The position numbers and the translations under genes were made by a program. Shown piece by piece: positions 1-64,000 of a stretch of DNA of 64,000 nt. The first letter of the stretch is position 1. Each line of letters starts with the position of its first letter. The stretch covers positions 186,001-250,000 of the forward strand of contig NZ_VWNC01000003.1 of the NCBI RefSeq assembly GCF_013387455.1, written 5' to 3'. The notes beneath the pieces are model-generated. The model did not search any database, had not been told where the DNA came from, and worked only from the letters and a program-made list of their open reading frames with translations. This stretch comes from Mariprofundus sp. NF (GTDB taxonomy: Bacteria; Pseudomonadota; Zetaproteobacteria; Mariprofundales; Mariprofundaceae).

Positions 1-1399
1 GGGTGTGTCTGATACCGGCCAACCGGTCGGCATCAGCCATAAGCTGATCGCTTATACGTGAGAAAGGCAGCAGCGGACTCTCCCGCAACCGATCCGGCAC
101 CAGCCGGCCAGTTAGCGGCGTGAGTGCATACCAGCGGTTCACTGCAGCAGAGAAGTGAAACGCCAGTAACTGTTGTGACCACTGCGGCACGCGCGCCAGA
201 TAACTGAGCCGATCATAATAGTCGGCTGCAGGGAGAGAGCTCTTCGATAACAACGCATCCAGCTCTCCATGAAAGGCCCGCCACTGTCGCTCAGACAGAA
301 GTCCTGTGCCATAAAGTGCCGCCCCAAGCTGGCGCAACCAGCCTATGCGGGAGGCTCGGCTGGCATCAGGATAGGCCTGCAGCAGACGGTTGCCGCGAAC
401 AAAGGTCTCCCTCTCCACGATCAGTGAACCTTGCAGCAGGCGCAGACGATCATATTTGGAGTAGTCGTGATCTCCCTGCAACAGCTGCCGCCAGAACTGC
501 AGTTTGGCTGCCAACTCCGCCACTGTGACGGCATCATCACGACCAGCATCGAGCAGATCTCTTGTCTCTTTTAATTGCTGAACAAGATCAGGATTTGAGG
601 ACTCTCTGGCCAGTTGTGCCAACTGTCTCAAACCTGTGCGCGGGGCATAAAAAACATCCAGAAGTTCAGCCAGCTGCGCATAGGAATCCAGCAGCTCCGG
701 CAATCCCGCACGTTCGGCATAGGCTCGAACACGAGTCGCATCCTGATCATCGGGAAGCGAGTGAATTTTGACACGTAGATTCTGAAAACCCGGATCCTGA
801 TTGCCGAGATCAGTTGCTGCCTGTCGAATATTCGTGGCCAACCGCTGTGGACCCGGCAGTGGCAGTCTGCGTACCGACTCGCGCAACAGAAGAAAGCGTT
901 CAGGTGTTCGCCATAACGGGTCAGCCAGCAGTGCCAGCAAGATTCTTGTCGCTGCCACCTGCTCATCCTCAATCTGTACAGCACCACGGTGAAAAAAGCG
1001 GGAACGGCGAAAAACCCAACCATCATCAACACGAATCAGGAACTGCTCCAACAGAATCTGACTAAGCTCATCAAGCTGCGCATCAGAACCTATAAACTGC
1101 GCTGGCGAGGCTGCTGCCAACACATTGGCAATCAGATAACCCCGGTTGCGCATCTCGACAGCGCGACTATTTAATAGACCGTACTGCCTGCCACCACCGC
1201 GCTTGCTGCATACATTTTCTCCGGGCGGCAACACCGAACCATCCTTGCAAAACCAGCGGATATGCGTGAATGGGCCGTAATTATCACTCTTGAATGAATC
1301 TACCCAGTTGCGGAATTTGCCGCTCTCAGCCTCCCCTGCATGGGCTGAACCGGCACCCATAAGGAGCAGAGAGATCACGACGCATATCCGTAGAGTCAT
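1..1399 (-). CDS. Large exported protein, N-terminal part (C-terminus outside the window)
   Basis: An open frame runs without a stop from an ATG at 1399 to the left edge (466 codons). It begins with a signal peptide (hydrophobic core near residues 5-17, then A-H-A at about 20-22 as a cleavage site). The mature part is mostly helical, rich in Leu, Arg, Gln and Asp, with no metal or nucleotide motif in the visible portion. The stretch near the edge, with VPDRLRESPLLPFSRISDQL, reminds me of the N-terminal region of long PEP/pyruvate-binding-domain proteins related to PEP synthase. That is a weak family memory; the diagnostic catalytic domain would lie outside the window. No strong Shine-Dalgarno is visible before the ATG. 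The gene is divergent from the coiled-coil gene at 1644. Confidence 0.7.
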   Translation of the reverse strand, partial: MTLRICVVISLLLMGAGSAHAGEAESGKFRNWVDSFKSDNYGPFTHIRWFCKDGSVLPPGENVCSKRGGGRQYGLLNSRAVEMRNRGYLIANVLAAASPAQFIGSDAQLDELSQILLEQFLIRVDDGWVFRRSRFFHRGAVQIEDEQVAATRILLALLADPLWRTPERFLLLRESVRRLPLPGPQRLATNIRQAATDLGNQDPGFQNLRVKIHSLPDDQDATRVRAYAERAGLPELLDSYAQLAELLDVFYAPRTGLRQLAQLARESSNPDLVQQLKETRDLLDAGRDDAVTVAELAAKLQFWRQLLQGDHDYSKYDRLRLLQGSLIVERETFVRGNRLLQAYPDASRASRIGWLRQLGAALYGTGLLSERQWRAFHGELDALLSKSSLPAADYYDRLSYLARVPQWSQQLLAFHFSAAVNRWYALTPLTGRLVPDRLRESPLLPFSRISDQLMADADRLAGIRHT

Positions 1400-1503
1400 A
1401 GAATGAGTATAGATTCAGAGCAGATCTCTTACCACGATGAATATTCCCCTATGGTCCATTCTTTTATAAAACCGGTAAAATCTGCAAATCAAGCAGCCTC
1501 ACA

Positions 1504-1532
1504 TTGACAGCAGATCTATATCTTTGTTACCT
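1504..1532 (+). promoter_or_regulatory. Possible sigma-70 promoter for the GTPase/cyclase cluster
   Basis: A perfect -35 box TTGACA lies at 1504-1509 in the AT-rich gap between two divergent genes. The -10 region at the right spacing (TTACCT at 1527-1532) is poor, so this is only a candidate for the 1644-6035 cluster. Confidence 0.25.
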
Positions 1533-1643
1533 GACTACTCGACAGGGAGATGATGTAAATTCTACCTTATGGCTACAAACAATTGCTTTCTATCATCTTT
1601 TTTTCAATAATAGAGGTTCATCGTCAAGGCCTGAGGAGGGGAA

Positions 1644-2213
1644 ATGACTGCACAATCGAAGGAAACCAAGAGCACACAAGAGAGCCCTGAACTCGCTTCA
1701 GCCGGCAACGTCGACCAGATCAGAGATATTATTTTCGGATCACAGATGCGTGATTATGAAAGTCGCTTTCAGCGTCTGGAAGAGCGACTGCTAAGTGAAC
1801 TCGCCACGGTTCGCAAAGAGGTTAACAACAGGGTTGAAGCACTGGAAACCTATATGCGCGGTGAAGTTGATGCACTTAATGAGCGTCTCATCTCCGAGCG
1901 CGATGAACGAGAAACCGAGACAAAGAATATTGAGGATGAGATCAAGAACCTATCCAAAGAGCTGCTGCGTAAGATCAGCCAGTTGGATGAGTCGATGGCC
2001 AAACATAATCGCGATCTGCGTCAGCAACTGCTGGATCAATCTAAAAACCTGAGCAGTGACATTGATGCAACCAGAGAGCAGCTGAGTGCTGCGCTAACAC
2101 GCTCCAGTAATGAACTGCGAGAGAGTAAAACCGATCGCGTGGCTCTGGCTGAACTCTTTTCAGAGGTATCCCTGCGCCTGAAAGACGAATTCCCCATTCC
2201 TGCGGGTAAATAA
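1644..2213 (+). CDS. Cytoplasmic coiled-coil protein of the GTPase/cyclase cluster
   Basis: A 189-residue soluble protein with no signal peptide or membrane segment. Residues of about 22-165 are highly charged with heptad-like Leu/Ile spacing, which predicts a long coiled coil; the part around NVDQIRDIIFGSQMRDYESR (residues 23-42) looks like a conserved head. A strong Shine-Dalgarno (AGGAGGGG at 1633-1640) precedes the ATG. It is the first gene of a run with the membrane protein at 2240, the small GTPase at 4504 and the cyclase at 5019, so it is probably a scaffold or effector for that set. The function is unknown. Confidence 0.8.
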   Translation: MTAQSKETKSTQESPELASAGNVDQIRDIIFGSQMRDYESRFQRLEERLLSELATVRKEVNNRVEALETYMRGEVDALNERLISERDERETETKNIEDEIKNLSKELLRKISQLDESMAKHNRDLRQQLLDQSKNLSSDIDATREQLSAALTRSSNELRESKTDRVALAELFSEVSLRLKDEFPIPAGK

Positions 2214-2239
2214 TCCTGTCCGGGACTGCGTAAGCAGAG

Positions 2240-4522
2240 ATGAAAGAGACAGAAAATATCGAGTCAAATCAGGATGAGAGCAAAGATAGTGATCTGAAGC
2301 GCTTAAAAGCACTTCTTCTGGCTGATGAATCCGAACAACTGGCTGAAATTCAGGAGCACCTGCATAACCCTGAGCTGCAAGCAGCTGATGTAGGGCGTGT
2401 CCTGCACCGTGCTGTAACCATCAATCAGCAGCATGCACCTGATGCCTTGAGAGATGCTTTGACGCCGACCGTTGAATCAGCGCTCTACAGTTCGGTGCGT
2501 AGCAACCCTGATCGACTGGGAGAGGCGCTCTTCCCTGTCATGGCGCCCGCCATAAGAAAATCGATTGTATCGATCATGAACAGCATGGTGCAGTCACTCA
2601 ATCAGATGCTGGAGCACTCCTTCACCCTTAAAGGGCTGAAGTGGCGACTGGAAGCACTGCAGAGCGGCCGCTCCTTCGCAGAGATTGTCATGCTGCATAC
2701 GCTGGCCTACCGTGTTGAACAGCTCTTCCTTATTCACAAAGAGAGTGGCCTGCTGCTGCAACATATCAGTTTTGATGAGGCGGCCAACAAGGATGCCGAC
2801 CTGGTCTCCAGTATGCTGACCGCAATTCAGGATTTTGTGCGCGACTCCTTTCAGGTGGGCGAAAATGACGCCATCGACAAGTTGCGCATCGGCAGCATGG
2901 AAGTGTTTATTGAGGCGGGTTCGAAAGCTGTTATCGCCGCAGTAGTGCGAGGTAATGCCCCAGCTGACTTCCCTGATACCCTGCAACAGAGCAGTGAAGC
3001 CATTCACAAGAAAATGGCAGAGAGTCTGAATACGTTCGATGGTGATGCAGCCCCATTCAGTGCTGTCCGTCCTGAACTGGATGGATGTCTGCTATCAAAA
3101 TCAGCCACGACCGGCTCAGGCTCGAACACGAAGGCGATTCTGGCTCTCTCAACGGCAGCAATAGCGTTGATTGGCTGGTTATCCTGGGGAGCATATCAAT
3201 CGCACCGACAAACAGTTCTTGTCGAAGCTCTGGATGCAGTACCCGGCATGGTTGTCATCCGCTCCGCCGATCATGATGGTGCCCTGCAGATTTCCGGCCT
3301 GCGTGATCCACTGGCTGATGCACCGGAGCCTCTGCTGCATGAGCACCAGTTTTCCGATGAAGATGTGCAGATGTTGTGGAGTCCCTATCAATCACTGGAG
3401 CCTGCACTGATCATCAAACGGGCCAACCAACTACTGGCACCGACAGATGAAACCGAACTTCTATTAGATGGCAGTGAGCTTGTGATTTCAGGCATTGCCA
3501 CACAAGCCTGGCTTGAGCGAGCCATTCAGATGATTCCAGCCATGGCTGGCATCACCGGCTTGCGCAGCGATCAACTGATCCTCACTGACTCACCGGACTA
3601 CCTCCTGCAGCTTGCCCGCAAAAGGCTCGCCCCACCGGCAACGGTTCAGCTGAATATGCAGGGGCACTCACTGCTGGCTAAGGGCAGTGCACACCATGAG
3701 TGGATTGTCACTGCTGCATCCGCCGTCAAGAAGATTCCCGGCATCAGCGCTTATGATGACTCTGCAGTGATTGATCTGGACTCTGACAGCTACCTTCTGG
3801 CTGAAGCCAGGAGGATTTTGGCACCACCATCATCAGTACGACTGAAGGTAAAACATGCTGAACTATTTGCCAGCGGCAGAGCCACCTCGAAATGGATTAG
3901 CAATGCCAAACAACAGGCTCATGCAATCAGTGGCATCAAGGGCTTTGACACCAGCAAACTGAAAACCCTCGCTACAGACCCGAGTGACAGACAGCTTCTA
4001 CAGCAGGCCAAACGTACCCTTCTGCCACCGGATAGCGTCACCTTAAGTGTAGAGAGGCGCATCCTGAGTGTAACGGGCATCGCCTCTTCAGTCTGGGTCA
4101 AACAGGCCATCGAACGCGCCAAGAGTATCAAAGGATTATTGGGTTATGATCAACAAACTTTGGTGGTGGCAGAAACAGCCCTGACAGCACTGAAGAAGAA
4201 GCTAAACCGTGTACAACTAAAATTCAGAGCTGGCAGCAGCCAGCTGGAGAGTGGCGAAGAGCAGATGATTTCGCAGCTGGCACGGGCGCTGAAAAAGCAG
4301 CGCGCTCTCATGCAGATGGCGCAGGCACATATCGAGATCACAGGCTATTCAGGACTACTGACCAATAGGGCTCATGCTCTGGCGCTGAGCCGTGCAAAAC
4401 ACGTTACAACCCTGCTGACAGCGCAAGGTGTTCCTTCGGCATGGATTCGCACCCACGGACAGAAAGAGCGCTCATCTGAATGGGCGGTAGATCTTGACCT
4501 GAAGTGGCAGCCACTGCCTTGA
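2240..4522 (+). CDS. Membrane protein with cytoplasmic sensor-like domain, BON-like repeats and OmpA-like C-terminus
   Basis: This 760-residue protein has one clear membrane helix at about 299-319 and no signal peptide, so the N-terminal 300 residues should be cytoplasmic. Within them, about 159-270 has an alternating strand/helix pattern (EQLFLIHKESGLLLQHISF, then LTAIQDFVRDSF) that resembles longin/roadblock-type sensor folds; this is inference. After the membrane helix come four repeats of about 70 residues (roughly 397-685), each with a LAPP- or LLPP-like start and a SG-A--W motif, resembling BON domains. The end (about 655-755) resembles OmpA/MotB peptidoglycan-binding domains. It overlaps the downstream GTPase gene, which suggests translational coupling. 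The likely role is to connect the envelope to the GTPase. Confidence 0.8.
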   Translation: MKETENIESNQDESKDSDLKRLKALLLADESEQLAEIQEHLHNPELQAADVGRVLHRAVTINQQHAPDALRDALTPTVESALYSSVRSNPDRLGEALFPVMAPAIRKSIVSIMNSMVQSLNQMLEHSFTLKGLKWRLEALQSGRSFAEIVMLHTLAYRVEQLFLIHKESGLLLQHISFDEAANKDADLVSSMLTAIQDFVRDSFQVGENDAIDKLRIGSMEVFIEAGSKAVIAAVVRGNAPADFPDTLQQSSEAIHKKMAESLNTFDGDAAPFSAVRPELDGCLLSKSATTGSGSNTKAILALSTAAIALIGWLSWGAYQSHRQTVLVEALDAVPGMVVIRSADHDGALQISGLRDPLADAPEPLLHEHQFSDEDVQMLWSPYQSLEPALIIKRANQLLAPTDETELLLDGSELVISGIATQAWLERAIQMIPAMAGITGLRSDQLILTDSPDYLLQLARKRLAPPATVQLNMQGHSLLAKGSAHHEWIVTAASAVKKIPGISAYDDSAVIDLDSDSYLLAEARRILAPPSSVRLKVKHAELFASGRATSKWISNAKQQAHAISGIKGFDTSKLKTLATDPSDRQLLQQAKRTLLPPDSVTLSVERRILSVTGIASSVWVKQAIERAKSIKGLLGYDQQTLVVAETALTALKKKLNRVQLKFRAGSSQLESGEEQMISQLARALKKQRALMQMAQAHIEITGYSGLLTNRAHALALSRAKHVTTLLTAQGVPSAWIRTHGQKERSSEWAVDLDLKWQPLP

Positions 4523-5022
4523 GCCTGACGCTGCAGAAAAAGGTATGCCTGCTGGGCGCTTTTGCGGTGGGTAAAACCAGTCTGGTCAGCCGTTTTGTCA
4601 AAGGCATCTTCTCCGAAAAGTATCTCTCCACTATGGGTGTGAAAATCGACAGGAAAAACCTGCAGATCGGTGATGTCACCATCAATATGATGCTGTGGGA
4701 TATTCATGGTGAAGAGAGCAATAAAAAGGTGCCTGCAGCATACATGCGTGGCACTGCCGCCTATCTGCTTGTAGTCGATGGCACGCGTAAGAGCACCATC
4801 GCTGCAGCCTGCGAGTTGCATGAGCGCATACGCACAGAAGCAGGTGATATCCCCTTTGTTGTTCTACTGAATAAATGCGATCTACAGGATGAGTGGCAAC
4901 TCGCCGAGAGTGATATGGAGGCCATGCAGGAGAAGGGTTGGGAATGTTTTTTGACCAGTGCCTGCTCCGGCCAGAATGTTGATGCCGCATTCAGCAGACT
5001 GGCTGAGAAACTGCTGCCATGA
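4504..5022 (+). CDS. Ras/Rab-like small GTPase
   Basis: A 172-residue single-domain small GTPase. Visible motifs are the P-loop GAFAVGKTS (18-26), a switch I Thr (T43), G3 as WDIHGEE (D66, G69), G4 NKCD (123-126) and G5 TSA (151-153). The residue matching the catalytic Gln61 of Ras is Glu (E70), so hydrolysis may be slow or depend on a partner. There is no membrane segment or lipidation signal. The start is a GTG at 4504 overlapping the upstream gene by 19 bases; a TTG at 4519, overlapping the upstream stop, is an alternative. The cyclase gene overlaps its stop codon. The Ras-superfamily call is firm; the partner and process are unknown. Confidence 0.92.
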   Translation: MAATALSLTLQKKVCLLGAFAVGKTSLVSRFVKGIFSEKYLSTMGVKIDRKNLQIGDVTINMMLWDIHGEESNKKVPAAYMRGTAAYLLVVDGTRKSTIAAACELHERIRTEAGDIPFVVLLNKCDLQDEWQLAESDMEAMQEKGWECFLTSACSGQNVDAAFSRLAEKLLP

Positions 5023-6035
5023 CATCGCCGGAGATGCCGGATGTTCTCTTCTCTTATTTAGCTGATCTCTATATCAATCACGCTTCGCCGGCATGGATAA
5101 AATTGGATTCTGATTGCCGCGCCGTGGCCGATTCGGGCGGCGACTGGCCGCGTTATCTCGCCGAACCCGTACTCAAGCCCGGTAGTGAACTGGAGGAGCG
5201 TTTCCTCGTTCTTTGCGGGCAATCCTTTGATCAACCGTTTGTTCTGCCACAAATAGAGCTACAAGATGGGCAGTACACAGATATCCACCATCTGCTTATC
5301 GATGGCGTCTCATGGCTACTCTTTCTTGATGTCAGCGAGCAGGTTAATACGCAACAGCTGCAGCAACAGAATGCCAATGAACTCAGTCTGCTTAAAGACC
5401 GGCAGAAGCAGACCCTGGATCGTTATATGGGTTCCACCATTGCCGAGTTGAGTGTCGGAGGGAGATTAACATTTAATGCCTCTGGCGAACGCCGCAACAT
5501 CACAACCATGTTTATCGATCTGCGCAGCTTTACCATTTTCAATGAGGCTTATGATCCCCAGCATGTAATGGATGTACTCAATCAGTACATGACGAAGATG
5601 ATCCCCCCTATTCTGGATGAGCATGGCCTGATCGATAAGATAACCGGTGATGGTGCAATGACTGTGTTTGGTGTCCAGCATAGAGAGGCGCCTGCTGAGA
5701 GTGCGCTTCGGGCTGCTTATAAAATTCAACGTGATGTCGCCGCCTTAAATCGGTCGCGCCGTGAGCAGGGGAAATACGTGATGGAGGTAGGTATTGGCAT
5801 TGCCAGCGGTGAAGCGGTACTGGGCATTATTGGTGCCCATGATCGACGCGCATTTACAGCTATCGGACCGCATGTGAATCTGGCAGCAAGGCTTGAGAGC
5901 GTCGCCAAAGGCGGAGAGATTCTGGTCGACAGCCTCACCTTTAAGGCCACTTCGCATCTGATCAGCAGTCATCAGAAAATGGAGATCGAACTTAAAGGCA
6001 TTGGCCTCACACCGGTTTACAACCTGCAATTTTGA
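5019..6035 (+). CDS. Class III adenylate cyclase with N-terminal PAS-like region
   Basis: A 338-residue soluble protein predicted to make cyclic AMP. The catalytic domain (about 155-335) has metal-binding D167 and D211, the purine-selecting pair K207 and T280, and the transition-state residues N287 and R291 in a VNLAARLE motif. All six catalytic positions are therefore filled, and the K/T pair favours ATP over GTP. Residues 1-130 look like a PAS-type fold with LLIDGVSWLLFLDVSE near the end, followed by a short coiled-coil linker. The start overlaps the GTPase stop by four bases, so it is probably translated with it. Control by the GTPase is inferred from this coupling only. Confidence 0.92.
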   Translation: MTSPEMPDVLFSYLADLYINHASPAWIKLDSDCRAVADSGGDWPRYLAEPVLKPGSELEERFLVLCGQSFDQPFVLPQIELQDGQYTDIHHLLIDGVSWLLFLDVSEQVNTQQLQQQNANELSLLKDRQKQTLDRYMGSTIAELSVGGRLTFNASGERRNITTMFIDLRSFTIFNEAYDPQHVMDVLNQYMTKMIPPILDEHGLIDKITGDGAMTVFGVQHREAPAESALRAAYKIQRDVAALNRSRREQGKYVMEVGIGIASGEAVLGIIGAHDRRAFTAIGPHVNLAARLESVAKGGEILVDSLTFKATSHLISSHQKMEIELKGIGLTPVYNLQF

Positions 6036-6086
6036 TAGCCCAAAACAACTGGACGCTCAGCCATACAGTCAGGTTTTTATAGCAGT

Positions 6087-6281
6087 TTAGCTATTGCTGT
6101 CTGCTGACCTGCTTCTAATCACAAGCATCAGAACGATTGCAGCCGGAACAATCCAGCCGATATGATCGAATTCGAGTAGCCAGTGCCAGATGGATGCAGT
6201 ATCGACATGACCGTGACCGCTATGGGCCAGTGCCAGTGATGGTGTGATCAGTGCAAACAGAGCGACAGTCAATTTAGACAT
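6087..6281 (-). CDS. Small His-rich membrane peptide coupled to tatC
   Basis: This 64-residue protein has a signal-like N-terminus ending in ALA at about 17-19, a His-rich stretch HSGHGH immediately after, and a second hydrophobic helix at about 43-57 followed by a basic, polar tail. It overlaps the 3' end of tatC by eight bases, so it is likely part of the tat transcript. The His cluster could bind a metal, but nothing else supports that. I do not recognise the family. Confidence 0.65.
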   Translation of the reverse strand: MSKLTVALFALITPSLALAHSGHGHVDTASIWHWLLEFDHIGWIVPAAIVLMLVIRSRSADSNS

Positions 6282-7047
6282 TTTCAGTTTCCTCTTTTTC
6301 TTTCTTCATTTTTGCCAGAAACAGACCAACCTCATAGAGCAGCATCATCGGAACACCGAGCAGTACCTGTGAGATGATATCCGGCGGAGTAAGGATGGCT
6401 GCAAAGATGAAAGCCCAGACTACCACATAACGGCGTTTATCGGCCAGTGACTCAGCATCCACAATATTCAGACGCACCAGCAGCATGATGACTATCGGAA
6501 TCTGGAAACTGACGCCGAAGGCAAACAACAATTTCAGCACCAGCGAGAGATACTCTTTTACCGCAGGCATGGCCTGAATGTTCTCCGTGGAGAAACCGAG
6601 GAAAAACTCAAAGATCAGCGGAAATACAATATAAAAGGCAAAAGCACCACCGGCCAGAAGCAGGCCGAGTGAGCCGAAAAAGTAGGAGACAAATGCCTGC
6701 CGCTCATGGGCATAGAGGCCCGGCGCAACAAAGGCCCAGAACTGGTAGAGCGTGACCGGAGCAGTGGCAAACAGGCTTAAGACCAGTGCGATCTTCAGGT
6801 AGGTGAAAAAGACATCCGGTGCATTCAGGAATACCAGCGGTGTATTCGGTGGCAATGCATCACGCATCGGCATGGAGATGTAATCAAACACCGGCTCGGA
6901 GAAGTTCATCAGCAGCATCACACCGATGATGTAAACAACAATGGCTATACTAAAACGACGGCGCAGCTCACCGAGATGGGCGAGAATAGAGGCCGGTTCG
7001 CTCTTGCTCTCCTCATCATCCAGCGGCGTCATCTCACCCTTGCTCAC
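6274..7047 (-). CDS. tatC: Sec-independent protein translocase TatC
   Basis: TatC is the membrane receptor for twin-arginine signal peptides. The 257-residue product has the family features: a cytoplasmic N-terminus with HLGELRRR (about 25-32), six membrane helices, and conserved stretches FWAFVAPGLY and AAILTPPDIISQ. Length is normal. It overlaps tatB by four bases and is the third gene of a tatABC operon. The acidic tail rich in Lys and Glu is typical. Confidence 0.97.
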   Translation of the reverse strand: MSKGEMTPLDDEESKSEPASILAHLGELRRRFSIAIVVYIIGVMLLMNFSEPVFDYISMPMRDALPPNTPLVFLNAPDVFFTYLKIALVLSLFATAPVTLYQFWAFVAPGLYAHERQAFVSYFFGSLGLLLAGGAFAFYIVFPLIFEFFLGFSTENIQAMPAVKEYLSLVLKLLFAFGVSFQIPIVIMLLVRLNIVDAESLADKRRYVVVWAFIFAAILTPPDIISQVLLGVPMMLLYEVGLFLAKMKKEKEETENV

Positions 7048-7397
7048 TTGGGAGCCTCATCCGCTTTCACTTCAGGCTCTTCAGTCGCCACCTTTTCGGC
7101 AGCCTCAGCAGAACCCTTGGCAATGGCAGGATCAATCACCTGGCCACTCTTTTTCATCAGCTCTTCGTTAAAGCTGATGATATCACTCTCTGAGAGTGCA
7201 TCTTTGATTTCGGTAACGGGAGAACTCAGTGGTGCGGTCTCTGCATCGATCTGACGTTTCACATCCGAGATCCAGCCGCGCCCTTTGCGAACAACACGGC
7301 CAACCTGGGAGAAGAGCTCCGGCATGCGCTCAGGCCCCAAAACCAGAAAGGCGATCACACCGACAAGCAGCAGCTCCAGCAGTCCAATATCAGGCAT
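7044..7397 (-). CDS. tatB: Sec-independent protein translocase TatB
   Basis: This 117-residue protein has one N-terminal membrane helix, the FLVLGPERMPEL hinge that marks TatA/TatB proteins, then an amphipathic helix and a charged, disordered tail. The E-L/LGPERMP form and its place between tatA and tatC favour TatB over TatA. It works with TatC in recognising folded Tat substrates, which here probably include some redox proteins. Confidence 0.93.
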   Translation of the reverse strand: MPDIGLLELLLVGVIAFLVLGPERMPELFSQVGRVVRKGRGWISDVKRQIDAETAPLSSPVTEIKDALSESDIISFNEELMKKSGQVIDPAIAKGSAEAAEKVATEEPEVKADEAPK

Positions 7398-7432
7398 AAG
7401 CTTCTATTCCCGGTCTGTTCCCTTGAGGCTGG

Positions 7433-7618
7433 TTACTTTTTATCGACAGATTCTTCGTCAGTGGGTTCTTTTTTCTTATCGTCATCAGCAATATTGGTGC
7501 GGAAACTCTTGATGCCCTTGGCAAGGCCTGCGCCCACCAGCGGCAGCCGCTTGGCGCCAAACAGCACCACGACAATGATCAGAATCAAAATAAGTTCCGT
7601 AGTTCCAAGTCCAAACAT
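7433..7618 (-). CDS. tatA: Sec-independent protein translocase TatA
   Basis: TatA forms the translocation pore. The 61-residue product has the short N-terminal membrane helix starting [13 protein letters not shown], the [20 protein letters not shown] hinge and amphipathic helix, and a charged Lys/Asp/Glu tail. The gene is first in the tat operon, 35 bases before tatB, and divergent from the response regulator at 7915 across a 296-base gap that should hold both promoters. Confidence 0.95.
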
Positions 7619-7914
7619 TGCAATTACCCCTCAAAAAACAGCTTTACAGGCAGCCAAAGCTACCACCAACATCGATTACGGACATTACGCAATTTCACAC
7701 TATCGGCAAGCAGAGCAAAGCTTGAAGAATCTACCCCGCACCTGCTTGACATGTTGAGAATATGACATTTTTTCCACAATAATCCGGATGAAAAATTCAA
7801 ACTAACCTTTTTTCGCCAAATTAATGACACGCATGATGGAAATTAAGAGCTTGTCATTGCAAAAACAAGCCGTTAGACGTTGCGTCAAAATTTCTTCTCT
7901 CAAAGGGTGAATGG

Positions 7915-8283
7915 ATGATACTGATTGTTGACGATAATGATGCGATTCGAGAGATGCAGGTTGCTGTGCTTGAATCAGCCAATTATTCGGTACGTGAAGC
8001 GGCCAATGGCACCCATGCACTGAGCCTTGCTGAAGAGAGCAGACCTCAACTGGTATTGATGGATATCACCATGCCCGGCATGACCGGTTATCAGGTGCTC
8101 GACCGTCTGCGCGAGAAATATGGCAATGATCTGCCTGTTGTCATGGTCAGCGCCCTGCCTGAAGATGAAGAGCGAGATATTGCACTGGCCAGAGGGGCAA
8201 CCGACTACATCAGCAAACCCTTTGATATCCCTTCAGTATTGAACTGTGTAAAACACTTTCTTCCTGACGCAAAAGCTGCATGA
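7915..8283 (+). CDS. Single-domain response regulator (CheY-like receiver)
   Basis: A 122-residue stand-alone receiver with the acidic pair in VDDND, the phospho-acceptor Asp in LMDITMPG (about D50) and the conserved Lys in YISKPFD (about K100). There is no output domain. The Shine-Dalgarno AAAGGG lies just upstream. It overlaps the hybrid kinase at 8280 by four bases (ATGA), so the two are translationally coupled and this receiver is a likely phosphotransfer partner. Confidence 0.95.
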   Translation: MILIVDDNDAIREMQVAVLESANYSVREAANGTHALSLAEESRPQLVLMDITMPGMTGYQVLDRLREKYGNDLPVVMVSALPEDEERDIALARGATDYISKPFDIPSVLNCVKHFLPDAKAA

Positions 8284-11200
8284 GCCCCCACTCCTTTAGA
8301 CTGGCGATCATCGGTGCAGGTCGCGGCGGCCTGGCGTTGCTCAATGTGCTGCAGGATGACAGCAATATCGAAGTCGTTGCCATCTCAGATGCTCGCCCTG
8401 ATGCACCGGCCCTGACGCTGGCAACATCACTCGCCATCCCGATCTGCCAAAGCATCGAAAAGATTCCCGATTGCGACATGGTGATCAATGTGACCGGCTC
8501 CGCTGAAGTCTCAGAGATGCTGCGTCAGCACTTCTCTTCTGATGTGGAGATCATGGAGGGCAAGGCTGCACACTTCTTCTATGATCAGGTTGGCAAACGT
8601 AAAAAAGAGAAGGAGCAGGTGGAGCGCATGCTCACCGAGTTTGAAAAGCTCAATCGTCTTGGCCGGCGGCTTAATACCACCAACAGCCTGACCCAGATGC
8701 TTAAGCTGGTATTACGGGAGGCACTTTTAGTCACCAACTCACCTGCCGGAACAATCTCTCTGTATAACAAATCAACCAGGGAGCTATCGCTTCACACCTC
8801 ATCAGGTTTTAGCGAAGGTTTTGAGAAACAGGAGCCCTGGCTTGTCAGAACAGGCGGCTTGACTGAGCGCATTCTCAACGAGCGCAAACCGTTCGTGGTT
8901 CCCAATGTGTCCGAATCCGATGAATTTGCGCTCAACATCATTTTAGCCAATGAGGGTGTCGAGGCGCTGGTGGCGCTGCCATTGGCACTCGGTGACGAGA
9001 TCGTGGGCATACTCTATGTGAACGATTTCTCGCCGCGCAACTACGATGATAATCAGGTTACCATTCTTGATCTACTGGGAAATCAGGCGTCACATGCGAT
9101 TCAGAAGGCGCGCCTGTTCCAGAGTATTGAAGATGAAAAACGTGAACTTAAGTCACTGAACGAACATCTGGAAACCCGCATCATGGAGCGCACCGGTGAT
9201 CTGACTAAAACAAACGAGGAGCTGATTCGTGCTAACCAGGCGAAATCACAGTTTCTCAGCAACATGTCACACGAACTGCGCACCCCGCTCACCAGCATCA
9301 ACGGCTTCTCGGAGTTTCTGCTCGATGGTTTTGTCGGGGAACTCAATGAGGCACAGTCCAAGTATCTCAAGAATATTAACCTCTCAGGCAAACATCTTCT
9401 TGAGTTGATCAACGGCATCCTCGACCTCTCCAAAATCGAGGCTGGAAAAATGAGCCTTAAACTTGAAAAGATCAATGTGACAACACTGCTGGATGAGATC
9501 ATCCTCGTACTTGAGGGCTACGCGACAAAAGAAAATGTATCTCTGAAACTACAATGTGACAGCAATATCCCCGGCATCTTCCTTGATCGCACCAAGTTCA
9601 AGCAGATTCTCTACAATATCTGCTCCAATGCGATCAAGTTCAGCCCTGAAGGAAGTGAAGTATCCATTGTAGTCCACTACGACAAAACCTCCTATATCAG
9701 CGGCCAGGAGGAGGAGGAGTACACCACCCTTTATGTCTCCGTAACCGACCAGGGCATTGGTATCTCCCCGGAAGATCAGAAGATTATTTTCAATCCGTTT
9801 GAACAGGCCGATGGCTCTCACTCGCGCAATTTTGAAGGAACCGGATTGGGCTTAACACTCACCAAGCAGCTGGTTGAAATGCATGGCGGCGCTATCGATG
9901 TTGAGAGCACTCCCGGCAAAGGAAGCTGCTTCACCTTCACGCTACCTGCCCAGACAGAGGCCTCCAGTGCATTTGATATCTCCAAACTCTCTGAAGCCAC
10001 CGGTGAATATATCGCACAATTTCAGCAGCAACCTCACACTGTTGCTGTCGATGCGCCGTTGATTCTGGTGGTTGATGATGATGCGCACTCTCTGGAGATC
10101 AGCACCCTCTATCTCTCCGATGCCGGTTACAGGGTCTGCCACGCTATGAATGGAGAGGACGCACTTGATGTGGCCCGTAGAAAACGCCCCTTCCTGATCC
10201 TGCTGGATGTGATGATGCCGGGTAAAGATGGCTGGGAGGTACTGCAGGAGCTGAAGCTCGATGCTGAGACCTCTGCTATTCCGGTGATTATGTGTACGGT
10301 CTCCGAAAATGAGGAGCTGGGTGTTGCACTTGGCGCCACCGACTATCTCTCCAAACCGATTGATCGGGAGCAGCTTGCCAACAAACTCAAGACACTGGGC
10401 AAAGGGCTACATAGTCGTCATAACTCACTACATATACTGGCCATTGACGATGATCAGAGCACCCGTGAACTCTATGCTGCCACCCTCTCGGCTCAGGGTT
10501 ATAAGGTACATACAGCTGCCAGTGGTCAGGAGGGCTTAAATCTGGCCGAAAGCATGGCGCCGGATATTATCCTGCTGGATCTGATGATGCCCGGCATGGA
10601 TGGCTTTGAGGTAGCGGAAAAGCTGAAGATACACCCGCACACACAGGATATCCCGATCATTGTGGTGACAGCCAAAGAGTTAACGGTTGCTGAGCGCATG
10701 CGCCTGGTGGGCCATATCGAAGACTGTGTTAGCAAAGAGAGCTTTTCCAAAGAGCATCTGCTGCAGGAGATTCAGCAGTTTGAGACCCTCTACCCGCATC
10801 AGGCGGGGCTCAAAGACCCGATCTCCGGCCTGCTTAACCATCGCTATTTCCAGATTCGACTTGGCCAGGAGCTCTCTCGCTCAGCTCGCAATGGTCAGAA
10901 CCTCGCCTGCGTACTCATTGATCTGGATGGTTTTATCCGCTTCAGCAAACATGCCAGCGAAGCATATGTGCATGCCGCCCTGCGCAAGGTGGGTAATTTT
11001 TTCATGAACAACCTCAGAGGCTCGGACATCGCCACCCGTCACCGTGTTGATGAGTTTGCCATGATCCTGACGCAAACCGAACTTGAAGGGGCGCTGCTTG
11101 TGGTTAAACGATTGAAAAATCTAATTGAGGCCTACCCGTTTCCCGGTGAAGAGGTGCTGGGAGAGAAAGGCATAACCGCCTGTGCCGCAATTTCCATGTT

Positions 11201-11324
11201 TCCCGATGATGGTGAAGCCGCTGAAACACAGCTGCAGCATTGCCATGAGATGATTCAGTTGGGCAAATCAGAGGGCGGCAACAAACTATGCTATCGCCAA
11301 TATGGCAAAGTGGTCATGTTATGA
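8280..11324 (+). CDS. Hybrid histidine kinase: Rossmann-like, GAF, kinase, two receivers, degenerate GGDEF
   Basis: A 1014-residue cytoplasmic signalling protein. Residues 1-100 look like a nucleotide-binding Rossmann fold (GAGRGG at 12-17, ending in DMVINVTGSAEV). A GAF-type domain follows (about 140-285), then a coiled-coil linker, a HisKA domain with H331 in SHELRTPLTSINGF, and a HATPase domain with DQGIGI and GTGLGL. Two receivers carry phospho-acceptors D643 and D767. The last 180 residues resemble a GGDEF domain, but the active-site motif reads RVDEF (922-926), so diguanylate cyclase activity is unlikely. The gene is coupled to receivers on both sides by four-base overlaps. The Rossmann fusion is unusual; its ligand could be NAD(P), unproven. 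Confidence 0.93.
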   Translation: MSPHSFRLAIIGAGRGGLALLNVLQDDSNIEVVAISDARPDAPALTLATSLAIPICQSIEKIPDCDMVINVTGSAEVSEMLRQHFSSDVEIMEGKAAHFFYDQVGKRKKEKEQVERMLTEFEKLNRLGRRLNTTNSLTQMLKLVLREALLVTNSPAGTISLYNKSTRELSLHTSSGFSEGFEKQEPWLVRTGGLTERILNERKPFVVPNVSESDEFALNIILANEGVEALVALPLALGDEIVGILYVNDFSPRNYDDNQVTILDLLGNQASHAIQKARLFQSIEDEKRELKSLNEHLETRIMERTGDLTKTNEELIRANQAKSQFLSNMSHELRTPLTSINGFSEFLLDGFVGELNEAQSKYLKNINLSGKHLLELINGILDLSKIEAGKMSLKLEKINVTTLLDEIILVLEGYATKENVSLKLQCDSNIPGIFLDRTKFKQILYNICSNAIKFSPEGSEVSIVVHYDKTSYISGQEEEEYTTLYVSVTDQGIGISPEDQKIIFNPFEQADGSHSRNFEGTGLGLTLTKQLVEMHGGAIDVESTPGKGSCFTFTLPAQTEASSAFDISKLSEATGEYIAQFQQQPHTVAVDAPLILVVDDDAHSLEISTLYLSDAGYRVCHAMNGEDALDVARRKRPFLILLDVMMPGKDGWEVLQELKLDAETSAIPVIMCTVSENEELGVALGATDYLSKPIDREQLANKLKTLGKGLHSRHNSLHILAIDDDQSTRELYAATLSAQGYKVHTAASGQEGLNLAESMAPDIILLDLMMPGMDGFEVAEKLKIHPHTQDIPIIVVTAKELTVAERMRLVGHIEDCVSKESFSKEHLLQEIQQFETLYPHQAGLKDPISGLLNHRYFQIRLGQELSRSARNGQNLACVLIDLDGFIRFSKHASEAYVHAALRKVGNFFMNNLRGSDIATRHRVDEFAMILTQTELEGALLVVKRLKNLIEAYPFPGEEVLGEKGITACAAISMFPDDGEAAETQLQHCHEMIQLGKSEGGNKLCYRQYGKVVML

Positions 11325-11701
11325 TTGAACTAACAGGAAAAAAAATAGCTGTTGTAGATGATACTGACAGCATACTCATGCTTTTCACTGCCCTGCTGGA
11401 AGCACACAAGGGCACAGCCATCACATTCAACAGCGGCCGAACATTCCTTCAGCAGGTGCAGGAGATATCACCGGATCTGATTCTTCTCGATATTCAAATG
11501 CCGGACCTGGATGGTTATAAGGTGCTTGCGCAGCTCAAAAACCTGCCAGCTACCGCCTCTACCCCTGTCGTAGCACTGACTGCCCATGCCATGAGTGGTG
11601 ATAAAGAGCATATCCTTGAGCAGGGATTTTCAGGGTATATCGCCAAACCGGTTGATACACGCGCTTTTCCTAATCAGATCGCCTCCTTTCTGGCAGGTTA
11701 A
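11321..11701 (+). CDS. Single-domain response regulator (receiver)
   Basis: A 126-residue receiver with VDDTD near the N-terminus, phospho-acceptor Asp in LLDIQMPDLDGY and conserved Lys in YIAKPVD. The start is taken at ATG 11321, which overlaps the kinase stop as ATGA; an ATG 33 bases further upstream is less likely. No output domain is present. It belongs to the 7915-13780 signalling operon. Confidence 0.93.
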   Translation: MIELTGKKIAVVDDTDSILMLFTALLEAHKGTAITFNSGRTFLQQVQEISPDLILLDIQMPDLDGYKVLAQLKNLPATASTPVVALTAHAMSGDKEHILEQGFSGYIAKPVDTRAFPNQIASFLAG

Positions 11702-11830
11702 AAACAGGCTGCTCGACAGATCCCAAGCCTTCCTGGAATTGCGGGCAACCTCATCTGGCGCTATCTTACCTGTGGGGATTCGATTCAGTTCAAACCTGTG
11801 CACATACATAAGCAGACTAGTGAGGAGTGA

Positions 11831-13780
11831 TTGCAGTTAAGCCACAACACGCTTAAAGAGAAGCTGACCACAACTATTATTTTCTGGGGCATCGCCTTCC
11901 TGGCTTCGCTTGTGGCACTCTTCTTTCTCTTCTCCGGCACCATTACGGGTTATATCCTTGATGTTGTAGATCAAACTGATCTGCCGGTTGAAACAGCGAT
12001 TGCAACCACTATGGGCTGGATTGCAGTCTTTCTACTGGTCCTGCTGCTGATTGCCGTAAAGGGTCTGCACTACAGCCTGAAAAAGCAGCTGGTTGAACCG
12101 GTAGAAGCGCTGCAGATCGCAGTCGAAAACAGAACCACAACTCAGGATGAGATTGAATCGCTGTTAACCGATCTCCCCTATGAAGCCTCAAGGGTGCTTA
12201 AGCTCTATGATCAAGTGAAACACTCCCACGATGACCTTCGCAGTCGCGTTGTTGATATGATGGAGGCACTTCCCGCCTGTTTCTGGTGGTCACTGGATGG
12301 CAACAGGTATGAGGGTATCTCATCCAAGTCGATCTCCCTGCTCAAGCGGTCAAGCGATGAGATTATTGATCAACCGCTCTGGTCCTGGCTCAACTCCCGT
12401 GCGCAGAGCTCTGGCAACGCTGCGATTCTGATGCAGGCGATCAAACGCAGGGAGGATCGCGTCGATTTTGCCTATCAGGCGGAGATCGATGGCCAGACAC
12501 GCTGGTTCGGTGAATCGGTGACCCTCTGTTACAACAGAGATGGCACGCTGGATATCATGTACGGTATTATCAATGATATCAGCACCCGTAAAAACAAGCA
12601 GCAGGCTGAAGCCGAGCAGCTGGAGCTCTCACAGCGCATGGAGGCCACGGCGACACTGGTCGGCGGCATCGCCCACGAATTCAACAATGCACTGGCGGGC
12701 ATGAACGGTAATATCTTCCTGATTAAACAGTCGACTAAAGATGCAGCTACCCGGCAGCGCATTGGTCGGGTTGAGGCGCTGATTCAGCACTCTGCCACAA
12801 TGATTGAGCAGATGCTGGCTTTTGCCCGTAAAAGCTCCATGCGCCCGAAACCAGTGAATATCGTAGAGTTCCTGAAACACTTCCAACTGGCACTGCAACC
12901 GAAACTGGCCAGCAACATCCACTTCGATCTGCAGTTGAATAGTCTCGATGCAGCAGCTGAAACTGCAACTGTTCAGGCTGATCCGGCCAAGCTGCAGGAG
13001 GCGCTGATGCAGCTGATCAACAATGCCTGTGCAGCCACCGAAGAGATCAGTTTCCCGCAGATTACTATTGATGCAGACAACCTGGATGTTGATGAGAGTT
13101 TCCTGCGCAGATATCCACATGTCTCATCAAGCCATCTGGTGCATATTCAGGTTCGCGATAACGGCTCTGGCATTAGCAAGGAGATCCACAGCAAAATATT
13201 TGAGCCCTTCTTCACCACACGTGAAATCGGCAAAGGTACCGGCCTTGGGCTACCGATGGTGTATGGATATATGCGCCAGCTTGGTGGCTGCCTTGAAGTG
13301 GATAGCCAGCCCGATTGCGGTGCCACCTTCCATATCTATCTGCCCAGAGTGATTGCCGCACCCAAAGCAAACCAACATGCCGACTCCCTGCTCAAAGGTA
13401 ATGGCGAGACAATCCTGGTCATTGATGATGAACACATCTTTCGCGAATCGACCTGTGAGGTACTGCACCGCATGGGTTACAAAACTTTGGATGCCGATAA
13501 CGGCAAAAATGGCATTCATATTTTTGAGCAGTACAGGCATGAGATTCAACTGGTGTTCATGGATATCCTGATGCCCGGCATGACCGGCATTGAAGCCTCA
13601 AGAAAAATAAGAGCGATCAGCCCGACGATACCTATCATATTCCTGACCGGTTATGACCGCACCCAACCACTGGAAACCGAGGTCTACGAAGAGCACTCTG
13701 AACTGATCAATAAACCATTCCGCATCTCGGTTTTGAGTCAGGCGATTCAAAAAGCCCTGAAACAGAGCAGCCAGCATTAA
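11831..13780 (+). CDS. Membrane hybrid histidine kinase with C-terminal receiver
   Basis: A 649-residue protein with two N-terminal membrane helices (about 14-38 and 55-78) enclosing only a short external loop, so it probably senses through the cytoplasmic PAS-like region (about 135-255). The kinase core has H282 in [12 protein letters not shown], the NtrB-like form of the H-box, with N-box and DNGSG and GTGLGLPM G-boxes. The receiver has D578 in [11 protein letters not shown]. Translation most likely starts at TTG 11831, since GAGGAG at 11822-11827 is well placed. The 129-base gap upstream suggests possible separate expression from the first three operon genes. Confidence 0.93.
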
Positions 13781-13820
13781 GGATCCCCTTGCTCATCCGA
13801 TCATATCAGCCACATCTTCG

Positions 13821-13852
13821 GCCGGTCTCTCTTCAGCTGAGCCGGTTTTTTC
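13821..13852 (+). terminator. Rho-independent terminator after the signalling operon
   Basis: A hairpin with CCGG-T-CTC on the left and GAG-CCGG on the right is followed by six T residues. It separates the sensor kinase gene from the fliK-like gene at 13867. Confidence 0.7.
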
Positions 13853-13866
13853 CGACATATAGATAG

Positions 13867-15681
13867 ATGCGCACCGATGCACCCCAATGGGCTTCCACAC
13901 TTCTGCAAAAAAGCGGCAGCCTGCCTCTACAGATTCTCTCCGGTCAAAGCTCCAAACTCACCTCAGGTGAGGTGATGAAGTCACCGGTTCAAAATACAGG
14001 TGAAAATAGCAACACCTTCAAGGTGATACTTAAAGGCGAATCATTTATCGTCAAAGGGTTGCCTGCCGCACTGGATGGAAAAGAGGTCGCTTTTGTGGCC
14101 AAAAAAGTAGCCACTGCAACGGGCTCACGCACTGAACTAAGCTGGTTGAGTGCGGCCAAAGCAGAGGCTGGAAAAGGCAGCAAAACCACTGCTCAGCAGC
14201 CTGAAAAGGGTTTGCTCAATGCCGCTAAAATGGCAACCGGAAAAACCGCGCAAACAGCTATATCTCAGATGGGACACAAAGCTCTGCAGCAGGCACACCT
14301 ACTCTCTAAAGCACCTGCAACCATCCAGACGGGCAAAGCCTTTTTTGCCCGTGTCGATCATATCGAAAATGGCCGCATGACCCTCACCGTTCAGCCACAG
14401 CAGGGAGGCCAGGCAAAAGCCGAGCAGGCCCAGACACAACAGAGCACGATACAACCGGCCAAGGTGCAACTGATCGCCACGCAAATATCCGATGCCAAAG
14501 TAGGCCAATCGATCAAAGCCACGTTGACACAAGCCGGCAGTGACAAACCACTACTGACGATCCAACCCCAGCAGCAGGTCGCAGGCAAAACTGTTTCGAT
14601 AGCGAAACCGCAACAACCTGTCATCTTCAATATGAAACCCGGTGAGCAGACGATGGCCGTGGTTCAAAAACGGCTGGACAGTGGCAATGTGCAGCTGAAA
14701 ATTCAGGGCCAAATTGTTGAGGCCCCTGCCCCGGCTCATGTCAAAGCCGGTGATGCGCTGGAGATCAGGATGATCAAAGCACCTGGCGAATTTCAGGTGT
14801 TGCAGCTGCACAAAAACATCCCGCAAAAAGCGATGACAGTGGTACGGGGAAACCTCGCATCAAGTGCAACACCGGTTGCCCAGAACCTGACCACCATCAA
14901 GAACCTTCTGCCTGCCATGCCAGCTAATGAGATGGCCAGCATCAAAGGGTTGCCGCAGCTGCTGAACTGGATGCAAGCCAGTGAGAGCAGTCGCGATTAT
15001 CCGATTAATGGGGAACGACTTGGGCAACTGATTCGTGACTCCGGGGGACAACTGGAACCAAAACTACAGGCGATGATTGCAAAAGGTGCACAGGCTCAGC
15101 CTCTGACTACAGACCTGAAAGCGATTCTGACACAAGTGGCCGGTGATCAAGCTGCCTCAGGCAAGATTCAGAACAGTGAAGTACTGCGCCTGATCACCGA
15201 AGCCAGCCAGCAGAGTCTCTCCCGCATTGAGACCGGTCAGGCACTGAATGTACTGGCCAACCTGCAAGGTGAGCCTGTTCGTGTCGAATTCCCGATGCTG
15301 GTCGGGCAGCATATGATTAATGTGCAGATGGCTGTGCAGCAGCAGGGCGCGAACTCAGAGCAGCAAGATTCATCCGATGGCTCTGATCAATCCTACTCGG
15401 TGCTCTTCGCGCTGGAGTTAAGCGGACTGGGCAATCTTCGTGTCGATGCCAATGTCTCTGATAAAGCTGTGCATGCCCGCATCTACAACGAAGATGCCGG
15501 CGTTCGCCATTTCATTCAGGAGAATATTCACCGCCTGGAGGAGCGCCTGCAGAGCCTCGGTTTTAAAGAGGTTTACCTGCTGGCATCGCCAGCCAAACCT
15601 GATGCTGAGAAACAGGCCCGCTTTGATGAGCTAACCACCATGCGCCCTGCCTCATTCAGTCTGCTGGATGTGCTGGTATGA
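13867..15681 (+). CDS. fliK: Flagellar hook-length control protein, FliK family
   Basis: A 604-residue Gln/Ala/Lys-rich protein. The first 480 residues are low-complexity and probably extended, as expected of a molecular ruler. The C-terminal part (about 490-590, with LFALELSGLGNLRVDANV and LEERLQSLGFKEVYLLA) matches the Flg_hook domain of FliK, which switches the export gate. The next gene, overlapping by four bases, encodes an FlhB C-terminal-domain homologue, the known target of FliK, and this supports the call. There is no strong Shine-Dalgarno before ATG 13867. Confidence 0.85.
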   Translation: MRTDAPQWASTLLQKSGSLPLQILSGQSSKLTSGEVMKSPVQNTGENSNTFKVILKGESFIVKGLPAALDGKEVAFVAKKVATATGSRTELSWLSAAKAEAGKGSKTTAQQPEKGLLNAAKMATGKTAQTAISQMGHKALQQAHLLSKAPATIQTGKAFFARVDHIENGRMTLTVQPQQGGQAKAEQAQTQQSTIQPAKVQLIATQISDAKVGQSIKATLTQAGSDKPLLTIQPQQQVAGKTVSIAKPQQPVIFNMKPGEQTMAVVQKRLDSGNVQLKIQGQIVEAPAPAHVKAGDALEIRMIKAPGEFQVLQLHKNIPQKAMTVVRGNLASSATPVAQNLTTIKNLLPAMPANEMASIKGLPQLLNWMQASESSRDYPINGERLGQLIRDSGGQLEPKLQAMIAKGAQAQPLTTDLKAILTQVAGDQAASGKIQNSEVLRLITEASQQSLSRIETGQALNVLANLQGEPVRVEFPMLVGQHMINVQMAVQQQGANSEQQDSSDGSDQSYSVLFALELSGLGNLRVDANVSDKAVHARIYNEDAGVRHFIQENIHRLEERLQSLGFKEVYLLASPAKPDAEKQARFDELTTMRPASFSLLDVLV

Positions 15682-15962
15682 AAAAACAGCAGGCCGTCGC
15701 TCTCAGGTGGGACCCCTACCTTGATCAGGCGCCGAAGCTGGCAGCCAAAGGCAGCGGATTACTCGCCGATGAAATTATCAGGGTAGCTCAGGAGAATGGT
15801 ATTCCGATTCGTGAAGATCACGATCTGGTACAGATCTTCTCACTACTGGATATTGGCGAATCGATTCCACCGGAAGTACACACAGCTATTGCTGAAATAT
15901 TGGCTTTCATCTACTGGAGCAATCAGCAGTACACTGAAATTTTTGATGATCCTAAACGCTGA
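15678..15962 (+). CDS. FlhB C-terminal-domain homologue (FlhX/YlqH type)
   Basis: This 94-residue protein corresponds to the cytoplasmic domain of FlhB after its cleavage site. The start resembles the segment following NPTH in FlhB (AVALRWDPYLDQAPKLAAKG), and the rest keeps the FlhB order of motifs (ENGIPIREDHDLVQ, LDIGESIPPEV). No membrane helices are present. Such proteins can replace the FlhB C-terminal fragment in the export switch. It is coupled to fliK by a four-base overlap. Confidence 0.9.
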   Translation: MKKQQAVALRWDPYLDQAPKLAAKGSGLLADEIIRVAQENGIPIREDHDLVQIFSLLDIGESIPPEVHTAIAEILAFIYWSNQQYTEIFDDPKR

Positions 15963-15976
15963 ACAGCGTTTTATTT
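15954..15976. terminator. Hairpin terminator between convergent genes
   Basis: AAACGCT at 15954-15960 and AGCGTTT at 15965-15971 form a seven-base stem with a GAAC loop, followed by TATTT. It overlaps the stop of the FlhB-like gene and lies at the 3' end of the opposing gene, so it may serve both strands. Confidence 0.55.
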
Positions 15977-16189
15977 ACCACTCTGCTCGTTGCGAACAGC
16001 AAACAGCATATTTGAGATAATCAGACCCGGACAGATGCCGGTCAGCGATGCAAAGATAAAGAACAGCGCCGGGATATAGAGCAGCCAGTGCACCGTAGCA
16101 AAACCGGTGAGCCAGATGCCAGCCCAGAGGATGGAGCCGGCAATCAGAAAGAAGAAACGCATCGGTTTGCCGATCAGATACTTTTTCAT
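15971..16189 (-). CDS. Small DUF2892-like membrane protein
   Basis: A 72-residue protein with two hydrophobic segments (about 11-27 and 31-49) and a GICPGLIISN motif, similar to the membrane part of YgaP-type proteins (DUF2892). Translation is placed at ATG 16189 because the perfect AGGAGG lies just upstream; an ATG at 16204 would put that site inside the gene. It follows the dehydrogenase-like gene directly and is probably co-transcribed. The family is often near sulfur or redox genes, which is not decisive here. Confidence 0.75.
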   Translation of the reverse strand: MKKYLIGKPMRFFFLIAGSILWAGIWLTGFATVHWLLYIPALFFIFASLTGICPGLIISNMLFAVRNEQSGK

Positions 16190-16200
16190 AGCCCCTCCTG

Positions 16201-16968
16201 TCATGCCTGAGCTTTTTTAACCCTGCGCAGGGTCGGAACTTCCAGACTGGCCTGATCTGCTATAGCCAGTGCCCGTTCAAGCCTTGCCGGTGCCGAGCGT
16301 CCCATACAGCCATGTTCAGGGTCACCATCAAAGGCTTTGAGCATCCCCTCTATCAGAGCCATACGATTGAGCTCCTCGCCTGTCAGATACTCCTGAATAT
16401 CGAGCACATCTCCGGCCACCGAGCAGGCCAGATCATTGTGGTTCAGCCACAGCTCACGCACGTTGCCTCCAGCCTCAAGACCGGCGATATTGGTGGTCAG
16501 GATGTAGAGGTTTTTCAGCACCAGCTCGAACAGCAGCGCCGCCTCATCCTTCACTACGGCAACAGGGATATCGAGAGTGCCCAGCGCCTCTTTGAGCAAT
16601 CCGGCAAACTGGCCACAAGCAGGTGATGCAATCACCACCTTGGAGTCCATACCCTTCTTCTTCTCAAACCAGACAGAGATCACGGTCGGGTTATTCAGTT
16701 CATGCTGCAACCAATCACGCGGCAAAAGCTCATTCTGCAGCAGCACTACCCTGCTGCGCCAAACATCCGGCAGGTTCTGCAGGGTTGCATGCAGATCCTT
16801 CTCGGCCACAGCCACAACAACCAGCTCAGGCTCAGCCACATCAGCCGCTACAAGCGCCATATCCATCTCACGCGTCACCGGCACCACCGGATAACCAAGC
16901 TTCATAAATCCACGCGCAAATACCGATCCGATCTCACCAATACCAATAACAACTACAGCTTTGTCCAT
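16201..16968 (-). CDS. Rossmann-fold dehydrogenase-like protein (ketopantoate-reductase-like)
   Basis: A 255-residue protein starting with a dinucleotide-binding motif GIGEIGSVFARG and an acidic/basic pattern typical of 6-phosphogluconate or 2-dehydropantoate reductase relatives. The C-terminal half is helical and contains KNLYILTTNIAGLEAGGN, as in the helical domain of that superfamily. The start is ATG 16968, placed by GGAGAG a few bases upstream. The gene begins one base after the Sel1-repeat gene ends. The substrate cannot be read from the sequence, and panE is not claimed. Confidence 0.7.
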   Translation of the reverse strand: MDKAVVVIGIGEIGSVFARGFMKLGYPVVPVTREMDMALVAADVAEPELVVVAVAEKDLHATLQNLPDVWRSRVVLLQNELLPRDWLQHELNNPTVISVWFEKKKGMDSKVVIASPACGQFAGLLKEALGTLDIPVAVVKDEAALLFELVLKNLYILTTNIAGLEAGGNVRELWLNHNDLACSVAGDVLDIQEYLTGEELNRMALIEGMLKAFDGDPEHGCMGRSAPARLERALAIADQASLEVPTLRRVKKAQA

Positions 16969-16969
16969 C

Positions 16970-17956
16970 TCACTCTCTCCAGGCCTGTTTCTGTTGATAC
17001 GCGTGCAGCCGGGCTTCACTCTCGCTGATCAACGTCGGCTCTACTTTTATCTGCTGCTGCAGGGCAATCACCTTCTCCTGCGCCATGACAGCATCCACAA
17101 AACGCCCCATCTCGGCATAGGCGGCGGCAAAGGTATCTAATACCATCGCCCTGTTCAGATCATCCAGCTCTGCCAGATCAATACCTTCGATCACCTTCAG
17201 GGCAGCTTTACCATTGCGCACACCACTGCCTTTAGCGGTTGCCAGCAGCCATGCCAGATTATTGCTGGCGAGCCAGTAGCCCTGCTCAGATGCACGGCGA
17301 TACCACATCTCCGCCTTGCCCAAATCCTGTTCAACACCGATGCCGTGGTTATACATCCGCCCCATCTCATGCTGACCGAGTTCATTGCCCAGTTTGGCTG
17401 AGAGCCGATACCATTTAACAGCACTATTCAGATCAACCGGATGCCCGTCAAAACCGGATTGATTAAGGTTACCCAGTGCCCATTGCGACCATGAATCTGC
17501 CCGATCAGCACCCTTCTGGTACCAGCTATAAGCGGTGTTTAAGTTTTTCTCCACACCTTCACCCTGCTGGTACATCTGCCCGATAAAATAGGCGGCCATA
17601 TTATCGGAAGCATCATAAGCAGCCTCTAACCAGCGCAGCGCCAGTTTGGGATCCTGAACTGCAGCCTGGCCGTTGTTATACATCAGACCTGCCAGTCGCA
17701 TCGCTTCGGGATTATACTGCTCTGCACTTTTGAGAAACCAGACCAGGGCCTGATCACCATCTTTCTCAATGCCTGCACCATGGTAATAGCGTCTGCCCAG
17801 TTCAAGCTGTGCTTTGGCATCACCCTGCTCTGCCCGCTCTTTGCTGGCTTGAAATGAAGAGCTGACCAGCAGTGCATCAAAAAAACCGATTTTCACCGCT
17901 GCCACGACAGCAAGCGCCATCACAGCCAACACGATAAACAGCGGTTTTCTTCTCAT
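16970..17956 (-). CDS. Membrane-anchored Sel1-repeat protein
   Basis: A 328-residue protein with one N-terminal membrane helix (about 4-25) and then a series of Sel1-type repeats with the A--LG--Y--G-GV--D pattern (for example LGRRYYHGAGIEKD and MGRMYNHGIGVEQD). Such solenoids are protein-binding scaffolds, here facing the periplasm. The start is ATG 17956 with GAGGGA upstream; a longer frame reading back to 18016 lacks a signal-like N-terminus. A low-complexity intergenic repeat lies just upstream (17977-18172). Confidence 0.88.
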   Translation of the reverse strand: MRRKPLFIVLAVMALAVVAAVKIGFFDALLVSSSFQASKERAEQGDAKAQLELGRRYYHGAGIEKDGDQALVWFLKSAEQYNPEAMRLAGLMYNNGQAAVQDPKLALRWLEAAYDASDNMAAYFIGQMYQQGEGVEKNLNTAYSWYQKGADRADSWSQWALGNLNQSGFDGHPVDLNSAVKWYRLSAKLGNELGQHEMGRMYNHGIGVEQDLGKAEMWYRRASEQGYWLASNNLAWLLATAKGSGVRNGKAALKVIEGIDLAELDDLNRAMVLDTFAAAYAEMGRFVDAVMAQEKVIALQQQIKVEPTLISESEARLHAYQQKQAWRE

Positions 17957-18141
17957 ATCAACTCCCTCATTAACATCTTCACCACAAAGGCCTCTCCTGC
18001 GCATCCGTGCGCTCACGGCATTTGTACATCCTGTACGACAGCCAAAGAGACAAAGAAAATCGGGGAAAAGCAGACAACCTTCTATTCAGCATTCCCCTAC
18101 AGCTACTATTTCGCGCTCTTCTTATTGCCAATCCCTGGATT

Positions 18142-18172
18142 TACTTTGCGTTCCTTTGCGTACTCTGCGGTG
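18142..18172. repeat. Degenerate 10-base tandem repeat (TTTGCG type)
   Basis: Three ten-base units built on CTTTGCGT, CTTTGCGT and CTCTGCGG lie between the Sel1-repeat gene and ettA. A partial inverted counterpart, CACCACAAAG, is at 17981-17990 (8 of 10 bases match the reverse complement of the right end). This resembles short intergenic repeats with similar periodicity known from many bacterial genomes. Confidence 0.5.
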
Positions 18173-18179
18173 CAAGCCT

Positions 18180-19850
18180 TTACACCAGCTTCTTGTATTT
18201 CATACGGTGTGGCTGCGTGGCATCTTCACCAAGGCGCTTCTTCTTATCTGCCTCATACTCTTCGAAGTTACCCTCAAACCACTCCACATGCCCCTCATCT
18301 TCAAAGGCGAGCATATGGGTAGCGATACGGTCCAGAAACCAGCGGTCATGTGAGATGACAATCGCACAGCCTGCGAAATCGAGCAGCGCCTCTTCCAGCG
18401 CACGCAGCGTTTCAACATCGAGATCATTGGTCGGCTCATCGAGCATCAATACATTGCCACCCTCTTTAAGCATCTTGGCCAGATGCACACGGTTACGCTC
18501 ACCACCGGAGAGCAGGCCGATCTTCTTCTGCTGATCACCACCCTTAAAGTTAAAACGACCACAATAAGCACGGCTCGGCACCTCTACCTTGCCCAGATAC
18601 ATCGAATCAGTTCCGCCAGAGATCTCTTCCCATACGGTTTTGTCGTCATCCAGTGCATCACGCGACTGATCCACATAAGAGGCTTTAACCGTTTCTCCGA
18701 CAATCAGTTCACCGGAGTCAGGTTTCTCCTGACCAGTGAGCATGCGAAACAGGGTTGTTTTACCGGCACCATTGGCACCGATAATGCCGACGATTCCACC
18801 GCGTGGCAGATCAAAGTTCAGATTCTCAACCAGCAACCGGTCACCGAATCCTTTACTGACATTTTTAGCCTGGAATACGATATCACCCAGACGCTCACCG
18901 GATGGAATAAAGATCTGTTTGGTGGCGTTGCGCTCCTGTGTCTCGCGACTGGAGAGATCATCAAAGGCTTTCAGACGCGCTTTGGATTTGGCATGACGCC
19001 CTTTGGTGCCGGCACGTACCCACTCCAGCTCCTGTTTCATCGCTTTCTGACGTGATGACTCCTGCTTCTCCTCTACCGCCAGACGTTTCTCTTTCTGCTC
19101 CAGCCAGCCTGAGTAGTTACCCTCAAACGGAATGCCGCGACCACGATCAAGCTCGAGAATCCAGCCCGCCACATTATCAAGGAAGTATCGGTCATGGGTT
19201 ACCGCTACAACGGTACCCGGATAGTCGTGCAGGAATCGCTCCAGCCAGGCCACCGACTCAGCATCGAGATGGTTGGTCGGCTCATCGAGCAGCAGCATAT
19301 CGGGGTTGGAGAGCAGCAGTTTACACAGGGCAACGCGGCGACGCTCACCACCGGAGAGTTTGGTTACATCCGCATCCCACTCAGGCAGACGCAGCGCATC
19401 TGCAGCGACATCAAGTTTACGATCAAGGTTATGGCCGTCACCTGATTCAATAAAGGCCTCAAGTTTGGCCTGCTTGGCAGCAATAGCATCAAAATCAGCA
19501 TCGGGATCGGCATAAGCCGCATAGACTGCATCAAGCTCGGCCAGTGCATCCTTCATCGGCTGCACCGCCTCCTCAACATTACCACGCACATCTTTAGTCT
19601 CATCAAGCTCAGGTTCCTGCGAGAGGTAACCGATACGAATACCCGGAGCCGGACGCGCTTCACCGAGAATCTCGGTATCGAGCCCCGCCATAATCTTCAG
19701 CAGTGTCGATTTACCGGAACCGTTAAGACCCAATACGCCGATCTTGGCACCGGGCAGAAAAGAGAGGTAGATGTCTTTAAGAATCTCCTTCTTATTGGCA
19801 ACAACCTTGCCAACGCCCTGCATGGAATAGATATACTGATAATCAGCCAT
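18180..19850 (-). CDS. ettA: Energy-dependent translational throttle protein EttA
   Basis: A 556-residue ABC-F ATPase that binds the ribosomal E site and gates translation by ATP level. Two ABC cassettes are visible, each with Walker A ([12 protein letters not shown] and [12 protein letters not shown]), a signature (LSGGERRRV and LSGGERNRV) and Walker B ([11 protein letters not shown] and [11 protein letters not shown]), separated by the charged linker that carries the P-site tRNA interaction motif. Length matches E. coli EttA (555). The start is ATG 19850, with GGAG upstream; the longer frame to 19910 is not conserved. Confidence 0.96.
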
Positions 19851-20022
19851 TATTAAATCTCCGGATAAAAATGTGTCTGCGCAGGATATGACTAAAGCCA
19901 AACGATTCAAGCTGGCGTATCAAATTGAGAAAAAATGCAAATACCCAAGGCAGTATAATTGCCTATAGCTCGCAATCGATTTTAATTAATACACTGCCCC
20001 CGATTTGCGGAGAAACAGATAT

Positions 20023-22323
20023 TCATTCTACGGATTGAAGTTGATCTCGACCGTTTTCCTTCGAGTTATAAAGCGATTTATCAACATTTCTTAATGTGCT
20101 CTGCAAGGATTCCTCTTTAGAAAAAGCCCCTACACCTGCGCTAAGGGTGATCTTTCCAACAATAGGAAACGAATGGTTTCTAACTTTTTGGAGCACTTTA
20201 TCAGCAAGACTTTTAGCAGCGGTGATACCTGTATTTGGACAAACAATCAGGAACTCCTCCCCTCCCCATCTTCCTACACAATCGGTAATTCTGACGTTTT
20301 GTTTAATAACATGGGCCAGTTCGACCAACACCGAATCACCCACCATATGTCCATAGGTATCATTGATGGTTTTAAACAGATCTATATCCATAAGAATAAT
20401 GGACGATTCAACGCCATAGCGATCCAGACTCGCCTTATTCAGCAGTAACATTTCATCCGTTTTCACTCGATTATAGAGACCTGTCAATTTATCCGTCACA
20501 GATAAAGTCTCAAGCTCTGAATTTAACATTCTTAATTTTGAGTAGTGATAAAAGAAGGCAACGGTCAAAACAAACAACACCGCCAAGATCTTCCAAAGAA
20601 GACTATAATCAAAAGCTACTTCTTGCTTAATAGATACCCATTTATTGAAGATGGCTTGCAACTCCACCTCACTGATATTACTCACCAAAACCTCAAAAAC
20701 ATCTCGAAGCTGCGGCTGATCACTGCGGGTTCCGATAGCCAGCTTCACGCCTTCATCAAGGCGTGAAGAGACCTTAAGAACACCGGTAAAATCTTTCTGT
20801 ATTGAATTGGCTATAACCATTAAATTATCGATATATCCAAACAGCTCACCACTTTCAACGCGCCTCAGGCCATCTGAAATCGAATCAACATCAATAATGT
20901 TAATGCTATCAAATTTAGCCCTAAGTGTTTCAGCGATCGCATAACCTTTAACAATTCCAAGTTTCTTATCCTTCACTTCATCGATATTACTGATAAAAAA
21001 TGTATCTGTTTTTGTGGCCATGACGATGGGAAGGTCAATATATGCCGATGTGAAATCCATGAATTTTTCACGCTCGGGTGTCGATGAGGCCAGAGAAAAA
21101 ATATCACATTCACGTTTTTCTGCTTTGGCGATCGATTCTTGCCAGCTCTGCGTTTCAACCAAACGGACAGGAACAGGAAGATGTTTCTCAAAAGTGGCAA
21201 AGACATCCGCAGCAATTCCAATATGCTTTCCGTCGTGGATACTCTCAAATGGCATCCAATCAGGATCAACACACATGGTGATCTCCTTCTTTTCTTGCAG
21301 GTATAGCTTCTGCTTGTCCGTGAACTTTACACCAAGGCCAAATTTACGAAGAGCTTCCTCAAACATAAAATCACCCAGCTCCTGATCCTGTTGTAACAAT
21401 CCACTATACTGGAGTTGATCCACCGCCCGTAAGCTCAAATCTTTATTGGTTGCTCCAATTTCAAAAAAATCCAGAAGCATCATCTCTCTGGTAACTTTGG
21501 CTTCAAATTGCAGAGCCTCTAAACTTTTTCGTTTTGAGTATTTATCGAAAATAACTGAAATAGTTTCATCGGGATGGGAAAGGGCATAATTCCAACCTCG
21601 GTTGGAAGCATCAATAAATTTCTGCGTTCTATCCGGGTGATTTAATGCTTCAGAGTATGAGGTGAACACATTGACTGCACTCATCACGAAACCATAGTCA
21701 GCAGGGTCAATGATGTTGTACTCGATATGTTGCCGATTCAGTTCATAAAGTTGATTTGTCCTGAATACAGTCACTGCATCGACCTTATGCTGAATGAAAT
21801 CATTCATATCAAAGGTATGATCTTTGAATACCGTGTTTTTTCTATTTACAAAAAAATGATTCAGCATCAAAGCCAATGAGCTATATTTTAATTCATTGCT
21901 GGTACCCATGATTGTCTTGCCGATAAGATCATTGGGAGAATCAATCTCTTTGGATGCAACAATAACAAGGGGTGACTGCTGAAAATATGTCGCCAACAGG
22001 ATAATGGGTTCAAGTTTTCCATTATTGATGACAACACTAGAATTATGAATGCCATAATTGGCTTTTTGTGAAAGCACATTCTCAACCGGATCATCACCTG
22101 TCTCGTATTCGCGCAGTTCCACATCAAGACCAACATCACTATAGAACCCTTTTTCTCTGGCCATAATAAAACCGGCATATTCGAACTGATACTTCCACTC
22201 AAGCTGTAATGAAACTTTTTCCAGAGGCAGTGCTGACCCAATCATCGGAGAGAAAAAAATAAACATGATCAGTAAGCATGTCGCGCAAACGATATTCTTT
22301 TGGATGCGTAGAAAATTCATCAT
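20023..22323 (-). CDS. Diguanylate cyclase with two periplasmic binding domains
   Basis: A 766-residue protein with an N-terminal signal or anchor helix, an NMT1/THI5-like binding domain (about 35-265; LEWKYQFEYAGFIMAREKGF), a second SBP_bac_3-like domain (about 344-565; MCVDPDWMPFE, SSTPEREKFMDFTSAY), a membrane helix (about 578-596) and a GGDEF domain. The active site GGEEF is at 687-691 and an RxxD inhibitory site is at 678-681, so it should make c-di-GMP with product inhibition. It probably senses two small ligands. The gene is visibly richer in A+T than its neighbours, with many AAA/TTT and ATT codons, and stands alone, so it may have been acquired. Confidence 0.92.
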   Translation of the reverse strand: MMNFLRIQKNIVCATCLLIMFIFFSPMIGSALPLEKVSLQLEWKYQFEYAGFIMAREKGFYSDVGLDVELREYETGDDPVENVLSQKANYGIHNSSVVINNGKLEPIILLATYFQQSPLVIVASKEIDSPNDLIGKTIMGTSNELKYSSLALMLNHFFVNRKNTVFKDHTFDMNDFIQHKVDAVTVFRTNQLYELNRQHIEYNIIDPADYGFVMSAVNVFTSYSEALNHPDRTQKFIDASNRGWNYALSHPDETISVIFDKYSKRKSLEALQFEAKVTREMMLLDFFEIGATNKDLSLRAVDQLQYSGLLQQDQELGDFMFEEALRKFGLGVKFTDKQKLYLQEKKEITMCVDPDWMPFESIHDGKHIGIAADVFATFEKHLPVPVRLVETQSWQESIAKAEKRECDIFSLASSTPEREKFMDFTSAYIDLPIVMATKTDTFFISNIDEVKDKKLGIVKGYAIAETLRAKFDSINIIDVDSISDGLRRVESGELFGYIDNLMVIANSIQKDFTGVLKVSSRLDEGVKLAIGTRSDQPQLRDVFEVLVSNISEVELQAIFNKWVSIKQEVAFDYSLLWKILAVLFVLTVAFFYHYSKLRMLNSELETLSVTDKLTGLYNRVKTDEMLLLNKASLDRYGVESSIILMDIDLFKTINDTYGHMVGDSVLVELAHVIKQNVRITDCVGRWGGEEFLIVCPNTGITAAKSLADKVLQKVRNHSFPIVGKITLSAGVGAFSKEESLQSTLRNVDKSLYNSKENGRDQLQSVE

Positions 22324-22434
22324 GAAACCGCCGCCCTATTTTCTGTTTACTGAAATCATCATACTTCTATCGGTAGAGGGTTCACTGAATGAAGTCTTAC
22401 AATGACGAAAGAAGTCTTCTGATAACAGTATAGT

Positions 22435-23373
22435 TTATTTTTGGATGAGTTGCTTCCAATTCTCCGGCCAGTCAGCTTTGAACTCAAGAGACTTACCTGT
22501 AATCGGATGATCAAAACGCAGGCGCCAGGCGTGCAGCATGAGGCCACGGCCGCCGAGGGATTTGTAGGCGGTGAGTTCATCCTTTTCGGCATATTTGCCA
22601 TCACCAAGAATGGCGTGCCCCTCATTCTGTAGCTGCACACGTAGCTGATGGGTGCGGCCACTATGGGGGTTGAGTGCTACCATAGCGTAGTCCAATCCAC
22701 CGCGATGAAAGTGCTTCATCACCTGATAATCGGTGACCGACTCTTTGCCCTCTTCTGAATCAATCACCATGCGCTCACCACCGCGCACGATGCCTTTGGC
22801 GAGTTTTGAACTCATGCGCCCGGCATGGGCGAAAGGGAAACCGGCAATCAGGGCAAAGTAGGTTTTCTGCATATCGCGTTCGCGAAATGACTCGGTGAGT
22901 TTGCGCAGTGCCTCCAGATTCTTGGCCATCAGCAAGACACCGGAGGTGTCACGATCAAGACGGTGGGCAAGCCTGAGATCAACCAGTCCTCGCTGTTCTT
23001 TGAGCGCTTCGATCAGCCCTGCATCGTGACCGGAACCGCCGTGCACCACTAAACCTGCCGGTTTGTTCACGACCAGCAGCCACTCATCCTCGAAAAGGAT
23101 CGGCAACTGCTCCACTTTTCTGAGCAACGATGTCGGTATTTGCGTCTCATCCTGAGGTTCGGGTTCGCGCAGACTGACCGGCAAAAAGATGAGATCACCA
23201 CAACTTACGCGGGATTCGGGTTTCACCCTTTTTTTGTTTACACGCACATTGCCCTTGCGAATCAATCGCAAAATCAGTGAGCGCTGGCCCGGTCCGAGGT
23301 GGCGAATGAGTACCCGATCAAGGCGACTTCCATCTTCATTCTGGTCTATTGTTAACATGCCGTTTTCGTGCAT
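22435..23373 (-). CDS. rluC: 23S rRNA pseudouridine synthase RluC
   Basis: A 312-residue S4-domain pseudouridine synthase of the RluA family. The S4 domain is at about 5-65 (SRLDRVLIRHLG, GNVRVNKKRV), and the catalytic Asp is in HRLDRDTSGVLLMAKN. The R-TH-L-RVQL motif of the family is also present. RluC modifies helices of 23S rRNA. The gene is divergent from rne, the same arrangement as in E. coli, which supports RluC over other members. The start at ATG 23373 is preferred; TTG 23385 or ATG 23358 are possible. Confidence 0.9.
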   Translation of the reverse strand: MHENGMLTIDQNEDGSRLDRVLIRHLGPGQRSLILRLIRKGNVRVNKKRVKPESRVSCGDLIFLPVSLREPEPQDETQIPTSLLRKVEQLPILFEDEWLLVVNKPAGLVVHGGSGHDAGLIEALKEQRGLVDLRLAHRLDRDTSGVLLMAKNLEALRKLTESFRERDMQKTYFALIAGFPFAHAGRMSSKLAKGIVRGGERMVIDSEEGKESVTDYQVMKHFHRGGLDYAMVALNPHSGRTHQLRVQLQNEGHAILGDGKYAEKDELTAYKSLGGRGLMLHAWRLRFDHPITGKSLEFKADWPENWKQLIQK

Positions 23374-23385
23374 TTTTGTTGCCAA

Positions 23386-23821
23386 ACCGCCTTTGGGCTA
23401 TAGAGTCGCATCGGTATGCAGCGAGCTCCGTGTTATCCTGCATCACACGATAATCACCAACGCACAGGCAATAGTAGTGATTTGTACTCGGGAATCCCAG
23501 CCTCCGACATAAGTAGATGGCAGGGTTACTTTTTTTTCCGGTATTGTTCTGAGCGTATCGATGTCATGTGATCGTTTGCCAACGTTGAGCCTGCATAAAT
23601 AAAAGAAAGTGTTTGAAAGACTTTAAGCTTACCAACCCGAATTAGCGCGGCTGGAAGCGAACATAGATGTGACTGAATAGTCCATAATTATCAATAACTG
23701 TATGGGATTTTTCTATCTTAGGCAGTGTGACTATTCGGCCTTTTGGCAGAGCTGTTCTATGCAACCGGTCTGCCACCGATCTGTAATTCAGAGGTCTCTC
23801 AAACGCCAAAAGGATGATGGC
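23386..23821 (+). promoter_or_regulatory. Intergenic region rluC-rne with long rne leader
   Basis: A 436-base non-coding gap between divergent genes. The reading frame of rne extends back to 23702, but conserved RNase E sequence only begins after 23822, so the upstream part is probably leader. CCTTTTGGC at 23739-23747 is the exact reverse complement of GCCAAAAGG at 23805-23813, the segment that includes the rne Shine-Dalgarno. Between them a smaller hairpin CGGT/ACCG is possible. No convincing -35/-10 pair was found. Confidence 0.5.
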
Positions 23822-26089
23822 GTGACTGCACCAAAAAAACTCATGCTCATCAATGCAAACCACGACGAAGAGAGTCGTGTTGCCATTGTTGAGGACGGCT
23901 ACCTGCACGAACTGGATATCGAATGTGCCAGCAAAGCCCTGACCAAAAGTAATATCTACAAGGGTAAAATCACCAAAGTCGAGGCGAGCCTGCAGGCTGC
24001 CTTTGTCGAATACGGCTCCAATCGACAGGGTTTCCTCTCTCTTAATGAGATTCACCCCGACTACTGGAAAGATGGTGTCGATAAATCGGCCAACCCTCGC
24101 AACCTCTCGATTCAGGATATCCTGCAACCGAAACAGGAGATTCTGGTTCAGGTTGTAAAAGAGGAGCGTGGCAATAAAGGCGCCGCACTGACTACCCAGA
24201 TCTCTCTGGCCGGTCGCTATCTGGTTTTAAGCCCCAACACCACACGTGGCGGTATTTCACGCAAGCTCTCAGATGAAGAGCGTCGCTCGATGAAAGAGAT
24301 TCTCTCGCAACTGGAAGTGCCGGATAACATGGGACTGATCATCCGCACTGCCGGTAAAGATCAGAACCTTGAAGCGCTACAGCGTGACTACAGCTACCTG
24401 CGCCGCCTCTGGGATGAGATTCGCATCAAGAGTGAAACCACCCCATCCCCTGCCCTGATCTACCTTGAGGGTGATCTGGCAACGCGCGCAATTCGTGACC
24501 ACTTCTCCGATGATGTACAGGAGATCTGGGTTGATAATCATGAGGTCTACACCCACACCAAGGCGTTTGTACACGCTGTGCTACCGGGTAAAGAGAAGCT
24601 GGTTAAACTCTATCGCGGCAAAGTACCACTGTTCCGCAACTACAGCATCGAATCGCAATGTGAAGAGATTCATGAGCGTGAAATCCGTCTGCCATCCGGC
24701 GGCTCGATTGTACTTGATCCGACCGAAGCGTTGACCTCAATCGATATCAACTCCTCACGTGCCACCAAAGGCAAACATATCGATGATACCGCTCTGGCCA
24801 TCAATCTGGAGGCGGCTGAAGAGATCGCCCGCCAGCTGCGTATCCGTGATATCGGCGGCCTGATCGTGATCGACTTTATCGATATGGCCAGTCGCAAACA
24901 TGGCCAACAGGTTGAAGAGCTACTGCGCAAGGCGTGTAAAACCGATAAAGCACGCATCCAGTTTGCCCGCATCTCCCGTTTCGGTCTCCTTGAGATGAGT
25001 CGTCAGCGTTTGCATCCATCGGTACGCGAATCCACCACAGAACCCTGCCCTCGCTGTCAGGGTCGCGGTTCTATCCGCACGGTTGAATCGATGGCGCTGC
25101 AGATGCTCACACGTATGGAAGATTGGGCAGAGGCAGGTAAGAAACCGACCCTGATCGTGCAGGTACCATCGGATACCGGCGAGTACCTGATGAACAACAA
25201 ACGCGCCAACATCGCCCGCATCGAAGAGGTCAATGAAGTTCAGATCACCCTGCAGATCAGGCCTGATCTCGATATCCCTCACTACCGCATTGAGCGCCAG
25301 TGGAGCGAAAATAATCAGCAGCGTGTTGAAGTGCTTGAAGACACCAGCAAAAAGATCAAACCGCCACGCTCAGGTCGCAAGCTTAAACCTGTGAAACCGG
25401 TTGTAGGCATTCCAACGCCTCCGCCGCCTGAACCTGAAGTGAAGAAAGATGGTCCTCTGAAAACGTTGATCAACATGCTCACCGGTGCCAGTCGTAAAGA
25501 GAGGCTGCAGAAAGAGGCAGCAGAAGAAGAGCTTCGCCTGAAGAAGGAGGCGGCTGCCAACAGTCGCAAACGCCGTAGCAGTGGCAGTGGCAACAGAAGT
25601 CGCCGTCGCCCTGCCGGCAACAGTGCGGCAAAAGCAGCTGAAGATAGCGCTGCAGTTCACAGCGATCAGCCACGCAGTGAAACGCAGAGGCCTAAACGCA
25701 AACGTAAGCCCAAGCCTAAGGTGGAGAAATCTGAAACTGCCCAAACTGAAACTGTTCAGGCTGAGGCTGGTGACAATGGTGAAACCTCTGAGGCTAAACC
25801 ACGCAGGCGCAGACGCCGTCGCCGTCGCCCTTCCGGCAACAGAGATGGCGCTCCAGTGCAGAGCCAGGAGAACAACCAGAATGGTGGTGGTGAGAGTAGT
25901 GCAGCACCTGCCACTCAGAATGATGACCAGAAACCGGCCCGAACAAGGAGATCGGCTAAGGTGAAGAGCCCTGACACTGCTGCCCCTCAGGAGAGCCAGC
26001 CACAAGCTTCTGCTCCTCAGGAAAGCCAGTCGCAAGCTGCAGTTCAGCAGGAGAAGAAGCCTGAAGCTGCTGCGTCTCAGGGCGAGTGA
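23822..26089 (+). CDS. rne: Ribonuclease E
   Basis: A 755-residue endoribonuclease of mRNA decay and rRNA processing. The N-terminal catalytic half has an S1 domain (starting NIYKGKITKVEASLQAAFVE), the RNase H-like and DNase I-like parts with catalytic Asp in SIDINSSRATKG and VIDFIDM, and the zinc-link CPRCQGRG. The C-terminal 250 residues are disordered, with Arg-rich RNA-binding tracts (around SRRRPAG and an uninterrupted run of nine Arg) and Gln/Pro/Ala-rich ends, longer than RNase G. GTG 23822 with AAAAGGA upstream is the best start. The gene is coupled to rluD by a GTGA overlap. Confidence 0.95.
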   Translation: MTAPKKLMLINANHDEESRVAIVEDGYLHELDIECASKALTKSNIYKGKITKVEASLQAAFVEYGSNRQGFLSLNEIHPDYWKDGVDKSANPRNLSIQDILQPKQEILVQVVKEERGNKGAALTTQISLAGRYLVLSPNTTRGGISRKLSDEERRSMKEILSQLEVPDNMGLIIRTAGKDQNLEALQRDYSYLRRLWDEIRIKSETTPSPALIYLEGDLATRAIRDHFSDDVQEIWVDNHEVYTHTKAFVHAVLPGKEKLVKLYRGKVPLFRNYSIESQCEEIHEREIRLPSGGSIVLDPTEALTSIDINSSRATKGKHIDDTALAINLEAAEEIARQLRIRDIGGLIVIDFIDMASRKHGQQVEELLRKACKTDKARIQFARISRFGLLEMSRQRLHPSVRESTTEPCPRCQGRGSIRTVESMALQMLTRMEDWAEAGKKPTLIVQVPSDTGEYLMNNKRANIARIEEVNEVQITLQIRPDLDIPHYRIERQWSENNQQRVEVLEDTSKKIKPPRSGRKLKPVKPVVGIPTPPPPEPEVKKDGPLKTLINMLTGASRKERLQKEAAEEELRLKKEAAANSRKRRSSGSGNRSRRRPAGNSAAKAAEDSAAVHSDQPRSETQRPKRKRKPKPKVEKSETAQTETVQAEAGDNGETSEAKPRRRRRRRRRPSGNRDGAPVQSQENNQNGGGESSAAPATQNDDQKPARTRRSAKVKSPDTAAPQESQPQASAPQESQSQAAVQQEKKPEAAASQGE

Positions 26090-27060
26090 GCAACACCGGC
26101 TCACCCGAACCACTGATTATCACGGTAGAACGTGATCAGGATGGTAAACGTGTCGATGCGATTCTGGCTTCAGGTAGTGAACTGAGCCGGAATCACATCC
26201 AGCAACTGCTTAAGGATGGATGCATCATCGATGCATCCGGAACAGCAATCACCCAACCTTCACGACGTGTTCTGGAGGGTGACTGCTTCACCATCAATCT
26301 GCCGCCTGTGCAGCCGCTGGAACTGAGTGCGGAAGATATTCCTCTGGATATCCTCTTTGAGGATGAACATCTGCTGGTGATCAATAAAGCGGCGGGCATG
26401 GTTGTGCACCCCTCTCACGGCCATGATCATGGTACGCTTGTGCATGCCCTGCTGCACCACTGCTCCGATCTGCCCGGCATCAATGGTAAAGAGCGGCCCG
26501 GCATCGTGCACAGACTGGATAAGGATACCTCCGGCAGCCTGCTGGTGGCTAAAACAGAAATCGCGCACCGCCGACTCACCGAGATGTTTGCCGCCCACGA
26601 TCTGGACCGCCAATACGTAGCATGGTGTCGCGGAACAACGAACTGGCGCGTTAAACGCATTGAGCTGCCACTGGGCAGACATCCTCAGCAGCGCCAGAAG
26701 ATGGCTGTAGTCCTGGCTGGCCGCGAGGCGATCACCGATGCCACTGTGGAACATCTCTACGGCCCCTTTTCTCAGATGCGTCTGCAGCTGCATACCGGCA
26801 GAACCCATCAGATTCGTGTGCATCTTACCCACGAAAAACTACCCATTCTCGGAGATCCTGTTTACGGGCGCAGCTTCAATCCCGGCTCAAATATACCTGA
26901 ACCGACACGTAGCCTGATCCGTGCACTGACCAGACAGGCACTGCATGCCGAGTTACTCGCTTTCACTCACCCTATCACCGGCGAGCCGATGCATATCACA
27001 GCACCACTTCCCGATGATCTTCGTAAACTTGATAAGGCGATGCGCCAGAACTATGGCTGA
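26086..27060 (+). CDS. rluD: 23S rRNA pseudouridine synthase RluD
   Basis: A 324-residue S4-domain pseudouridine synthase. The catalytic Asp is in HRLDKDTSGSLLVAKT, and the family GRTHQIRVHL motif is present. RluD modifies helix 69 of 23S rRNA. Adjacency to pgeF (yfiH) and bamD, as in E. coli, favours RluD over RluC. It starts at GTG 26086 inside the rne stop (GTGA) and overlaps the next gene by eight bases. Confidence 0.9.
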   Translation: MSNTGSPEPLIITVERDQDGKRVDAILASGSELSRNHIQQLLKDGCIIDASGTAITQPSRRVLEGDCFTINLPPVQPLELSAEDIPLDILFEDEHLLVINKAAGMVVHPSHGHDHGTLVHALLHHCSDLPGINGKERPGIVHRLDKDTSGSLLVAKTEIAHRRLTEMFAAHDLDRQYVAWCRGTTNWRVKRIELPLGRHPQQRQKMAVVLAGREAITDATVEHLYGPFSQMRLQLHTGRTHQIRVHLTHEKLPILGDPVYGRSFNPGSNIPEPTRSLIRALTRQALHAELLAFTHPITGEPMHITAPLPDDLRKLDKAMRQNYG

Positions 27061-27814
27061 GCAGCTGCTTCGCTCTGAACTGTTCAATCAGTTTGGTATC
27101 ACCGCAGTTTTTACACAACGCACGGGTGGTTTCAGTCCACCTCCATTTGGCAGCTTTAATTTCGGCAGCGGCCTTGGCGATGCTGAAGCTAATATTGACA
27201 GCAATCTGAACCATCTCGTTAAAATCGCGGGACTCAATAGCCTGCCACATCAGGTGATACAGGTTCATGGTAGTGAGAGTTACCGCTGCAGTGGCCCCGG
27301 TCAGATGCACCGGCATGAAGCCGATATCCTGATCAGCCAGCAGCCGGGCACAGCCCTTGCTGTACGCACGGCAGATTGCCTGCCAATTCTCTTAGCAGAT
27401 CCGCAAAATGGCATCATCGCTGCGGTGCATGCCGGCTGGCGTGGCACTGCTGCGAGAGTGGTTTGCCGTGCTGTGGATGAGATGATCAAACTTGGTGTAA
27501 CAGCAGAAAATATCATCGCATCACTTGGCCCATGTATAGGCCCATGCTGCTTTAAGATTGGCAGAGATACCGCCGATCTGCTTGCCAGCAGCAGCGCAGG
27601 CGCTGAAAGCTGTATCAGTGATGGCATTGAACCAAATGCGGACATTCAGGCCATCAATCGTCTGCAGCTACTGCAGCGCGGTTTAAACGAGCAAAGAATT
27701 GAGACTTTTTCTGCCTGCACGGCATGTGATTCTGAGCACTACTACTCCTACCGCAGGGATGGCAAAAGCAGCGGCCGTCATCTGGGCGTTGTCGCGCTGC
27801 CATCTACACCGTAA
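27053..27814 (+). CDS. pgeF: YfiH-family protein (peptidoglycan editing factor / multicopper-like)
   Basis: A 253-residue member of the YfiH/LACC1 family, which act as purine-nucleoside enzymes or remove wrongly built peptidoglycan precursors. The zinc site is recognisable: His in IQVHGSES, Cys in RTADCLPILLAD and His in AVHAGWRGTAARV. The start is taken at ATG 27053, overlapping the rluD stop; a longer frame to 26945 would lie inside rluD. Confidence 0.9.
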   Translation: MAEQLLRSELFNQFGITAVFTQRTGGFSPPPFGSFNFGSGLGDAEANIDSNLNHLVKIAGLNSLPHQVIQVHGSESYRCSGPGQMHRHEADILISQQPGTALAVRTADCLPILLADPQNGIIAAVHAGWRGTAARVVCRAVDEMIKLGVTAENIIASLGPCIGPCCFKIGRDTADLLASSSAGAESCISDGIEPNADIQAINRLQLLQRGLNEQRIETFSACTACDSEHYYSYRRDGKSSGRHLGVVALPSTP

Positions 27815-27825
27815 ACTCCGCAGCT

Positions 27826-28563
27826 ATGAATATCCGCCTCTTTAGCCATCTATCGATCATCTCTATGCTGCTCATCTTATCAGGCTGTGCCTCCGACGAA
27901 GCATATGATAAAGCCGGTGCGGAAAAACAGTACGATGCCGCCAAGCAGAAGATTAACCTGGGGCAGTACAATGCCGCAGCCTTTGATCTTGAAAAGTTCA
28001 GTGCAACCTTCCCCTACAGTAGCTATGCAACCAAAGGTGAACTGCTGCGCATCTTCTCCTCCTATCGCGGTGGCGAGTACATTCTCACTGAAACCTTAAG
28101 CAACAGCTTTATTGAACGCCATCCCAAACATAAACATGTCGATTATGCCAAGTATATGCTGGCAATGAGCTTTTACATGCAGCGAACCACCAAAGAGCAT
28201 GATCAGACACACAATAAAAATGCGATTAATAACTTTGATCGACTGATCAAAGAGCACCCGGCCAGCAAATATGCCAAGGATGTAAAACCCCGCATTCAGA
28301 AGTTATACAACACGATTGGCGAACATGAACTGGAAGTCGGAAAATACTATTTTGACCGTGATCGTTATGTCGCTGCGGCCAACCGTTTTCAGAAGGTTGT
28401 TAAAGAGTACCAGACCACCTCGGCTATTGAAGAGTCACTCTACTACCTTGCCGCCTCCTACGCTGAGATGGGGCTGGCAAAAGATGCCCGCCAGATGGCA
28501 ACACTGCTCAGACATAACTATCCCAACAGCAGTTGGAGCAGCAAAGCCGAAGATTTCCTCTGA
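27826..28563 (+). CDS. bamD: Outer membrane assembly lipoprotein BamD
   Basis: A 245-residue lipoprotein with a lipobox LSGC (18-21) followed by five TPR-like repeats (for example AKQKINLGQYNAAAFDLEKF and YYFDRDRYVAAANRFQKVV). BamD is an essential part of the beta-barrel assembly machine. Length is typical of the family. It follows pgeF by 11 bases. Confidence 0.93.
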   Translation: MNIRLFSHLSIISMLLILSGCASDEAYDKAGAEKQYDAAKQKINLGQYNAAAFDLEKFSATFPYSSYATKGELLRIFSSYRGGEYILTETLSNSFIERHPKHKHVDYAKYMLAMSFYMQRTTKEHDQTHNKNAINNFDRLIKEHPASKYAKDVKPRIQKLYNTIGEHELEVGKYYFDRDRYVAAANRFQKVVKEYQTTSAIEESLYYLAASYAEMGLAKDARQMATLLRHNYPNSSWSSKAEDFL

Positions 28564-28582
28564 GTTGATCAGAGCGATATAA

Positions 28583-29002
28583 GTGCTGCGCTTCCTGAAA
28601 CAGCGACCACTCCAGACTATAGCAGTGATGATGACACTGCTGCTCAGCGCCTGTGGTGGCGACAAACAGGATATTCATCAACTACTCGATGCACGTGATC
28701 AAGCGGTCAGCAGCCGCAACATCAGCAGCTACAGTGCCCTGCTGTATCATGATTACAACCACAATGGTCAAACCACCTCGGATCTACTGGCAAGGGTTGA
28801 AGCGCTGTTTTTTCAATTTGATGAGATGGAGATGAGTTCCAGCGATCGCACCATCTATTTTATCGATGATAGCCACGCCCAGTGTGAACAGACTTATATA
28901 CTCAGGGTCAAAGCTGATGATGAATGGAGGGCGATTGGCCAGCGCGAACGCCTTGATCTGACCAAATCAGCAGATGGCTGGAGAATTAGCGGCGGTCTTT
29001 AA
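28583..29002 (+). CDS. Small lipoprotein, NTF2-like
   Basis: A 139-residue protein with a lipobox LSAC ending at C24, followed by a compact alpha+beta domain of the DUF4440/SnoaL-like (NTF2) type: LLDARDQAVSSRNISSYSAL, then strands ending RLDLTKSADGWRISGGL. It starts at GTG 28583, 19 bases after bamD, and probably ends the rne-bamD operon. No active-site residues are evident. Confidence 0.75.
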   Translation: MLRFLKQRPLQTIAVMMTLLLSACGGDKQDIHQLLDARDQAVSSRNISSYSALLYHDYNHNGQTTSDLLARVEALFFQFDEMEMSSSDRTIYFIDDSHAQCEQTYILRVKADDEWRAIGQRERLDLTKSADGWRISGGL

Positions 29003-29023
29003 GGCTCTTCTCTTTCAAACCCG

Positions 29024-31447
29024 TCACTTCGACCACAAATCACCGGGAAAATCGTCAACCATAATCGCTTTTCTCACAGCCTCTTTTGCAGCCAGTAGCA
29101 GATTACCCTCCTCTCTGCTGATCTTCTCAGCCGTCACAACAGTTTCGATCCACTCTGCATAAGCGATATCCGGTGCATAGATAAAACCGGCAGCGCGAAG
29201 TTTCTTCTCAATCGGTTCGACTTGTATGGTTAGTTGCATGGCGTGATGCAGGCGGCCTGTCAGGTCATCTTTATCCTCTGAGCTATAGATACCATCAACG
29301 AGCCGGTCACGCGCAGCTGAGGGTTCGGTAAGCATGCTGGCCACTTGATGGGTCAGATGATCAGCTGGTGGTTTGCGGTGTGCTCCAAGGGGAAAAGCCC
29401 AGGCGCGCATCTTCCATGCCACAGGGCGCAGAGGAAAGTTACGAATGATACCATCCAGGGCCTGCTGCACCTGGTAGAGGGCAAACTGGCATGACCAGTG
29501 CACCAGCGGCAGATCTGCTCTGCATCGCCCCTCATCCTCAAATCGTTTGAGCACGGCTGAAGCCAGATAGAGATATGCCATGGCATCAGCAAAGCGGCCT
29601 GATATCGACTCCTTGCGTTTCAGAGCACCTCCCAGTGTTAACAGTGCCAGATCTGCCATGGCGGCCATGGCGGCACTGTAGCGAGCTATCTGACGATAGT
29701 AGGTGGCAGTTGGCCCTGCTACCGGAGAAGGGGCAAACAGGCCTCCTGAAAGACCATAGAGCACTGCCCTGGCTGCATTGCTAATGGTGTAACCAATATG
29801 TGACATCAGAGCACTGTCAAAGCGGATAAGTGCCTCATCCCTGTCTTCTAACGAAGCAGCTTCTATCTCCTGCTGCAGATAAGGGTGACAACGCATCGCC
29901 CCCTGCCCGAACACCATCATACTGCGGGTCAGGATATTGGCTCCCTCCACGGTAATGGCGACCGGAATCGACTGATAGGTACGACCAAGATAGTTGGATG
30001 GCCCCAAACAGATACCGCGTCCACCATGTACATCCATCGCATCATTGATCACCACACGCATGCTCTCGGTCAGGTAACGTTTGGCGATTGCTGTCAGCAC
30101 AGCCGGTTTCTCCCCCTGATCAAGGGCTGAGGTGGTTAGTCTCACTGTGGCATCCATCATATAGGTCAGGCCGCCAATACGTGCCAGCGCCTCCTCCACC
30201 CCCTCAAAATTGCCGATAGATGTTCTGAACTGCTTACGCAGGCGGGCATAGGCCCCGGTTGTATCACAGGCCATTTTACCGGCTGCGGCACTGAGTGAAG
30301 GTAGTGAAATGCCACGGCCAATGGAGAGCCGCTCCACCAGCATACGCCACCCTTTACCGATCATCTTCTCTCCACCAATCACCCAATCCAGAGGAATAAA
30401 GACATCCACGCCACTATTCGGGCCATTTAAAAATGCGATATTCAACGGATCATGGCGGGCACCAATCTCGATACCGGGAACATCGGTTGGCACCAGCGCG
30501 CAGGTAATGCCCAGATCCTCCTGATCCCCCAACAGATGATCAGGGTCATAGGCATGAAATGCCAGTCCCAGCACTGTAGCAATCGGGCCGAGGGTGATAT
30601 AACGCTTCTCCCAGTTCAGCCTTAATCCCAATCGCTGCTCTCCTTCAAACTCGATATTGCAGACAATGCCTGTATCGGGAATTGAACCGGCGTCGGAGCC
30701 GGCATCCGGGCCTGTCAGTGCGAAACAGGGAACCTCAACACCGGCGGCCAGACGCGGCAGATAGTGATCCTTCTGCGCATCGGTTCCATAGGCCATAAGC
30801 AGTTCGGCCGGACCCAGTGAATTGGGCACCATCACCGTAACCGCAGCTGCACCACTGCGGCTGGCGATCTTCTGAATCACACAGGCATGACCATAGGCTG
30901 AAAACTCAAGGCCGCCATAGGATTTCGGGATAATCATGGCGAAGAAACCGTTAGCCCGGATATAGCTCCACACCTCAGGAGGCAGGTCTCGCAACTCATG
31001 GTTGATCTGCCAGTCATCGAGCATGGCGCAGAGCTCATTCACCGGCCCATCAAGAAATGCCTGCTCCTCACTGCTTAACTCTGCTTTGGGGGTTTTCAGC
31101 AGTATATCCCAATCAGGATTACCCTGAAAAAGCTCTGCGTCCCACCAGACGGTTCCCGCCTCCACCGCATCACGTTCGGTCTGTGACATCGGCGGCAATA
31201 CTTTACGGATATATTCCAGCACCGGGCCGCTGACCCGGTTTTTACGAATCTCATCAAAACCTAACAGGAGAAAAGCCAGCGCGATCAAAATAAAGAATAT
31301 GATACCGATTGTCATATACATACCTGCTCCGAGGAGCAGAAAATCAGAAATGGTTAACAAGGCAAGCCAGATATGCAGAGATAGTTTCGTGTTCGCCAAT
31401 AGGAACAGAACTCCGAGAAACAGGGCCAGAATCAGAATCCACAACAT
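29024..31447 (-). CDS. fadE: Acyl-CoA dehydrogenase FadE
   Basis: An 807-residue membrane-associated acyl-CoA dehydrogenase, the size of E. coli FadE (about 815) and far larger than usual acyl-CoA dehydrogenases. Two or three hydrophobic helices occupy residues 1-65. The FAD/substrate core includes FALTGPDAGSDAGSIPDTG and DVHGGRGICLG, and a FadE-specific helical C-terminus follows. It catalyses the first oxidation of fatty acid beta-oxidation. The start at ATG 31447 has AGGAGG upstream. It lies 121 bases downstream of fadL, but a terminator separates them. Confidence 0.94.
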   Translation of the reverse strand: MLWILILALFLGVLFLLANTKLSLHIWLALLTISDFLLLGAGMYMTIGIIFFILIALAFLLLGFDEIRKNRVSGPVLEYIRKVLPPMSQTERDAVEAGTVWWDAELFQGNPDWDILLKTPKAELSSEEQAFLDGPVNELCAMLDDWQINHELRDLPPEVWSYIRANGFFAMIIPKSYGGLEFSAYGHACVIQKIASRSGAAAVTVMVPNSLGPAELLMAYGTDAQKDHYLPRLAAGVEVPCFALTGPDAGSDAGSIPDTGIVCNIEFEGEQRLGLRLNWEKRYITLGPIATVLGLAFHAYDPDHLLGDQEDLGITCALVPTDVPGIEIGARHDPLNIAFLNGPNSGVDVFIPLDWVIGGEKMIGKGWRMLVERLSIGRGISLPSLSAAAGKMACDTTGAYARLRKQFRTSIGNFEGVEEALARIGGLTYMMDATVRLTTSALDQGEKPAVLTAIAKRYLTESMRVVINDAMDVHGGRGICLGPSNYLGRTYQSIPVAITVEGANILTRSMMVFGQGAMRCHPYLQQEIEAASLEDRDEALIRFDSALMSHIGYTISNAARAVLYGLSGGLFAPSPVAGPTATYYRQIARYSAAMAAMADLALLTLGGALKRKESISGRFADAMAYLYLASAVLKRFEDEGRCRADLPLVHWSCQFALYQVQQALDGIIRNFPLRPVAWKMRAWAFPLGAHRKPPADHLTHQVASMLTEPSAARDRLVDGIYSSEDKDDLTGRLHHAMQLTIQVEPIEKKLRAAGFIYAPDIAYAEWIETVVTAEKISREEGNLLLAAKEAVRKAIMVDDFPGDLWSK

Positions 31448-31527
31448 GGCAACCTCCTGAGGTTTGGTGAGAGGAATCAAAGCATTTGTCTATAGTATAG
31501 CTGTGAATCTTTCATTCACCCAATAAA

Positions 31528-31549
31528 AAGGGGGCCAACAGGCCCCCTT
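31528..31549 (-). terminator. Rho-independent terminator after fadL
   Basis: A perfect nine-base stem (AAGGGGGCC and GGCCCCCTT) with a four-base loop, followed on the minus strand by TTTATTG. It lies 20 bases after the fadL stop. Confidence 0.9.
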
Positions 31550-31568
31550 AGATCATTTATCCGTTAAA

Positions 31569-32819
31569 TTAATAGCGGTAACTAAGTGATGCCATGATGA
31601 TATGGGCATCTCCTGTATAAATACCATTTTTTACCGTATTAGGTGACCCGGGATAGGAGCCGACAGTTGATGCAGTCTGGTTTCTTGTCTTGATATAAAC
31701 GTAGGCATAAGCCAGATCAATTGTTGTATCCGGATTCACATCATAACCGTGGCCGATCGAGACGATATGCCGATCATTACCCGGTACAGATGGTGAGAAA
31801 TCGGCATCCCTGATAGGTGTAGGCGAAAAAACATAACCGATACGGGCTCTCAGGTGAGGAAGATATTTCCACTCTGCACCCGCTCTAAGGTCAACGGTTG
31901 CCTTCCAGTTCTGTGGCAGATCAGTCTGCCCGGTAACAGGGCCCCCTAAGACACCCTGGAGCGCGGATAGCTGAGCACGGTAGAGGGCACTGTTATAGCG
32001 AATATTGATTGCATCATAGGTTTTCCAGTTCACCCAGTCGGCATCCAGACTAATTGACAACTGATCATTCGGCATGAAAGCAAAACCAACATTTACCTGA
32101 TCCGGCAATGTTACAGAGGTAGTGGCCGATGAACTGGTTGCACCCGTCAACGCTGCAAAAGCGCCCTGGGCCCGCGCAGTCCCCTTAAGATCCACTTTGA
32201 TTTTGCTGCGATAGGTGACACCGAAGTTAAAACCATCACCCTTATAGAATATAGAGGCATTTCCACCCCAACCATCACCGCTACCGCTCAAATTCTGGGC
32301 TGTGTTGTTTAGATCCACTTGATTCATATAAGCGTAATCCACGCCGACGGCAAAGGAGAGTCGATCAGAAGCCTGAAAAACAACACTCGGATTAACCATC
32401 ACCATATTGATGCGGGAAAAGGTGTTTTTTCCGGCAAAGGGCGTTGTTGTCGGCCAATCCGTCTCAAGACCAAACGGAGCGTTAATGCTTAAAGCCGCAC
32501 CAAGTTTTGAACCCTCATCCCAGTATGTGAAATAGGCATGGGGAACGAAAAAGGTTCCATCATTCGCTTTAATGGTTGTAGCACGCTCATATTGGTTGGT
32601 TGTAAGGATCACATCGCCACCAACCATAATCGCTCCACCCTTAGTAAACGCCACACCAGCAGGATTATGCCATGCCGCAGAAGCATCATCCGCTACCGCA
32701 GTAAAGGCGCTACCCATACCGCTCGAACGGGTTGCCATCTCACCAACCATAAAACCGCCAGCCTGAGCGCTCTGCAATCCACAAAATGTCAGAACTATAA
32801 ACCAGATAAACCGTTTCAT
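31569..32819 (-). CDS. fadL: Outer membrane long-chain fatty acid transporter FadL
   Basis: A 416-residue outer membrane beta-barrel. The signal peptide ends near AQA (about 18-20), followed by the family hallmark GGFMVGEMATRSSGMGSAFT with the NPAGVAF motif at about 53-59. The protein ends in an aromatic Y-R-Y. FadL passes hydrophobic substrates through the outer membrane. With fadE it forms a fatty acid utilisation pair, although other hydrophobic substrates are possible for this family. Confidence 0.92.
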   Translation of the reverse strand: MKRFIWFIVLTFCGLQSAQAGGFMVGEMATRSSGMGSAFTAVADDASAAWHNPAGVAFTKGGAIMVGGDVILTTNQYERATTIKANDGTFFVPHAYFTYWDEGSKLGAALSINAPFGLETDWPTTTPFAGKNTFSRINMVMVNPSVVFQASDRLSFAVGVDYAYMNQVDLNNTAQNLSGSGDGWGGNASIFYKGDGFNFGVTYRSKIKVDLKGTARAQGAFAALTGATSSSATTSVTLPDQVNVGFAFMPNDQLSISLDADWVNWKTYDAINIRYNSALYRAQLSALQGVLGGPVTGQTDLPQNWKATVDLRAGAEWKYLPHLRARIGYVFSPTPIRDADFSPSVPGNDRHIVSIGHGYDVNPDTTIDLAYAYVYIKTRNQTASTVGSYPGSPNTVKNGIYTGDAHIIMASLSYRY

Positions 32820-32904
32820 AACACTCCCTCCTCCAAAAAATTAGTGCAACAAAAGTAGCATAGACAGTAATCTCCCTACTTGCAAACGGGTTTTAAGTGA
32901 AGCG

Positions 32905-34326
32905 TCATATTTTTAATAGTAGTCTGACCACCCTTCGGGTCGCAGAGGAGAAGAGTTTTTCGGTGTAAAAGCTGCCGGCGATGCGTTTGTTGGCTTCGGC
33001 AAGTGTCGGGTAGGGTGCAATCATTGAGGCCATAGCGCCGATCTTCATTTTTTGAGTGATCGCCAGAATCCATGGCTGGATCAATTCGCCTGCATGCAGG
33101 CCAACGATGCTTGCGCCAAGGATTAATCCTTTCGGGGTGGTAATCACCTTGATCAGACCTTCGGTTCGTTTCTCCGCCTGGGCACGGTCATTTTCTGCAA
33201 AGCTCCAGCGCAGCACACGCACCTCTTTTTCCGCCTTAAGTGCATCAGCTTCAGAGAGACCAACATGGGCAAGTTCAGGATCAGTGTAGGTGACCCAGGG
33301 AACTGCACTGTAGTCTACTTTTGCCGGTAACTTGAAGAGCATGTTACGAATCACAATACCTGCCTGATAGGCTGCCATATGGGTAAACTGGTAGGGTCCT
33401 GCCACATCACCAATGGCAAACACCTTCCTGTTACTGGTGCGCAAACGGGCATCAACATCAACACCGTGCGGTGAATATGTTATGCCTGCAGCTTCAAGAT
33501 TCAGACCGTTCACATTGGCACGTCGTCCTGTGGCAATCAGCAGATGAGAACCGGTAGCGCACTGCGCTCCGGCATCGGTGTTGCAATATGCTGCGATTTT
33601 CCCGTCACCGGTTTTCTCCAGCCGGAGGTCCCTGCCTCCCTCATGAAATTCAAGCCCCTCCTGCTGCAGCCTTTGAATAACGATCTTCGTCAGTTCCGGG
33701 TCATCTTTCATCAGCAGGCGAGCCATCTCCATCACAGTCACCTTGGCACCGAGTCGCCTGTGTGCCTGAGCCATCTCAATACCGATAGGGCCACCGCCAA
33801 TAACAATCAGATGTTGTACCGGCTCGCTATTAGAGAAAATATTCTCATTGGTAAAATATGGCACCCGGTCCAAGCCTTCAATCGGCGGCACAAAGGGTGA
33901 TGAACCGGTAGCCAGCACAAAATATTTCGCCCGGATCAACTGATCACCCGCTATGACGGTATCTCTATCCCTGAAACTTGCAGCGGCACGAATCACGGTT
34001 ACACCTAAACCCTCAAAGCGCTCCTGAGAATCATTGGGTGCAATCGACGCAATCACCTGATGCACATGCCTGTTCACTGCTGACCAGTCGACCAGCGGTT
34101 CTGCGCTCTGGATACCAAACTGCCCCGATTCACGGCATGTGTGTGCGACATGCGCCGCTGCAAGCAGCGCCTTGGAAGGCACGCAGCCTGTATTCAGGCA
34201 GTCGCCACCCATCTCGGATTTTTCTATGAGCGCTACCCTGGCTCCCATCTGAGATGCTCCAGCGGCCACACTCAAGCCGCCTGAACCAGCTCCGATAACG
34301 CAAATATCAACATGAATTGTCTCCAT
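32905..34326 (-). CDS. FAD-dependent pyridine nucleotide disulfide oxidoreductase (MerA/Lpd-like)
   Basis: A 473-residue flavoprotein with an FAD motif GAGSGG, the redox-active pair in GGDCLNTGCVPSKAL (about C43 and C48), an NAD(P)-binding GGGPIGIEMAQ and a GDVAG FAD site. The C-terminal His-Pro of lipoamide dehydrogenase is Tyr-Pro here (APYPTLAEA), and the N-terminal metal domain and C-terminal Cys pair of mercuric reductase are absent. So it is a family relative without assigned substrate. It abuts the TVP38-like gene, a pairing seen elsewhere and sometimes as one fused protein. Confidence 0.88.
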   Translation of the reverse strand: METIHVDICVIGAGSGGLSVAAGASQMGARVALIEKSEMGGDCLNTGCVPSKALLAAAHVAHTCRESGQFGIQSAEPLVDWSAVNRHVHQVIASIAPNDSQERFEGLGVTVIRAAASFRDRDTVIAGDQLIRAKYFVLATGSSPFVPPIEGLDRVPYFTNENIFSNSEPVQHLIVIGGGPIGIEMAQAHRRLGAKVTVMEMARLLMKDDPELTKIVIQRLQQEGLEFHEGGRDLRLEKTGDGKIAAYCNTDAGAQCATGSHLLIATGRRANVNGLNLEAAGITYSPHGVDVDARLRTSNRKVFAIGDVAGPYQFTHMAAYQAGIVIRNMLFKLPAKVDYSAVPWVTYTDPELAHVGLSEADALKAEKEVRVLRWSFAENDRAQAEKRTEGLIKVITTPKGLILGASIVGLHAGELIQPWILAITQKMKIGAMASMIAPYPTLAEANKRIAGSFYTEKLFSSATRRVVRLLLKI

Positions 34327-35036
34327 TACTCTACCTCTCCATCTGCCGGTTTACGTAAACGCTTATAAATCACCGGGATCAGGCTCAATAGCGCCAATCC
34401 AAACAGAGCTCCAATAATCTCCGGTGTCATCACCCCCTGCATCGTAATTCCCTCACCACGTTCCAGAACGCTGCCGAGTCCGGAACCTGCCAGTGAAAAG
34501 ACAAAGGTTGCCGGCATAATGCCGAAAAAGGTGGCAATCAGATAAACCCTGAGCGGCACGCCAAGAAAGGCAGGCACAAGATTGACCAGGAAAAAGGGAA
34601 AGATGGGAACCAGTCGCAAAACAAACATATAACTCAACGCATTATCAGCAAAACCTGCCTGCATCTTTTTCACACCATCACCCGCTTTGGAGAGCAGGTA
34701 ATCGCCGACAGATGTCTTGGCGAGAAGAAACAGCAACACAGCCCCAACCGTTGCTCCTATCACTGTATACAGGCCTCCGGCTATCGCACCGAAGAGAAAT
34801 CCGCCTGTCACCGTCATCACCAGACCTCCGGGCAGTGAAAAGGCCACAACAGTGATATAGACAACGATATAAGTCAGCGGTGTTACAACAGGATATGCAG
34901 ATACCCAATGCAACAACTGGGAGCGATGCTCGGCTAAAGCTTCAAAACTGAGGTGACGACCCAGATCAAAGAGGAAAAACAGAACCAGAACAGAGGCCAG
35001 CAACAGCAGCGGGATAAGACGTTTAATCATTTTCAC
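34326..35036 (-). CDS. TVP38/TMEM64 (DedA-type) membrane protein
   Basis: A 236-residue protein with five to six membrane helices and the family motif region (FSLPGGLVMTVTGGFLFG and RLVPIFPFFLVNLVPAFLGV). Members act as lipid or lipid-carrier transporters or scramblases. It abuts the flavin oxidoreductase; the combination suggests a membrane redox function, but the substrate is not known. Confidence 0.88.
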   Translation of the reverse strand: MKMIKRLIPLLLLASVLVLFFLFDLGRHLSFEALAEHRSQLLHWVSAYPVVTPLTYIVVYITVVAFSLPGGLVMTVTGGFLFGAIAGGLYTVIGATVGAVLLFLLAKTSVGDYLLSKAGDGVKKMQAGFADNALSYMFVLRLVPIFPFFLVNLVPAFLGVPLRVYLIATFFGIMPATFVFSLAGSGLGSVLERGEGITMQGVMTPEIIGALFGLALLSLIPVIYKRLRKPADGEVE

Positions 35037-35040
35037 TCCA

Positions 35041-35481
35041 TCAATCTACAAACAGCACATAATCAGGTGTTGGGTTCAGAGGGCAAGAGTAGCGATATTC
35101 ACCCGCTTCAAGTCTCACTCTATAATCCTTTGTATCTCCTGTATGCAAACCGCCCCCGGATACCGAAGGCAGTGTATATCTGGAGAGGCCGACACCACGC
35201 AGCCAGAAACCCAAGGCGTAGGGAACATCTTTGTTGCTTACCCGGAATATATAATCACCGGCTTTCAGACGCAGTGCAGTTGCCTTCTGCAGTCGCAACT
35301 CGCCGGTTTTCTCATTCACTGCTTCACACGCATCGGCTCTGTCTGCCTTATAGTGCTGCATATCTGCTTCTGCCTCAATGATCTGGCAGGCTGTCTGAGT
35401 CAGGGTAACCACCTCGGCTGCCTGCGCATGGGTAACCTGCAACAGCAGGAAAAGGGTAATCGTACTCAATATCTGTTTCAT
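35041..35481 (-). CDS. Small exported protein, possibly cupredoxin-like
   Basis: A 146-residue protein with a signal peptide (cleavage near AQA at about 20) and a beta-rich mature part. The end GEYRYSCPLNPTPDYVLFVD has the position of a cupredoxin copper loop, but the His and Met ligands expected there are missing, so copper binding is doubtful. The start is ATG 35481, with GGAG upstream. It is four bases upstream of the TVP38-like gene and probably co-transcribed. The family is not recognised. Confidence 0.65.
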   Translation of the reverse strand: MKQILSTITLFLLLQVTHAQAAEVVTLTQTACQIIEAEADMQHYKADRADACEAVNEKTGELRLQKATALRLKAGDYIFRVSNKDVPYALGFWLRGVGLSRYTLPSVSGGGLHTGDTKDYRVRLEAGEYRYSCPLNPTPDYVLFVD

Positions 35482-35585
35482 TTTGATCTCCATGCGCCTT
35501 GAGTCGTTTCATCTCGGTATTTATTACACAGTCCACAATCATCCTTTGCTTATGTACACTGCGCGCCTTTGCAGGAGAGAAGCAC

Positions 35586-37178
35586 ATGAGTTTGCAGTCT
35601 GAAATCGAGAAACGTCGCACCTTTGGTATTATTTCGCATCCGGATGCGGGTAAAACCACGCTGACTGAGAAGCTGCTGATGTTCGGTGGTGCGATTCAGA
35701 TGGCCGGTGCGGTAAAAGCGCGCAAAGCCAGCAGGCACGCCACATCGGACTGGATGAAGATCGAGCAGGAGCGCGGTATCTCGGTCGCCTCATCGGTGAT
35801 GAAGTTCAATTATAAGATCGATAAACGTGACTTTGAGATTAACCTGCTTGATACACCGGGCCATCAGGACTTCTCCGAAGATACCTATCGCGTTCTCACC
35901 GCTGTCGATTCTGCCATGATGGTGATCGATTCTGGTAAAGGTGTAGAGCCACAAACCGAGAAGCTGATGGAGGTGTGCCGCATGCGTAACACCCCTATCG
36001 TCACCTTTATCAACAAACTTGACCGCGAAGGACTGGAACCACTTGATCTGCTCACCGACATTGAGGAGAAGCTGCAGATCGAGTGTGCCCCGATGACCTG
36101 GCCCATTGGTATGGGTAAATCATTCAAGGGCGTTTACAATCTCTATAAGAAGGAGCTCAACCTCTTCAAAGCTGGCTCTGAAACCGCTGATATCAAGAGA
36201 GTTCATATCGAAGACCTGAACGATCCCAAGCTGGATGAACTGCTCGGCCATCAAGCCGATGAGTTGCGCGAAAGCATTGAACTGCTTGAAGGGGCCGCCG
36301 ACCCGTTTGATCTCGAACACTTCCTTACCGGTAGCCAGTCTCCGGTCTTCTTCGGCTCCGCCGTCAACAACTTCGGCGTTAAAGAGCTGCTGGATGCCTT
36401 TTGCGAATTCGCGCCCCACCCTAGTCCTCGTGACGCGATACAACGCACCGTAAACCCTGAAGAGGAGGCCTTCTCCGGCTTCTGTTTCAAGATTCAGGCA
36501 AATATGGATCCGGCCCATCGCGACCGCATCGCATTTTTCCGTATCTGCTCCGGCAAGTTCAAAAAAGGCATGAGCGTACGTCATCACCGTATTGGTAAAG
36601 ATGTGAAGATCCCTAATGCCACCATCTTTATGGCTCAGGATCGCGCCCACGTCGAAGAGGCCTATGCCGGTGACATCATCGGCATCCACAATCACGGCAC
36701 AATTAAGATCGGCGACACCTTCACCACCAAGGAGGAGCTGAAATTCACCGGCATTCCGAACTTCGCCCCTGAAATGTTCCGTCGCGTGCGATTGATCGAC
36801 CCGATGAAACGTAAGCAGCTGCATAAAGGGCTGATTCAGCTCTCCGAAGAGGGTGCGGTACAGGTTTTCAAAACCCATCTTGGCGGTGATTACATCCTTG
36901 GCGCTGTTGGTGTACTGCAGTTCGATGTAACCGTGGCTCGACTGAATGCGGAATATAAGGTTGATGCTGATTATGTGGGCACCGATTTTCAGATTGCCCG
37001 CTGGGTCACCTGCGAAGATGAGAAGAAACTGGCTGAATTCACTCGCCTGTTTGACTCAGCCCTGGCAGAGGATGCCGATGGTTTTCTTGCCTATCTGGCA
37101 CCAAGCGCCTGGAAGCTCAGCTACACCGAAGAGCAGTGGCCTGATATCACCTTCCACAAAACCCGTGAACATATATAA
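35586..37178 (+). CDS. prfC: Peptide chain release factor 3
   Basis: A 530-residue translational GTPase that removes RF1/RF2 from the ribosome. G-motifs are [28 protein letters not shown] and NKLDREG, and the RF3-type C-terminal domains follow. Length equals E. coli RF3 (529). The start is ATG 35586 with AGGAGAG upstream; the frame extends to 35499 but that part is not conserved. The intergenic repeat at 37186 begins eight bases after its stop. Confidence 0.96.
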
Positions 37179-37185
37179 ATAAACT

Positions 37186-37328
37186 AGACACTGATGAACG
37201 CAGATATTCGCAGATAGAACAACTTTGAAAACAGTAGGTATCATTCACTGATCTTTATCTGTGTCCACAAGGTGAATTGCGCTTGCGCAAGAGAGAGTGC
37301 CCTGGGGCATCTGCGTAAATCAGTGTCT
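37186..37328. repeat. MITE-like inverted-repeat element
   Basis: The ends are a 20-base imperfect inverted repeat: AGACACTGATGAACGCAGAT at 37186-37205 and the reverse complement of the same with two changes at 37309-37328 (18 of 20 identical). The interior has no open frame of interest; it begins with a 10-base-period repeat (CGCAGATATT, CGCAGATAGA). It sits between prfC and darP and contains no gene. Confidence 0.65.
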
Positions 37329-37375
37329 AAAAAATCGCATAAGACAGCTTGGGGAAGGCTCGCTACACTTGCCGC

Positions 37376-37891
37376 ATGTATGATACAGAGAGTGAAGAAT
37401 TTCAGGGCGTTGAACGCGTCAACAGAACCCAGCAGAAGCGGGAGATCTCAGAACTGCACGATCTGGCCAGAAGCCTCGCCAGACTTGAGCCAGCAGCACT
37501 GGAGAAGATGGACCTGCCTAAAGAGCTGTTCAATGCTCTGATCAGTGTGCAGAAGATGAAACATGGCGCTGAAAAACGGCAGTTCAAGTTTATCGTGAAG
37601 TTGCTGCGTCAGAGCCAGGATGACACAGACTCCTTTATTGAGACCATTTCAGAACTGGATGCTAAGAAGGAAGAGCAGGATAAAAACTTCCACCGCACCG
37701 AACGCTGGCGTGATCGCCTGATCGCCGATGGGCAGGATGCAGTAACTGAGTTTATGGCTACCTATCCTCAGGCTGATGTCAGCCAGATCAGACAGCTGGT
37801 TCGCAATGCCAACAAAGAGCTGTTGCAGAACAAACCCCCGAAATCATCACGCGCCCTGTTCAAACTGCTGCGCGATGTGATCTGCCACTAA
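37376..37891 (+). CDS. darP: Ribosome-associated protein DarP (YjgA, DUF615)
   Basis: A 171-residue, helical, highly charged protein matching DUF615: the QKRE motif near the start (VNRTQQKREISELHDLARSL), then LPKELFNALI and RQ--FI-KLLR. DarP assists 50S subunit assembly. The start ATG 37376 matches the expected N-terminus. Its neighbour prfC also acts at the ribosome. Confidence 0.9.
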   Translation: MYDTESEEFQGVERVNRTQQKREISELHDLARSLARLEPAALEKMDLPKELFNALISVQKMKHGAEKRQFKFIVKLLRQSQDDTDSFIETISELDAKKEEQDKNFHRTERWRDRLIADGQDAVTEFMATYPQADVSQIRQLVRNANKELLQNKPPKSSRALFKLLRDVICH

Positions 37892-37965
37892 CCACTTATC
37901 CATCTTCATTTTTTTGTGCGGATTGTGGTAGTATAAATCCCACCCCAAGTTCTGAGAGGTTCATC

Positions 37966-38355
37966 ATGAAACGCGTTGTTATTTCGGCACTATCGATTTT
38001 TCTTGCAGCAGGTCTGAGCGCCTGTGGTGATGGCGGCAACAGTAATGACATCGTTGGAAAAACCATGCAGAACCTCGCCAATGCATCCCTTCCCGGTGCT
38101 GATATCACACGCAGGGAGTGCGGCTCCTGCCACTATCTGGATAAAAACGTACGTAAGGTTGGCCCTTCACTGCAGGGCATCTATGGACAGGCTCCGAAAA
38201 CCAGAGGTATACCTGTTGAGGTATGGAATGAGGTGTCACTGGATGCATGGATTGAGAGTCCGACAGGCGTACATCCTGAAACTCGCATGAAGATTCCCGG
38301 CATCAAAGATGCGGAGAAACGCGCTCAGATCATTGAGTACATGAAAACGCTATAG
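37966..38355 (+). CDS. Lipoprotein cytochrome c (class I, monoheme)
   Basis: A 129-residue protein with lipobox LSAC ending at C20, one heme site CGSCH and the distal Met in TRMKIPGI. The fold pattern (GPSLQGIYG, then a WI--PT segment) is that of a class I cytochrome c. It probably carries electrons at the outer face of the inner membrane, for example to the oxidases encoded further along. Shine-Dalgarno GAGAGG is upstream. Confidence 0.93.
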   Translation: MKRVVISALSIFLAAGLSACGDGGNSNDIVGKTMQNLANASLPGADITRRECGSCHYLDKNVRKVGPSLQGIYGQAPKTRGIPVEVWNEVSLDAWIESPTGVHPETRMKIPGIKDAEKRAQIIEYMKTL

Positions 38356-38362
38356 GGCCTGC

Positions 38363-38773
38363 TCATAATCCTGTCGCTGCCGAAAGGCCTTCGATCATAA
38401 TAAACAGCATCATCCTGAATTTAACATAAAGCACCGTAATCAGTACGCCACTGATGGCTGTGATGGCGATGGGGTTCATCTCTGAATCTCTCATCACCAG
38501 CCTTGGCATCAGTATCGCACCACCCATCACACCTGAGCCGATTGATTGTAGTATCAACAGGAAAACCTTGATCACCGGCATCGATGGTACTGCATCCAAA
38601 CTGCCGAAGATCACCAGCGTCAGTGCAATAAAACCAACCCACGGCAGGTAGATAAACAGGTATTCGATAAAGTGAAAACGCACATCTTTGCGATGGCCGA
38701 GCATGATAATAGTGATGGCAATGATATTGGCCGGCACCAGATAGAAGATCAGAGAGAGGAGATAATCGTTCAT
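38363..38773 (-). CDS. Small membrane protein of unknown function
   Basis: A 136-residue protein with four predicted membrane helices (about 5-25, 41-61, 66-86 and 104-126). It has a short charged loop (MLGHRKDVRFHF) and no cofactor motif. It stands convergent to the cytochrome gene. I do not recognise the family. Confidence 0.6.
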   Translation of the reverse strand: MNDYLLSLIFYLVPANIIAITIIMLGHRKDVRFHFIEYLFIYLPWVGFIALTLVIFGSLDAVPSMPVIKVFLLILQSIGSGVMGGAILMPRLVMRDSEMNPIAITAISGVLITVLYVKFRMMLFIMIEGLSAATGL

Positions 38774-38869
38774 ATAGTCATCTTACCTCCTGTATTACCT
38801 CTGTGCAGATGGTATGCTTCGTCTTCAGCAGAGGCTACTTCTACACCTTTTCACGGAGAAACCCATCAT

Positions 38870-39466
38870 ATGAACAGCAAAATCGGTATGTTCCCAATTA
38901 TTGTTCTGGTTCTGGCTATCGGCATGATTGGCTTTGGCGTCTATAATCTGAACAAGATGCCGGAAACCAAATACCCGCAGTTCAAAGCTGCATTCACACT
39001 GCATAATGCTGAAGGCAGCGTCTCCTTCTCCGATCTGGCCGGCAAAGTCAGTATCATCTTTTTCGGTTATACCCACTGCCCGGATATCTGCCCTGCCACC
39101 CTGATTAATTTCGGCAAAGCCCTGAAGATGCTGGATGAAGATGAACAGAAACTGGTGCGTGCTGTGTTTATCTCTCTCGATCATGATCGCGATACGCCCG
39201 AAATGGTGAGTAAATACAGCAAATATTTTCATCCCGATATCATAGGCCTGACCGGTAACGAAGCAGAGATCACCGCTGCTGCCAAAGCCTTTATGGTTCC
39301 CAAAGAGAAGAACAAACCCAATGCCAAGGGCAACTACACCATGAACCACGGCACCTATCTCTACGTGATGCGCCCGGATGGCAAACTGGGAGAACTGGCC
39401 AGCCATCAGGACCCACCGGAGAAGATTGTTGCCTCCCTGCGCGCCTGGATCAAGTGGGCCGAGTAG
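38870..39466 (+). CDS. SCO1/SenC family protein
   Basis: A 198-residue membrane-anchored thioredoxin-fold protein (helix at about 7-27) with the copper motif GYTHCPDICPATL. The third ligand His is probably in NHGTYLYV. SCO proteins deliver copper to the CuA site of cytochrome oxidase or maintain its cysteines. The start is taken at ATG 38870 with GGAG upstream; a longer frame to 38672 is not conserved. It is one of three SCO genes in the window. Confidence 0.92.
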   Translation: MNSKIGMFPIIVLVLAIGMIGFGVYNLNKMPETKYPQFKAAFTLHNAEGSVSFSDLAGKVSIIFFGYTHCPDICPATLINFGKALKMLDEDEQKLVRAVFISLDHDRDTPEMVSKYSKYFHPDIIGLTGNEAEITAAAKAFMVPKEKNKPNAKGNYTMNHGTYLYVMRPDGKLGELASHQDPPEKIVASLRAWIKWAE

Positions 39467-39921
39467 ACAATCAAACATGGCATATAAGAAAAGCTGAAGC
39501 GCGAGATGCAGCTCCGCTTCAGCGCTGCATGGAACTGGCATACGCCACTTATCAGGAGCGCATGGGAGGCCAGCGACTGCCTCCTATGGATGTGGATTAC
39601 GCGAACGAAATAAGCGAATTCCCGGTTTGGATTGCTGAGTCCGACAATAAAGTAGTCGGTGGTCTTATTATGGTATTTGAAAACGAAACCGCATCGATAG
39701 CTAATATTGCGGTTCACCCTTCATTTCAGGGCCAGGGTGTTGGCGGCGGACTTATGACGTTTGCTGAAAGGCAGGCGAAAGAGAAGAACTGCTCCAATTT
39801 ACATCTGGCGACACATGTTCTGTTAACTGAAAACGTCGCTCTCTACCGCCATCTTGGATGGAATGAGATCGAACGGGATGATATGCGAGTCTATATGAAA
39901 AAAGAGATCCAGCAGCACTGA
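39454..39921 (+). CDS. GNAT-family acetyltransferase
   Basis: A 155-residue acetyltransferase with the acetyl-CoA binding motif VHPSFQGQGVGGGLM and the following NVALYRHLGW typical of the family. The gene starts at GTG 39454 and overlaps the SCO gene by 13 bases. The substrate is unknown. Confidence 0.88.
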   Translation: MGRVDNQTWHIRKAEARDAAPLQRCMELAYATYQERMGGQRLPPMDVDYANEISEFPVWIAESDNKVVGGLIMVFENETASIANIAVHPSFQGQGVGGGLMTFAERQAKEKNCSNLHLATHVLLTENVALYRHLGWNEIERDDMRVYMKKEIQQH

Positions 39922-39922
39922 T

Positions 39923-41281
39923 TCAGCACATCTCTGCGAGCAACTCTGAAACTTTCTTCTGATCAAACGTCTTTTTATCAACTTTAAGATAAGCCACGCC
40001 ATCTTCCATGATCACCTTTACTTCGTGAACGCCAGCAAGCTGTTTGATCATCTCGGCAAGCTGTTCTGCGGCTGCTTGATCGCGCACTTCGACGTGAACC
40101 ATGAAGGATGAGAGATAAGCAGGCACTTTCATACCCAGTGCTAGCAATAGCCAGCCGAGTGCTGCAATGGCACAGGCGTAAAAGACAGCCTGCATGCCGA
40201 ACTCACCGGAGAGCCAGCCGCCCCCTGCCCCACCGATAAAGGCGCCGAGGAACTGGGAAGTTGAATAGACACCCATGGCGGTACCCTTGCTCTCTACAGG
40301 CGCCATACGTGAGATCAGCGAAGGCAGGCTCGCCTCCAGCACATTAAATGCCGTGAAGAAGAGCAGCAGACCGAAACCCACAGCAATCAGTGAACGCTGA
40401 TCGGTTCCCAGCATCACCTCGGCAACCACCATCAGCAGAATTGAACCAAGAAATACCTGTTTCATCTTCTGCCGCTTCTCAGCAAGCATCACCAGCGGTG
40501 CCATGCCGAGCACCGAAATCATCAACACAGGCAGGTAGAACCAGGCGTGTTCATCTGTCGGCAGACCCAGTTTATCCCTGAGCACAAAGGGAAGTGCGGT
40601 AAACATCGCCATCATAATACCGTGTTGAATCAAAATACCGACATCCAGCCTGAACAGCTGCGCATCGAAAAATATCTGTTTGAGCTGGGCGGGAACAGTC
40701 TCCACCTCACGGTGAAAATTGAGATGTTCGGGTTCCGGAACCAGCAGATAGAGAATAGCGATACCGGCTGCTGCCAACACCGCAGTCATCCAGAAGATAC
40801 CATCAACACCGATGGCACTGTTGAGTAGCGGGCCAACCATCAATGCCAGTGTGAACGACATGCCGATAGAGACACCCATAATCGCCATCGCTTTGGTGCG
40901 CTCCTCCTCCCGGGTCAGATCAGCCATCAGTGCCATCATGGCGGCGGCAATCGCGCCTGAGCCCTGAATAGCACGCCCGATAATCACGCCCCAGATCGAG
41001 TCGGACATCGCGGCGACCACACTACCGATGGCAAACAGCAGCAGGCCAAGGGTGATGATCGGCTTGCGGCCGAATCGATCCGATAACATACCGAAAGGGA
41101 TCTGGAAGATCGCCATGGTCAAGCCGTACACACCGAGTGCCAGACCGATCAGCATCGGGGTTACCCCTCCTAAACCTTCGGCATAGAGCGAGAAGACCGG
41201 CAGAATCATGAACAGGCCCAGCATACGCAGGCCATAGATGCCCGCCAGCGAGAAGACGCTGCGCCGCTCGAATGGGTTCAA
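39923..41281 (-). CDS. MFS transporter, YajR-like
   Basis: A 452-residue transporter with about twelve membrane helices, the MFS loop motif GMLSDRFGRKP, and a C-terminal soluble domain of about 65 residues (from VHVEVRDQAAAEQLAEMIKQ) with a ferredoxin-like pattern. That extra domain and the length match E. coli YajR with its YAM domain. The substrate of the family is not established. It overlaps no neighbour, and ctaA begins 10 bases further upstream of its start. Confidence 0.85.
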   Translation of the reverse strand: MNPFERRSVFSLAGIYGLRMLGLFMILPVFSLYAEGLGGVTPMLIGLALGVYGLTMAIFQIPFGMLSDRFGRKPIITLGLLLFAIGSVVAAMSDSIWGVIIGRAIQGSGAIAAAMMALMADLTREEERTKAMAIMGVSIGMSFTLALMVGPLLNSAIGVDGIFWMTAVLAAAGIAILYLLVPEPEHLNFHREVETVPAQLKQIFFDAQLFRLDVGILIQHGIMMAMFTALPFVLRDKLGLPTDEHAWFYLPVLMISVLGMAPLVMLAEKRQKMKQVFLGSILLMVVAEVMLGTDQRSLIAVGFGLLLFFTAFNVLEASLPSLISRMAPVESKGTAMGVYSTSQFLGAFIGGAGGGWLSGEFGMQAVFYACAIAALGWLLLALGMKVPAYLSSFMVHVEVRDQAAAEQLAEMIKQLAGVHEVKVIMEDGVAYLKVDKKTFDQKKVSELLAEMC

Positions 41282-41291
41282 ACGTTAATTC

Positions 41292-42335
41292 CTATTTTTC
41301 AGTGGATTGAAGCATGCGCAGGGTAAACAGCGAGAAGGCAAAGAGCACCATCGCACCACCCTGATGTGCAACGCCAAGATGCAGGTTTACTACCGAGAGA
41401 AGCGTGGCAACACCAAGGCAGAACTGGATCACAACCATGCCCAGCATCAGATGCATGCCCATTTTGGCCGCACCAACCAGCTCAAACCTTCTCGAGTAGA
41501 GGAACAGACCAATCACCAGCAGCAGTACCGTTTCAGCCAGAAGACGATGATTAAACTGAACCGCTGCAATATTCTCGAACCAGTTCAGGTAATACGGCTG
41601 CAACATGCCATAACCCTCTGGAATAAAGTTGCCACCCATCAACGGGAAGGTGTTGTAGGCAAAACCAGCCTTCAGACCCGCTACAAAGCCGCCTGCAGCG
41701 ATAGTAACGGCAATCAGCAGTGTGACTATGGCTACAGCCTTAAACAGCGGTTTAACGTCATAGAGCGAAGGTTCACGCTTGGGAAAGAGAAGACCCGCCG
41801 CTACCCAGAGAATATAGGCAAAGATCGCGAAGGCCGCCATCAGATGGGCAGTCAGTCGATACTGGCTGACATGGGCCTGATCAAAACCACTGCTTACCAT
41901 GTACCAGCCCAGCACACCCTGCATGCCACCGAGTGCGAACATAATCACCAGCTGCGGACGCAAAGGTTTGCTGATCTTGCCGGCAATCAGGAAATAGAGG
42001 AACGGCAGCAGGAAGAAGATACCGATCAGGCGGCCCCATACACGATGGATATACTCAAGCATAAAGATGCCTTTATACCCTTCCAAATCCATATTCGGGT
42101 TCAGCTCATAGAATTCAGGAATCTGCTTGTAGTGTTTGAATGACTCCAGCCATGCCGCTTCACTCAAAGGTGGAATCCAGCCCATCAGCGGATCCCATGT
42201 CATCATCGAAAGCCCTGAGTGGGTCAAACGTGTTGCTCCGCCAATCACCAGCATAATAAAAATGGCAGCGCAGACGAAAAGTAACCAGTAGGCGATCTGC
42301 CTGTCGTATTGAACCTGATCGGTATGACTCATCAC
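41292..42335 (-). CDS. ctaA: Heme A synthase CtaA (COX15)
   Basis: A 347-residue membrane protein with eight helices, the conserved GGATRLTHSGLSMMTWDP near the N-terminus and paired His ligands (for example HRVWGR, AHLMAAF, NHRLLAE, HLGVAHQGGA). It oxidises heme O, made by CtaB, to heme A. The type is the longer alpha-proteobacterial/mitochondrial COX15 form. It lies directly downstream of the heme-copper-oxidase-like gene. Confidence 0.94.
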   Translation of the reverse strand: MMSHTDQVQYDRQIAYWLLFVCAAIFIMLVIGGATRLTHSGLSMMTWDPLMGWIPPLSEAAWLESFKHYKQIPEFYELNPNMDLEGYKGIFMLEYIHRVWGRLIGIFFLLPFLYFLIAGKISKPLRPQLVIMFALGGMQGVLGWYMVSSGFDQAHVSQYRLTAHLMAAFAIFAYILWVAAGLLFPKREPSLYDVKPLFKAVAIVTLLIAVTIAAGGFVAGLKAGFAYNTFPLMGGNFIPEGYGMLQPYYLNWFENIAAVQFNHRLLAETVLLLVIGLFLYSRRFELVGAAKMGMHLMLGMVVIQFCLGVATLLSVVNLHLGVAHQGGAMVLFAFSLFTLRMLQSTEK

Positions 42336-43700
42336 TTAGACTCCGTTAACCAGTTTATTGCGACCTTTCAGCATCACAGGCAACACCACAAAGGCAAACA
42401 GCAGGCCGGAGAGTACGGCAATCACACCGCCAAGACCAACCAGATCCTGTGGTGTGATCATACTCTGCAAACCGATATCCTGTGTAGTACCAACCACCTT
42501 ACGTTTCATACCATGACCACCGCCCCAGGCGAGACCGACGATATGCATAATCTGACCCACAGCATAGGTGTAGACCTGAATACGCGCCCACTTCAGATTT
42601 GGCGTGGCAAAACCGAATTGCGGCAACCAGTAGTAGGTCATCGCCATAAAGGCCATGGTTACAGCTACAATCGAACCGTGGTAATGGGCTGTGATTAAGG
42701 TACTGCTCTCACCGATAAACAGACCAAGTACACCACCCATGGCAAACAGAGTGATCGAAAAGATCAGTGCAGTATAGAGATGACGTGAAGCCTTATCCGC
42801 AGCAGGCTGGGTTAGTAGGGCCCAGACCACTGGCAGACCAATCAGCAGTGGCGCAACACCGTTACCATCACGCATCAACCAGACATACCAACCCATAAAT
42901 TCAGGGCCACCAACATCATAGGCAAGGAAAGGCCATGGCATCATCAATACCGGAGCAACACCAATGGCAAAGGCTGCCATCAGATAGAGCGGTTTGGCTT
43001 TCACCTCAAGGCCGGAGGCCTGAGCAATCCAGAGCCATGCAACACAGATCAGTGCGGTATGGGCAAACTGCAGAATATGGCCACCGGCCCAGTAGAGGCT
43101 CTCATAGTAGGAGCGACCACTGGCAACAGGTGTATCGATAAAGGTCCAGATCAGTGCGATCATCGCGATCAATGTGGCAAGCGCCGCTGTCAGCGTGCCA
43201 AAGCGAATCGCCCCCTCACCACTATTCTCGCGTGACTCCTGACACTTCAGTGCCCACATCGAGCGCAGCACGAGTAGCAACACACCCCCACCAAAGACAA
43301 TCAACCCTTTGATAAACATGCGATTTTCAAGCATAGGAACATAGTTGTTGGTCAGTGGATTGGCATCACCGGTTAATGGAGAGATCCCAATCACAACGCC
43401 ACCGAAGACCACCAGAAACAGCGATAGCCAGCCTGTCATCACCTGCCTGCCACCGGTATTGAGCGTCCAGAAGACACCGGCAATGGCAATCAGCCACCAC
43501 AACACAGTGAAATCAACATGCAGTACCAGAGCGGTGTAGAAGAAATCTTTCCAGGGCATCTCATAGGTGGTCCTGGCCAGTGCCAGCAGCAGTGGATAGA
43601 TGCCTGATGCCAGTAAAAATCCAACTGCAACATAGAGCCAGCCTACAGCCAGCTTGCTCTGTGGTGATTCGGTAATGGGAAGAGAGAACTTTGTCGTCAT
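42336..43700 (-). CDS. Divergent heme-copper oxidase subunit I-like protein, incomplete CuB site
   Basis: A 454-residue protein with about twelve membrane helices and distant similarity to cytochrome oxidase/NO reductase subunit I. Candidate ligands are H61 for low-spin heme, H208 in WAGGHILQFAH for the helix VI position, and H339/H341 in ITAHYHGS for the two heme axial ligands of helix X. The adjacent His-His of helix VII is not present anywhere between 220 and 300; that part reads YVWLMRDGNG. Also no HPEVY or cross-linked Tyr is seen. It probably binds heme but may not reduce oxygen. It is adjacent to ctaA. Confidence 0.75.
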   Translation of the reverse strand: MTTKFSLPITESPQSKLAVGWLYVAVGFLLASGIYPLLLALARTTYEMPWKDFFYTALVLHVDFTVLWWLIAIAGVFWTLNTGGRQVMTGWLSLFLVVFGGVVIGISPLTGDANPLTNNYVPMLENRMFIKGLIVFGGGVLLLVLRSMWALKCQESRENSGEGAIRFGTLTAALATLIAMIALIWTFIDTPVASGRSYYESLYWAGGHILQFAHTALICVAWLWIAQASGLEVKAKPLYLMAAFAIGVAPVLMMPWPFLAYDVGGPEFMGWYVWLMRDGNGVAPLLIGLPVVWALLTQPAADKASRHLYTALIFSITLFAMGGVLGLFIGESSTLITAHYHGSIVAVTMAFMAMTYYWLPQFGFATPNLKWARIQVYTYAVGQIMHIVGLAWGGGHGMKRKVVGTTQDIGLQSMITPQDLVGLGGVIAVLSGLLFAFVVLPVMLKGRNKLVNGV

Positions 43701-43785
43701 GGATAATCCTGTGGTTTTCGTTGGGCCGGCAGTTTAGCACTGCCTCCCATTTGGCGCAGCAGATTTATAGCTAGACGATAACCCT

Positions 43786-45054
43786 CTAATTCACCTCATC
43801 CATATTTGCCGCTACAGCACGCGCAAAATATTTAGCCAGAGCTTCGCTGGGAGATGAGTTTTTGTCTTTTAAACCTTCCAAAGAAATTATCACATCAAAT
43901 CCGTGTCTATAAAACCTGATTCGAACTTTGTGGGCTCGATCATTTTCCTCTTTCTTGATTATCGCCCGCTTTCCTTCAGTCAAATAGCTATAACCCTGAC
44001 TCCTCACTGAATCGGCCATTATTCTTCTTATGTTCATTTCGTCTCTCGGACTTATTCGCACATAGAGGTTAGAGCGTGAAATCCTGCGCTTAGAATCCTT
44101 CGGGTCTCGCCAAACATTCTTCTGCAAAACAAAACCTTGATCTCTGCTAACTCGTATCGATTGAGTCCATATCTTCCCATCAGGTTGAGTTTGTATCGGT
44201 ATATGTCTCGAATTCTTCTCTGGCAGATGCCACCACCCTTTTGGAAGTTGATCCGGGACTCTCACGAAAAATGATTTTACATCCTTACTTTTGCCTGCAG
44301 CAGCCGCAATCATCTTCAGGTCAGAAGCAACTTTCTCCCATGCACCCTTAATAATCTGTTCACTATCGCGTGCCAGCAGGTCTTTCTGATAACTCGATTC
44401 AAACCGTTTGATCCAGAAGTCATCAATCTCTTTCCAAAGACTGGCTTCAAGTTTCTTGCCTATGTGTTCAGGATTATACCCTTTGGCTTTGACCAGTTCA
44501 TAATACATCTTCGTTTTAATCGGATAATATTTGCCGCTTGCTGTGGCCAGTGTGAATGCCTCATCCGGCGAGGCGGTACTGTAATCGTATCTGCCACCGC
44601 GATGATGTTTGAATCGCTCATAAATCGCAGACTCCATGGATGGGATAAAGATAATATCACGTATGGCCTCTAATGAAACTTGATAGAGTTTTACTGAAGA
44701 TACAAAAAAGACAAATGAAGCGGGATAGGTTTTTTCCATGAATTTATCCACCAGCTTTCCAACTTGCCAGTCATACACTTCTGCCAGTGCTTCTGAATCT
44801 TGGGCATGAAATAGAAGATCCACTATTTTAATCGCTGTGAGTGTATCCTTCACAGTATCAAAGAGCGCTAGTTTCTCCTCCAATAGGCCACCTATAATAT
44901 CGGTCGTGAGTCCGGTTCGGCTGGCAACTTCATCGACAAGTTCCTGATTGGTCGCTTCAACATTCAGATTATCCGCAACCGATGGCACGGGAGCTAGAAA
45001 CATCCCTGAGGCCAATAATAGTGATGCTGAATAAATACTCAGGCGACTGTTTTT
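43786..45054 (-). CDS. Exported protein of unknown function, paralogue of the next gene upstream
   Basis: A 422-residue protein with a signal peptide (about 1-27; VPSVADN cleavage) and no other membrane segment. It aligns along its whole length with the product of the upstream gene (45068-46345): shared blocks include the stretch around GLTTDIIGGLLEE, KLYQVSLEAIRDIIFIPSME, PDEAFTLATASGKY and KGYNPEHIGKKLE, and the C-terminus SSPSEALAKYFARAVAAN. Translation starts at ATG 45054, placed by AAGGAG upstream. The gene follows its paralogue by 13 bases. The family is unrecognised; the mature protein is helical then mixed, with no catalytic motif. Confidence 0.75.
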   Translation of the reverse strand, partial: KNSRLSIYSASLLLASGMFLAPVPSVADNLNVEATNQELVDEVASRTGLTTDIIGGLLEEKLALFDTVKDTLTAIKIVDLLFHAQDSEALAEVYDWQVGKLVDKFMEKTYPASFVFFVSSVKLYQVSLEAIRDIIFIPSMESAIYERFKHHRGGRYDYSTASPDEAFTLATASGKYYPIKTKMYYELVKAKGYNPEHIGKKLEASLWKEIDDFWIKRFESSYQKDLLARDSEQIIKGAWEKVASDLKMIAAAAGKSKDVKSFFVRVPDQLPKGWWHLPEKNSRHIPIQTQPDGKIWTQSIRVSRDQGFVLQKNVWRDPKDSKRRISRSNLYVRISPRDEMNIRRIMADSVRSQGYSYLTEGKRAIIKKEENDRAHKVRIRFYRHGFDVIISLEGLKDKNSSPSEALAKYFARAVAANMDEVN

Positions 45055-45067
45055 CATCTCGAACTCC

Positions 45068-46345
45068 TTAGTTGATTTTGGCTGCCACAATACGGGCAAA
45101 GTGTTTTGCCATATCTTCGCTGGGAGAGGAGTTGGTGTTGATTTTACCCGACAAGTCCATACTCACATGGAAACCCTTCCTGTAGAATCGGATAAATATT
45201 GTTCGATTCTTACCCCTGCCATCTGATTTAATCACTGCCATGTTGTTCTCACTCATGAACTGAAAACCGGATTTCTCCACGCTGTATTGCATGGATTTTT
45301 TCTCACGAGCTTCATCTGGCGTTGGACTGATTCGGATATCCAGCTTAACCATTGAAATCTTCCGTTTTGGCTCTTTGGGGTCTTTCCAATAAATACTCGT
45401 GTCGCCCTGTTTCACAAAACCTGAATCCCTGCTAATGAAAAAGAACTGTTTCCAGACAGTGCTCTTAGGGTTCATGCGTGCAGCCGCCGTGCTGGTCCAG
45501 CTCCCTGTAGGAGAGAACCACCACCCCTTCGGCAGGTCATCTGGCACATGCAGAAAGAAGTTTGCAATATCATTGCTCTTGCCGGCAGCAGCTTTGATCG
45601 CTTTCAGTTCAGGCCCCATTTTGGCCCATGCATCATGGATGATCTGCTCTTTTTCCTGCTTGAACAGTTCCTGCTGATATTGCGTCTCCAGTCGCTGCAC
45701 CCAAAAAGCATCAATCTGTTTCCACAGGGCATCTTCGAGTTTCTTACCTATATGTTTGGGATCGTACCCTTTGGCTTTGACCAGCTCGTCATGCATTTTC
45801 TGTTTGGCCGGAAAATATTTACCTCTGGCCGTAGCCTCATCAAAGGCCTCATCGGGCGAGGCATAGCGGAAATCGAGTGCACCACCTCGGGCGGTTTTGA
45901 ATCGATCATAGATGGCTGCTTCCATTGATGGGATGAAGATGTAGTCCCGGATGGCTTCCAGGGCGTCCTTGTAGAGTTTCACCGCCCCGAAAAACGAGGT
46001 CATGGAGCCGGGCAGTATCTTACCGACAAATTTGTCCACATATGCATCCATTTCACGGGTAATCAACTCGGTCAGCACTTCAGCATCCTGAGCACTAAAC
46101 AGCATATCAACGAGTTTAACGGCGGTGATGGTGTCCTTGATATTGCCAAACAGGTCCGGACTCTCTTTCAGCAATCTGTCCAACACATCAAAACCGAGTC
46201 CGGTCTGGCGCTCCACTTCAGCAATGACTTCCTGATTGCCCGGTTCAATATCGCCTTCAGCAGATTGTGCAGAGACAGGTATGAAAAGCAGCCCTGAAAG
46301 AAGGATTGGGTATAAAAAAGTTCTCAAATGCCACTTCAGCTTCAT
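45068..46345 (-). CDS. Exported protein of unknown function, paralogue of the next gene downstream
   Basis: A 425-residue protein with a signal peptide (about 1-28; SAQSAEG cleavage). The long shared blocks with the downstream product (for example RTPDIG-like start NQEVIAEVERQTGLGFDVLD, KLYKDALEAIRDYIFIPSME, and the C-terminal RFYRKGFHVSMDL) show a tandem duplication. It is the first gene of the pair and is divergent from the cytochrome b561-like gene at 46499. No function can be assigned. Confidence 0.75.
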   Translation of the reverse strand: MKLKWHLRTFLYPILLSGLLFIPVSAQSAEGDIEPGNQEVIAEVERQTGLGFDVLDRLLKESPDLFGNIKDTITAVKLVDMLFSAQDAEVLTELITREMDAYVDKFVGKILPGSMTSFFGAVKLYKDALEAIRDYIFIPSMEAAIYDRFKTARGGALDFRYASPDEAFDEATARGKYFPAKQKMHDELVKAKGYDPKHIGKKLEDALWKQIDAFWVQRLETQYQQELFKQEKEQIIHDAWAKMGPELKAIKAAAGKSNDIANFFLHVPDDLPKGWWFSPTGSWTSTAAARMNPKSTVWKQFFFISRDSGFVKQGDTSIYWKDPKEPKRKISMVKLDIRISPTPDEAREKKSMQYSVEKSGFQFMSENNMAVIKSDGRGKNRTIFIRFYRKGFHVSMDLSGKINTNSSPSEDMAKHFARIVAAKIN

Positions 46346-46498
46346 CGATAAAACCTCCCTCAGTCGATCTTATCCTCCCGAAATCCGGTACGGTGGAACA
46401 GAAGATTATACTTATTGCCAAGAATCAAATCAATTGAGGTGGAAAGCGTATGATGCTTAAGATTTCCCGTGCGGCTGGTTTATGCAACCATAGCGCCC

Positions 46499-47086
46499 AT
46501 GAGATATGAAAAAAGTATACGCATCCTGCACATCCTTCTGCTACTGACAGTGCTCAGCCAACTTGCAACCGAGTTGTTCATGCAGGTACCCAAACCGGGG
46601 GAGGCAGCTGATCACTTCGCGCTCTTCCTCTTTTCGATCCACTGGGTCATCGGCTTCTTCGTAGTGATCATCTGCCTCGCCTATCTTATGCTGGTTATGG
46701 ACAAAGTGGAGCATCGCAATCGCCTCTTCCCATGGCTGGAGAAGGATCTGCGTGCGTCTCTACTCATAGAAGCCAAGCGCGACATACCCGGCTGGCTTAA
46801 GGGCAAGCTCCCTTCTCCTGATCAGGCTCACTTGATTGCAGGCACAGTGCACGGCTTGGGGCTACTGCTGGCAACAGCATTGGGCATGACCGGTGTAATC
46901 ATCTATCTCGGCATCAAACATGACGGCAGTATGCCACCGGCCATTCGCGCCATCAGAGAGATTCATGAGGTGTTGGGTATCATGCTCTGGCTGTTTATTG
47001 TGGGCCACCTGCTAATGGCTACGCTGCATCAGATCAAAGGACACCGCGTATTGCAGAACATGTTTACAAAAAACGGGGACAGTTAA
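46499..47086 (+). CDS. Cytochrome b561-like membrane protein
   Basis: A 195-residue four-helix membrane protein with His residues placed as in bacterial cytochrome b561: RILHILLLL, SIHWVIGF, VHGLGLLLA and IVGHLLMATLHQI. These four positions are enough for two b-type hemes. It may move electrons from quinol. The start at ATG 46499 is preferred over 46469. No neighbour clearly indicates its partner. Confidence 0.85.
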   Translation: MRYEKSIRILHILLLLTVLSQLATELFMQVPKPGEAADHFALFLFSIHWVIGFFVVIICLAYLMLVMDKVEHRNRLFPWLEKDLRASLLIEAKRDIPGWLKGKLPSPDQAHLIAGTVHGLGLLLATALGMTGVIIYLGIKHDGSMPPAIRAIREIHEVLGIMLWLFIVGHLLMATLHQIKGHRVLQNMFTKNGDS

Positions 47087-47102
47087 ACGCCCCCCTTTCG
47101 CA

Positions 47103-48152
47103 TCAGAGTCGCTGGCGGAGCATAAAAAATGCAGGTGAAAGGGTTCGATCAAGCAGTGGTGATGCCATAATAAGGCTGCCGTAAGCCTCACCCTGTCGGT
47201 TCATCGTCTCTACCTCACCCTGCCAGGGGTTATTATCCGCAATGCTTTTGATGACATCATCAACCCAGCCAGAAGACGCCTCTGCAGCAATCTCTGAGAG
47301 ATGTTTGCCAACCACATCACTGGAATCGAATCCGCTCTGCTCAACATAGGCGGGATTGGCATATTCAATCACCCCTTCAGCACTGAGAATCAGTAGCGGC
47401 TCACTGCTCTGTTCGCTGGCCTGCGAGGTGAGATAGATATCGGCCAGACAGTTCTCCTGATCACGATTAAGCTTTCGCCATTTGAAGAAGAGGTAACCGG
47501 CAAGCAGGGTGAAGGCGATAAGTAGAAGTAAAAACAGCCTGTGCTGGACGACAAGGCGCTCCTGAAGCAGTGCATGCACCCGCTCATCACAAACCGCTGC
47601 CGATCTCATCGCTTCAGCAAAAAGTTCTCCATCAACCATCGAATAGCTGAATGACTGGTAGCCGTCACCCGCCAGCTCCGGCTGCAGATGCGAATCCAGA
47701 TGCTCAACCATCGTTGCCAGTAGCTCAATGCTACTGATCAGCTCTTCATCACTGATCTGCTCAACTTCAACATTGCTCAGCGTGACTGAACCCATCGTTG
47801 TGGTTCCCTTCTGCAGGCTGCTCACATTCGATTTTAATTTCAGCATGGAAGCAAAATAGCCATCGACAAACTCGATAACACGGTCATGAGCTGTCTCAAG
47901 CTCTTCCTGATCCCGCTGCACGGTGTGCAGATCTTTAAGCCCCTTATCAATCTGAAAAAGGAGTAGATTGGCATGTTCGAGATCAACCCTGATCTCCATA
48001 GCAAGATCGAGAAGCGGCACCTCTTCAACCGTCTGTCGGTTCCATGAAAAGAAGGAGAATGCAATCACTGCAATGGCCAGCATCGAAGGGGCCATCAGCA
48101 TGGCTCCGGCATGTTTACTCAGTTTAGTCCAGGTTGAAAAAAGTGAATGCAT
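47103..48152 (-). CDS. Membrane PAS sensor without output domain
   Basis: A 349-residue protein with membrane helices at about 20-37 and 206-224 enclosing a helical periplasmic domain, and a cytoplasmic PAS domain (about 240-345; EPLLILSAEGVIEYANPAYV). There is no kinase, methyl-accepting, GGDEF or cyclase domain. It may act by protein contact, or its output module has been lost. It lies nine bases downstream of the cyclic-nucleotide-binding-like gene and is probably co-transcribed. Confidence 0.85.
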   Translation of the reverse strand: MHSLFSTWTKLSKHAGAMLMAPSMLAIAVIAFSFFSWNRQTVEEVPLLDLAMEIRVDLEHANLLLFQIDKGLKDLHTVQRDQEELETAHDRVIEFVDGYFASMLKLKSNVSSLQKGTTTMGSVTLSNVEVEQISDEELISSIELLATMVEHLDSHLQPELAGDGYQSFSYSMVDGELFAEAMRSAAVCDERVHALLQERLVVQHRLFLLLLIAFTLLAGYLFFKWRKLNRDQENCLADIYLTSQASEQSSEPLLILSAEGVIEYANPAYVEQSGFDSSDVVGKHLSEIAAEASSGWVDDVIKSIADNNPWQGEVETMNRQGEAYGSLIMASPLLDRTLSPAFFMLRQRL

Positions 48153-48161
48153 CAGAGCTCC

Positions 48162-49064
48162 CTAGACCGCTTTCTTATCGCTGCTATCGTCAGGCAGACC
48201 CTGATCACTGAACAGCTCTTCAATATCGACCCTCTCGCCCTCATCAAACATCTGATTATCATCATCACCGCTCTCTTCCGCAGCTCTGGCCTGCTCAATA
48301 TCCACCACGCTCATGCCCAGTTCACGCAGTTCCACGGCAAACTGTGGATTGGAAGAGACTGCTCCCCAGAGCGCATCCACAGGTATCGCAAAGGCAAGCA
48401 CCATATTTTTGGCAATGACATCGGCGACCGGAAGACTCAGACCAACGGCAGAGACCTCACCGAAAATATCTCCGGAACGCAGTGTTGTAATCGTTTCACC
48501 ATCACGAACAACCGTAGCTTCACCCTTGGCGAGCAGAAACAGGTAGTAGTTAAACTCACCCTTTTTAATCAGGGCAGCTCCGGGTTCAACCTCCATCACA
48601 GTAGATTGATCAGCCAGGCTATGGCGCGTTTCAACAGGAAGTGACTGGAACAGAGAGTGGCCTGTAATCAGGCTACTTAACTCATTCATCGATGTTTCAG
48701 CATGCACAATGCGCATCCATTTGGCATCATCACAGCGGGTGATCGATTTGTGATGGGTTGCCCCATCCATCAACAGAAAAATAGCGATGGCGAGGTAGTA
48801 GGAGTTGACCAGTATGCCAAATAGTGCGGCGAATACGAAGATACTCAGCCAACGCAGGATATTGGAGTCCGCTTCCTGTTTAAGATAGGTAAAAAACATG
48901 CCGATAGCCGGAACAAAAACCAGCGAAGCAAAAGAGAGTTCAATATTAAATCCGAGCTTATAGGCGCCGAATGCGGTAAAGATACCGCCTCCCACCAGCT
49001 TGAGAATAAACAGCCGGTCATGCCTGGAGACACCGGAGATATGTTCTTTGGAGAGAAGATCCAT
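48162..49064 (-). CDS. Membrane protein with cyclic-nucleotide-binding-like domain
   Basis: A 300-residue protein with about four membrane helices (20-105) and a cNMP-binding fold (about 125-250; SLFQSLPVETRHSLADQS, GDIFGEVSAVGLSLPVAD). The phosphate-binding cassette keeps G-E but the usual Arg that contacts the phosphate is replaced (PVAD instead of PRAA), so nucleotide binding is uncertain. The tail is acidic. It precedes the PAS sensor gene by nine bases. The class III cyclase at 5019 is a possible but distant source of its ligand. Confidence 0.85.
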   Translation of the reverse strand: MDLLSKEHISGVSRHDRLFILKLVGGGIFTAFGAYKLGFNIELSFASLVFVPAIGMFFTYLKQEADSNILRWLSIFVFAALFGILVNSYYLAIAIFLLMDGATHHKSITRCDDAKWMRIVHAETSMNELSSLITGHSLFQSLPVETRHSLADQSTVMEVEPGAALIKKGEFNYYLFLLAKGEATVVRDGETITTLRSGDIFGEVSAVGLSLPVADVIAKNMVLAFAIPVDALWGAVSSNPQFAVELRELGMSVVDIEQARAAEESGDDDNQMFDEGERVDIEELFSDQGLPDDSSDKKAV

Positions 49065-49127
49065 TATAGCACCACTACACTTCCATTTTTCAGCCAGCGC
49101 TTAGATGTTCATAAACCTGGCTGCAGC

Positions 49128-49688
49128 TCATTGCGGCGAAGCTACACCCTGAGCAGGCGTTGCAACTGTGGTATCGGTCACAATGATTGATCCGACCATA
49201 CCTGCATGACCCGAGCCACAAAACTCACCGCATATAACATCAAAGCGCCCCGCCTTGATCGGAGCGAATTCAATCGTCTTGAATTCACCAACCTTAATCC
49301 TGTTCTGCAGCCTCAGTTCGCGCACAATAATGGCGTGCTTCATATCCAGTGTGGCCAGATGCAGGCGGTAGGTTACCCCCTTCTCCAGCTCCAGCGTGTA
49401 TTTGCCCCAATCATAATTCTTGGCCAGCAGATAGATATCGGAGCCAGCCGGCGGATGCACTACAGGCAGTTCATTCTCTACACGTACAGTGTAGCTATTC
49501 ACCATCTGCTTCACCTTCTCCTGAAAACCAACCAGATCTGCGCGGGTAATCTTCTCTTTGGTGACGATAATATCCGGCTGACTGTTCTTCATATTCAGAT
49601 AAACAGGTACAACGATTGCTACGGCAAAAACAATGGTTACCAGAAGCAGTTTATAGTTAAGCCCTTTTTTCACAGTTGTTTCACTCAT
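49128..49688 (-). CDS. Short cytochrome c oxidase subunit II-like CuA protein
   Basis: A 186-residue protein with a single N-terminal membrane anchor (about 13-31) and a cupredoxin domain with a complete CuA motif: His in DMKHAIIV, then CGEFCGSGHAGM. Ordinary subunit II has two membrane helices and is longer, as ctaC at 54612 is. The single anchor is like the subunit II of ba3-type oxidases. It may pair with the subunit I-like protein at 42336, although the genes are 5 kb apart. Confidence 0.9.
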   Translation of the reverse strand: MSETTVKKGLNYKLLLVTIVFAVAIVVPVYLNMKNSQPDIIVTKEKITRADLVGFQEKVKQMVNSYTVRVENELPVVHPPAGSDIYLLAKNYDWGKYTLELEKGVTYRLHLATLDMKHAIIVRELRLQNRIKVGEFKTIEFAPIKAGRFDVICGEFCGSGHAGMVGSIIVTDTTVATPAQGVASPQ

Positions 49689-49848
49689 TTCAGGTCAGAT
49701 CCTTTTTCGATATTGGCTGCAAACTACTATGTAACAGAAGAAAGATAAAAAGAATAAGCTGATCATGCTTTACCGATCAACTTAATCAAAATAACATGCG
49801 CGATCCTACAGCGATTAACCCATACTCAACAACAGGATGTGATTAACG

Positions 49849-50412
49849 ATGGCAGAAACCAAGAACAAACCACCAGTATCTCAAAAAATGCTCATTCTGG
49901 TACTCATCGGCCTCGTACTTACTCTGGGTGGTGGCGCTTCTGTCATGCTCTATCTGGGTGCATTTAAGGATCCTGAGGTCTATCGCTCGGTTACCCAAGA
50001 GTACCATTTTGCCTATATCAGCCATAAAGGTCCCTACACCAACATCGACCCCATTCTGGAAGAGGTCGCCAAACAGCTAAAAGAGTCCGATATTCAAGCT
50101 GTTACGCCATGTGCAATGTTTATGGATAGTGTCTCAGCCGTACAGGAGGCGGACCGCCAGAGCAAAATCGGTTATCTGGTCCAGCGCAACGACTATATTG
50201 CTGCCCCTCTTGAGCAGATGAGCATCCCGTCACGCGAAGTGGTCGTAGCCACATTTGAGGGTGGCACGCTGCTTGGTTCCCATAAAGCTTATACAGGCAT
50301 GCGCGACTGGGCTCGGGCCAACGGCTACCAGCTGATGCTGCCAGCCTTTGAGATCTATCACCCGGAAGGCAAGGTAGAGTATCAGCTGCCTATCCAGAAG
50401 AAGCAGTACTGA
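49849..50412 (+). CDS. Membrane-anchored GyrI-like protein
   Basis: A 187-residue protein with one membrane helix (about 15-36) and a GyrI/AraC-effector-binding fold (YHFAYISHKGPYTNIDPILE to EIYHPEGKVEYQLPI). Such domains usually bind small molecules and are normally cytoplasmic and soluble; here the domain would lie outside the membrane. The gene is convergent with the 40-residue gene. Function unknown. Confidence 0.8.
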   Translation: MAETKNKPPVSQKMLILVLIGLVLTLGGGASVMLYLGAFKDPEVYRSVTQEYHFAYISHKGPYTNIDPILEEVAKQLKESDIQAVTPCAMFMDSVSAVQEADRQSKIGYLVQRNDYIAAPLEQMSIPSREVVVATFEGGTLLGSHKAYTGMRDWARANGYQLMLPAFEIYHPEGKVEYQLPIQKKQY

Positions 50413-50500
50413 TCAGATCAAACTCTTTTCACTAAAGCGTTAATCCTAGAACAAACAGTAACGCATTAGATCTATTTAGATTCCGATGCGTCAGTAATAA

Positions 50501-50623
50501 TTAGCCTGGGATATGAGAAATCAGGTAGTAGAGAAACCAGCCAAATACGATAGCAGTCAGCCCAAGGCCAGCTAAAATCTTCTTCTTCTCTTTGGCCTTC
50601 TCTTCTCTGTTCAGGTCGTTCAT
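50501..50623 (-). CDS. 40-residue single-helix membrane peptide
   Basis: A short frame preceded by a good Shine-Dalgarno (GAGGAG, ten bases before the ATG). The product is a charged, Lys-rich head (MNDLNREEKAKEKKK), then one hydrophobic helix ILAGLGLTAIVFGWFLYYLI and SHIPG. It lies downstream of the Sel1 lipoprotein at the end of the oxidase gene run, and so resembles a small auxiliary oxidase subunit. Its size and position are the only evidence. Confidence 0.7.
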   Translation of the reverse strand: MNDLNREEKAKEKKKILAGLGLTAIVFGWFLYYLISHIPG

Positions 50624-50664
50624 TTTCTAATCTCCTCTATTATATGTTGGTATAAAACTGTCTA

Positions 50665-51225
50665 TCAGTGAAGGCTGACGCGTTTAAGCTTCAGATCCTG
50701 CGGCACCTTTTGCATTAACTCTTTAGACAAAACTTTAGCATCGCCAATTTCAACAGCCGTCAGGCGGGGTGCCACAGTCTTCAGACGTGTTTCAGCAAAT
50801 CGCTCACCAAGTGTAGTCGCGGTCCAGAACCATGCCATCGCTTTAACATGGTCAACAGGTGTGCCATCGCCATGCACATACATCTCACCAAGATGATACA
50901 TCGCCTTGGGATGGCCACCTAAAGAGGCTTTTTCCAACAACTGAAATGCCTTGTCGAAATCCTGTGTTACGCCCTCACCGCGCGCATAATAGAGCCCCAG
51001 CAGATACTGTGCAGGTCTGTTACCCTGTTCAGCTGCCTGCTGAAAAAGCGCAGCAGCAGCGCCATGTTCACCTTGGCTGGCAAGAACAAGCCCTTGGTCT
51101 GCAATCGCCTCACCGGGGTCATTCACACCTGTCACTTGTGGTGCAACAGGTACAACAGGGGCATCGGAACCACATGAGATCAGGGCAAAACAGACAAGCA
51201 TGAGTGCAATTTTTTTAAACATCAT
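50665..51225 (-). CDS. Sel1-repeat lipoprotein
   Basis: A 186-residue lipoprotein (lipobox LISC ending at C18) with two or three Sel1-type repeats (LLGLYYARGEGVTQDFDKAF, HLGEMYVHGDGTPVDHVKAM). It lies just downstream of the SCO gene in the oxidase gene run, so it may help assembly, but this is inferred from position. Confidence 0.87.
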   Translation of the reverse strand: MMFKKIALMLVCFALISCGSDAPVVPVAPQVTGVNDPGEAIADQGLVLASQGEHGAAAALFQQAAEQGNRPAQYLLGLYYARGEGVTQDFDKAFQLLEKASLGGHPKAMYHLGEMYVHGDGTPVDHVKAMAWFWTATTLGERFAETRLKTVAPRLTAVEIGDAKVLSKELMQKVPQDLKLKRVSLH

Positions 51226-51265
51226 TTCTCCATTGGAAGCGACGAACTAAATGCAACAGACAGAT

Positions 51266-51844
51266 TCATTTGATTGAGGCAGAATTAAGCCACTTACGCA
51301 GTGCAATAGCAATATCATCAGGTTCAGTATGATGACTCATTATATCAAGAATTTTACCTTCACTGTTAATCAAGAAAAGCATACTGGTATGGATCATCTC
51401 GTAACCCTTGCTACCCTCAGTCACCTGTTTGAAGAACTCTGCATCATATCCGCCAGCTGTACGCTTAATCTCTTCTGGTGAACCGGTAAGGCCAGTGATA
51501 TTGGGGTGAAAGAAGGCAACATATTTCGCAAGGTGTTCTGCACTATCACGCTCAGGATCAACAGTAACAAACAACACTTTAACCTGAGCAGCCTCTTCTT
51601 TAAGGCTACGCAGTGCATTGGCCACGTTATTCATTGTCGCAGGGCAGATATCAGGGCAGTGCGTATAACCAAAAAACAGCAGCACGGCTTTACCTTTAAA
51701 GTCAGAGAGCGATACGGGGCCATTGATCGATTGCAGGGTGAAATCTTTAGCATCGGATTGTGGCTCTGAACTACATCCAGAAATCAGTAGTAGAGCAACC
51801 GCAACAACGCGTGTTAGCTTTTTATAAAGTAATGATATATCCAC
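51266..51844 (-). CDS. SCO1/SenC family lipoprotein
   Basis: A 192-residue SCO protein with a lipobox ISGC ending at C24 and the copper motif GYTHCPDICPATM; the third ligand is the His of IHTSMLFLI. It lies 54 bases downstream of ctaB and serves copper delivery to the oxidase. It resembles the SCO protein at 38870 more than the one at 55384. Confidence 0.93.
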   Translation of the reverse strand: MDISLLYKKLTRVVAVALLLISGCSSEPQSDAKDFTLQSINGPVSLSDFKGKAVLLFFGYTHCPDICPATMNNVANALRSLKEEAAQVKVLFVTVDPERDSAEHLAKYVAFFHPNITGLTGSPEEIKRTAGGYDAEFFKQVTEGSKGYEMIHTSMLFLINSEGKILDIMSHHTEPDDIAIALRKWLNSASIK

Positions 51845-51898
51845 GCGCCGAATACTAGCACAGCAACATTAAAGTGGGATAAGTTTTACAGCTTGAAT

Positions 51899-52789
51899 TC
51901 AGATCGAGTCGATGATCATGATTCCAAAAAGCAGAATCAGGTAGATGATAGAGAATGCAAACACACGCATATCACTATCACGTTCTGAACGGTAGAAACG
52001 AACTGCCGTAAACAGGAACATAGAGCTGAGCATAATAGATGCAGCAAGATAGATAGAACCGGCAATATCAAAATACCATGGTGTCATGGCCACAGGAATC
52101 AGTGCAATGGTATAGAGAAGGATGCGGAGCTTGGTGGCATAAACACCACAGGCAACCGGAATCACCGGCACATTGGCACGCGCATACTCCTCGCGATATT
52201 TCAGTGCCAGAGCCAGCGCATGCGGCTGCTGCCAGACCACCATAATCGCAAACAGTACCCAGCCAGCTGCACCCAACTCATTGGTTACAGCTGCATAACC
52301 CACCATCGGAGGTACAGCACCGGCAATACCACCGAACTGATTCGCCCAGGGAGTCCTGCGTTTCATCCACATGGTGTAAACACCGACATAACCAATAACA
52401 CCTACTGCAGTTACAGCAGCAGTAAGAGGGTTTACTGTCCAGGCCATCAATGCCAGTGAAGAAGTGGTCAGTAGCATCGCCACAATAAACACACGGTTTG
52501 CCGATACAGCACCGGCAGCAAGAGCGCGGTTACTGGTGCGCTTCATCAACTTATCAATGTCGCGATCATAATGGTTATTGAGCATGCAGGAGCCGGCAGT
52601 TGCCAGACCAAGCGTCAGAAAGGTCCAACCGATCAGATGCCAGTGTGGCATAACACCATGATTACCGAAGTATATGCCGGTCAAAGCAGCAACAAGAGTC
52701 AGGCCGACAATGCCCGGTTTAGACATTGAGACATAGTCCGAAATAACGGAACGGGTAGAAATCTGCTGTTCAGCTAATGATTGACTCAT
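51899..52789 (-). CDS. ctaB: Protoheme IX farnesyltransferase CtaB (heme O synthase)
   Basis: A 296-residue membrane prenyltransferase with about nine helices and the Asp-rich motif NNHYDRDIDKLMKRTSNRAL. It converts heme B to heme O, which CtaA then oxidises to heme A for the aa3 oxidase. AGGAGAGGG lies upstream. It is the first gene after the terminator at 52862. Confidence 0.95.
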   Translation of the reverse strand: MSQSLAEQQISTRSVISDYVSMSKPGIVGLTLVAALTGIYFGNHGVMPHWHLIGWTFLTLGLATAGSCMLNNHYDRDIDKLMKRTSNRALAAGAVSANRVFIVAMLLTTSSLALMAWTVNPLTAAVTAVGVIGYVGVYTMWMKRRTPWANQFGGIAGAVPPMVGYAAVTNELGAAGWVLFAIMVVWQQPHALALALKYREEYARANVPVIPVACGVYATKLRILLYTIALIPVAMTPWYFDIAGSIYLAASIMLSSMFLFTAVRFYRSERDSDMRVFAFSIIYLILLFGIMIIDSI

Positions 52790-52861
52790 TGGTATAAACC
52801 CTCTCCTTGTTTAAACCTGATAAACAAGCCGCTAGCGACCCGCTTACCGCGTTTAAGCAGA

Positions 52862-52890
52862 TAAAAAAGTGACCCCCCGAAGGGGGCCAC
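52862..52890 (-). terminator. Rho-independent terminator after ctaD
   Basis: The minus strand reads GTGGCCCCC, a TTCG loop, GGGGGTCAC, then CTTTTTT. The stem has nine pairs including one G-U. It separates ctaE-SCO-ctaC-ctaD from the downstream ctaB run. Confidence 0.9.
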
Positions 52891-52905
52891 CATTCATCTT
52901 TCTAC

Positions 52906-54585
52906 TTAGTGATGCCCGGAAGTGCCAGGGTGTGGCTCAAACTCAGGCTTAGGATTGTCGATGAAGTTGTATGGATGCCAACCTTCAGGACAAATTACAG
53001 GTGTTGGGAAGTTACCCTGACCTGGAATGATAGCAGTAGCTGTGAATTCCAGAGACTGAGAACCCCAAGGGTTCGCAGAGGTAGCTTTCTCACCAGCAAT
53101 CGCACCATGCAGCCAAACAACGATCATCAGCAGAGCTGATACGAAAGTGATGTAGATACCGATGGTTGACCAGTGCTGAGCACTTACGATGAGCTCGTTA
53201 TCAGCGTACATCTGGTAGTCCATGTAACGACGTGGCATACCTTCCATACCAGCGAAGTAGAGTGGACCCATCACGATGTTCATACCGATGAAGAAACCAG
53301 CAGCAGTCAGCTTAGTCATCAGGCTGTTGCACATACGACCGGTCAGTTTAGGGAACCAGAAGAATACGCCAGCGAAGATCGCCATACCGCCGGATACTGC
53401 CATCACATAGTGGAAGTGAGACATGATCACGTAGGAATCGGAGATACCATAATCGATAGCAGAAAGTGCATTTGGAATACCAGTCAACGCGCCGATAATC
53501 AGCATGAAGAAAGCACCAACAGCCCACCACATAGGACCAGTGTAGCGAATCGCGCCACGGTACATAGTACCAGTGAGTGACAGCATCAACAGGCCGAATG
53601 GCAGAGAGATCAGCAGGGTTGTGAATGTCTGCAGCAGACGCAGCCAGTCAGGCAGACCTGCAACGTATGCGTGATGCACCCAAACGTCAGAAGATACTGG
53701 AATGAACGCGATAACAGCCCATACAGTAGCTTTGTAGTTGAATACGTCGTTGCGTGCAGATACAGCGAAGATCTCGAACATAATACCCATAAATGGCAGC
53801 AGAATTACATATACAGCTGGATGTGAGTAGAACCAGAAGAGGTTCTGATACAGCAGCACGTCGCCACCAACTTCAGGATTGTAGAATCCGAAGCCGAGGT
53901 ATTTGTCCAGAGAGAGCAGCAGTACAGATGCAGCCAGTACTGGTACGAAGATCAGCTGAATAACGTTTGCAGTGAATACACACCATACAGTCAAAGGCAT
54001 CTGGAACCAGCCCATGCCTTTGCAACGCATGAATGCAACAGTACAAGCCAGGTTAACCGCACCGAATACAGAAGACATACCCAGGATGATTACTACTGAA
54101 GAGTAGAGTGCAGTGTTACCTACAGCGTCAGTCAGTGAGTAAGGCGGGTAACCAGTCCACATGCCGTTGTATGAATCTGGAATAACCAGGTTCAGCAGAG
54201 CAAGCAGGATACCAGACCACAGCAGCCATACAGACATCGCATTCACACGTGGGAACGCCATATCTTTACCGCCAACCATAATAGGCACAGCCCAGTTAGC
54301 TACGAAGCCCAGCAGGGCAGGAATCTGGAAGCCCAGAATCATTACGGCACCGTGCATAGTCAGCCACAGGTTGTAGATATCACCATTGTCTGTGATATCC
54401 GGACCTACGGAGCCCAGCTCGATACGCATTGCAGTTGCAGCAAGACCTGCAACAACGAAAGATGCGATCGCACCAATCAGGTACCATACACCGATGACCT
54501 TATGGTCAAGGGTGAATACCCATTCTTTTACTGTTTTTGGCTGACCCGGCTTACCGTCCGGCTCATGTCCCATAAAACCACTCAT
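52906..54585 (-). CDS. ctaD: Cytochrome c oxidase subunit I (aa3, A2 type)
   Basis: A 559-residue subunit I with twelve helices, H255 as CuB ligand in YSHPAVY, H304/H305 (WVHHAY) as the other two CuB ligands, Y259 cross-linked to H255 in the family, and axial H390 and H392 (MSHFHYVM). The helix VI motif is YSHPAVY, not HPEVY: the D-channel Glu is replaced by the Tyr-Ser of A2-type oxidases such as those of Rhodothermus. So it is a proton-pumping A2-type oxidase. It is ten times longer upstream-coupled with ctaC by a 26-base gap. Confidence 0.96.
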   Translation of the reverse strand: MSGFMGHEPDGKPGQPKTVKEWVFTLDHKVIGVWYLIGAIASFVVAGLAATAMRIELGSVGPDITDNGDIYNLWLTMHGAVMILGFQIPALLGFVANWAVPIMVGGKDMAFPRVNAMSVWLLWSGILLALLNLVIPDSYNGMWTGYPPYSLTDAVGNTALYSSVVIILGMSSVFGAVNLACTVAFMRCKGMGWFQMPLTVWCVFTANVIQLIFVPVLAASVLLLSLDKYLGFGFYNPEVGGDVLLYQNLFWFYSHPAVYVILLPFMGIMFEIFAVSARNDVFNYKATVWAVIAFIPVSSDVWVHHAYVAGLPDWLRLLQTFTTLLISLPFGLLMLSLTGTMYRGAIRYTGPMWWAVGAFFMLIIGALTGIPNALSAIDYGISDSYVIMSHFHYVMAVSGGMAIFAGVFFWFPKLTGRMCNSLMTKLTAAGFFIGMNIVMGPLYFAGMEGMPRRYMDYQMYADNELIVSAQHWSTIGIYITFVSALLMIVVWLHGAIAGEKATSANPWGSQSLEFTATAIIPGQGNFPTPVICPEGWHPYNFIDNPKPEFEPHPGTSGHH

Positions 54586-54611
54586 AAGTTTTCCTCCTCT
54601 ATTATTTTAAA

Positions 54612-55394
54612 TTAAATCTGGTCAGCAGCAGTTGCAGCTTTTGCAACGCCGGTTACAGACGGAATAGATGCAGTCTGCTCAGCAACGTACGCATCATAAT
54701 CAGCAGCAGACTTCACAATGATCTTACCGTACATGCCAGAGTGCATAGTACCGCAGTACTCACGACAGGTCGCAACAGACTCGCCAACCTGATCAGGCAT
54801 GAACCACTGCCAGGTAATACGACCAGGCATCAGATCCTCAGTTACACGGTAACGAGTCATGTAGTGAGAGTGCAGCACATCGTCAGAAACCATGCGCATT
54901 ACAACAGGAGTGCCCTGTTTAACTACAAGTTCGTTGTCAGTGTCGATGCCATTGACATCTACATAGTTCCAGTTCCACATAGAACCGGTCAGTTTCACTT
55001 CAACAGCGTTGGTAGGAACTTCACGGTAGTGGTTGTGCAGGTCGAAACCTTTCACATACAGGAACAGATCGTCGCCCAAAAACAGCATACAAGGGAGAAC
55101 AACCCAGCCGATTTTAGCCTGGTTGGTAAGCGTAGGCAGTTTGCCGCGCTCGCCGTGGCCTTTACGTACGTACATAACCATGAACGCAACAGTAATAACA
55201 GCAAAGACAATACCGAGAACGGTGATATCCAGCATGGTCTCGTGCCAAACAGCGTCCCAGTGCTCGTGTGGAGTCCAGCCGTTGTAGTCAGCACGATGCG
55301 CAGGTGCAGCTTGGAATGCATGCGCCAGTGACGGTATCAGAGGCAGTGCAAGCATTGCCGCCATCACTTTATGCATAAGTGATTTAAATTTCAT
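54612..55394 (-). CDS. ctaC: Cytochrome c oxidase subunit II
   Basis: A 260-residue subunit II with a signal peptide ending near AHA (about 24-26), two membrane helices and a complete CuA site (His in LHSHYM, then CREYCGTMHSGMYG). It lacks a C-terminal heme domain, so it takes electrons from a separate cytochrome c. It overlaps the SCO gene by 11 bases. Confidence 0.95.
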   Translation of the reverse strand: MKFKSLMHKVMAAMLALPLIPSLAHAFQAAPAHRADYNGWTPHEHWDAVWHETMLDITVLGIVFAVITVAFMVMYVRKGHGERGKLPTLTNQAKIGWVVLPCMLFLGDDLFLYVKGFDLHNHYREVPTNAVEVKLTGSMWNWNYVDVNGIDTDNELVVKQGTPVVMRMVSDDVLHSHYMTRYRVTEDLMPGRITWQWFMPDQVGESVATCREYCGTMHSGMYGKIIVKSAADYDAYVAEQTASIPSVTGVAKAATAADQI

Positions 55395-56259
55395 GTTTTA
55401 CCCTCCTAAATTTCATATACGAAAAACTTCCAACAATCAGTGATAACCCGAAGATCAGTGCGCCAGCGGCGACGAAAAGCGGGATGTTGACTGTGTATTT
55501 ACCATCTTTGTAGTTATAGCTGTAACAGGCTCCTACAACAAAATCGATTACATTTGCTGCAGCAATTTTCTCACCCATGGCCTTGGTAATCGCCAGCTCC
55601 ATATCCAACGGCGTAATCGTGCCACCATACAGGTAACGAGTTACCCGCCCTTTCGGGGACAGCATGATATATACGTTGGGATGCAGGAACATGGCATCAC
55701 GTGGAGACCAGAAGAAATTAAAACCCATGGAACCCGTAAGTTTCAGGATGTTTTCCTTCTCCCTCATGGTGGTGATTTTCCACCCGTCAGGAAGGTTTCC
55801 TTCAAACCCAGCCTCCTTCATGAAGTTCGCAATCGTTGTAGGTGTATCGTTATGGTCGAATGAAACTGTCAGTACATTGTAGTCCTGACCCATCTCCCAG
55901 CGGTTTACACCCTTCAGTGTTTCAGCAAGGTTTTTATTGATCACTGAGCAGGCACCATCACAGGTGTAGTAGCTAAATGCCAATATCAACGGCTTACCTA
56001 TCAACGAACCAAGCTTAAAGTCTGCTCCGCTCTTATCCTGGAGGACAAAATCGTAATCTACTTTTTCACCCAAGAACTTGATCTCTTCGATCTTGAGTAT
56101 ACTTGGATCAACCACTGAATCTTTGGTCACATTACCGTAAGCGGCATATGCACCATTTGCGAACCCCAGCAAAGCAACAGCAGAAACCACCATGGCCGCA
56201 GCCAGCTTGCGCAGGCTCAACCATGATGATTTCACTGTGTATGAGGAGGTATGATTCAA
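55384..56259 (-). CDS. SCO1/SenC family protein with C-terminal membrane helix
   Basis: A 291-residue SCO protein with an N-terminal signal or anchor (about 18-38), the copper motif SYYTCDGACSVI and the third ligand His in MFLHPNVYI. A C-terminal membrane helix (about 262-285) is an addition not found in the other two SCO proteins here. It lies between ctaE and ctaC inside the oxidase operon. Confidence 0.92.
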   Translation of the reverse strand: MNHTSSYTVKSSWLSLRKLAAAMVVSAVALLGFANGAYAAYGNVTKDSVVDPSILKIEEIKFLGEKVDYDFVLQDKSGADFKLGSLIGKPLILAFSYYTCDGACSVINKNLAETLKGVNRWEMGQDYNVLTVSFDHNDTPTTIANFMKEAGFEGNLPDGWKITTMREKENILKLTGSMGFNFFWSPRDAMFLHPNVYIMLSPKGRVTRYLYGGTITPLDMELAITKAMGEKIAAANVIDFVVGACYSYNYKDGKYTVNIPLFVAAGALIFGLSLIVGSFSYMKFRRVKHEI

Positions 56260-56285
56260 TTTATTACAGCCAGTATCTACGTTGC

Positions 56286-57044
56286 TTACCAGAAATAAAC
56301 CTGGAGCAGTACCCAGAAACCAAGAACGTTCACGAAGTGAACATACATGGTCATAGAACGGGTGTATGAAAAGCTCAAACGGCCTTTAAACGCAGACGGA
56401 ACACAAGTCAGCATAACCAGAACACCCATGACCAGGTGAGCCATGTGAATACCGGTGAAGCCATACAGTGATGTTGCAAATGCATTCACACCGATGGTGA
56501 AGCCCTGTGCAGCCAGATCAGACCAAGAGCCGATCAGCATGTAGGCAAACACGATCCAGATTGCTACTGAGATAAGAGTCCAGGTAGCGAAGCCGGAAGC
56601 ATCACCATTGATCTCTTTCTTACGTGCAATACCGATTGTGAAGCTCGACACCATCAGGATAAGTGTAGAAATTACCGCTTCGTTAGCGCCAATGTTTGCA
56701 GGTGTGCCTTCAGGTGGCCATACAGGTGCGCCCAGACGAGCAACCCAGTAACCAGCAAGAACGCCGCCGATGGTCATGATTTCAGTACCGATGAACATGA
56801 ACATAGCCGATGGAGACCAGTTCTCGTCGTCAATCACGCCGATGGTTTCAGCCGCCCAGCCAAGACCACCCATAATTGTCATGCCGGCACCTACTGCCAG
56901 AATAACCAGTGCCGCAGTGTCCATGTGATAGACGAACTGCGCCATGAAAGCCAATGGTAAAAACAGACCTGCACCGAAACCTACAAGTAACGGATTAGGA
57001 CTGGTATGCCAATGGGCCGTATAATGTTTTATCTCTTCACTCAT
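56286..57044 (-). CDS. ctaE: Cytochrome c oxidase subunit III
   Basis: A 252-residue subunit III with about seven helices and family motifs (WSPSAMFMFIGTEIMTIGG, GFTGIHMAHLVMGVLVML). It begins the oxidase operon. GAGGAGGG precedes the start codon, and an upstream palindromic leader region is listed separately. Confidence 0.94.
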   Translation of the reverse strand: MSEEIKHYTAHWHTSPNPLLVGFGAGLFLPLAFMAQFVYHMDTAALVILAVGAGMTIMGGLGWAAETIGVIDDENWSPSAMFMFIGTEIMTIGGVLAGYWVARLGAPVWPPEGTPANIGANEAVISTLILMVSSFTIGIARKKEINGDASGFATWTLISVAIWIVFAYMLIGSWSDLAAQGFTIGVNAFATSLYGFTGIHMAHLVMGVLVMLTCVPSAFKGRLSFSYTRSMTMYVHFVNVLGFWVLLQVYFW

Positions 57045-57384
57045 TTATACCCTCCTCGTATTGTTAAGCCAAAGCTTAAGTTACTACATATAGTAGTCGT
57101 AACATAAGTGGTCGGCATTCTGCATATCTGAAATAGGCATATCAAGTACAATTTTAAATAAAATTTAATGTTTGTTCATGTTGGGTTCATCTTAAATCGC
57201 GATCAATAAACATGCATTGTAAACACACCCACAATAAAGCCATGGGAATCTGCATAGTTACAAGATCGAGTACTTTTAAAGCATAAGAGAATCATGAACC
57301 ACAACAAGTGCCATAAGAGATTGTTATAGGGGCATCATGACAGTTTATTTAATATAGATAGTGCGGAAACAGAGCGTAAAAGAG
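57045..57384 (-). promoter_or_regulatory. Control region upstream of the oxidase operon
   Basis: A 340-base AT-rich gap with no gene. On the minus strand TTGATA (57140-57145) and CAGAAT (57117-57122) are 17 bases apart and form a fair sigma-70 promoter. Downstream of it are two short palindromes: ACTAC-ATATA-GTAGT at 57083-57097 and TTAAGC-CAAA-GCTTAA at 57064-57079. A weak FNR-like site (TAAAT-CGCG-ATCAA) is at 57193-57206. Confidence 0.45.
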
Positions 57385-57906
57385 TCAGAAATCATCTATT
57401 TCAATGATAGGTTTGACCGCCATAGGGCGAATAGGTGCATCAGAGAGCACCTTCTCTACAGCCACCTCATCACAATCGGCAAAACGGGCACAGTGCACAC
57501 AGACCGTCCACACCTTATGAGGCAGGCTCTCTTTCGAAACCACCCGATAACCGAGCTTAAGAAAGAAGCCGGTAACATAGGTCAGAGCAAACAGCTTGGC
57601 GACACCAAGACCCAGAGCCCACTGCTCACACCCCTCAACCAGCAGTCGACCCACACCATGCTTCTGGAATTCAGGATCAACCACCAGCGAGCGCACCTCG
57701 GCAAGGTTTTCCCCATAGATATGAACACAGACCACACCAGCCAGCTGACCATCATACTCAGCCACCAGAAACTCCTGCAGGTGCTGAAAGATATTATCCC
57801 TGTCACGAGCTAATATAATATCCTTTTCGGCAAACGGCTTAAGCAGATGATCAATGGCCTCCACGTCACCAGCGGCAGCACTGCGAACAGATATCTTATG
57901 TGTCAT
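57385..57906 (-). CDS. N-acetylglutamate synthase-like GNAT (short ArgA type)
   Basis: A 173-residue GNAT protein. The acetyl-CoA site is in VRSLVVDPEFQKHGVGRLLV. The tail LPHKVWTVCVHCARFADCDE with its Cys pattern is typical of short, stand-alone N-acetylglutamate synthases (as in Mycobacterium ArgA), which start arginine synthesis. The gene overlaps the recN stop region by four bases and is therefore co-transcribed with it. Confidence 0.82.
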   Translation of the reverse strand: MTHKISVRSAAAGDVEAIDHLLKPFAEKDIILARDRDNIFQHLQEFLVAEYDGQLAGVVCVHIYGENLAEVRSLVVDPEFQKHGVGRLLVEGCEQWALGLGVAKLFALTYVTGFFLKLGYRVVSKESLPHKVWTVCVHCARFADCDEVAVEKVLSDAPIRPMAVKPIIEIDDF

Positions 57907-59576
57907 AGTGCCCTCACCGCCCTGCCACGTGCCAGCATGATTTCAGCATGGCGGGATGACTCATCATCAATGCCACCAAGCATGCGGGAGATCTCCTGCA
58001 GGCGTTGATCCGCCTCCACGGCTCTAAGCTGCGTTACCGTCCGCCCCTCTTGCTCATGTTTGCTGATAACAACCTGATGATTGGCGCAGGATGCAACCTG
58101 TGGCAGATGCGAAATAACCAGCACCTGTCGCTCACTGCCCATTGCCGCCAGCAGCTCACCCACACACCACGCTGTTTCACCACCAATACCGGTATCCACC
58201 TCATCAAAGACGGCGATATGGGGCATATCTGAGAGCAACCCGCACCCCTTCAGAGCCAGAACAAGACGGGAGAGCTCACCACCGGATGCGACAGCAGCCA
58301 GATCACGCCATGGCTCACCGGGATTGGACATCACCTGCATGGTCACACTATCCCATCCATCCACACCCCATGCAGTCTCCTGCTGTGCATTGGCAGTGAC
58401 ACTGAAACGAATCTGCATACCGGCAAGAGACAAACGATCCATAAATGGCCGCAGCGCATCACTAAGCTCAGCACCACAAGCAGTGCGCGCCTCTGTCAGC
58501 GCCTGAGCAGCCTTAACAAATTGATTTTTAGCTTCATCCAGAGCTTTGCTTAAAGAGGCTTCATCCCAACCAGCAGTATCAAGCTGTGAGAGCTGCTCCT
58601 GCCACTGCTCTATTAATAGAATAAGTCCATCTTCATCGGTGCCATGTCGCCGTTTTGCTTCAAAGAGCTGCATCAACCGCTCTTCATTGCGGCGCAACTG
58701 AGCCTCATCAAACGAATCATCCAGCAGTGCACTCAATTCAGGTGTCAACTCACCCAGCAGGGCATCAATCTGGTCGATAAGCTCCGCCGCTGTTCTCAGA
58801 CCGGCATGATAGGGCGCTGCGGCTGCCACTTCATGGCCAGCTTTGGCAACCAACTGACGTGCACTTGGCTCCGCCTCATCCAGAAGCTGTAGCGCCTGAT
58901 TGGCAGAGTGCTGAATCTGAGCATGATGCCGCCCCGCCTCGACCTCAGCCTGCAAGGCATCACCAATCCCTGGCTCCAGCTCCAGAAGCTGCAGGGCCTT
59001 TAACTGCTCACGCATCCATGCGGCCTGCTGCTCGCTCTGCCCACGTTCAGACTGGAGATCATGAAGGCGGCTCTTCATCTGCCGCCACTGCTCACAGGCA
59101 ACTTTCACAGCCTGCCGCAGCTGATCACTCACTCTGGCATCCAACAGCGAGCGCTGAAATCCCGGCTGCATCAGAATTTGATGTTCATGCTGACCGTGCA
59201 GATCCAGACAGATCGCGCCCAGTTGCTGAAGCAGCTTCAACGCTACCGGGGTACCATTAATATAAGCGCGTGAGCGGCCATCTCTGCTGATCAGCCGCCG
59301 CAGTATCAGTTCATCCTCAAGCTCAATCTCCTGCTCATCAAGCAGTGCATTGATTCTGACATCCTCACCATCCCAGATGGCAATCACTTCGGCCTTCTCC
59401 GCCCCGTGACGCACCCAGTCGGAACTGGCACGAGCCCCAAACACCGCCCCCAGTGCATCCACCAGCATCGACTTACCGGCTCCGGTTTCACCGGTAAACA
59501 CGGTCATGCCCGACTCCAGCTCAAGCTGGGCCTTCTCAATCAGTGCGAATTGTTTAACCGTAAGCGAGGTTAGCAT
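57903..59576 (-). CDS. recN: DNA repair protein RecN
   Basis: A 557-residue SMC-like ATPase with Walker A GETGAGKSMLVDAL (about 30-43), a long coiled-coil centre, a signature VASGGELSRLVLAL, and Walker B AVFDEVDTGIGGETA. RecN acts in double-strand break repair. Length is typical. It lies 12 bases after nadK. Confidence 0.95.
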   Translation of the reverse strand: MLTSLTVKQFALIEKAQLELESGMTVFTGETGAGKSMLVDALGAVFGARASSDWVRHGAEKAEVIAIWDGEDVRINALLDEQEIELEDELILRRLISRDGRSRAYINGTPVALKLLQQLGAICLDLHGQHEHQILMQPGFQRSLLDARVSDQLRQAVKVACEQWRQMKSRLHDLQSERGQSEQQAAWMREQLKALQLLELEPGIGDALQAEVEAGRHHAQIQHSANQALQLLDEAEPSARQLVAKAGHEVAAAAPYHAGLRTAAELIDQIDALLGELTPELSALLDDSFDEAQLRRNEERLMQLFEAKRRHGTDEDGLILLIEQWQEQLSQLDTAGWDEASLSKALDEAKNQFVKAAQALTEARTACGAELSDALRPFMDRLSLAGMQIRFSVTANAQQETAWGVDGWDSVTMQVMSNPGEPWRDLAAVASGGELSRLVLALKGCGLLSDMPHIAVFDEVDTGIGGETAWCVGELLAAMGSERQVLVISHLPQVASCANHQVVISKHEQEGRTVTQLRAVEADQRLQEISRMLGGIDDESSRHAEIMLARGRAVRAL

Positions 59577-59588
59577 TAGGGGCCCTCG

Positions 59589-60461
59589 TTAGCGCGTCTC
59601 AACCTGACCAGCCCACTTCAGTTTGGTCCTGAGTACTTCGTAGTAGTGATGGCGGTCAGGCAGATAAACCAGTGAGATATAGCCATTTTTACGCACCACA
59701 ATGCGATCATTCTGCTCCAGTCGAAGCATCTCTATGCCATCAAGATTAAGCGCTGCGCCCTGAGATGAAGACTCAACCAGATGCAGTTCGATCTGTTCAT
59801 CAGCCGGGATCACAACCGGACGATTAGAGAGTGTGTGCGGACAGACTGGAACTACACTGATCGCGTCAACAGCTGGATGAACGATAGGGCCACCCGCCGA
59901 AAGCGCATAGGCAGTGGAACCGGCAGGTGTGGCCAGAATCAGACCGTCACCACGCATACGGAATACAAAGCGCTCATTCACACACATCTCAAAACCGATC
60001 ATGCCACCGCGACGTTCAAGCACGACATCATTCATCGCCCTGCTGCTCATCAATTTTTCACTACCGCGCCACACCTCGGCATGAAGGCTGAAATGGCGCG
60101 TGGTTTTCAGGTTGCCGGCAAGAATCTGTTCCACCACATCAAACATATGACCAACTGGCGTATCCGTAAGAAAGCCAAGGCGTCCGAGATTAATACCTAG
60201 AATAGGTGTTTCCGAACCAATAAAATCACGCGCAGCGTGCAGCAATGTGCCATCACCACCAAGCACAATCATCAACTCAACCTTGTCAGGCATCTCAGCA
60301 ACCGGCAGACGATCACAGCCTGTCGCGCAACCTATACAGGTCTCCAGCTTTTGATCGACAAAGACCGTACAGTCCCGCTCAACCAGCCAGCGATGCAACT
60401 CACAGAGCAGTGCGCAGGCACGTGCATCATTCGGCTTGATGCTGATGCCGATACGATTCAC
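59589..60461 (-). CDS. nadK: NAD kinase
   Basis: A 290-residue NAD kinase with the catalytic GGDGTLLHAARDF and the second family motif TPAGSTAYALSAGGPIVHP. It makes NADP. The start GTG 60461 overlaps the upstream cytochrome stop (GTGA), giving a length close to E. coli NadK (292); an ATG at 60479 would add six residues not expected. It is followed by recN, a common arrangement. Confidence 0.95.
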   Translation of the reverse strand: MNRIGISIKPNDARACALLCELHRWLVERDCTVFVDQKLETCIGCATGCDRLPVAEMPDKVELMIVLGGDGTLLHAARDFIGSETPILGINLGRLGFLTDTPVGHMFDVVEQILAGNLKTTRHFSLHAEVWRGSEKLMSSRAMNDVVLERRGGMIGFEMCVNERFVFRMRGDGLILATPAGSTAYALSAGGPIVHPAVDAISVVPVCPHTLSNRPVVIPADEQIELHLVESSSQGAALNLDGIEMLRLEQNDRIVVRKNGYISLVYLPDRHHYYEVLRTKLKWAGQVETR

Positions 60462-60739
60462 TTGGCAGCCCCTACCCATTTTTCAGGCTGGGTATGACAT
60501 AAAAAACATTTATCCACCTTCGTATGTTTTGCAGACTGGGGATAAACACCCTCAGCGCCATGGCAGCTCATACAAGCGGCTCTTGATGTGGAAGTGCGGT
60601 GGGCCTCATCATCGGGAACAGGTGTGGTTTTGCGCTCACTTGTGCCCAGCACCAGTGCCAGCACTACGGCAGCTACCATGCCGAGAAAAAACAGGTCTCG
60701 TTTACCCGGTTTCCAGGAACCCTTTTGCTGATTTGCCAT
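60458..60739 (-). CDS. Membrane-anchored diheme cytochrome c (NapB-like)
   Basis: A 93-residue protein with an N-terminal membrane helix (about 17-32) and two heme sites CMSCH and CFLCH in a short tail (SCHGAEGVYPQSAKHTKVDKC between them). The short tail resembles part of NapB or other small multiheme proteins. Its stop overlaps the start of nadK, so expression of the two is coupled. Its electron partner is unknown. Confidence 0.88.
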   Translation of the reverse strand: MANQQKGSWKPGKRDLFFLGMVAAVVLALVLGTSERKTTPVPDDEAHRTSTSRAACMSCHGAEGVYPQSAKHTKVDKCFLCHTQPEKWVGAAK

Positions 60740-60993
60740 TCCATCTCCCCGTAGAGGTACAGATTTATCACTGTCTTTGCCGCTTTGGCAAGATCAGAGC
60801 AATACTTAACCATCTGCAACGCCGATTCCACCAGCAATTTATCCACTACCGTCATTCATCACAATTACCTCACAAAGGAAAGGGGCAAAAACTGCCGCCA
60901 TCAACTTTTTATTTATGGCGCTGACTGCTAGGTTGTCGCATAGAGTGTACCGGCAAGGTGCACAAACCGAAGTTTTGAAGTAGAGGATATGAC

Positions 60994-61170
60994 ATGAACG
61001 TTGATCAACATTTAAAAGTTGCACAGTGGCACATCGAACAGGCTCGCCTGCACGCCACATCACAGCACGCCTGTGGCTGCCCTGCCAACGAGCACTACCA
61101 GAAAATCATTGATGAAGTTGAAGCCGGCGCAAAAATCGAAGAAGAACTGGTCTGCTCAACAGAGAAGTAA
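60994..61170 (+). CDS. 58-residue protein of unknown function
   Basis: A short frame starting at ATG 60994 with AGAGGA upstream and ending in TAA, immediately before a strong terminator. The product is soluble, with a CGCP motif in HACGCPANEHYQ and an acidic helix at the end. The Cys-His-rich part could bind a metal. A good ribosome binding site and its own terminator support it as a real gene. Confidence 0.75.
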   Translation: MNVDQHLKVAQWHIEQARLHATSQHACGCPANEHYQKIIDEVEAGAKIEEELVCSTEK

Positions 61171-61190
61171 CGCGACGCTAAATCGCTTTC

Positions 61191-61221
61191 AAAGCCGCCC
61201 CGCAAGGGCGGCTTTTTTTAT
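61191..61221 (+). terminator. Rho-independent terminator
   Basis: AAAGCCGCCC at 61191-61200 and GGGCGGCTTT at 61206-61215 form a ten-base stem with a CGCAA loop, followed by a T-run. It follows the 58-residue gene by 20 bases. Confidence 0.95.
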
Positions 61222-61312
61222 CCCCTTTTAGCCATTTTTCTACCCCAACAAGCAGGCTAATCCGCCACCAACGCACACCTCCACCGCCTCAAATTCCAAT
61301 CCCCTCAAAAAT

Positions 61313-61328
61313 TAGCACGCTTCTTGCT
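61313..61328 (+). promoter_or_regulatory. Sigma-54 promoter for the stator operon
   Basis: TAGCACG-CTTC-TTGCT matches the sigma-54 consensus TGGCACG-N4-TTGCW with one change (A for the first G of the -24 GG). It lies 75 bases upstream of motA. A leader hairpin (CGCCC with GGGCG, plus TCT/AGA) is at 61349-61370. Confidence 0.7.
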
Positions 61329-61402
61329 AACTTATGATAAAAGTAAAACGCCCATCTTATTAGAAGGGCGATGAATCATAAGACGTCTTGTGGGAGGTTA
61401 CT

Positions 61403-62161
61403 GTGGATATTGCAACTCTAATCGGCATTGTAGTCGCATTCGGCCTGGTGGTCAGTGCCATTGGTGGGGGTATCTCAAGCTTTATTGACCCCCCTTCTAT
61501 GCTTATTGTTATTGGCGGTACGGTCGGCGTACTGCTGGTTGGATATCCGCTTAAAAACTGTATCGGTGTTATCGGCGTGGTCATGAAAACCTTCATGTAC
61601 AAAGTCGACACAGGCTCTGAAGTGATTACCAAACTGGTAGAACTTGCGCAGATCGTGCGCAAAGACGGAATTTTGGCGCTTGAGAGTGAAGTGAAAACCA
61701 TCGACAACGCATTCATGGCCAAAGGCCTGCAGATGGCCATTGACGGGCAGGAGCCCTCAGCCATCGAAGATATTCTCTACATGGAGATGGATAAGGTTTC
61801 CGAACGTCACTCCAGAGGTGCAGATATGTTCACCTCCCTTGGCACCTACGCCCCATCAATGGGTATGATCGGCACACTGGTAGGCCTGGTTTTGATGCTG
61901 CAGAACATGAGCGACCCCTCATCGATCGGCCCCTCCATGTCCATCGCTCTGCTGACAACATTTTATGGTGCCCTGATGGCTAACATTCTTTTCCTGCCCA
62001 TGGCCGGTAAGCTCAAGACACGCAGTAAAGAGGAGCTTCTGATTCATGAGATTGTGCTGGTTGGCATTCAGTCACTGGTTATCGGTGAGAACCCCCGCAT
62101 CATGGAGTCCAAACTACTGGGTTATCTGCCTCCGAAAGAACGCATCTCCTCCTTCGATTAA
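61403..62161 (+). CDS. motA: Flagellar stator protein MotA/PomA
   Basis: A 252-residue MotA/PomA-type protein with four membrane helices and the conserved APSMGMIGTLVGL helix region. It forms the ion channel of the flagellar stator with MotB. The start is GTG 61403 with GGGAGG upstream, not the earlier TTG in frame. It is the first gene of the stator operon. Confidence 0.94.
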   Translation: MDIATLIGIVVAFGLVVSAIGGGISSFIDPPSMLIVIGGTVGVLLVGYPLKNCIGVIGVVMKTFMYKVDTGSEVITKLVELAQIVRKDGILALESEVKTIDNAFMAKGLQMAIDGQEPSAIEDILYMEMDKVSERHSRGADMFTSLGTYAPSMGMIGTLVGLVLMLQNMSDPSSIGPSMSIALLTTFYGALMANILFLPMAGKLKTRSKEELLIHEIVLVGIQSLVIGENPRIMESKLLGYLPPKERISSFD

Positions 62162-62185
62162 GAGTGCCAACGGAAACCACAAGCC

Positions 62186-62956
62186 ATGGCTAAAGATAAA
62201 AAACCGGCACCTCTGCCCTTTCCCTCGGATCCGGGCGCCGCTCTGTTTCTGGAACTGATGATGCAGATGCTGGCCTTCTTTATTCTGCTCACCTCCTACG
62301 CGGTAATTGTGGAGGATAAACGTCTGGCCGCCATGGGCTCACTGGCCGGCACCTTTAACCCGATGCCGCGCGGCGCCAATCTCTCTGATGGGGAAGGCCC
62401 CGCACTGCCAACCCGTGATATTGTCGATGGCTCCACAGCCCCCAAGAGGACCGCCAAAGAATTGACAGATATCTCCAGAGATCTCGGCATGGAGGACTCT
62501 GTGCAGGTGCTGCCGCTGGATCAGGATACCGTTAAAGTACGCTTCGATGAACATATCGCTTTTACCTCAGGCGGCGTTGAGTTGGCACCTGAGGCCATGC
62601 CGCTGATTGATCAGCTGGCAAGCAGCTTCAAAAAACCGGAAGTCATTGAAATACAGATCGAAGGCCATACCGATGACACACCACTGCGTGGCGGCAGCTA
62701 CCCCTCCAACTGGGAGCTCTCAGCAGCACGTGCAATGAGTGTATTCCATGCATTCGCAGAGCGAGGTGTACCTGCTGGCCGTATGACTGCAGCAGGCATG
62801 GGTGACAAACACCCTATAAAGGATCGACCGGATTTAAGCAGGCGCGTTGATATTACCCTTAAATTCCGACCTGTTACAGATGACTCCCCGGTCCAGAAGG
62901 GCAACATCCAGCAGCTGCAACGTCCGGCAATTGCACCACCACGGAGCTCCTTCTAA
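62186..62956 (+). CDS. motB: MotB-like stator protein with Glu at the ion-binding position
   Basis: A 256-residue protein with one membrane helix (about 18-40) and a C-terminal OmpA/MotB peptidoglycan-binding domain (about 125-232; QIEGHTDDTPL, NWELSAARAM). The key ion-binding Asp of MotB (in FADL) is Glu here (E23 in FLELMMQM). It overlaps motB2 by one base and follows motA by 24 bases. Both MotB copies are in the same operon with one MotA. Confidence 0.9.
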   Translation: MAKDKKPAPLPFPSDPGAALFLELMMQMLAFFILLTSYAVIVEDKRLAAMGSLAGTFNPMPRGANLSDGEGPALPTRDIVDGSTAPKRTAKELTDISRDLGMEDSVQVLPLDQDTVKVRFDEHIAFTSGGVELAPEAMPLIDQLASSFKKPEVIEIQIEGHTDDTPLRGGSYPSNWELSAARAMSVFHAFAERGVPAGRMTAAGMGDKHPIKDRPDLSRRVDITLKFRPVTDDSPVQKGNIQQLQRPAIAPPRSSF

Positions 62957-63654
62957 TGGCCCGCAAGAAGAAGTGGCCGGTAGTATACCAGCCCAATACA
63001 GAAGCGTGGATGACCACCTTTGCCGATCTGGTCAGTCTGATGCTTACTTTTTTCATCCTGCTGATCTCAATGTCCACGATGGATAAAACGGGCCTTGCCG
63101 ATATTGAATCCTCATTCACAAAAGCAGTTTCTGTACTTAATGCCGGCTCAAAAACTGAACTGCAGATCATGCCTCCTATCTCGATGCAGAAACTGGTCTC
63201 TGCCAAAGAGCTGATGCTGGCGATGCGCCAGAACAGTAAAGCCATGCTGCAGAACAGCACCCTTGAACACAAAGTTAAAGGTGTGATTATCAAGGATCGC
63301 CTCTACCTTCGCATTCCTGACACCACGCTGTTTGAGAAGGGCTCAGCCGAACTCAAAGAGGATCATATTGAAGCACTGAAAAAACTGGCGCAAATGTTGG
63401 CTATCACCCCCGGAAGCATCCGCGTTCAGGGTCACACCAATGAGAATCTGGACCTGGCTGACAGTCAGTTTGCAGACCCCTGGACGCTCTCACTGGCCAG
63501 AGCGGCATCAGTCTTGCATATACTCGAAGATGAAGGGGTCAATCCAAACCGGCTATCGATGGTCGGTTACGGACCTTCGCTGCCGATTTCTACTGAGGCG
63601 ACCCCCTTCGGGCGCAGTAAAAATCGGCGTGTAGAGATTATGGTTTACAAATAA
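62956..63654 (+). CDS. motB: Stator protein MotB, second copy
   Basis: A 232-residue MotB with the canonical ion-binding Asp (D24 in TFADLVSLM) at the start of its single membrane helix (about 22-42) and a C-terminal OmpA/MotB domain (about 112-230; VQGHTNENLDL, TLSLARAASVLH). It anchors the stator to peptidoglycan. The start is ATG 62956, overlapping the stop of the first MotB-like gene. Confidence 0.93.
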   Translation: MARKKKWPVVYQPNTEAWMTTFADLVSLMLTFFILLISMSTMDKTGLADIESSFTKAVSVLNAGSKTELQIMPPISMQKLVSAKELMLAMRQNSKAMLQNSTLEHKVKGVIIKDRLYLRIPDTTLFEKGSAELKEDHIEALKKLAQMLAITPGSIRVQGHTNENLDLADSQFADPWTLSLARAASVLHILEDEGVNPNRLSMVGYGPSLPISTEATPFGRSKNRRVEIMVYK

Positions 63655-63701
63655 TGGGCGTACCTATCAGTACAACCACACGATGAACGTGGAGGAGCAG
63701 C

Positions 63702-64000
63702 ATGGCAGATAAAGAGGAAAAGAAAGAGGAAGGCAAACCATCAGGTGGCGGACTGCTGCCGATCATCAATCTTGTGCTTCTGGTGCTGGTGCTTGCCGTC
63801 GGTGGTTTTATCGCATGGAAAATGATCAGTATGGAGTCTGCACCGTCCAGTAGTGATCAAACAGCCGTTGAGCAGACCGATAATACCACAATCCCTGAGG
63901 CTGAGGATGATAGTGATGAGCCACCGGTGCTGATCGATATTGAAAACATTACGGTCAATCTTGCCGATACCGACCAGAGTCGTTTTTTGCGCACACAGAT
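63702..64000 (+). CDS. fliL: Flagellar basal body-associated protein FliL, N-terminal part
   Basis: The frame starts at ATG 63702 with GGAGGAG upstream and runs off the right edge (99 codons visible). It has a charged N-terminus, one membrane helix at about 20-40, an acidic linker and then VLIDIENITVNLADTDQSRF, the conserved start of the FliL domain. FliL sits around the stator. Its place after the motB genes supports the call. Confidence 0.88.
   Translation, partial: MADKEEKKEEGKPSGGGLLPIINLVLLVLVLAVGGFIAWKMISMESAPSSSDQTAVEQTDNTTIPEAEDDSDEPPVLIDIENITVNLADTDQSRFLRTQ

Follow-up and report, generated by a model that had tools for sequence, protein, structure and literature searches.

In the window (the whole 64,000-nucleotide stretch that we analysed, from Mariprofundus, an iron-oxidising marine bacterium), a hybrid kinase gene lies at 8280..11324 on the + strand, as do all of the features described below. 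It starts with ATG and encodes a protein of 1014 amino acids, and 19 distinct hybrids of this kind were aligned. The first gene of the unit encodes a single-domain receiver (REC; 7915..8283; Response_reg, 2e-29), and its stop overlaps the start of the kinase gene (ATGA, as read in the sequence). A similar REC is found immediately upstream of the hybrid in 10/10 distinct zetaproteobacterial hybrids. On the other side, a second single-domain receiver (11321..11701; Response_reg, 1e-24) overlaps the stop of the hybrid gene, again as ATGA; the start listed for this ORF, at 11288, is probably too early. A REC is immediately downstream in 16 of the 19 hybrids, and 6 of these 16 are non-zetaproteobacterial. 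The exceptions are L098, L214, and L215; at L098 and L215, a longer receiver-containing gene lies upstream of the hybrid. We placed no weight on promoter-like sites (2 found, 4.5 expected) or on terminator-like sites (8 found, 4.3 expected).

The domain order of the protein is Rossmann–GAF–HisKA–HATPase–REC–REC–GGDEF (from Pfam, with AlphaFold2 for the N-terminus). The NAD-type Rossmann domain (residues 5-93, 8292..8558) is followed by a helix of 40 residues that leads from its last strand to the GAF domain (residues 94-133, 8559..8678). Next come the GAF domain itself (residues 135-275, 8682..9104; GAF_2, E = 2e-18), HisKA (residues 321-389, 9240..9446; 4e-22) with the H-box SHELRTP at residues 330-336, and HATPase_c (residues 436-558, 9585..9953; 2e-29) with an N box and GTGLGL. 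Pfam finds two receiver stretches (9e-48): receiver 1 (10062..10388) has the phospho-acceptor motif LLDVMMP, and receiver 2 (10440..10769, approximate limits) has LLDLMMP. The protein ends in a GGDEF-fold domain (10815..11285; Pfam residues 846-1002, 9e-21). So, HisKA, HATPase, receiver, H-box, N and G boxes, and acceptor Asp, the parts of a hybrid sensor histidine kinase, are all present. A chance ORF, a mis-joined frame, or an assembly fusion can be ruled out because the domain order is the same in orthologues.

A sequence-only reading of this DNA had described a GAGRGG N-terminus, a GAF-kinase-receiver-receiver core, and a GGDEF end with RVDEF in it, and the ORF, Pfam, and AlphaFold2 confirm each of these. 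A common, annotated architecture would have told against that reading; the same order does recur in other phyla, but among the 25 NCBIfam models listed none reaches its cut-off for the whole protein.

Fold and signature of the N-terminal domain

The assignment of residues 5-93 is based on an AlphaFold2 model, PDB matches, and conservation. Modelled as a monomer, the N-terminus adopts a Rossmann fold with high confidence (pLDDT 89.8, pTM 0.81) and has the pocket motif: GAGRGG occupies residues 12-17, strand 2 ends with D37, and NVTG lies at residues 70-73. Its closest relatives are the NAD(P)-binding domains of dehydrogenases. The best VIA match is an acylating acetaldehyde dehydrogenase (4lrs_B, Z 12.1, 93 residues, 1.9 Å). 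VIA also returns a Rex-family repressor (3wg9_D, Z 9.9, 84 residues, 2.1 Å) and formyltransferases and Mur ligases (Z about 10), and Foldseek is consistent with VIA. Run against the sequences in the PDB, our profile matched acetaldehyde dehydrogenase (7e-7), Rex (0.0012), and DapB (0.0017). The Pfam Rossmann matches of this protein are below their cut-offs (GFO_IDH_MocA, PF01408, 21.0 vs 24 bits; DapB_N, 20.0 vs 25.6 bits), and some family members pass the PF01408 cut-off (L088, 28.7; L228, 31.3; L251, 36.7). Pfam finds no GFO/IDH/MocA C-terminal catalytic domain in the 1014-residue protein, which has a GAF domain in its place.

The GxGxxG glycines (G12, G14, and G17) and the acid at the end of strand 2 (D37), which in Rossmann folds is a mark of NAD(H) preference, are nearly invariant. 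Among 82 distinct domains, the three glycines are present in 82, 80, and 79, and D or E ends strand 2 in 81. As 24 of the 82 domains were found by scanning for the GAGRGG pattern, we also counted the other 58 (glycines 58, 56, and 55; acid 57), although some bias is left in these counts because profile searches also prefer consensus residues. The second glycine is absent from L003, a paralogue in the same genome, and from hybrid L215; the last is absent from three other domains, and the acid from one.

Rex, a DNA-binding repressor, is the bacterial regulator best known for sensing NADH directly. It consists of an N-terminal winged-helix DNA binder and a C-terminal Rossmann domain. Like Rex, the proteins described here have a Rossmann domain with GxGxxG and a strand-2 acid in a regulatory rather than a catalytic setting, and some members, L093 among them (1.4e-5, below the cut-off), match NCBIfam Rex models weakly. 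Unlike in Rex, the domain is N-terminal and lies ahead of kinases, cyclases, receptors, or AAA+ activators. There is no Pfam match to a Rex-type winged helix, and the 1014-residue protein opens with a Rossmann strand at residue 6. Similarly, the NAD domain of DmpF-type acylating acetaldehyde dehydrogenases is the top neighbour by both sequence profile and structure, but their catalytic second domain was not seen in the module members.

Reuse of the domain and its gene neighbours

The Rossmann domain, of about 110 residues, recurs at the N-termini of other proteins. Clustering at 70% identity left 82 distinct examples, which come from the Zetaproteobacteria, Nitrospirota, Deltaproteobacteria, and Bacillota and from a small number of further groups. 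One member, L154, is from Nitrospira moscoviensis. Behind it lie GGDEF domains, PAS/GAF-GGDEF, HisKA and HisKA_3 kinases, sigma-54 activators, chemoreceptors (MCP), or the hybrid described above. Thus, it is a general input module that is reused with at least five types of output, which goes beyond the initial observation of a single protein. In many members, further sensor domains (GAF or PAS) follow it. In others, it is the only input that Pfam recognises and is joined directly to GGDEF, MCP, HisKA_3, or sigma-54 domains. None of the members that we inspected has the catalytic half of an enzyme, which rules out the accidental fusion of an ordinary oxidoreductase.

Output classes were assigned by phmmer with our own references, and Pfam was run on the 1014-residue protein and 16 other members. 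In L002, L043, L090, L097, and L247, Pfam reports no Rossmann family (E 0.001), so their assignment is by our own profile. The initial 244 frames were redundant, and 11 had no output domain (cut frames, sub-threshold kinases, and stand-alone proteins); after clustering, 6 of the 82 have none. We also examined 12 low-scoring or stand-alone places, which are a subset of the weak profile matches. Three, at 33-41 bits, are by eye acylating acetaldehyde dehydrogenases. The other nine, at 60-96 bits, are two GGDEF fusions, one MCP fusion, five stand-alone frames (150-209 residues), and one frame truncated where its contig stops. InterPro and other automated databases may already mark these N-termini as NAD(P)-binding.

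A tree of the 82 Rossmann domains (112 columns) has little resolution, with 41 of its 79 inner branches open. In it, the output classes cluster: six groups require 14 changes, versus a mean of 49 after shuffling. Counted on starred branches, sigma-54 needs at least 3 changes and MCP at least 2. The tree is only a hint that the module has been reused across outputs. A viral or phage origin was considered and rejected, as there were five pattern matches and no relative among them. In a viral fold library, most matches were to GAF-domain or uncharacterised proteins, which was of no further help.

The genes nearby point to NAD(P)(H) at a minority of loci. We searched 80 loci with six metabolic genes by tblastn; this was not a blind test because the six genes had first been spotted by eye in some of the loci. 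NAD(P)-related genes were found at 10 of the 80 loci and are of three conserved types. First, malate dehydrogenase (MDH) and NuoF flank the Rossmann-sigma54 gene at L104, L113, and L129, which are all three of the Nitrospirota- or Nitrospirae-titled loci among the six of that type. Second, a pntA gene comes after those for the Rossmann-HisKA_3 protein and the response regulator at L095, L100, and L114. These are three of the five HisKA_3-type loci that are not titled Nitrospirota (there are 22 loci of this type overall); at another of the five, L107, the contig stops about 650 bases past the response regulator, so pntA is out of view. Third, 4/4 loci of the Rossmann-PAS-PAS-sigma54 type have genes for a Glu/Leu/Phe/Val-type dehydrogenase and a lipoamide dehydrogenase after the regulator gene. 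We examined ten neighbour genes with Pfam, and nine of them with NCBIfam as well. The Pfam matches pass. Some NCBIfam matches of nuoF and pntB are below cut-off, and the top NCBIfam match for the Glu/Leu/Phe/Val-type neighbour at L151 is a tryptophan dehydrogenase model, also below cut-off. None of the six genes was found at the other 70 of the 80 loci, which include the five zetaproteobacterial hybrids in that set and the Nitrospira-titled loci. The three types represent synteny conserved within three lineages, not independent events.

BkdR is a sigma-54 activator of branched-chain amino-acid catabolism. The four Bacilli members of the third type (L097, L130, L151, and L159) resemble it: each has two PAS domains and a sigma-54 domain and adjoins the genes for those two dehydrogenases. 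Published accounts describe two PAS/PAC domains in Bt BkdR (PMC4428206) and two PAS domains in Bacillus BkdR (PMC3734008); unlike in our members, no Rossmann domain is named in the available portions of either account.

A degenerate GGDEF domain and a proposed role for the hybrid

The C-terminal domain has RVDEF (residues 922-926) in place of the active-site motif and, five residues ahead of it, an I-site RGSD (residues 913-916). The sequence-only reading had suspected a dead GGDEF domain that may bind c-di-GMP, and the RxxD site that this would call for is there. GG[DE]EF is intact in 0/19 distinct hybrids, while RxxD is present in 19/19, so that the pattern of a degenerate-GGDEF receptor (loss of the active-site motif and retention of the I-site) holds throughout the set. 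From its sequence, the domain is predicted to be inactive as a cyclase, and it is possibly a c-di-GMP receptor. PopA, which binds c-di-GMP, likewise has a degenerate GGDEF domain with RxxD. The REC-REC-GGDEF tail is like that of PleD and PopA (NCBIfam PleD model, E = 4e-70, 236.7 bits vs a cut-off of 474). Unlike in those proteins, it is fused to the end of a kinase that has Rossmann and GAF inputs, and separate genes next door encode single receivers. In the rest of the hybrid, the H-box, N-box, and GTGLGL patterns are each found in 18/19 hybrids; the exception is L215, which has none of them and has an atypical GGSVGG loop. By pattern, 15/19 hybrids have two receiver motifs, three have one, and one has none.

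Cells must couple their central redox state to behaviour. We propose that the Rossmann domain responds to NAD(H) and feeds a phosphorelay whose tail binds c-di-GMP as PopA does, a proposal on which we are evenly divided. The protein would be a hybrid histidine kinase that is soluble and takes its input from an NAD-type Rossmann domain with no enzyme attached. NAD(H) occupancy, or its redox state, would alter the pitch or the dimer packing of the exit helix, and the change would pass through the GAF domain and a second helix to set kinase activity. We propose that the helix at residues 94-133 transmits this signal; in an AlphaFold2 model of residues 1-290 (pLDDT 84.4, pTM 0.60), the helix block has pLDDT 67-84. 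Phosphate would move from HisKA to the two receivers in cis, to the two flanking single receivers, or to both. The terminal GGDEF domain would bind c-di-GMP at RxxD, and make none, so that kinase output is gated by c-di-GMP. The sequence-only reading had also suggested that a redox cofactor is sensed at the N-terminus. This gains support from the fold, from the signature across 82 domains, and from the minority of loci with NAD(P)H-related neighbours, and from these we infer binding.

Rossmann folds can also bind SAM, CoA, FAD, or nucleotides, and the domain might bind another ligand (acyl-CoA, SAM, or a nucleotide), so that the kinase would report a metabolite and not redox. Indeed, acylating acetaldehyde dehydrogenases, its nearest relatives in sequence and fold, handle CoA as well as NAD, and the Bacilli members adjoin genes of what looks like a branched-chain keto-acid pathway, which an acyl-CoA or keto acid could plausibly induce. 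We consider this unlikely because of the acid in 81/82 domains, because mdh, nuoF, and pntAB have NAD(P)(H) in common and not CoA, and because the catalytic half of the acetaldehyde-dehydrogenase type is not seen. It is quite improbable that the domain is a relic for dimerisation or docking that binds nothing and leaves sensing to the GAF or PAS domains. Many members do carry such sensors behind it, the linker helix in the AlphaFold2 model could dimerise, and the second glycine is missing from 2/82 domains, including that of the paralogue L003. But the binding-site residues are nearly invariant over the 82 domains, and in some direct fusions to GGDEF, MCP, HisKA_3, or sigma-54 domains it is the sole input known to Pfam.

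GGDEF domains that have lost their active sites can act as modules that interact with GTP or with proteins, and there is a real, if lesser, chance that this one is a structural cap or a GTP binder instead of a c-di-GMP receiver. All five active GGDEF rows in our alignment have RxxD too, so receptors are not alone in keeping it. On the other hand, RxxD is kept in 19/19 hybrids and GG[DE]EF in 0/19 across Zetaproteobacteria, the Nitrospirota phylum, and one deltaproteobacterial MAG, which favours c-di-GMP binding.

In other proteins, the same Rossmann module is joined to other outputs. We put forward tentatively, at a little under an even chance, that it is a mobile module that conveys NAD(H) redox state to kinases, c-di-GMP synthesis, chemotaxis, and sigma-54 activators (including the BkdR-like ones), and that the hybrid joins NAD redox to c-di-GMP. 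If this is true, an NAD-type domain that is small and soluble and stands ahead of kinases, cyclases, chemoreceptors, and sigma-54 activators across several major groups of bacteria would be a general solution for linking redox to behaviour, and regulators that are currently annotated chiefly by their PAS or kinase domains would gain an input.

We found no description of such an input module, and no test of the proposal, in the open-access literature that we searched, by titles and the starts of abstracts. The word Rossmann is absent from the main text of a 2022 census of c-di-GMP sensing (PMC8846402) and from those of PMC1592074, PMC12540587, PMC4428206, PMC3734008, and PMC6615313. In PMC7098655 it occurs once, as the name of a cited author. 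Redox state or O2 is coupled to c-di-GMP by AxDGC2, RmcA, and DgcO (PMC8846402, PMC12540587); unlike the Rossmann module, these proteins, as described in the available parts of those papers, sense through PAS or globin domains that carry FAD or heme.

A Rossmann-like domain at the N-terminus of the hybrid kinase

The open reading frame at 8280-11324 (+) encodes 1014 residues, in which Pfam recognizes GAF, HisKA, HATPase_c, two receiver, and GGDEF domains. The component domains of the hybrid are of known kinds. Residues 1 to ~90 gave Rossmann-family matches in Pfam below the cut-offs only, and none of the 25 NCBIfam models listed, of 178 that matched the protein, reached its cut-off. Orthologues are carried by other Mariprofundus, including M. 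ferrooxydans PV-1 and Mariprofundus sp. KV.

The sequence-only reading had described the N-terminus as Rossmann-like, and structural comparison bears this out. An AlphaFold2 model from an alignment of 34 relatives (pLDDT 89.8, pTM 0.81) has its strands and helices in Rossmann order. The top Foldseek matches in the PDB are mostly NAD(P)-dependent enzymes, beginning with the aldolase-dehydrogenase 1nvm (7e-5); a Rex-family repressor appears at rank 30. Profile searches of the PDB returned acetaldehyde dehydrogenases (the best at 7e-7), Rex (0.0012), DapB (0.0017 and 0.0019), and PurN (0.0096). The VIA structure comparison gave Z scores of 12.1 for 4lrs_B and 9.9 for Rex (3wg9_D). Because formyltransferases also reach a Z of about 10, the ligand cannot be told from the fold alone. 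In a model of residues 1-290 (pLDDT 84.4, pTM 0.60), a single helix (94-133) connects the GAF domain with the last strand of the Rossmann domain, and a second helix (257-289) exits the GAF domain.

A family of input modules

The genome of the window encodes two more proteins that start with this domain, both with GG[DE]EF intact: L002 (Rossmann-middle region-GGDEF) and L003 (Rossmann-GGDEF, in which the second motif glycine is missing). At E 1e-3, matches were found in 30 of 41 genomes (this one and 40 relatives). In profile searches, 105 of 299 genomes of the window's phylum matched at E 1e-6, a cut-off that lets in some enzymes. At E 1e-15, the profiles gave matches in 24/100 genomes from the phylum of N. 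moscoviensis, 60/199 from that of Tumebacillus, and 33/118 from that of a deltaproteobacterial MAG. A pattern scan for I[VIL]GAGRGGxA across named genomes yielded 349 relatives; the 80 kept were predominantly Nitrospira, along with Deltaproteobacteria, Rokubacteria, Bacteroidetes MAGs, Tumebacillus, Aneurinibacillus, and a Tepidanaerobacteraceae MAG.

At 70% identity, the 244 frames, which are redundant, cluster into 82 distinct domains, whose outputs were GGDEF (17), MCP (17), hybrid kinase (11), HisKA kinase (9), PAS-sigma-54 (5), sigma-54 (5), PAS-GGDEF (5), HisKA_3 kinase (4), GAF-GGDEF (3), and none or cut (6); Pfam confirmed these types on representatives. Some kinases begin with two of these domains in tandem (L251, L254, and L257, long frames in the same phylum as the deltaproteobacterial MAG L095); in L251, Pfam places PAS-PAS-HisKA-HATPase after the pair. 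Searches of an open-access library, outside which most subscription journals fall, turned up no description of a shared sensor family of this kind, and there is a good chance that the module merits a family name of its own.

Other members were noted in passing. Five apparently stand-alone frames of 150-209 residues without an output (L269 and L273-L276) may be free subunits or partners. In L247 (1222-2811), a LuxR-type HTH (Pfam) precedes Rossmann-GAF-GGDEF, so this could be a DNA-binding diguanylate cyclase with a Rossmann sensor; the N-terminal extension of L250 is similar. Finally, a Rossmann-MCP frame of ~280-340 residues (L228-L243) occurs in 15 of the 18 Bacillota loci listed (MCP domain Pfam-confirmed in L228 only) and is possibly a cytosolic redox chemoreceptor.

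The case for NAD(H)

The dinucleotide-binding signature is strongly conserved: the GxGxxG glycines are present in 82, 80, and 79 of the 82 domains and the strand-2 acid in 81. Without the 24 pattern-scan domains, the counts are 58, 56, and 55 for the glycines and 57 for the acid, each of 58. No catalytic domain was seen behind the Rossmann domain in the members inspected. Among 12 borderline or stand-alone places, three were enzymes (acetaldehyde dehydrogenases by eye), scoring 33-41 bits; the other nine scored 60-96 bits.

Gene neighbourhoods give a further hint, on function. Malate dehydrogenase and nuoF flank the Rossmann-sigma-54 gene in L104, L113, and L129, the three of six such loci titled Nitrospirota or Nitrospirae. 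In L095, L100, and L114, which are three of the five Rossmann-HisKA_3 loci not titled Nitrospirota (of 22 of this type), pntA lies downstream, as does pntB where the contig extends. Downstream of the regulator in all four Rossmann-PAS-PAS-sigma-54 loci (L097, L130, L151, and L159) lie genes for a Glu/Leu/Phe/Val-type dehydrogenase (a leucine dehydrogenase in our reading) and for lipoamide dehydrogenase. (Ten metabolic neighbours were checked by domain match, nine of them a second time.) We treat these neighbourhoods as supporting rather than general evidence because none of six metabolic genes, which were picked after viewing some of the same loci, was found at the other 70 of 80 loci.

The Bacilli members are BkdR-like in that they combine two PAS domains, a sigma-54 domain, a Fis-type helix-turn-helix (Pfam, L097), and bkd-like neighbours. 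BkdR is described as having two PAS/PAC domains in B. thuringiensis (PMC4428206) and two PAS domains in Bacillus (PMC3734008). PMC6615313, which surveys 490 Clostridiales sigma-54 activators, lists regulatory domains after the word "including," and a Rossmann domain is not named among them.

The degenerate GGDEF tail, the gene unit, and a proposed mechanism

We aligned 19 distinct hybrids: 10 zetaproteobacterial and nine others (three Nitrospirae MAGs, one deltaproteobacterial MAG, and five from genomes in the phylum of N. moscoviensis). The GGDEF domain had been called dead and a check for an RxxD site suggested; GG[DE]EF is intact in none of the 19 and RxxD is present in all of them, as it is in the five active GGDEF rows aligned beside them. 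By eye, the hybrids also differ from the active rows in the ND...GH..GD stretch.

On both sides, the hybrid gene shares an ATGA overlap with a receiver gene, so REC-hybrid-REC looks like a single translationally coupled unit. Beyond a gap comes another hybrid kinase, at 11831-13780. A receiver gene lies directly 3' of 16 of the 19 hybrids, and a similar single receiver lies directly 5' of 10, every one zetaproteobacterial. The layout is reminiscent of PleD/PopA and DivK in Caulobacter; the match tested was to a PleD model.

The fold, motifs, modularity, and operon of the hybrid are computed. For the ligand, the direction of control, and the phosphate route, we infer that the Rossmann domain, on binding NAD(H), would shift helix 94-133, with GAF as a second input to the kinase. 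The kinase would pass phosphate to its cis receivers and to those encoded next to it, with c-di-GMP bound to the dead GGDEF domain gating the result. We consider this explanation as a whole about as likely as not; the missing motif glycine in a paralogue from the same genome counts slightly against it.

Elsewhere in the window, overlapping genes at 2240-6035 (+) encode an OmpA-like protein, what reads by eye as a small GTPase, and a class III adenylate/guanylate cyclase; close to the L086 hybrid of Mariprofundus sp. KV, these genes are arranged in the same order. The frame at 20023-22323 (-) combines apparent periplasmic solute-binding regions with a GGDEF domain whose GGEEF is intact (from translation).

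Follow-up and report, generated by a model that had tools for sequence, protein, structure and literature searches.

We found that the iron-oxidising zetaproteobacterium Mariprofundus sp. NF encodes a full-length homologue of heme-copper oxidase subunit I that has kept the histidines of both heme positions and lost the CuB site, that is paired with the heme A synthase gene ctaA, and whose family is nearly mutually exclusive with SURF1 in a sample of Pseudomonadota genomes. Our reading, which remains tentative and falls a little short of an even chance, is that this CuB-less cytochrome, derived from the B-type branch, assists CtaA in the making or hand-over of heme A, perhaps in the slot of SURF1. 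The gene is located on the reverse strand of the window (the whole stretch of 64,000 nucleotides that was analysed) and belongs to a genome of 2.5 Mb. The nearest named relative is Mariprofundus sp. KV, with a protein 97% identical. The features discussed below are collected in Table 1.

Table 1. Positions in the window of the COX1-like gene, its ligand codons and the neighbouring genes.
Feature	Position	Strand	Evidence and remarks
Small monoheme cytochrome c	37966..38355	+	PF00034; conserved nearby
SCO1/SenC	38672..39466	+	PF02630; conserved nearby
MFS transporter, third gene of the run	39923..41281	-	PF07690; 3′ of ctaA in Zetaproteobacterial loci
CtaA, heme A synthase, next gene	41292..42335	-	PF02628, E 2.3e-99
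CuB-less COX1-like protein, 454 aa	42336..43700	-	ATG at 43700, stop 42338-42336; PF00115; model pTM 0.83, matches oxidase subunit I structures
H339-Y340-H341 codons, helix X	42678..42686	-	H339 and H341: His in 63/63
P257-F258 codons, expected helix VII His-His site	42927..42932	-	Alignment
F212 codon, catalytic Tyr position of O2 reductases	43065..43067	-	Alignment
H208 codon, helix VI CuB-ligand position	43077..43079	-	His in 63/63 family members
H61 codon, low-spin heme ligand position, helix II	43518..43520	-	His in 63/63; same alignment column as the canonical His in aa3 and B-type COX1
Stand-alone CuA-domain protein, subunit II-like, possible partner	49128..49688	-	CoxB-like; motif CGEFCGSGHAGM
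CtaB, heme O synthase	51899..52789	-	UbiA family; in aa3 cluster
True aa3 oxidase subunit I, complete ligands	52906..54585	-	PF00115, E 8.4e-114; YSHPAVY and WVHHAY motifs
aa3 oxidase subunit II with CuA motif	54612..55394	-	PF00116

The protein was assigned to the heme-copper oxidase superfamily as a subunit I homologue by its Pfam match to COX1, which covered residues 17-426 (62.8 bits, E 3.6e-17; cut-off 34.8). The Pfam scan returned no other domain, so that the protein belongs neither to the SURF1 family (PF02104) nor to the NnrS family, for which there was no match at E ≤ 0.01. The AlphaFold model, built on a shallow alignment of 12 homologues, reached a mean pLDDT of 76.7, with residues 114-119 and 398-412 poorly modelled. 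In a Foldseek search it matched subunit I chains of A, B and C type oxidases at 12-17% identity, the better matches having TM-scores by query of 0.71-0.75 to the oxidase chains, and model and matches together revealed the 12-helix oxidase fold, within the limits of the shallow alignment. A phmmer search of the PDB with the single protein gave no match, and a profile search of solved structures returned only subunit I of the Aquifex aeolicus ba3 oxidase (7deg), as a weak hit (E 0.007). When the gene was compared with five relatives, dN/dS values of 0.07-0.11 were obtained, similar to those of the neighbouring ctaA, indicating a working gene that is not decaying. These values, the intact relatives and the ligand pattern kept across the family ruled out a pseudogene or a sequencing error. 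No plasmid homologues of the protein were found.

The ligand positions were determined by aligning 63 family members, 47 of the short and 16 of the long form, with nine COX1 sequences, three of them B-type and six aa3. H61, H208, H339 and H341, which the first-pass annotation had placed at the heme positions and one CuB position, occupied exactly these places and were kept in 47/47 short and 16/16 long members. H61 and H341 correspond to the bis-His pair of the low-spin heme and H339 to the proximal His of the high-spin heme. In oxidases, an RR pair binds the heme propionates; its counterpart was RK (R400/K401) in all 63 family members. H386, in helix XI, was invariant in the short form only, while R43 and Q211 were common to the family and the B-type proteins and not to aa3.

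The CuB site presented a different picture. The same annotation had reported no adjacent His-His between residues 220 and 300, and with coordinates, strand and frame found correct, this holds for the entire protein, whose only eight histidines are residues 61, 208, 214, 307, 339, 341, 386 and 396. The B-type His-His of helix VII fell exactly on P257-F258 in 3/3 sequences, and one histidine of the aa3 pair aligned there; a His pair elsewhere in helix VII that might complete the site was looked for in the alignment and was not found. The pair was absent from all 63 sampled members, with no His among the residues tallied at position 257. Position 258 alone was His in 22/47 short members, none of them Zetaproteobacterial, so that the loss of the CuB site is graded across the wider family. 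At position 212, 46/47 short members had Phe, the aa3 proteins had Tyr (6/6) and the local NOR-like B-type proteins had Gln (3/3). Judged by these residues, the family fails the tested defining features of both enzyme classes: P257-F258 and F212 stand where O2-reducing oxidases have the helix VII pair of a three-His CuB site and the cross-linked active-site Tyr, and from the three-His metal site plus acid or Gln of nitric oxide reductases only H208 and Q211 are present. This ligand pattern predicts a protein that binds two hemes and no normal CuB, and oxygen reduction in the usual way, already doubted in the first-pass annotation, appears very unlikely because the full site is missing.

A reductase of an unusual kind, acting for instance on NO or O2 at a one- or two-His metal site or at an empty site beside the heme, would be in line with the invariant H208, with the Q211 shared with NOR-like B-type proteins and with the His258 of almost half of the short members (22/47). 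We consider it improbable, since in Zetaproteobacteria a single ligand is left and Tyr has become Phe, and since the genomes already carry aa3 and cbb3 oxidases. The genome of strain NF holds two further COX1 genes, that of the aa3 enzyme, which comes with subunits II and III, CtaB and SCO of its own, and a second one on the same contig, which we take from its sequence to be cbb3-like. The COX1-like protein as the only oxidase of the organism was thereby excluded.

In a phylogenetic tree the family was separate from both B-type and aa3 proteins and lay on the B-type side, with long branches that make the deep order uncertain; derivation from the B-type (NOR-like) branch is the best reading of the sequences. 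With its B-type/NOR-like relatives (the A. aeolicus ba3 protein and the GHSSQQ/AHHI proteins of loci L047, L052 and L062) the COX1-like protein has in common the fold, the histidines of helices II, VI and X, R43, Q211 and the position of the propionate loop. Unlike them, it is shorter, lacks the helix VII His pair, has Phe instead of their Tyr or Gln at position 212 and carries RK in place of their RR.

The position next to ctaA, which had also been pointed out from the sequence, proved meaningful. The start of ctaA directly follows the stop codon of the COX1-like gene, and in several relatives the two genes overlap by 4 bases. Among 78 Zetaproteobacteria genomes, CtaA and the COX1-like family occurred in the same 14 and were both missing from the other 64; aa3 CoxA was found in 12 of the 14, the two genomes without it being 74% and 69% complete. 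Since this set is a single class, the co-occurrence may go back to a single block of genes that was gained or lost a few times. Where the flank of a second, divergent copy was available (G204, G142 and G275), it adjoined a second, divergent CtaA, and two of these CtaA-like proteins, when aligned, had lost one conserved His. Outside Zetaproteobacteria, ctaA was divergently adjacent in 12 genomes (G118, G139, G055, G099, G081, G129, G042, G049, G038, G143, G045 and G079) and, in G107, was found at a distance of about 3.3 kb. The other short-form genomes had ctaA elsewhere, except G095, which alone lacked it; about half of the short-form genomes thus do not have ctaA adjacent. Other families outside this class placed the COX1-like gene also within aa3 clusters with CoxA, CtaB and SCO (L075, L084 and L096). 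A mirror-tree comparison of the family with CtaA was not discriminating, CtaB and CoxA correlating equally well or better.

Several neighbours were recorded in addition. Two similar tandem genes of the window (43786-45099 and 45068-46345, reverse strand) encode predicted exported proteins of 425-437 aa with no Pfam match, and a membrane-anchored GyrI-like protein (49849-50412, forward strand), conserved in several Zetaproteobacterial loci, is encoded beside the CuA gene. In family f38 (L052, L053, L075, L077 and L079), genes for an ABC ATPase and an ABC-2 permease adjoin the COX1-like gene, usually on its 3′ side. The cluster that holds a second Mariprofundaceae copy (L062:907-10861; also L061, L081 and L098) further encodes a NOR-like B-type COX1 (GHSTQQ, VHH), SCO, a CuA subunit II, a pair of cytochrome b/FeS fusion proteins, an orphan protein of 167 aa and a divergent CtaA with one conserved His lost.

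The distribution of SURF1 was analysed in 398 Pseudomonadota genomes. CtaA was present in 276 of them, 218 with SURF1 and 58 without it. The short form occurred in 48/58 SURF1-negative versus 2/218 SURF1-positive genomes (Fisher p 4e-41, not to be taken at face value because the positives are phylogenetically clumped). The positives were mostly Zetaproteobacteria and one other sequence clade, and this clumping leaves possibly as few as two to four independent events. Likewise, SURF1 was missing from 43/45 family-positive genomes tested, and none was detected in the genome studied here or in any of the 23 Mariprofundus genomes searched. In G365, the COX1-like gene was part of a B-type oxidase cluster and SURF1 lay near the ordinary ctaA; G079 possessed SURF1, yet its COX1-like gene was beside ctaA. 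Seven CtaA-positive genomes had neither SURF1 nor a family member. One of them, G195, is 57% complete, and the other six (G057, G294, G362, G344, G311 and G354) may hold yet another factor.

The genomic evidence points to heme A synthesis or oxidase biogenesis rather than to sensing or copper handling. Heme sensing and copper functions, proposed in the first-pass annotation along with quinol functions, lost ground, as neither a sensor domain nor a copper-handling motif was found in the protein. An open heme could bind gases, and genes for a PAS protein and a cNMP-binding membrane protein lie nearby; a role as a membrane sensor that reads gas or heme status through its heme is nevertheless very improbable, given that the protein has no signalling domain and that the conservation of these two genes as neighbours does not extend to most relatives.

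In the mechanism that we propose, the COX1-like protein would be made together with CtaA and work beside it. H61 and H341 would most likely hold one low-spin heme, and H339 a second heme with H208 on its distal side. Shaped like subunit I, the protein could thereby accept, store or hand over new heme, presumably heme A, en route to the aa3 oxidase, and might fill the place that SURF1 has elsewhere. This role beside CtaA is favoured by the ligand pattern of the 63 members, the dN/dS values, the 14/14 co-occurrence with CtaA including second copies, the divergent adjacency of ctaA in 12 genomes, the near exclusion of SURF1, the members within aa3 clusters and precedents from Paracoccus SURF1 (PMC9145763) and an Acetobacter COX1-like protein (PMC10715153). 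It is weakened by the half of the short-form genomes in which ctaA is not adjacent, by a SURF1 exclusion clumped on few lineages that may be history and not function, by G079 and the seven CtaA-positive genomes lacking both SURF1 and the family, by long paralogues near cytochrome c machinery instead of CtaA, and by the nearby Zetaproteobacterial CuA gene, which suggests electron transfer.

SURF1 of Paracoccus is a heme A-binding protein for which storage and chaperoning of this heme and modulation of CtaA have been proposed, although its exact role and the entry of heme A into subunit I are called unresolved (PMC9145763). The slot proposed here, heme A handling next to CtaA, is alike, while the fold is unrelated: SURF1 has two membrane spans and a periplasmic domain (PMC9145763) and no sequence similarity to the COX1-like protein. 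CtaM, Caa3_CtaG and Cox11 are likewise patchy factors with genes in oxidase clusters; they are not presented as COX1 homologues, and their steps are different or unknown (PMC9145763). Acetobacter has kept, next to CtaB, a COX1-like protein that has no metal ligands (PMC10715153). Like the Mariprofundus protein, it is a subunit I relative without a working metal site beside a heme-modifying enzyme; compared by description, it reportedly has no cofactor ligands and is linked to CtaB, whereas the Mariprofundus family keeps its heme ligands and is linked to CtaA. The Acetobacter protein was interpreted as structural (PMC10715153), and the protein studied here could similarly be a structural or vestigial relative of subunit I whose sole use is the stabilisation of CtaA or of an assembly complex, with any bound heme unimportant. 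Such a role has little probability, as the heme ligands and the propionate pair are invariant in 63 members and the Acetobacter protein reportedly lacks all ligands. Our search of openly licensed papers found no account of the COX1-like protein. Neither Mariprofundus nor Zetaproteobacteria nor such a protein is named in a study that traces how heme A oxidases arose in iron oxidisers (PMC8239418), and a paper on Zetaproteobacterial aa3 oxidases does not mention ctaA or heme A (PMC5513912).

The main rival to a role in heme A hand-over arises from the nearby CuA gene. In Zetaproteobacteria, the COX1-like protein might be the heme subunit of a two-subunit electron-transfer complex. The CuA protein would then receive electrons from a periplasmic cytochrome c, and both hemes would relay them to quinone or to a partner protein, for which CtaA, with an oxygen chemistry that requires electrons, is the most plausible candidate. 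The CuA protein has a full motif, its gene is directly upstream of the COX1-like gene in L010, L012, L014 and L015 and mostly within a few kb in the other Zetaproteobacterial loci, and the aa3 enzyme already has its own subunit II. We regard this complex as rather unlikely: such a CuA gene was missing from the neighbourhood of the family member in L017 and in most non-Zetaproteobacterial loci, where the CuA protein as a partner is unsupported. The long CuB-less paralogues, which are grouped with 11-heme cytochromes, speak in favour of this alternative. The genes for these proteins of about 600-740 aa (L054, L055, L057, L059, L060, L064, L100 and L101) are repeatedly clustered with those for ResB, CcsA, an NHL protein and an 11-heme cytochrome. 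The C-terminal extension of the long paralogues resembles TPR repeats by eye, and no added heme c domain was seen. As both forms lie near machinery that modifies or attaches heme, a heme-handling role is favoured, with electron input equally open for the long form. The hand-over and electron-transfer explanations overlap if the electrons go to CtaA. A broader proposal makes the CuB-less COX1 paralogue a heme A biogenesis factor that acts with CtaA and, in several proteobacterial lineages, takes the place of SURF1; as a mock subunit I, it would accept new heme A (or supply CtaA with electrons) before the oxidase is loaded. This proposal is possible although doubtful.

Altogether, a conserved CuB-less subunit I gene that is tied to ctaA and mostly occurs without SURF1 constitutes a concrete and testable candidate. 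PF00115 (COX1) matches should be checked for CuB ligands before they are counted as terminal oxidases, a caution that applies, for example, when the oxygen metabolism of iron oxidisers is inferred.
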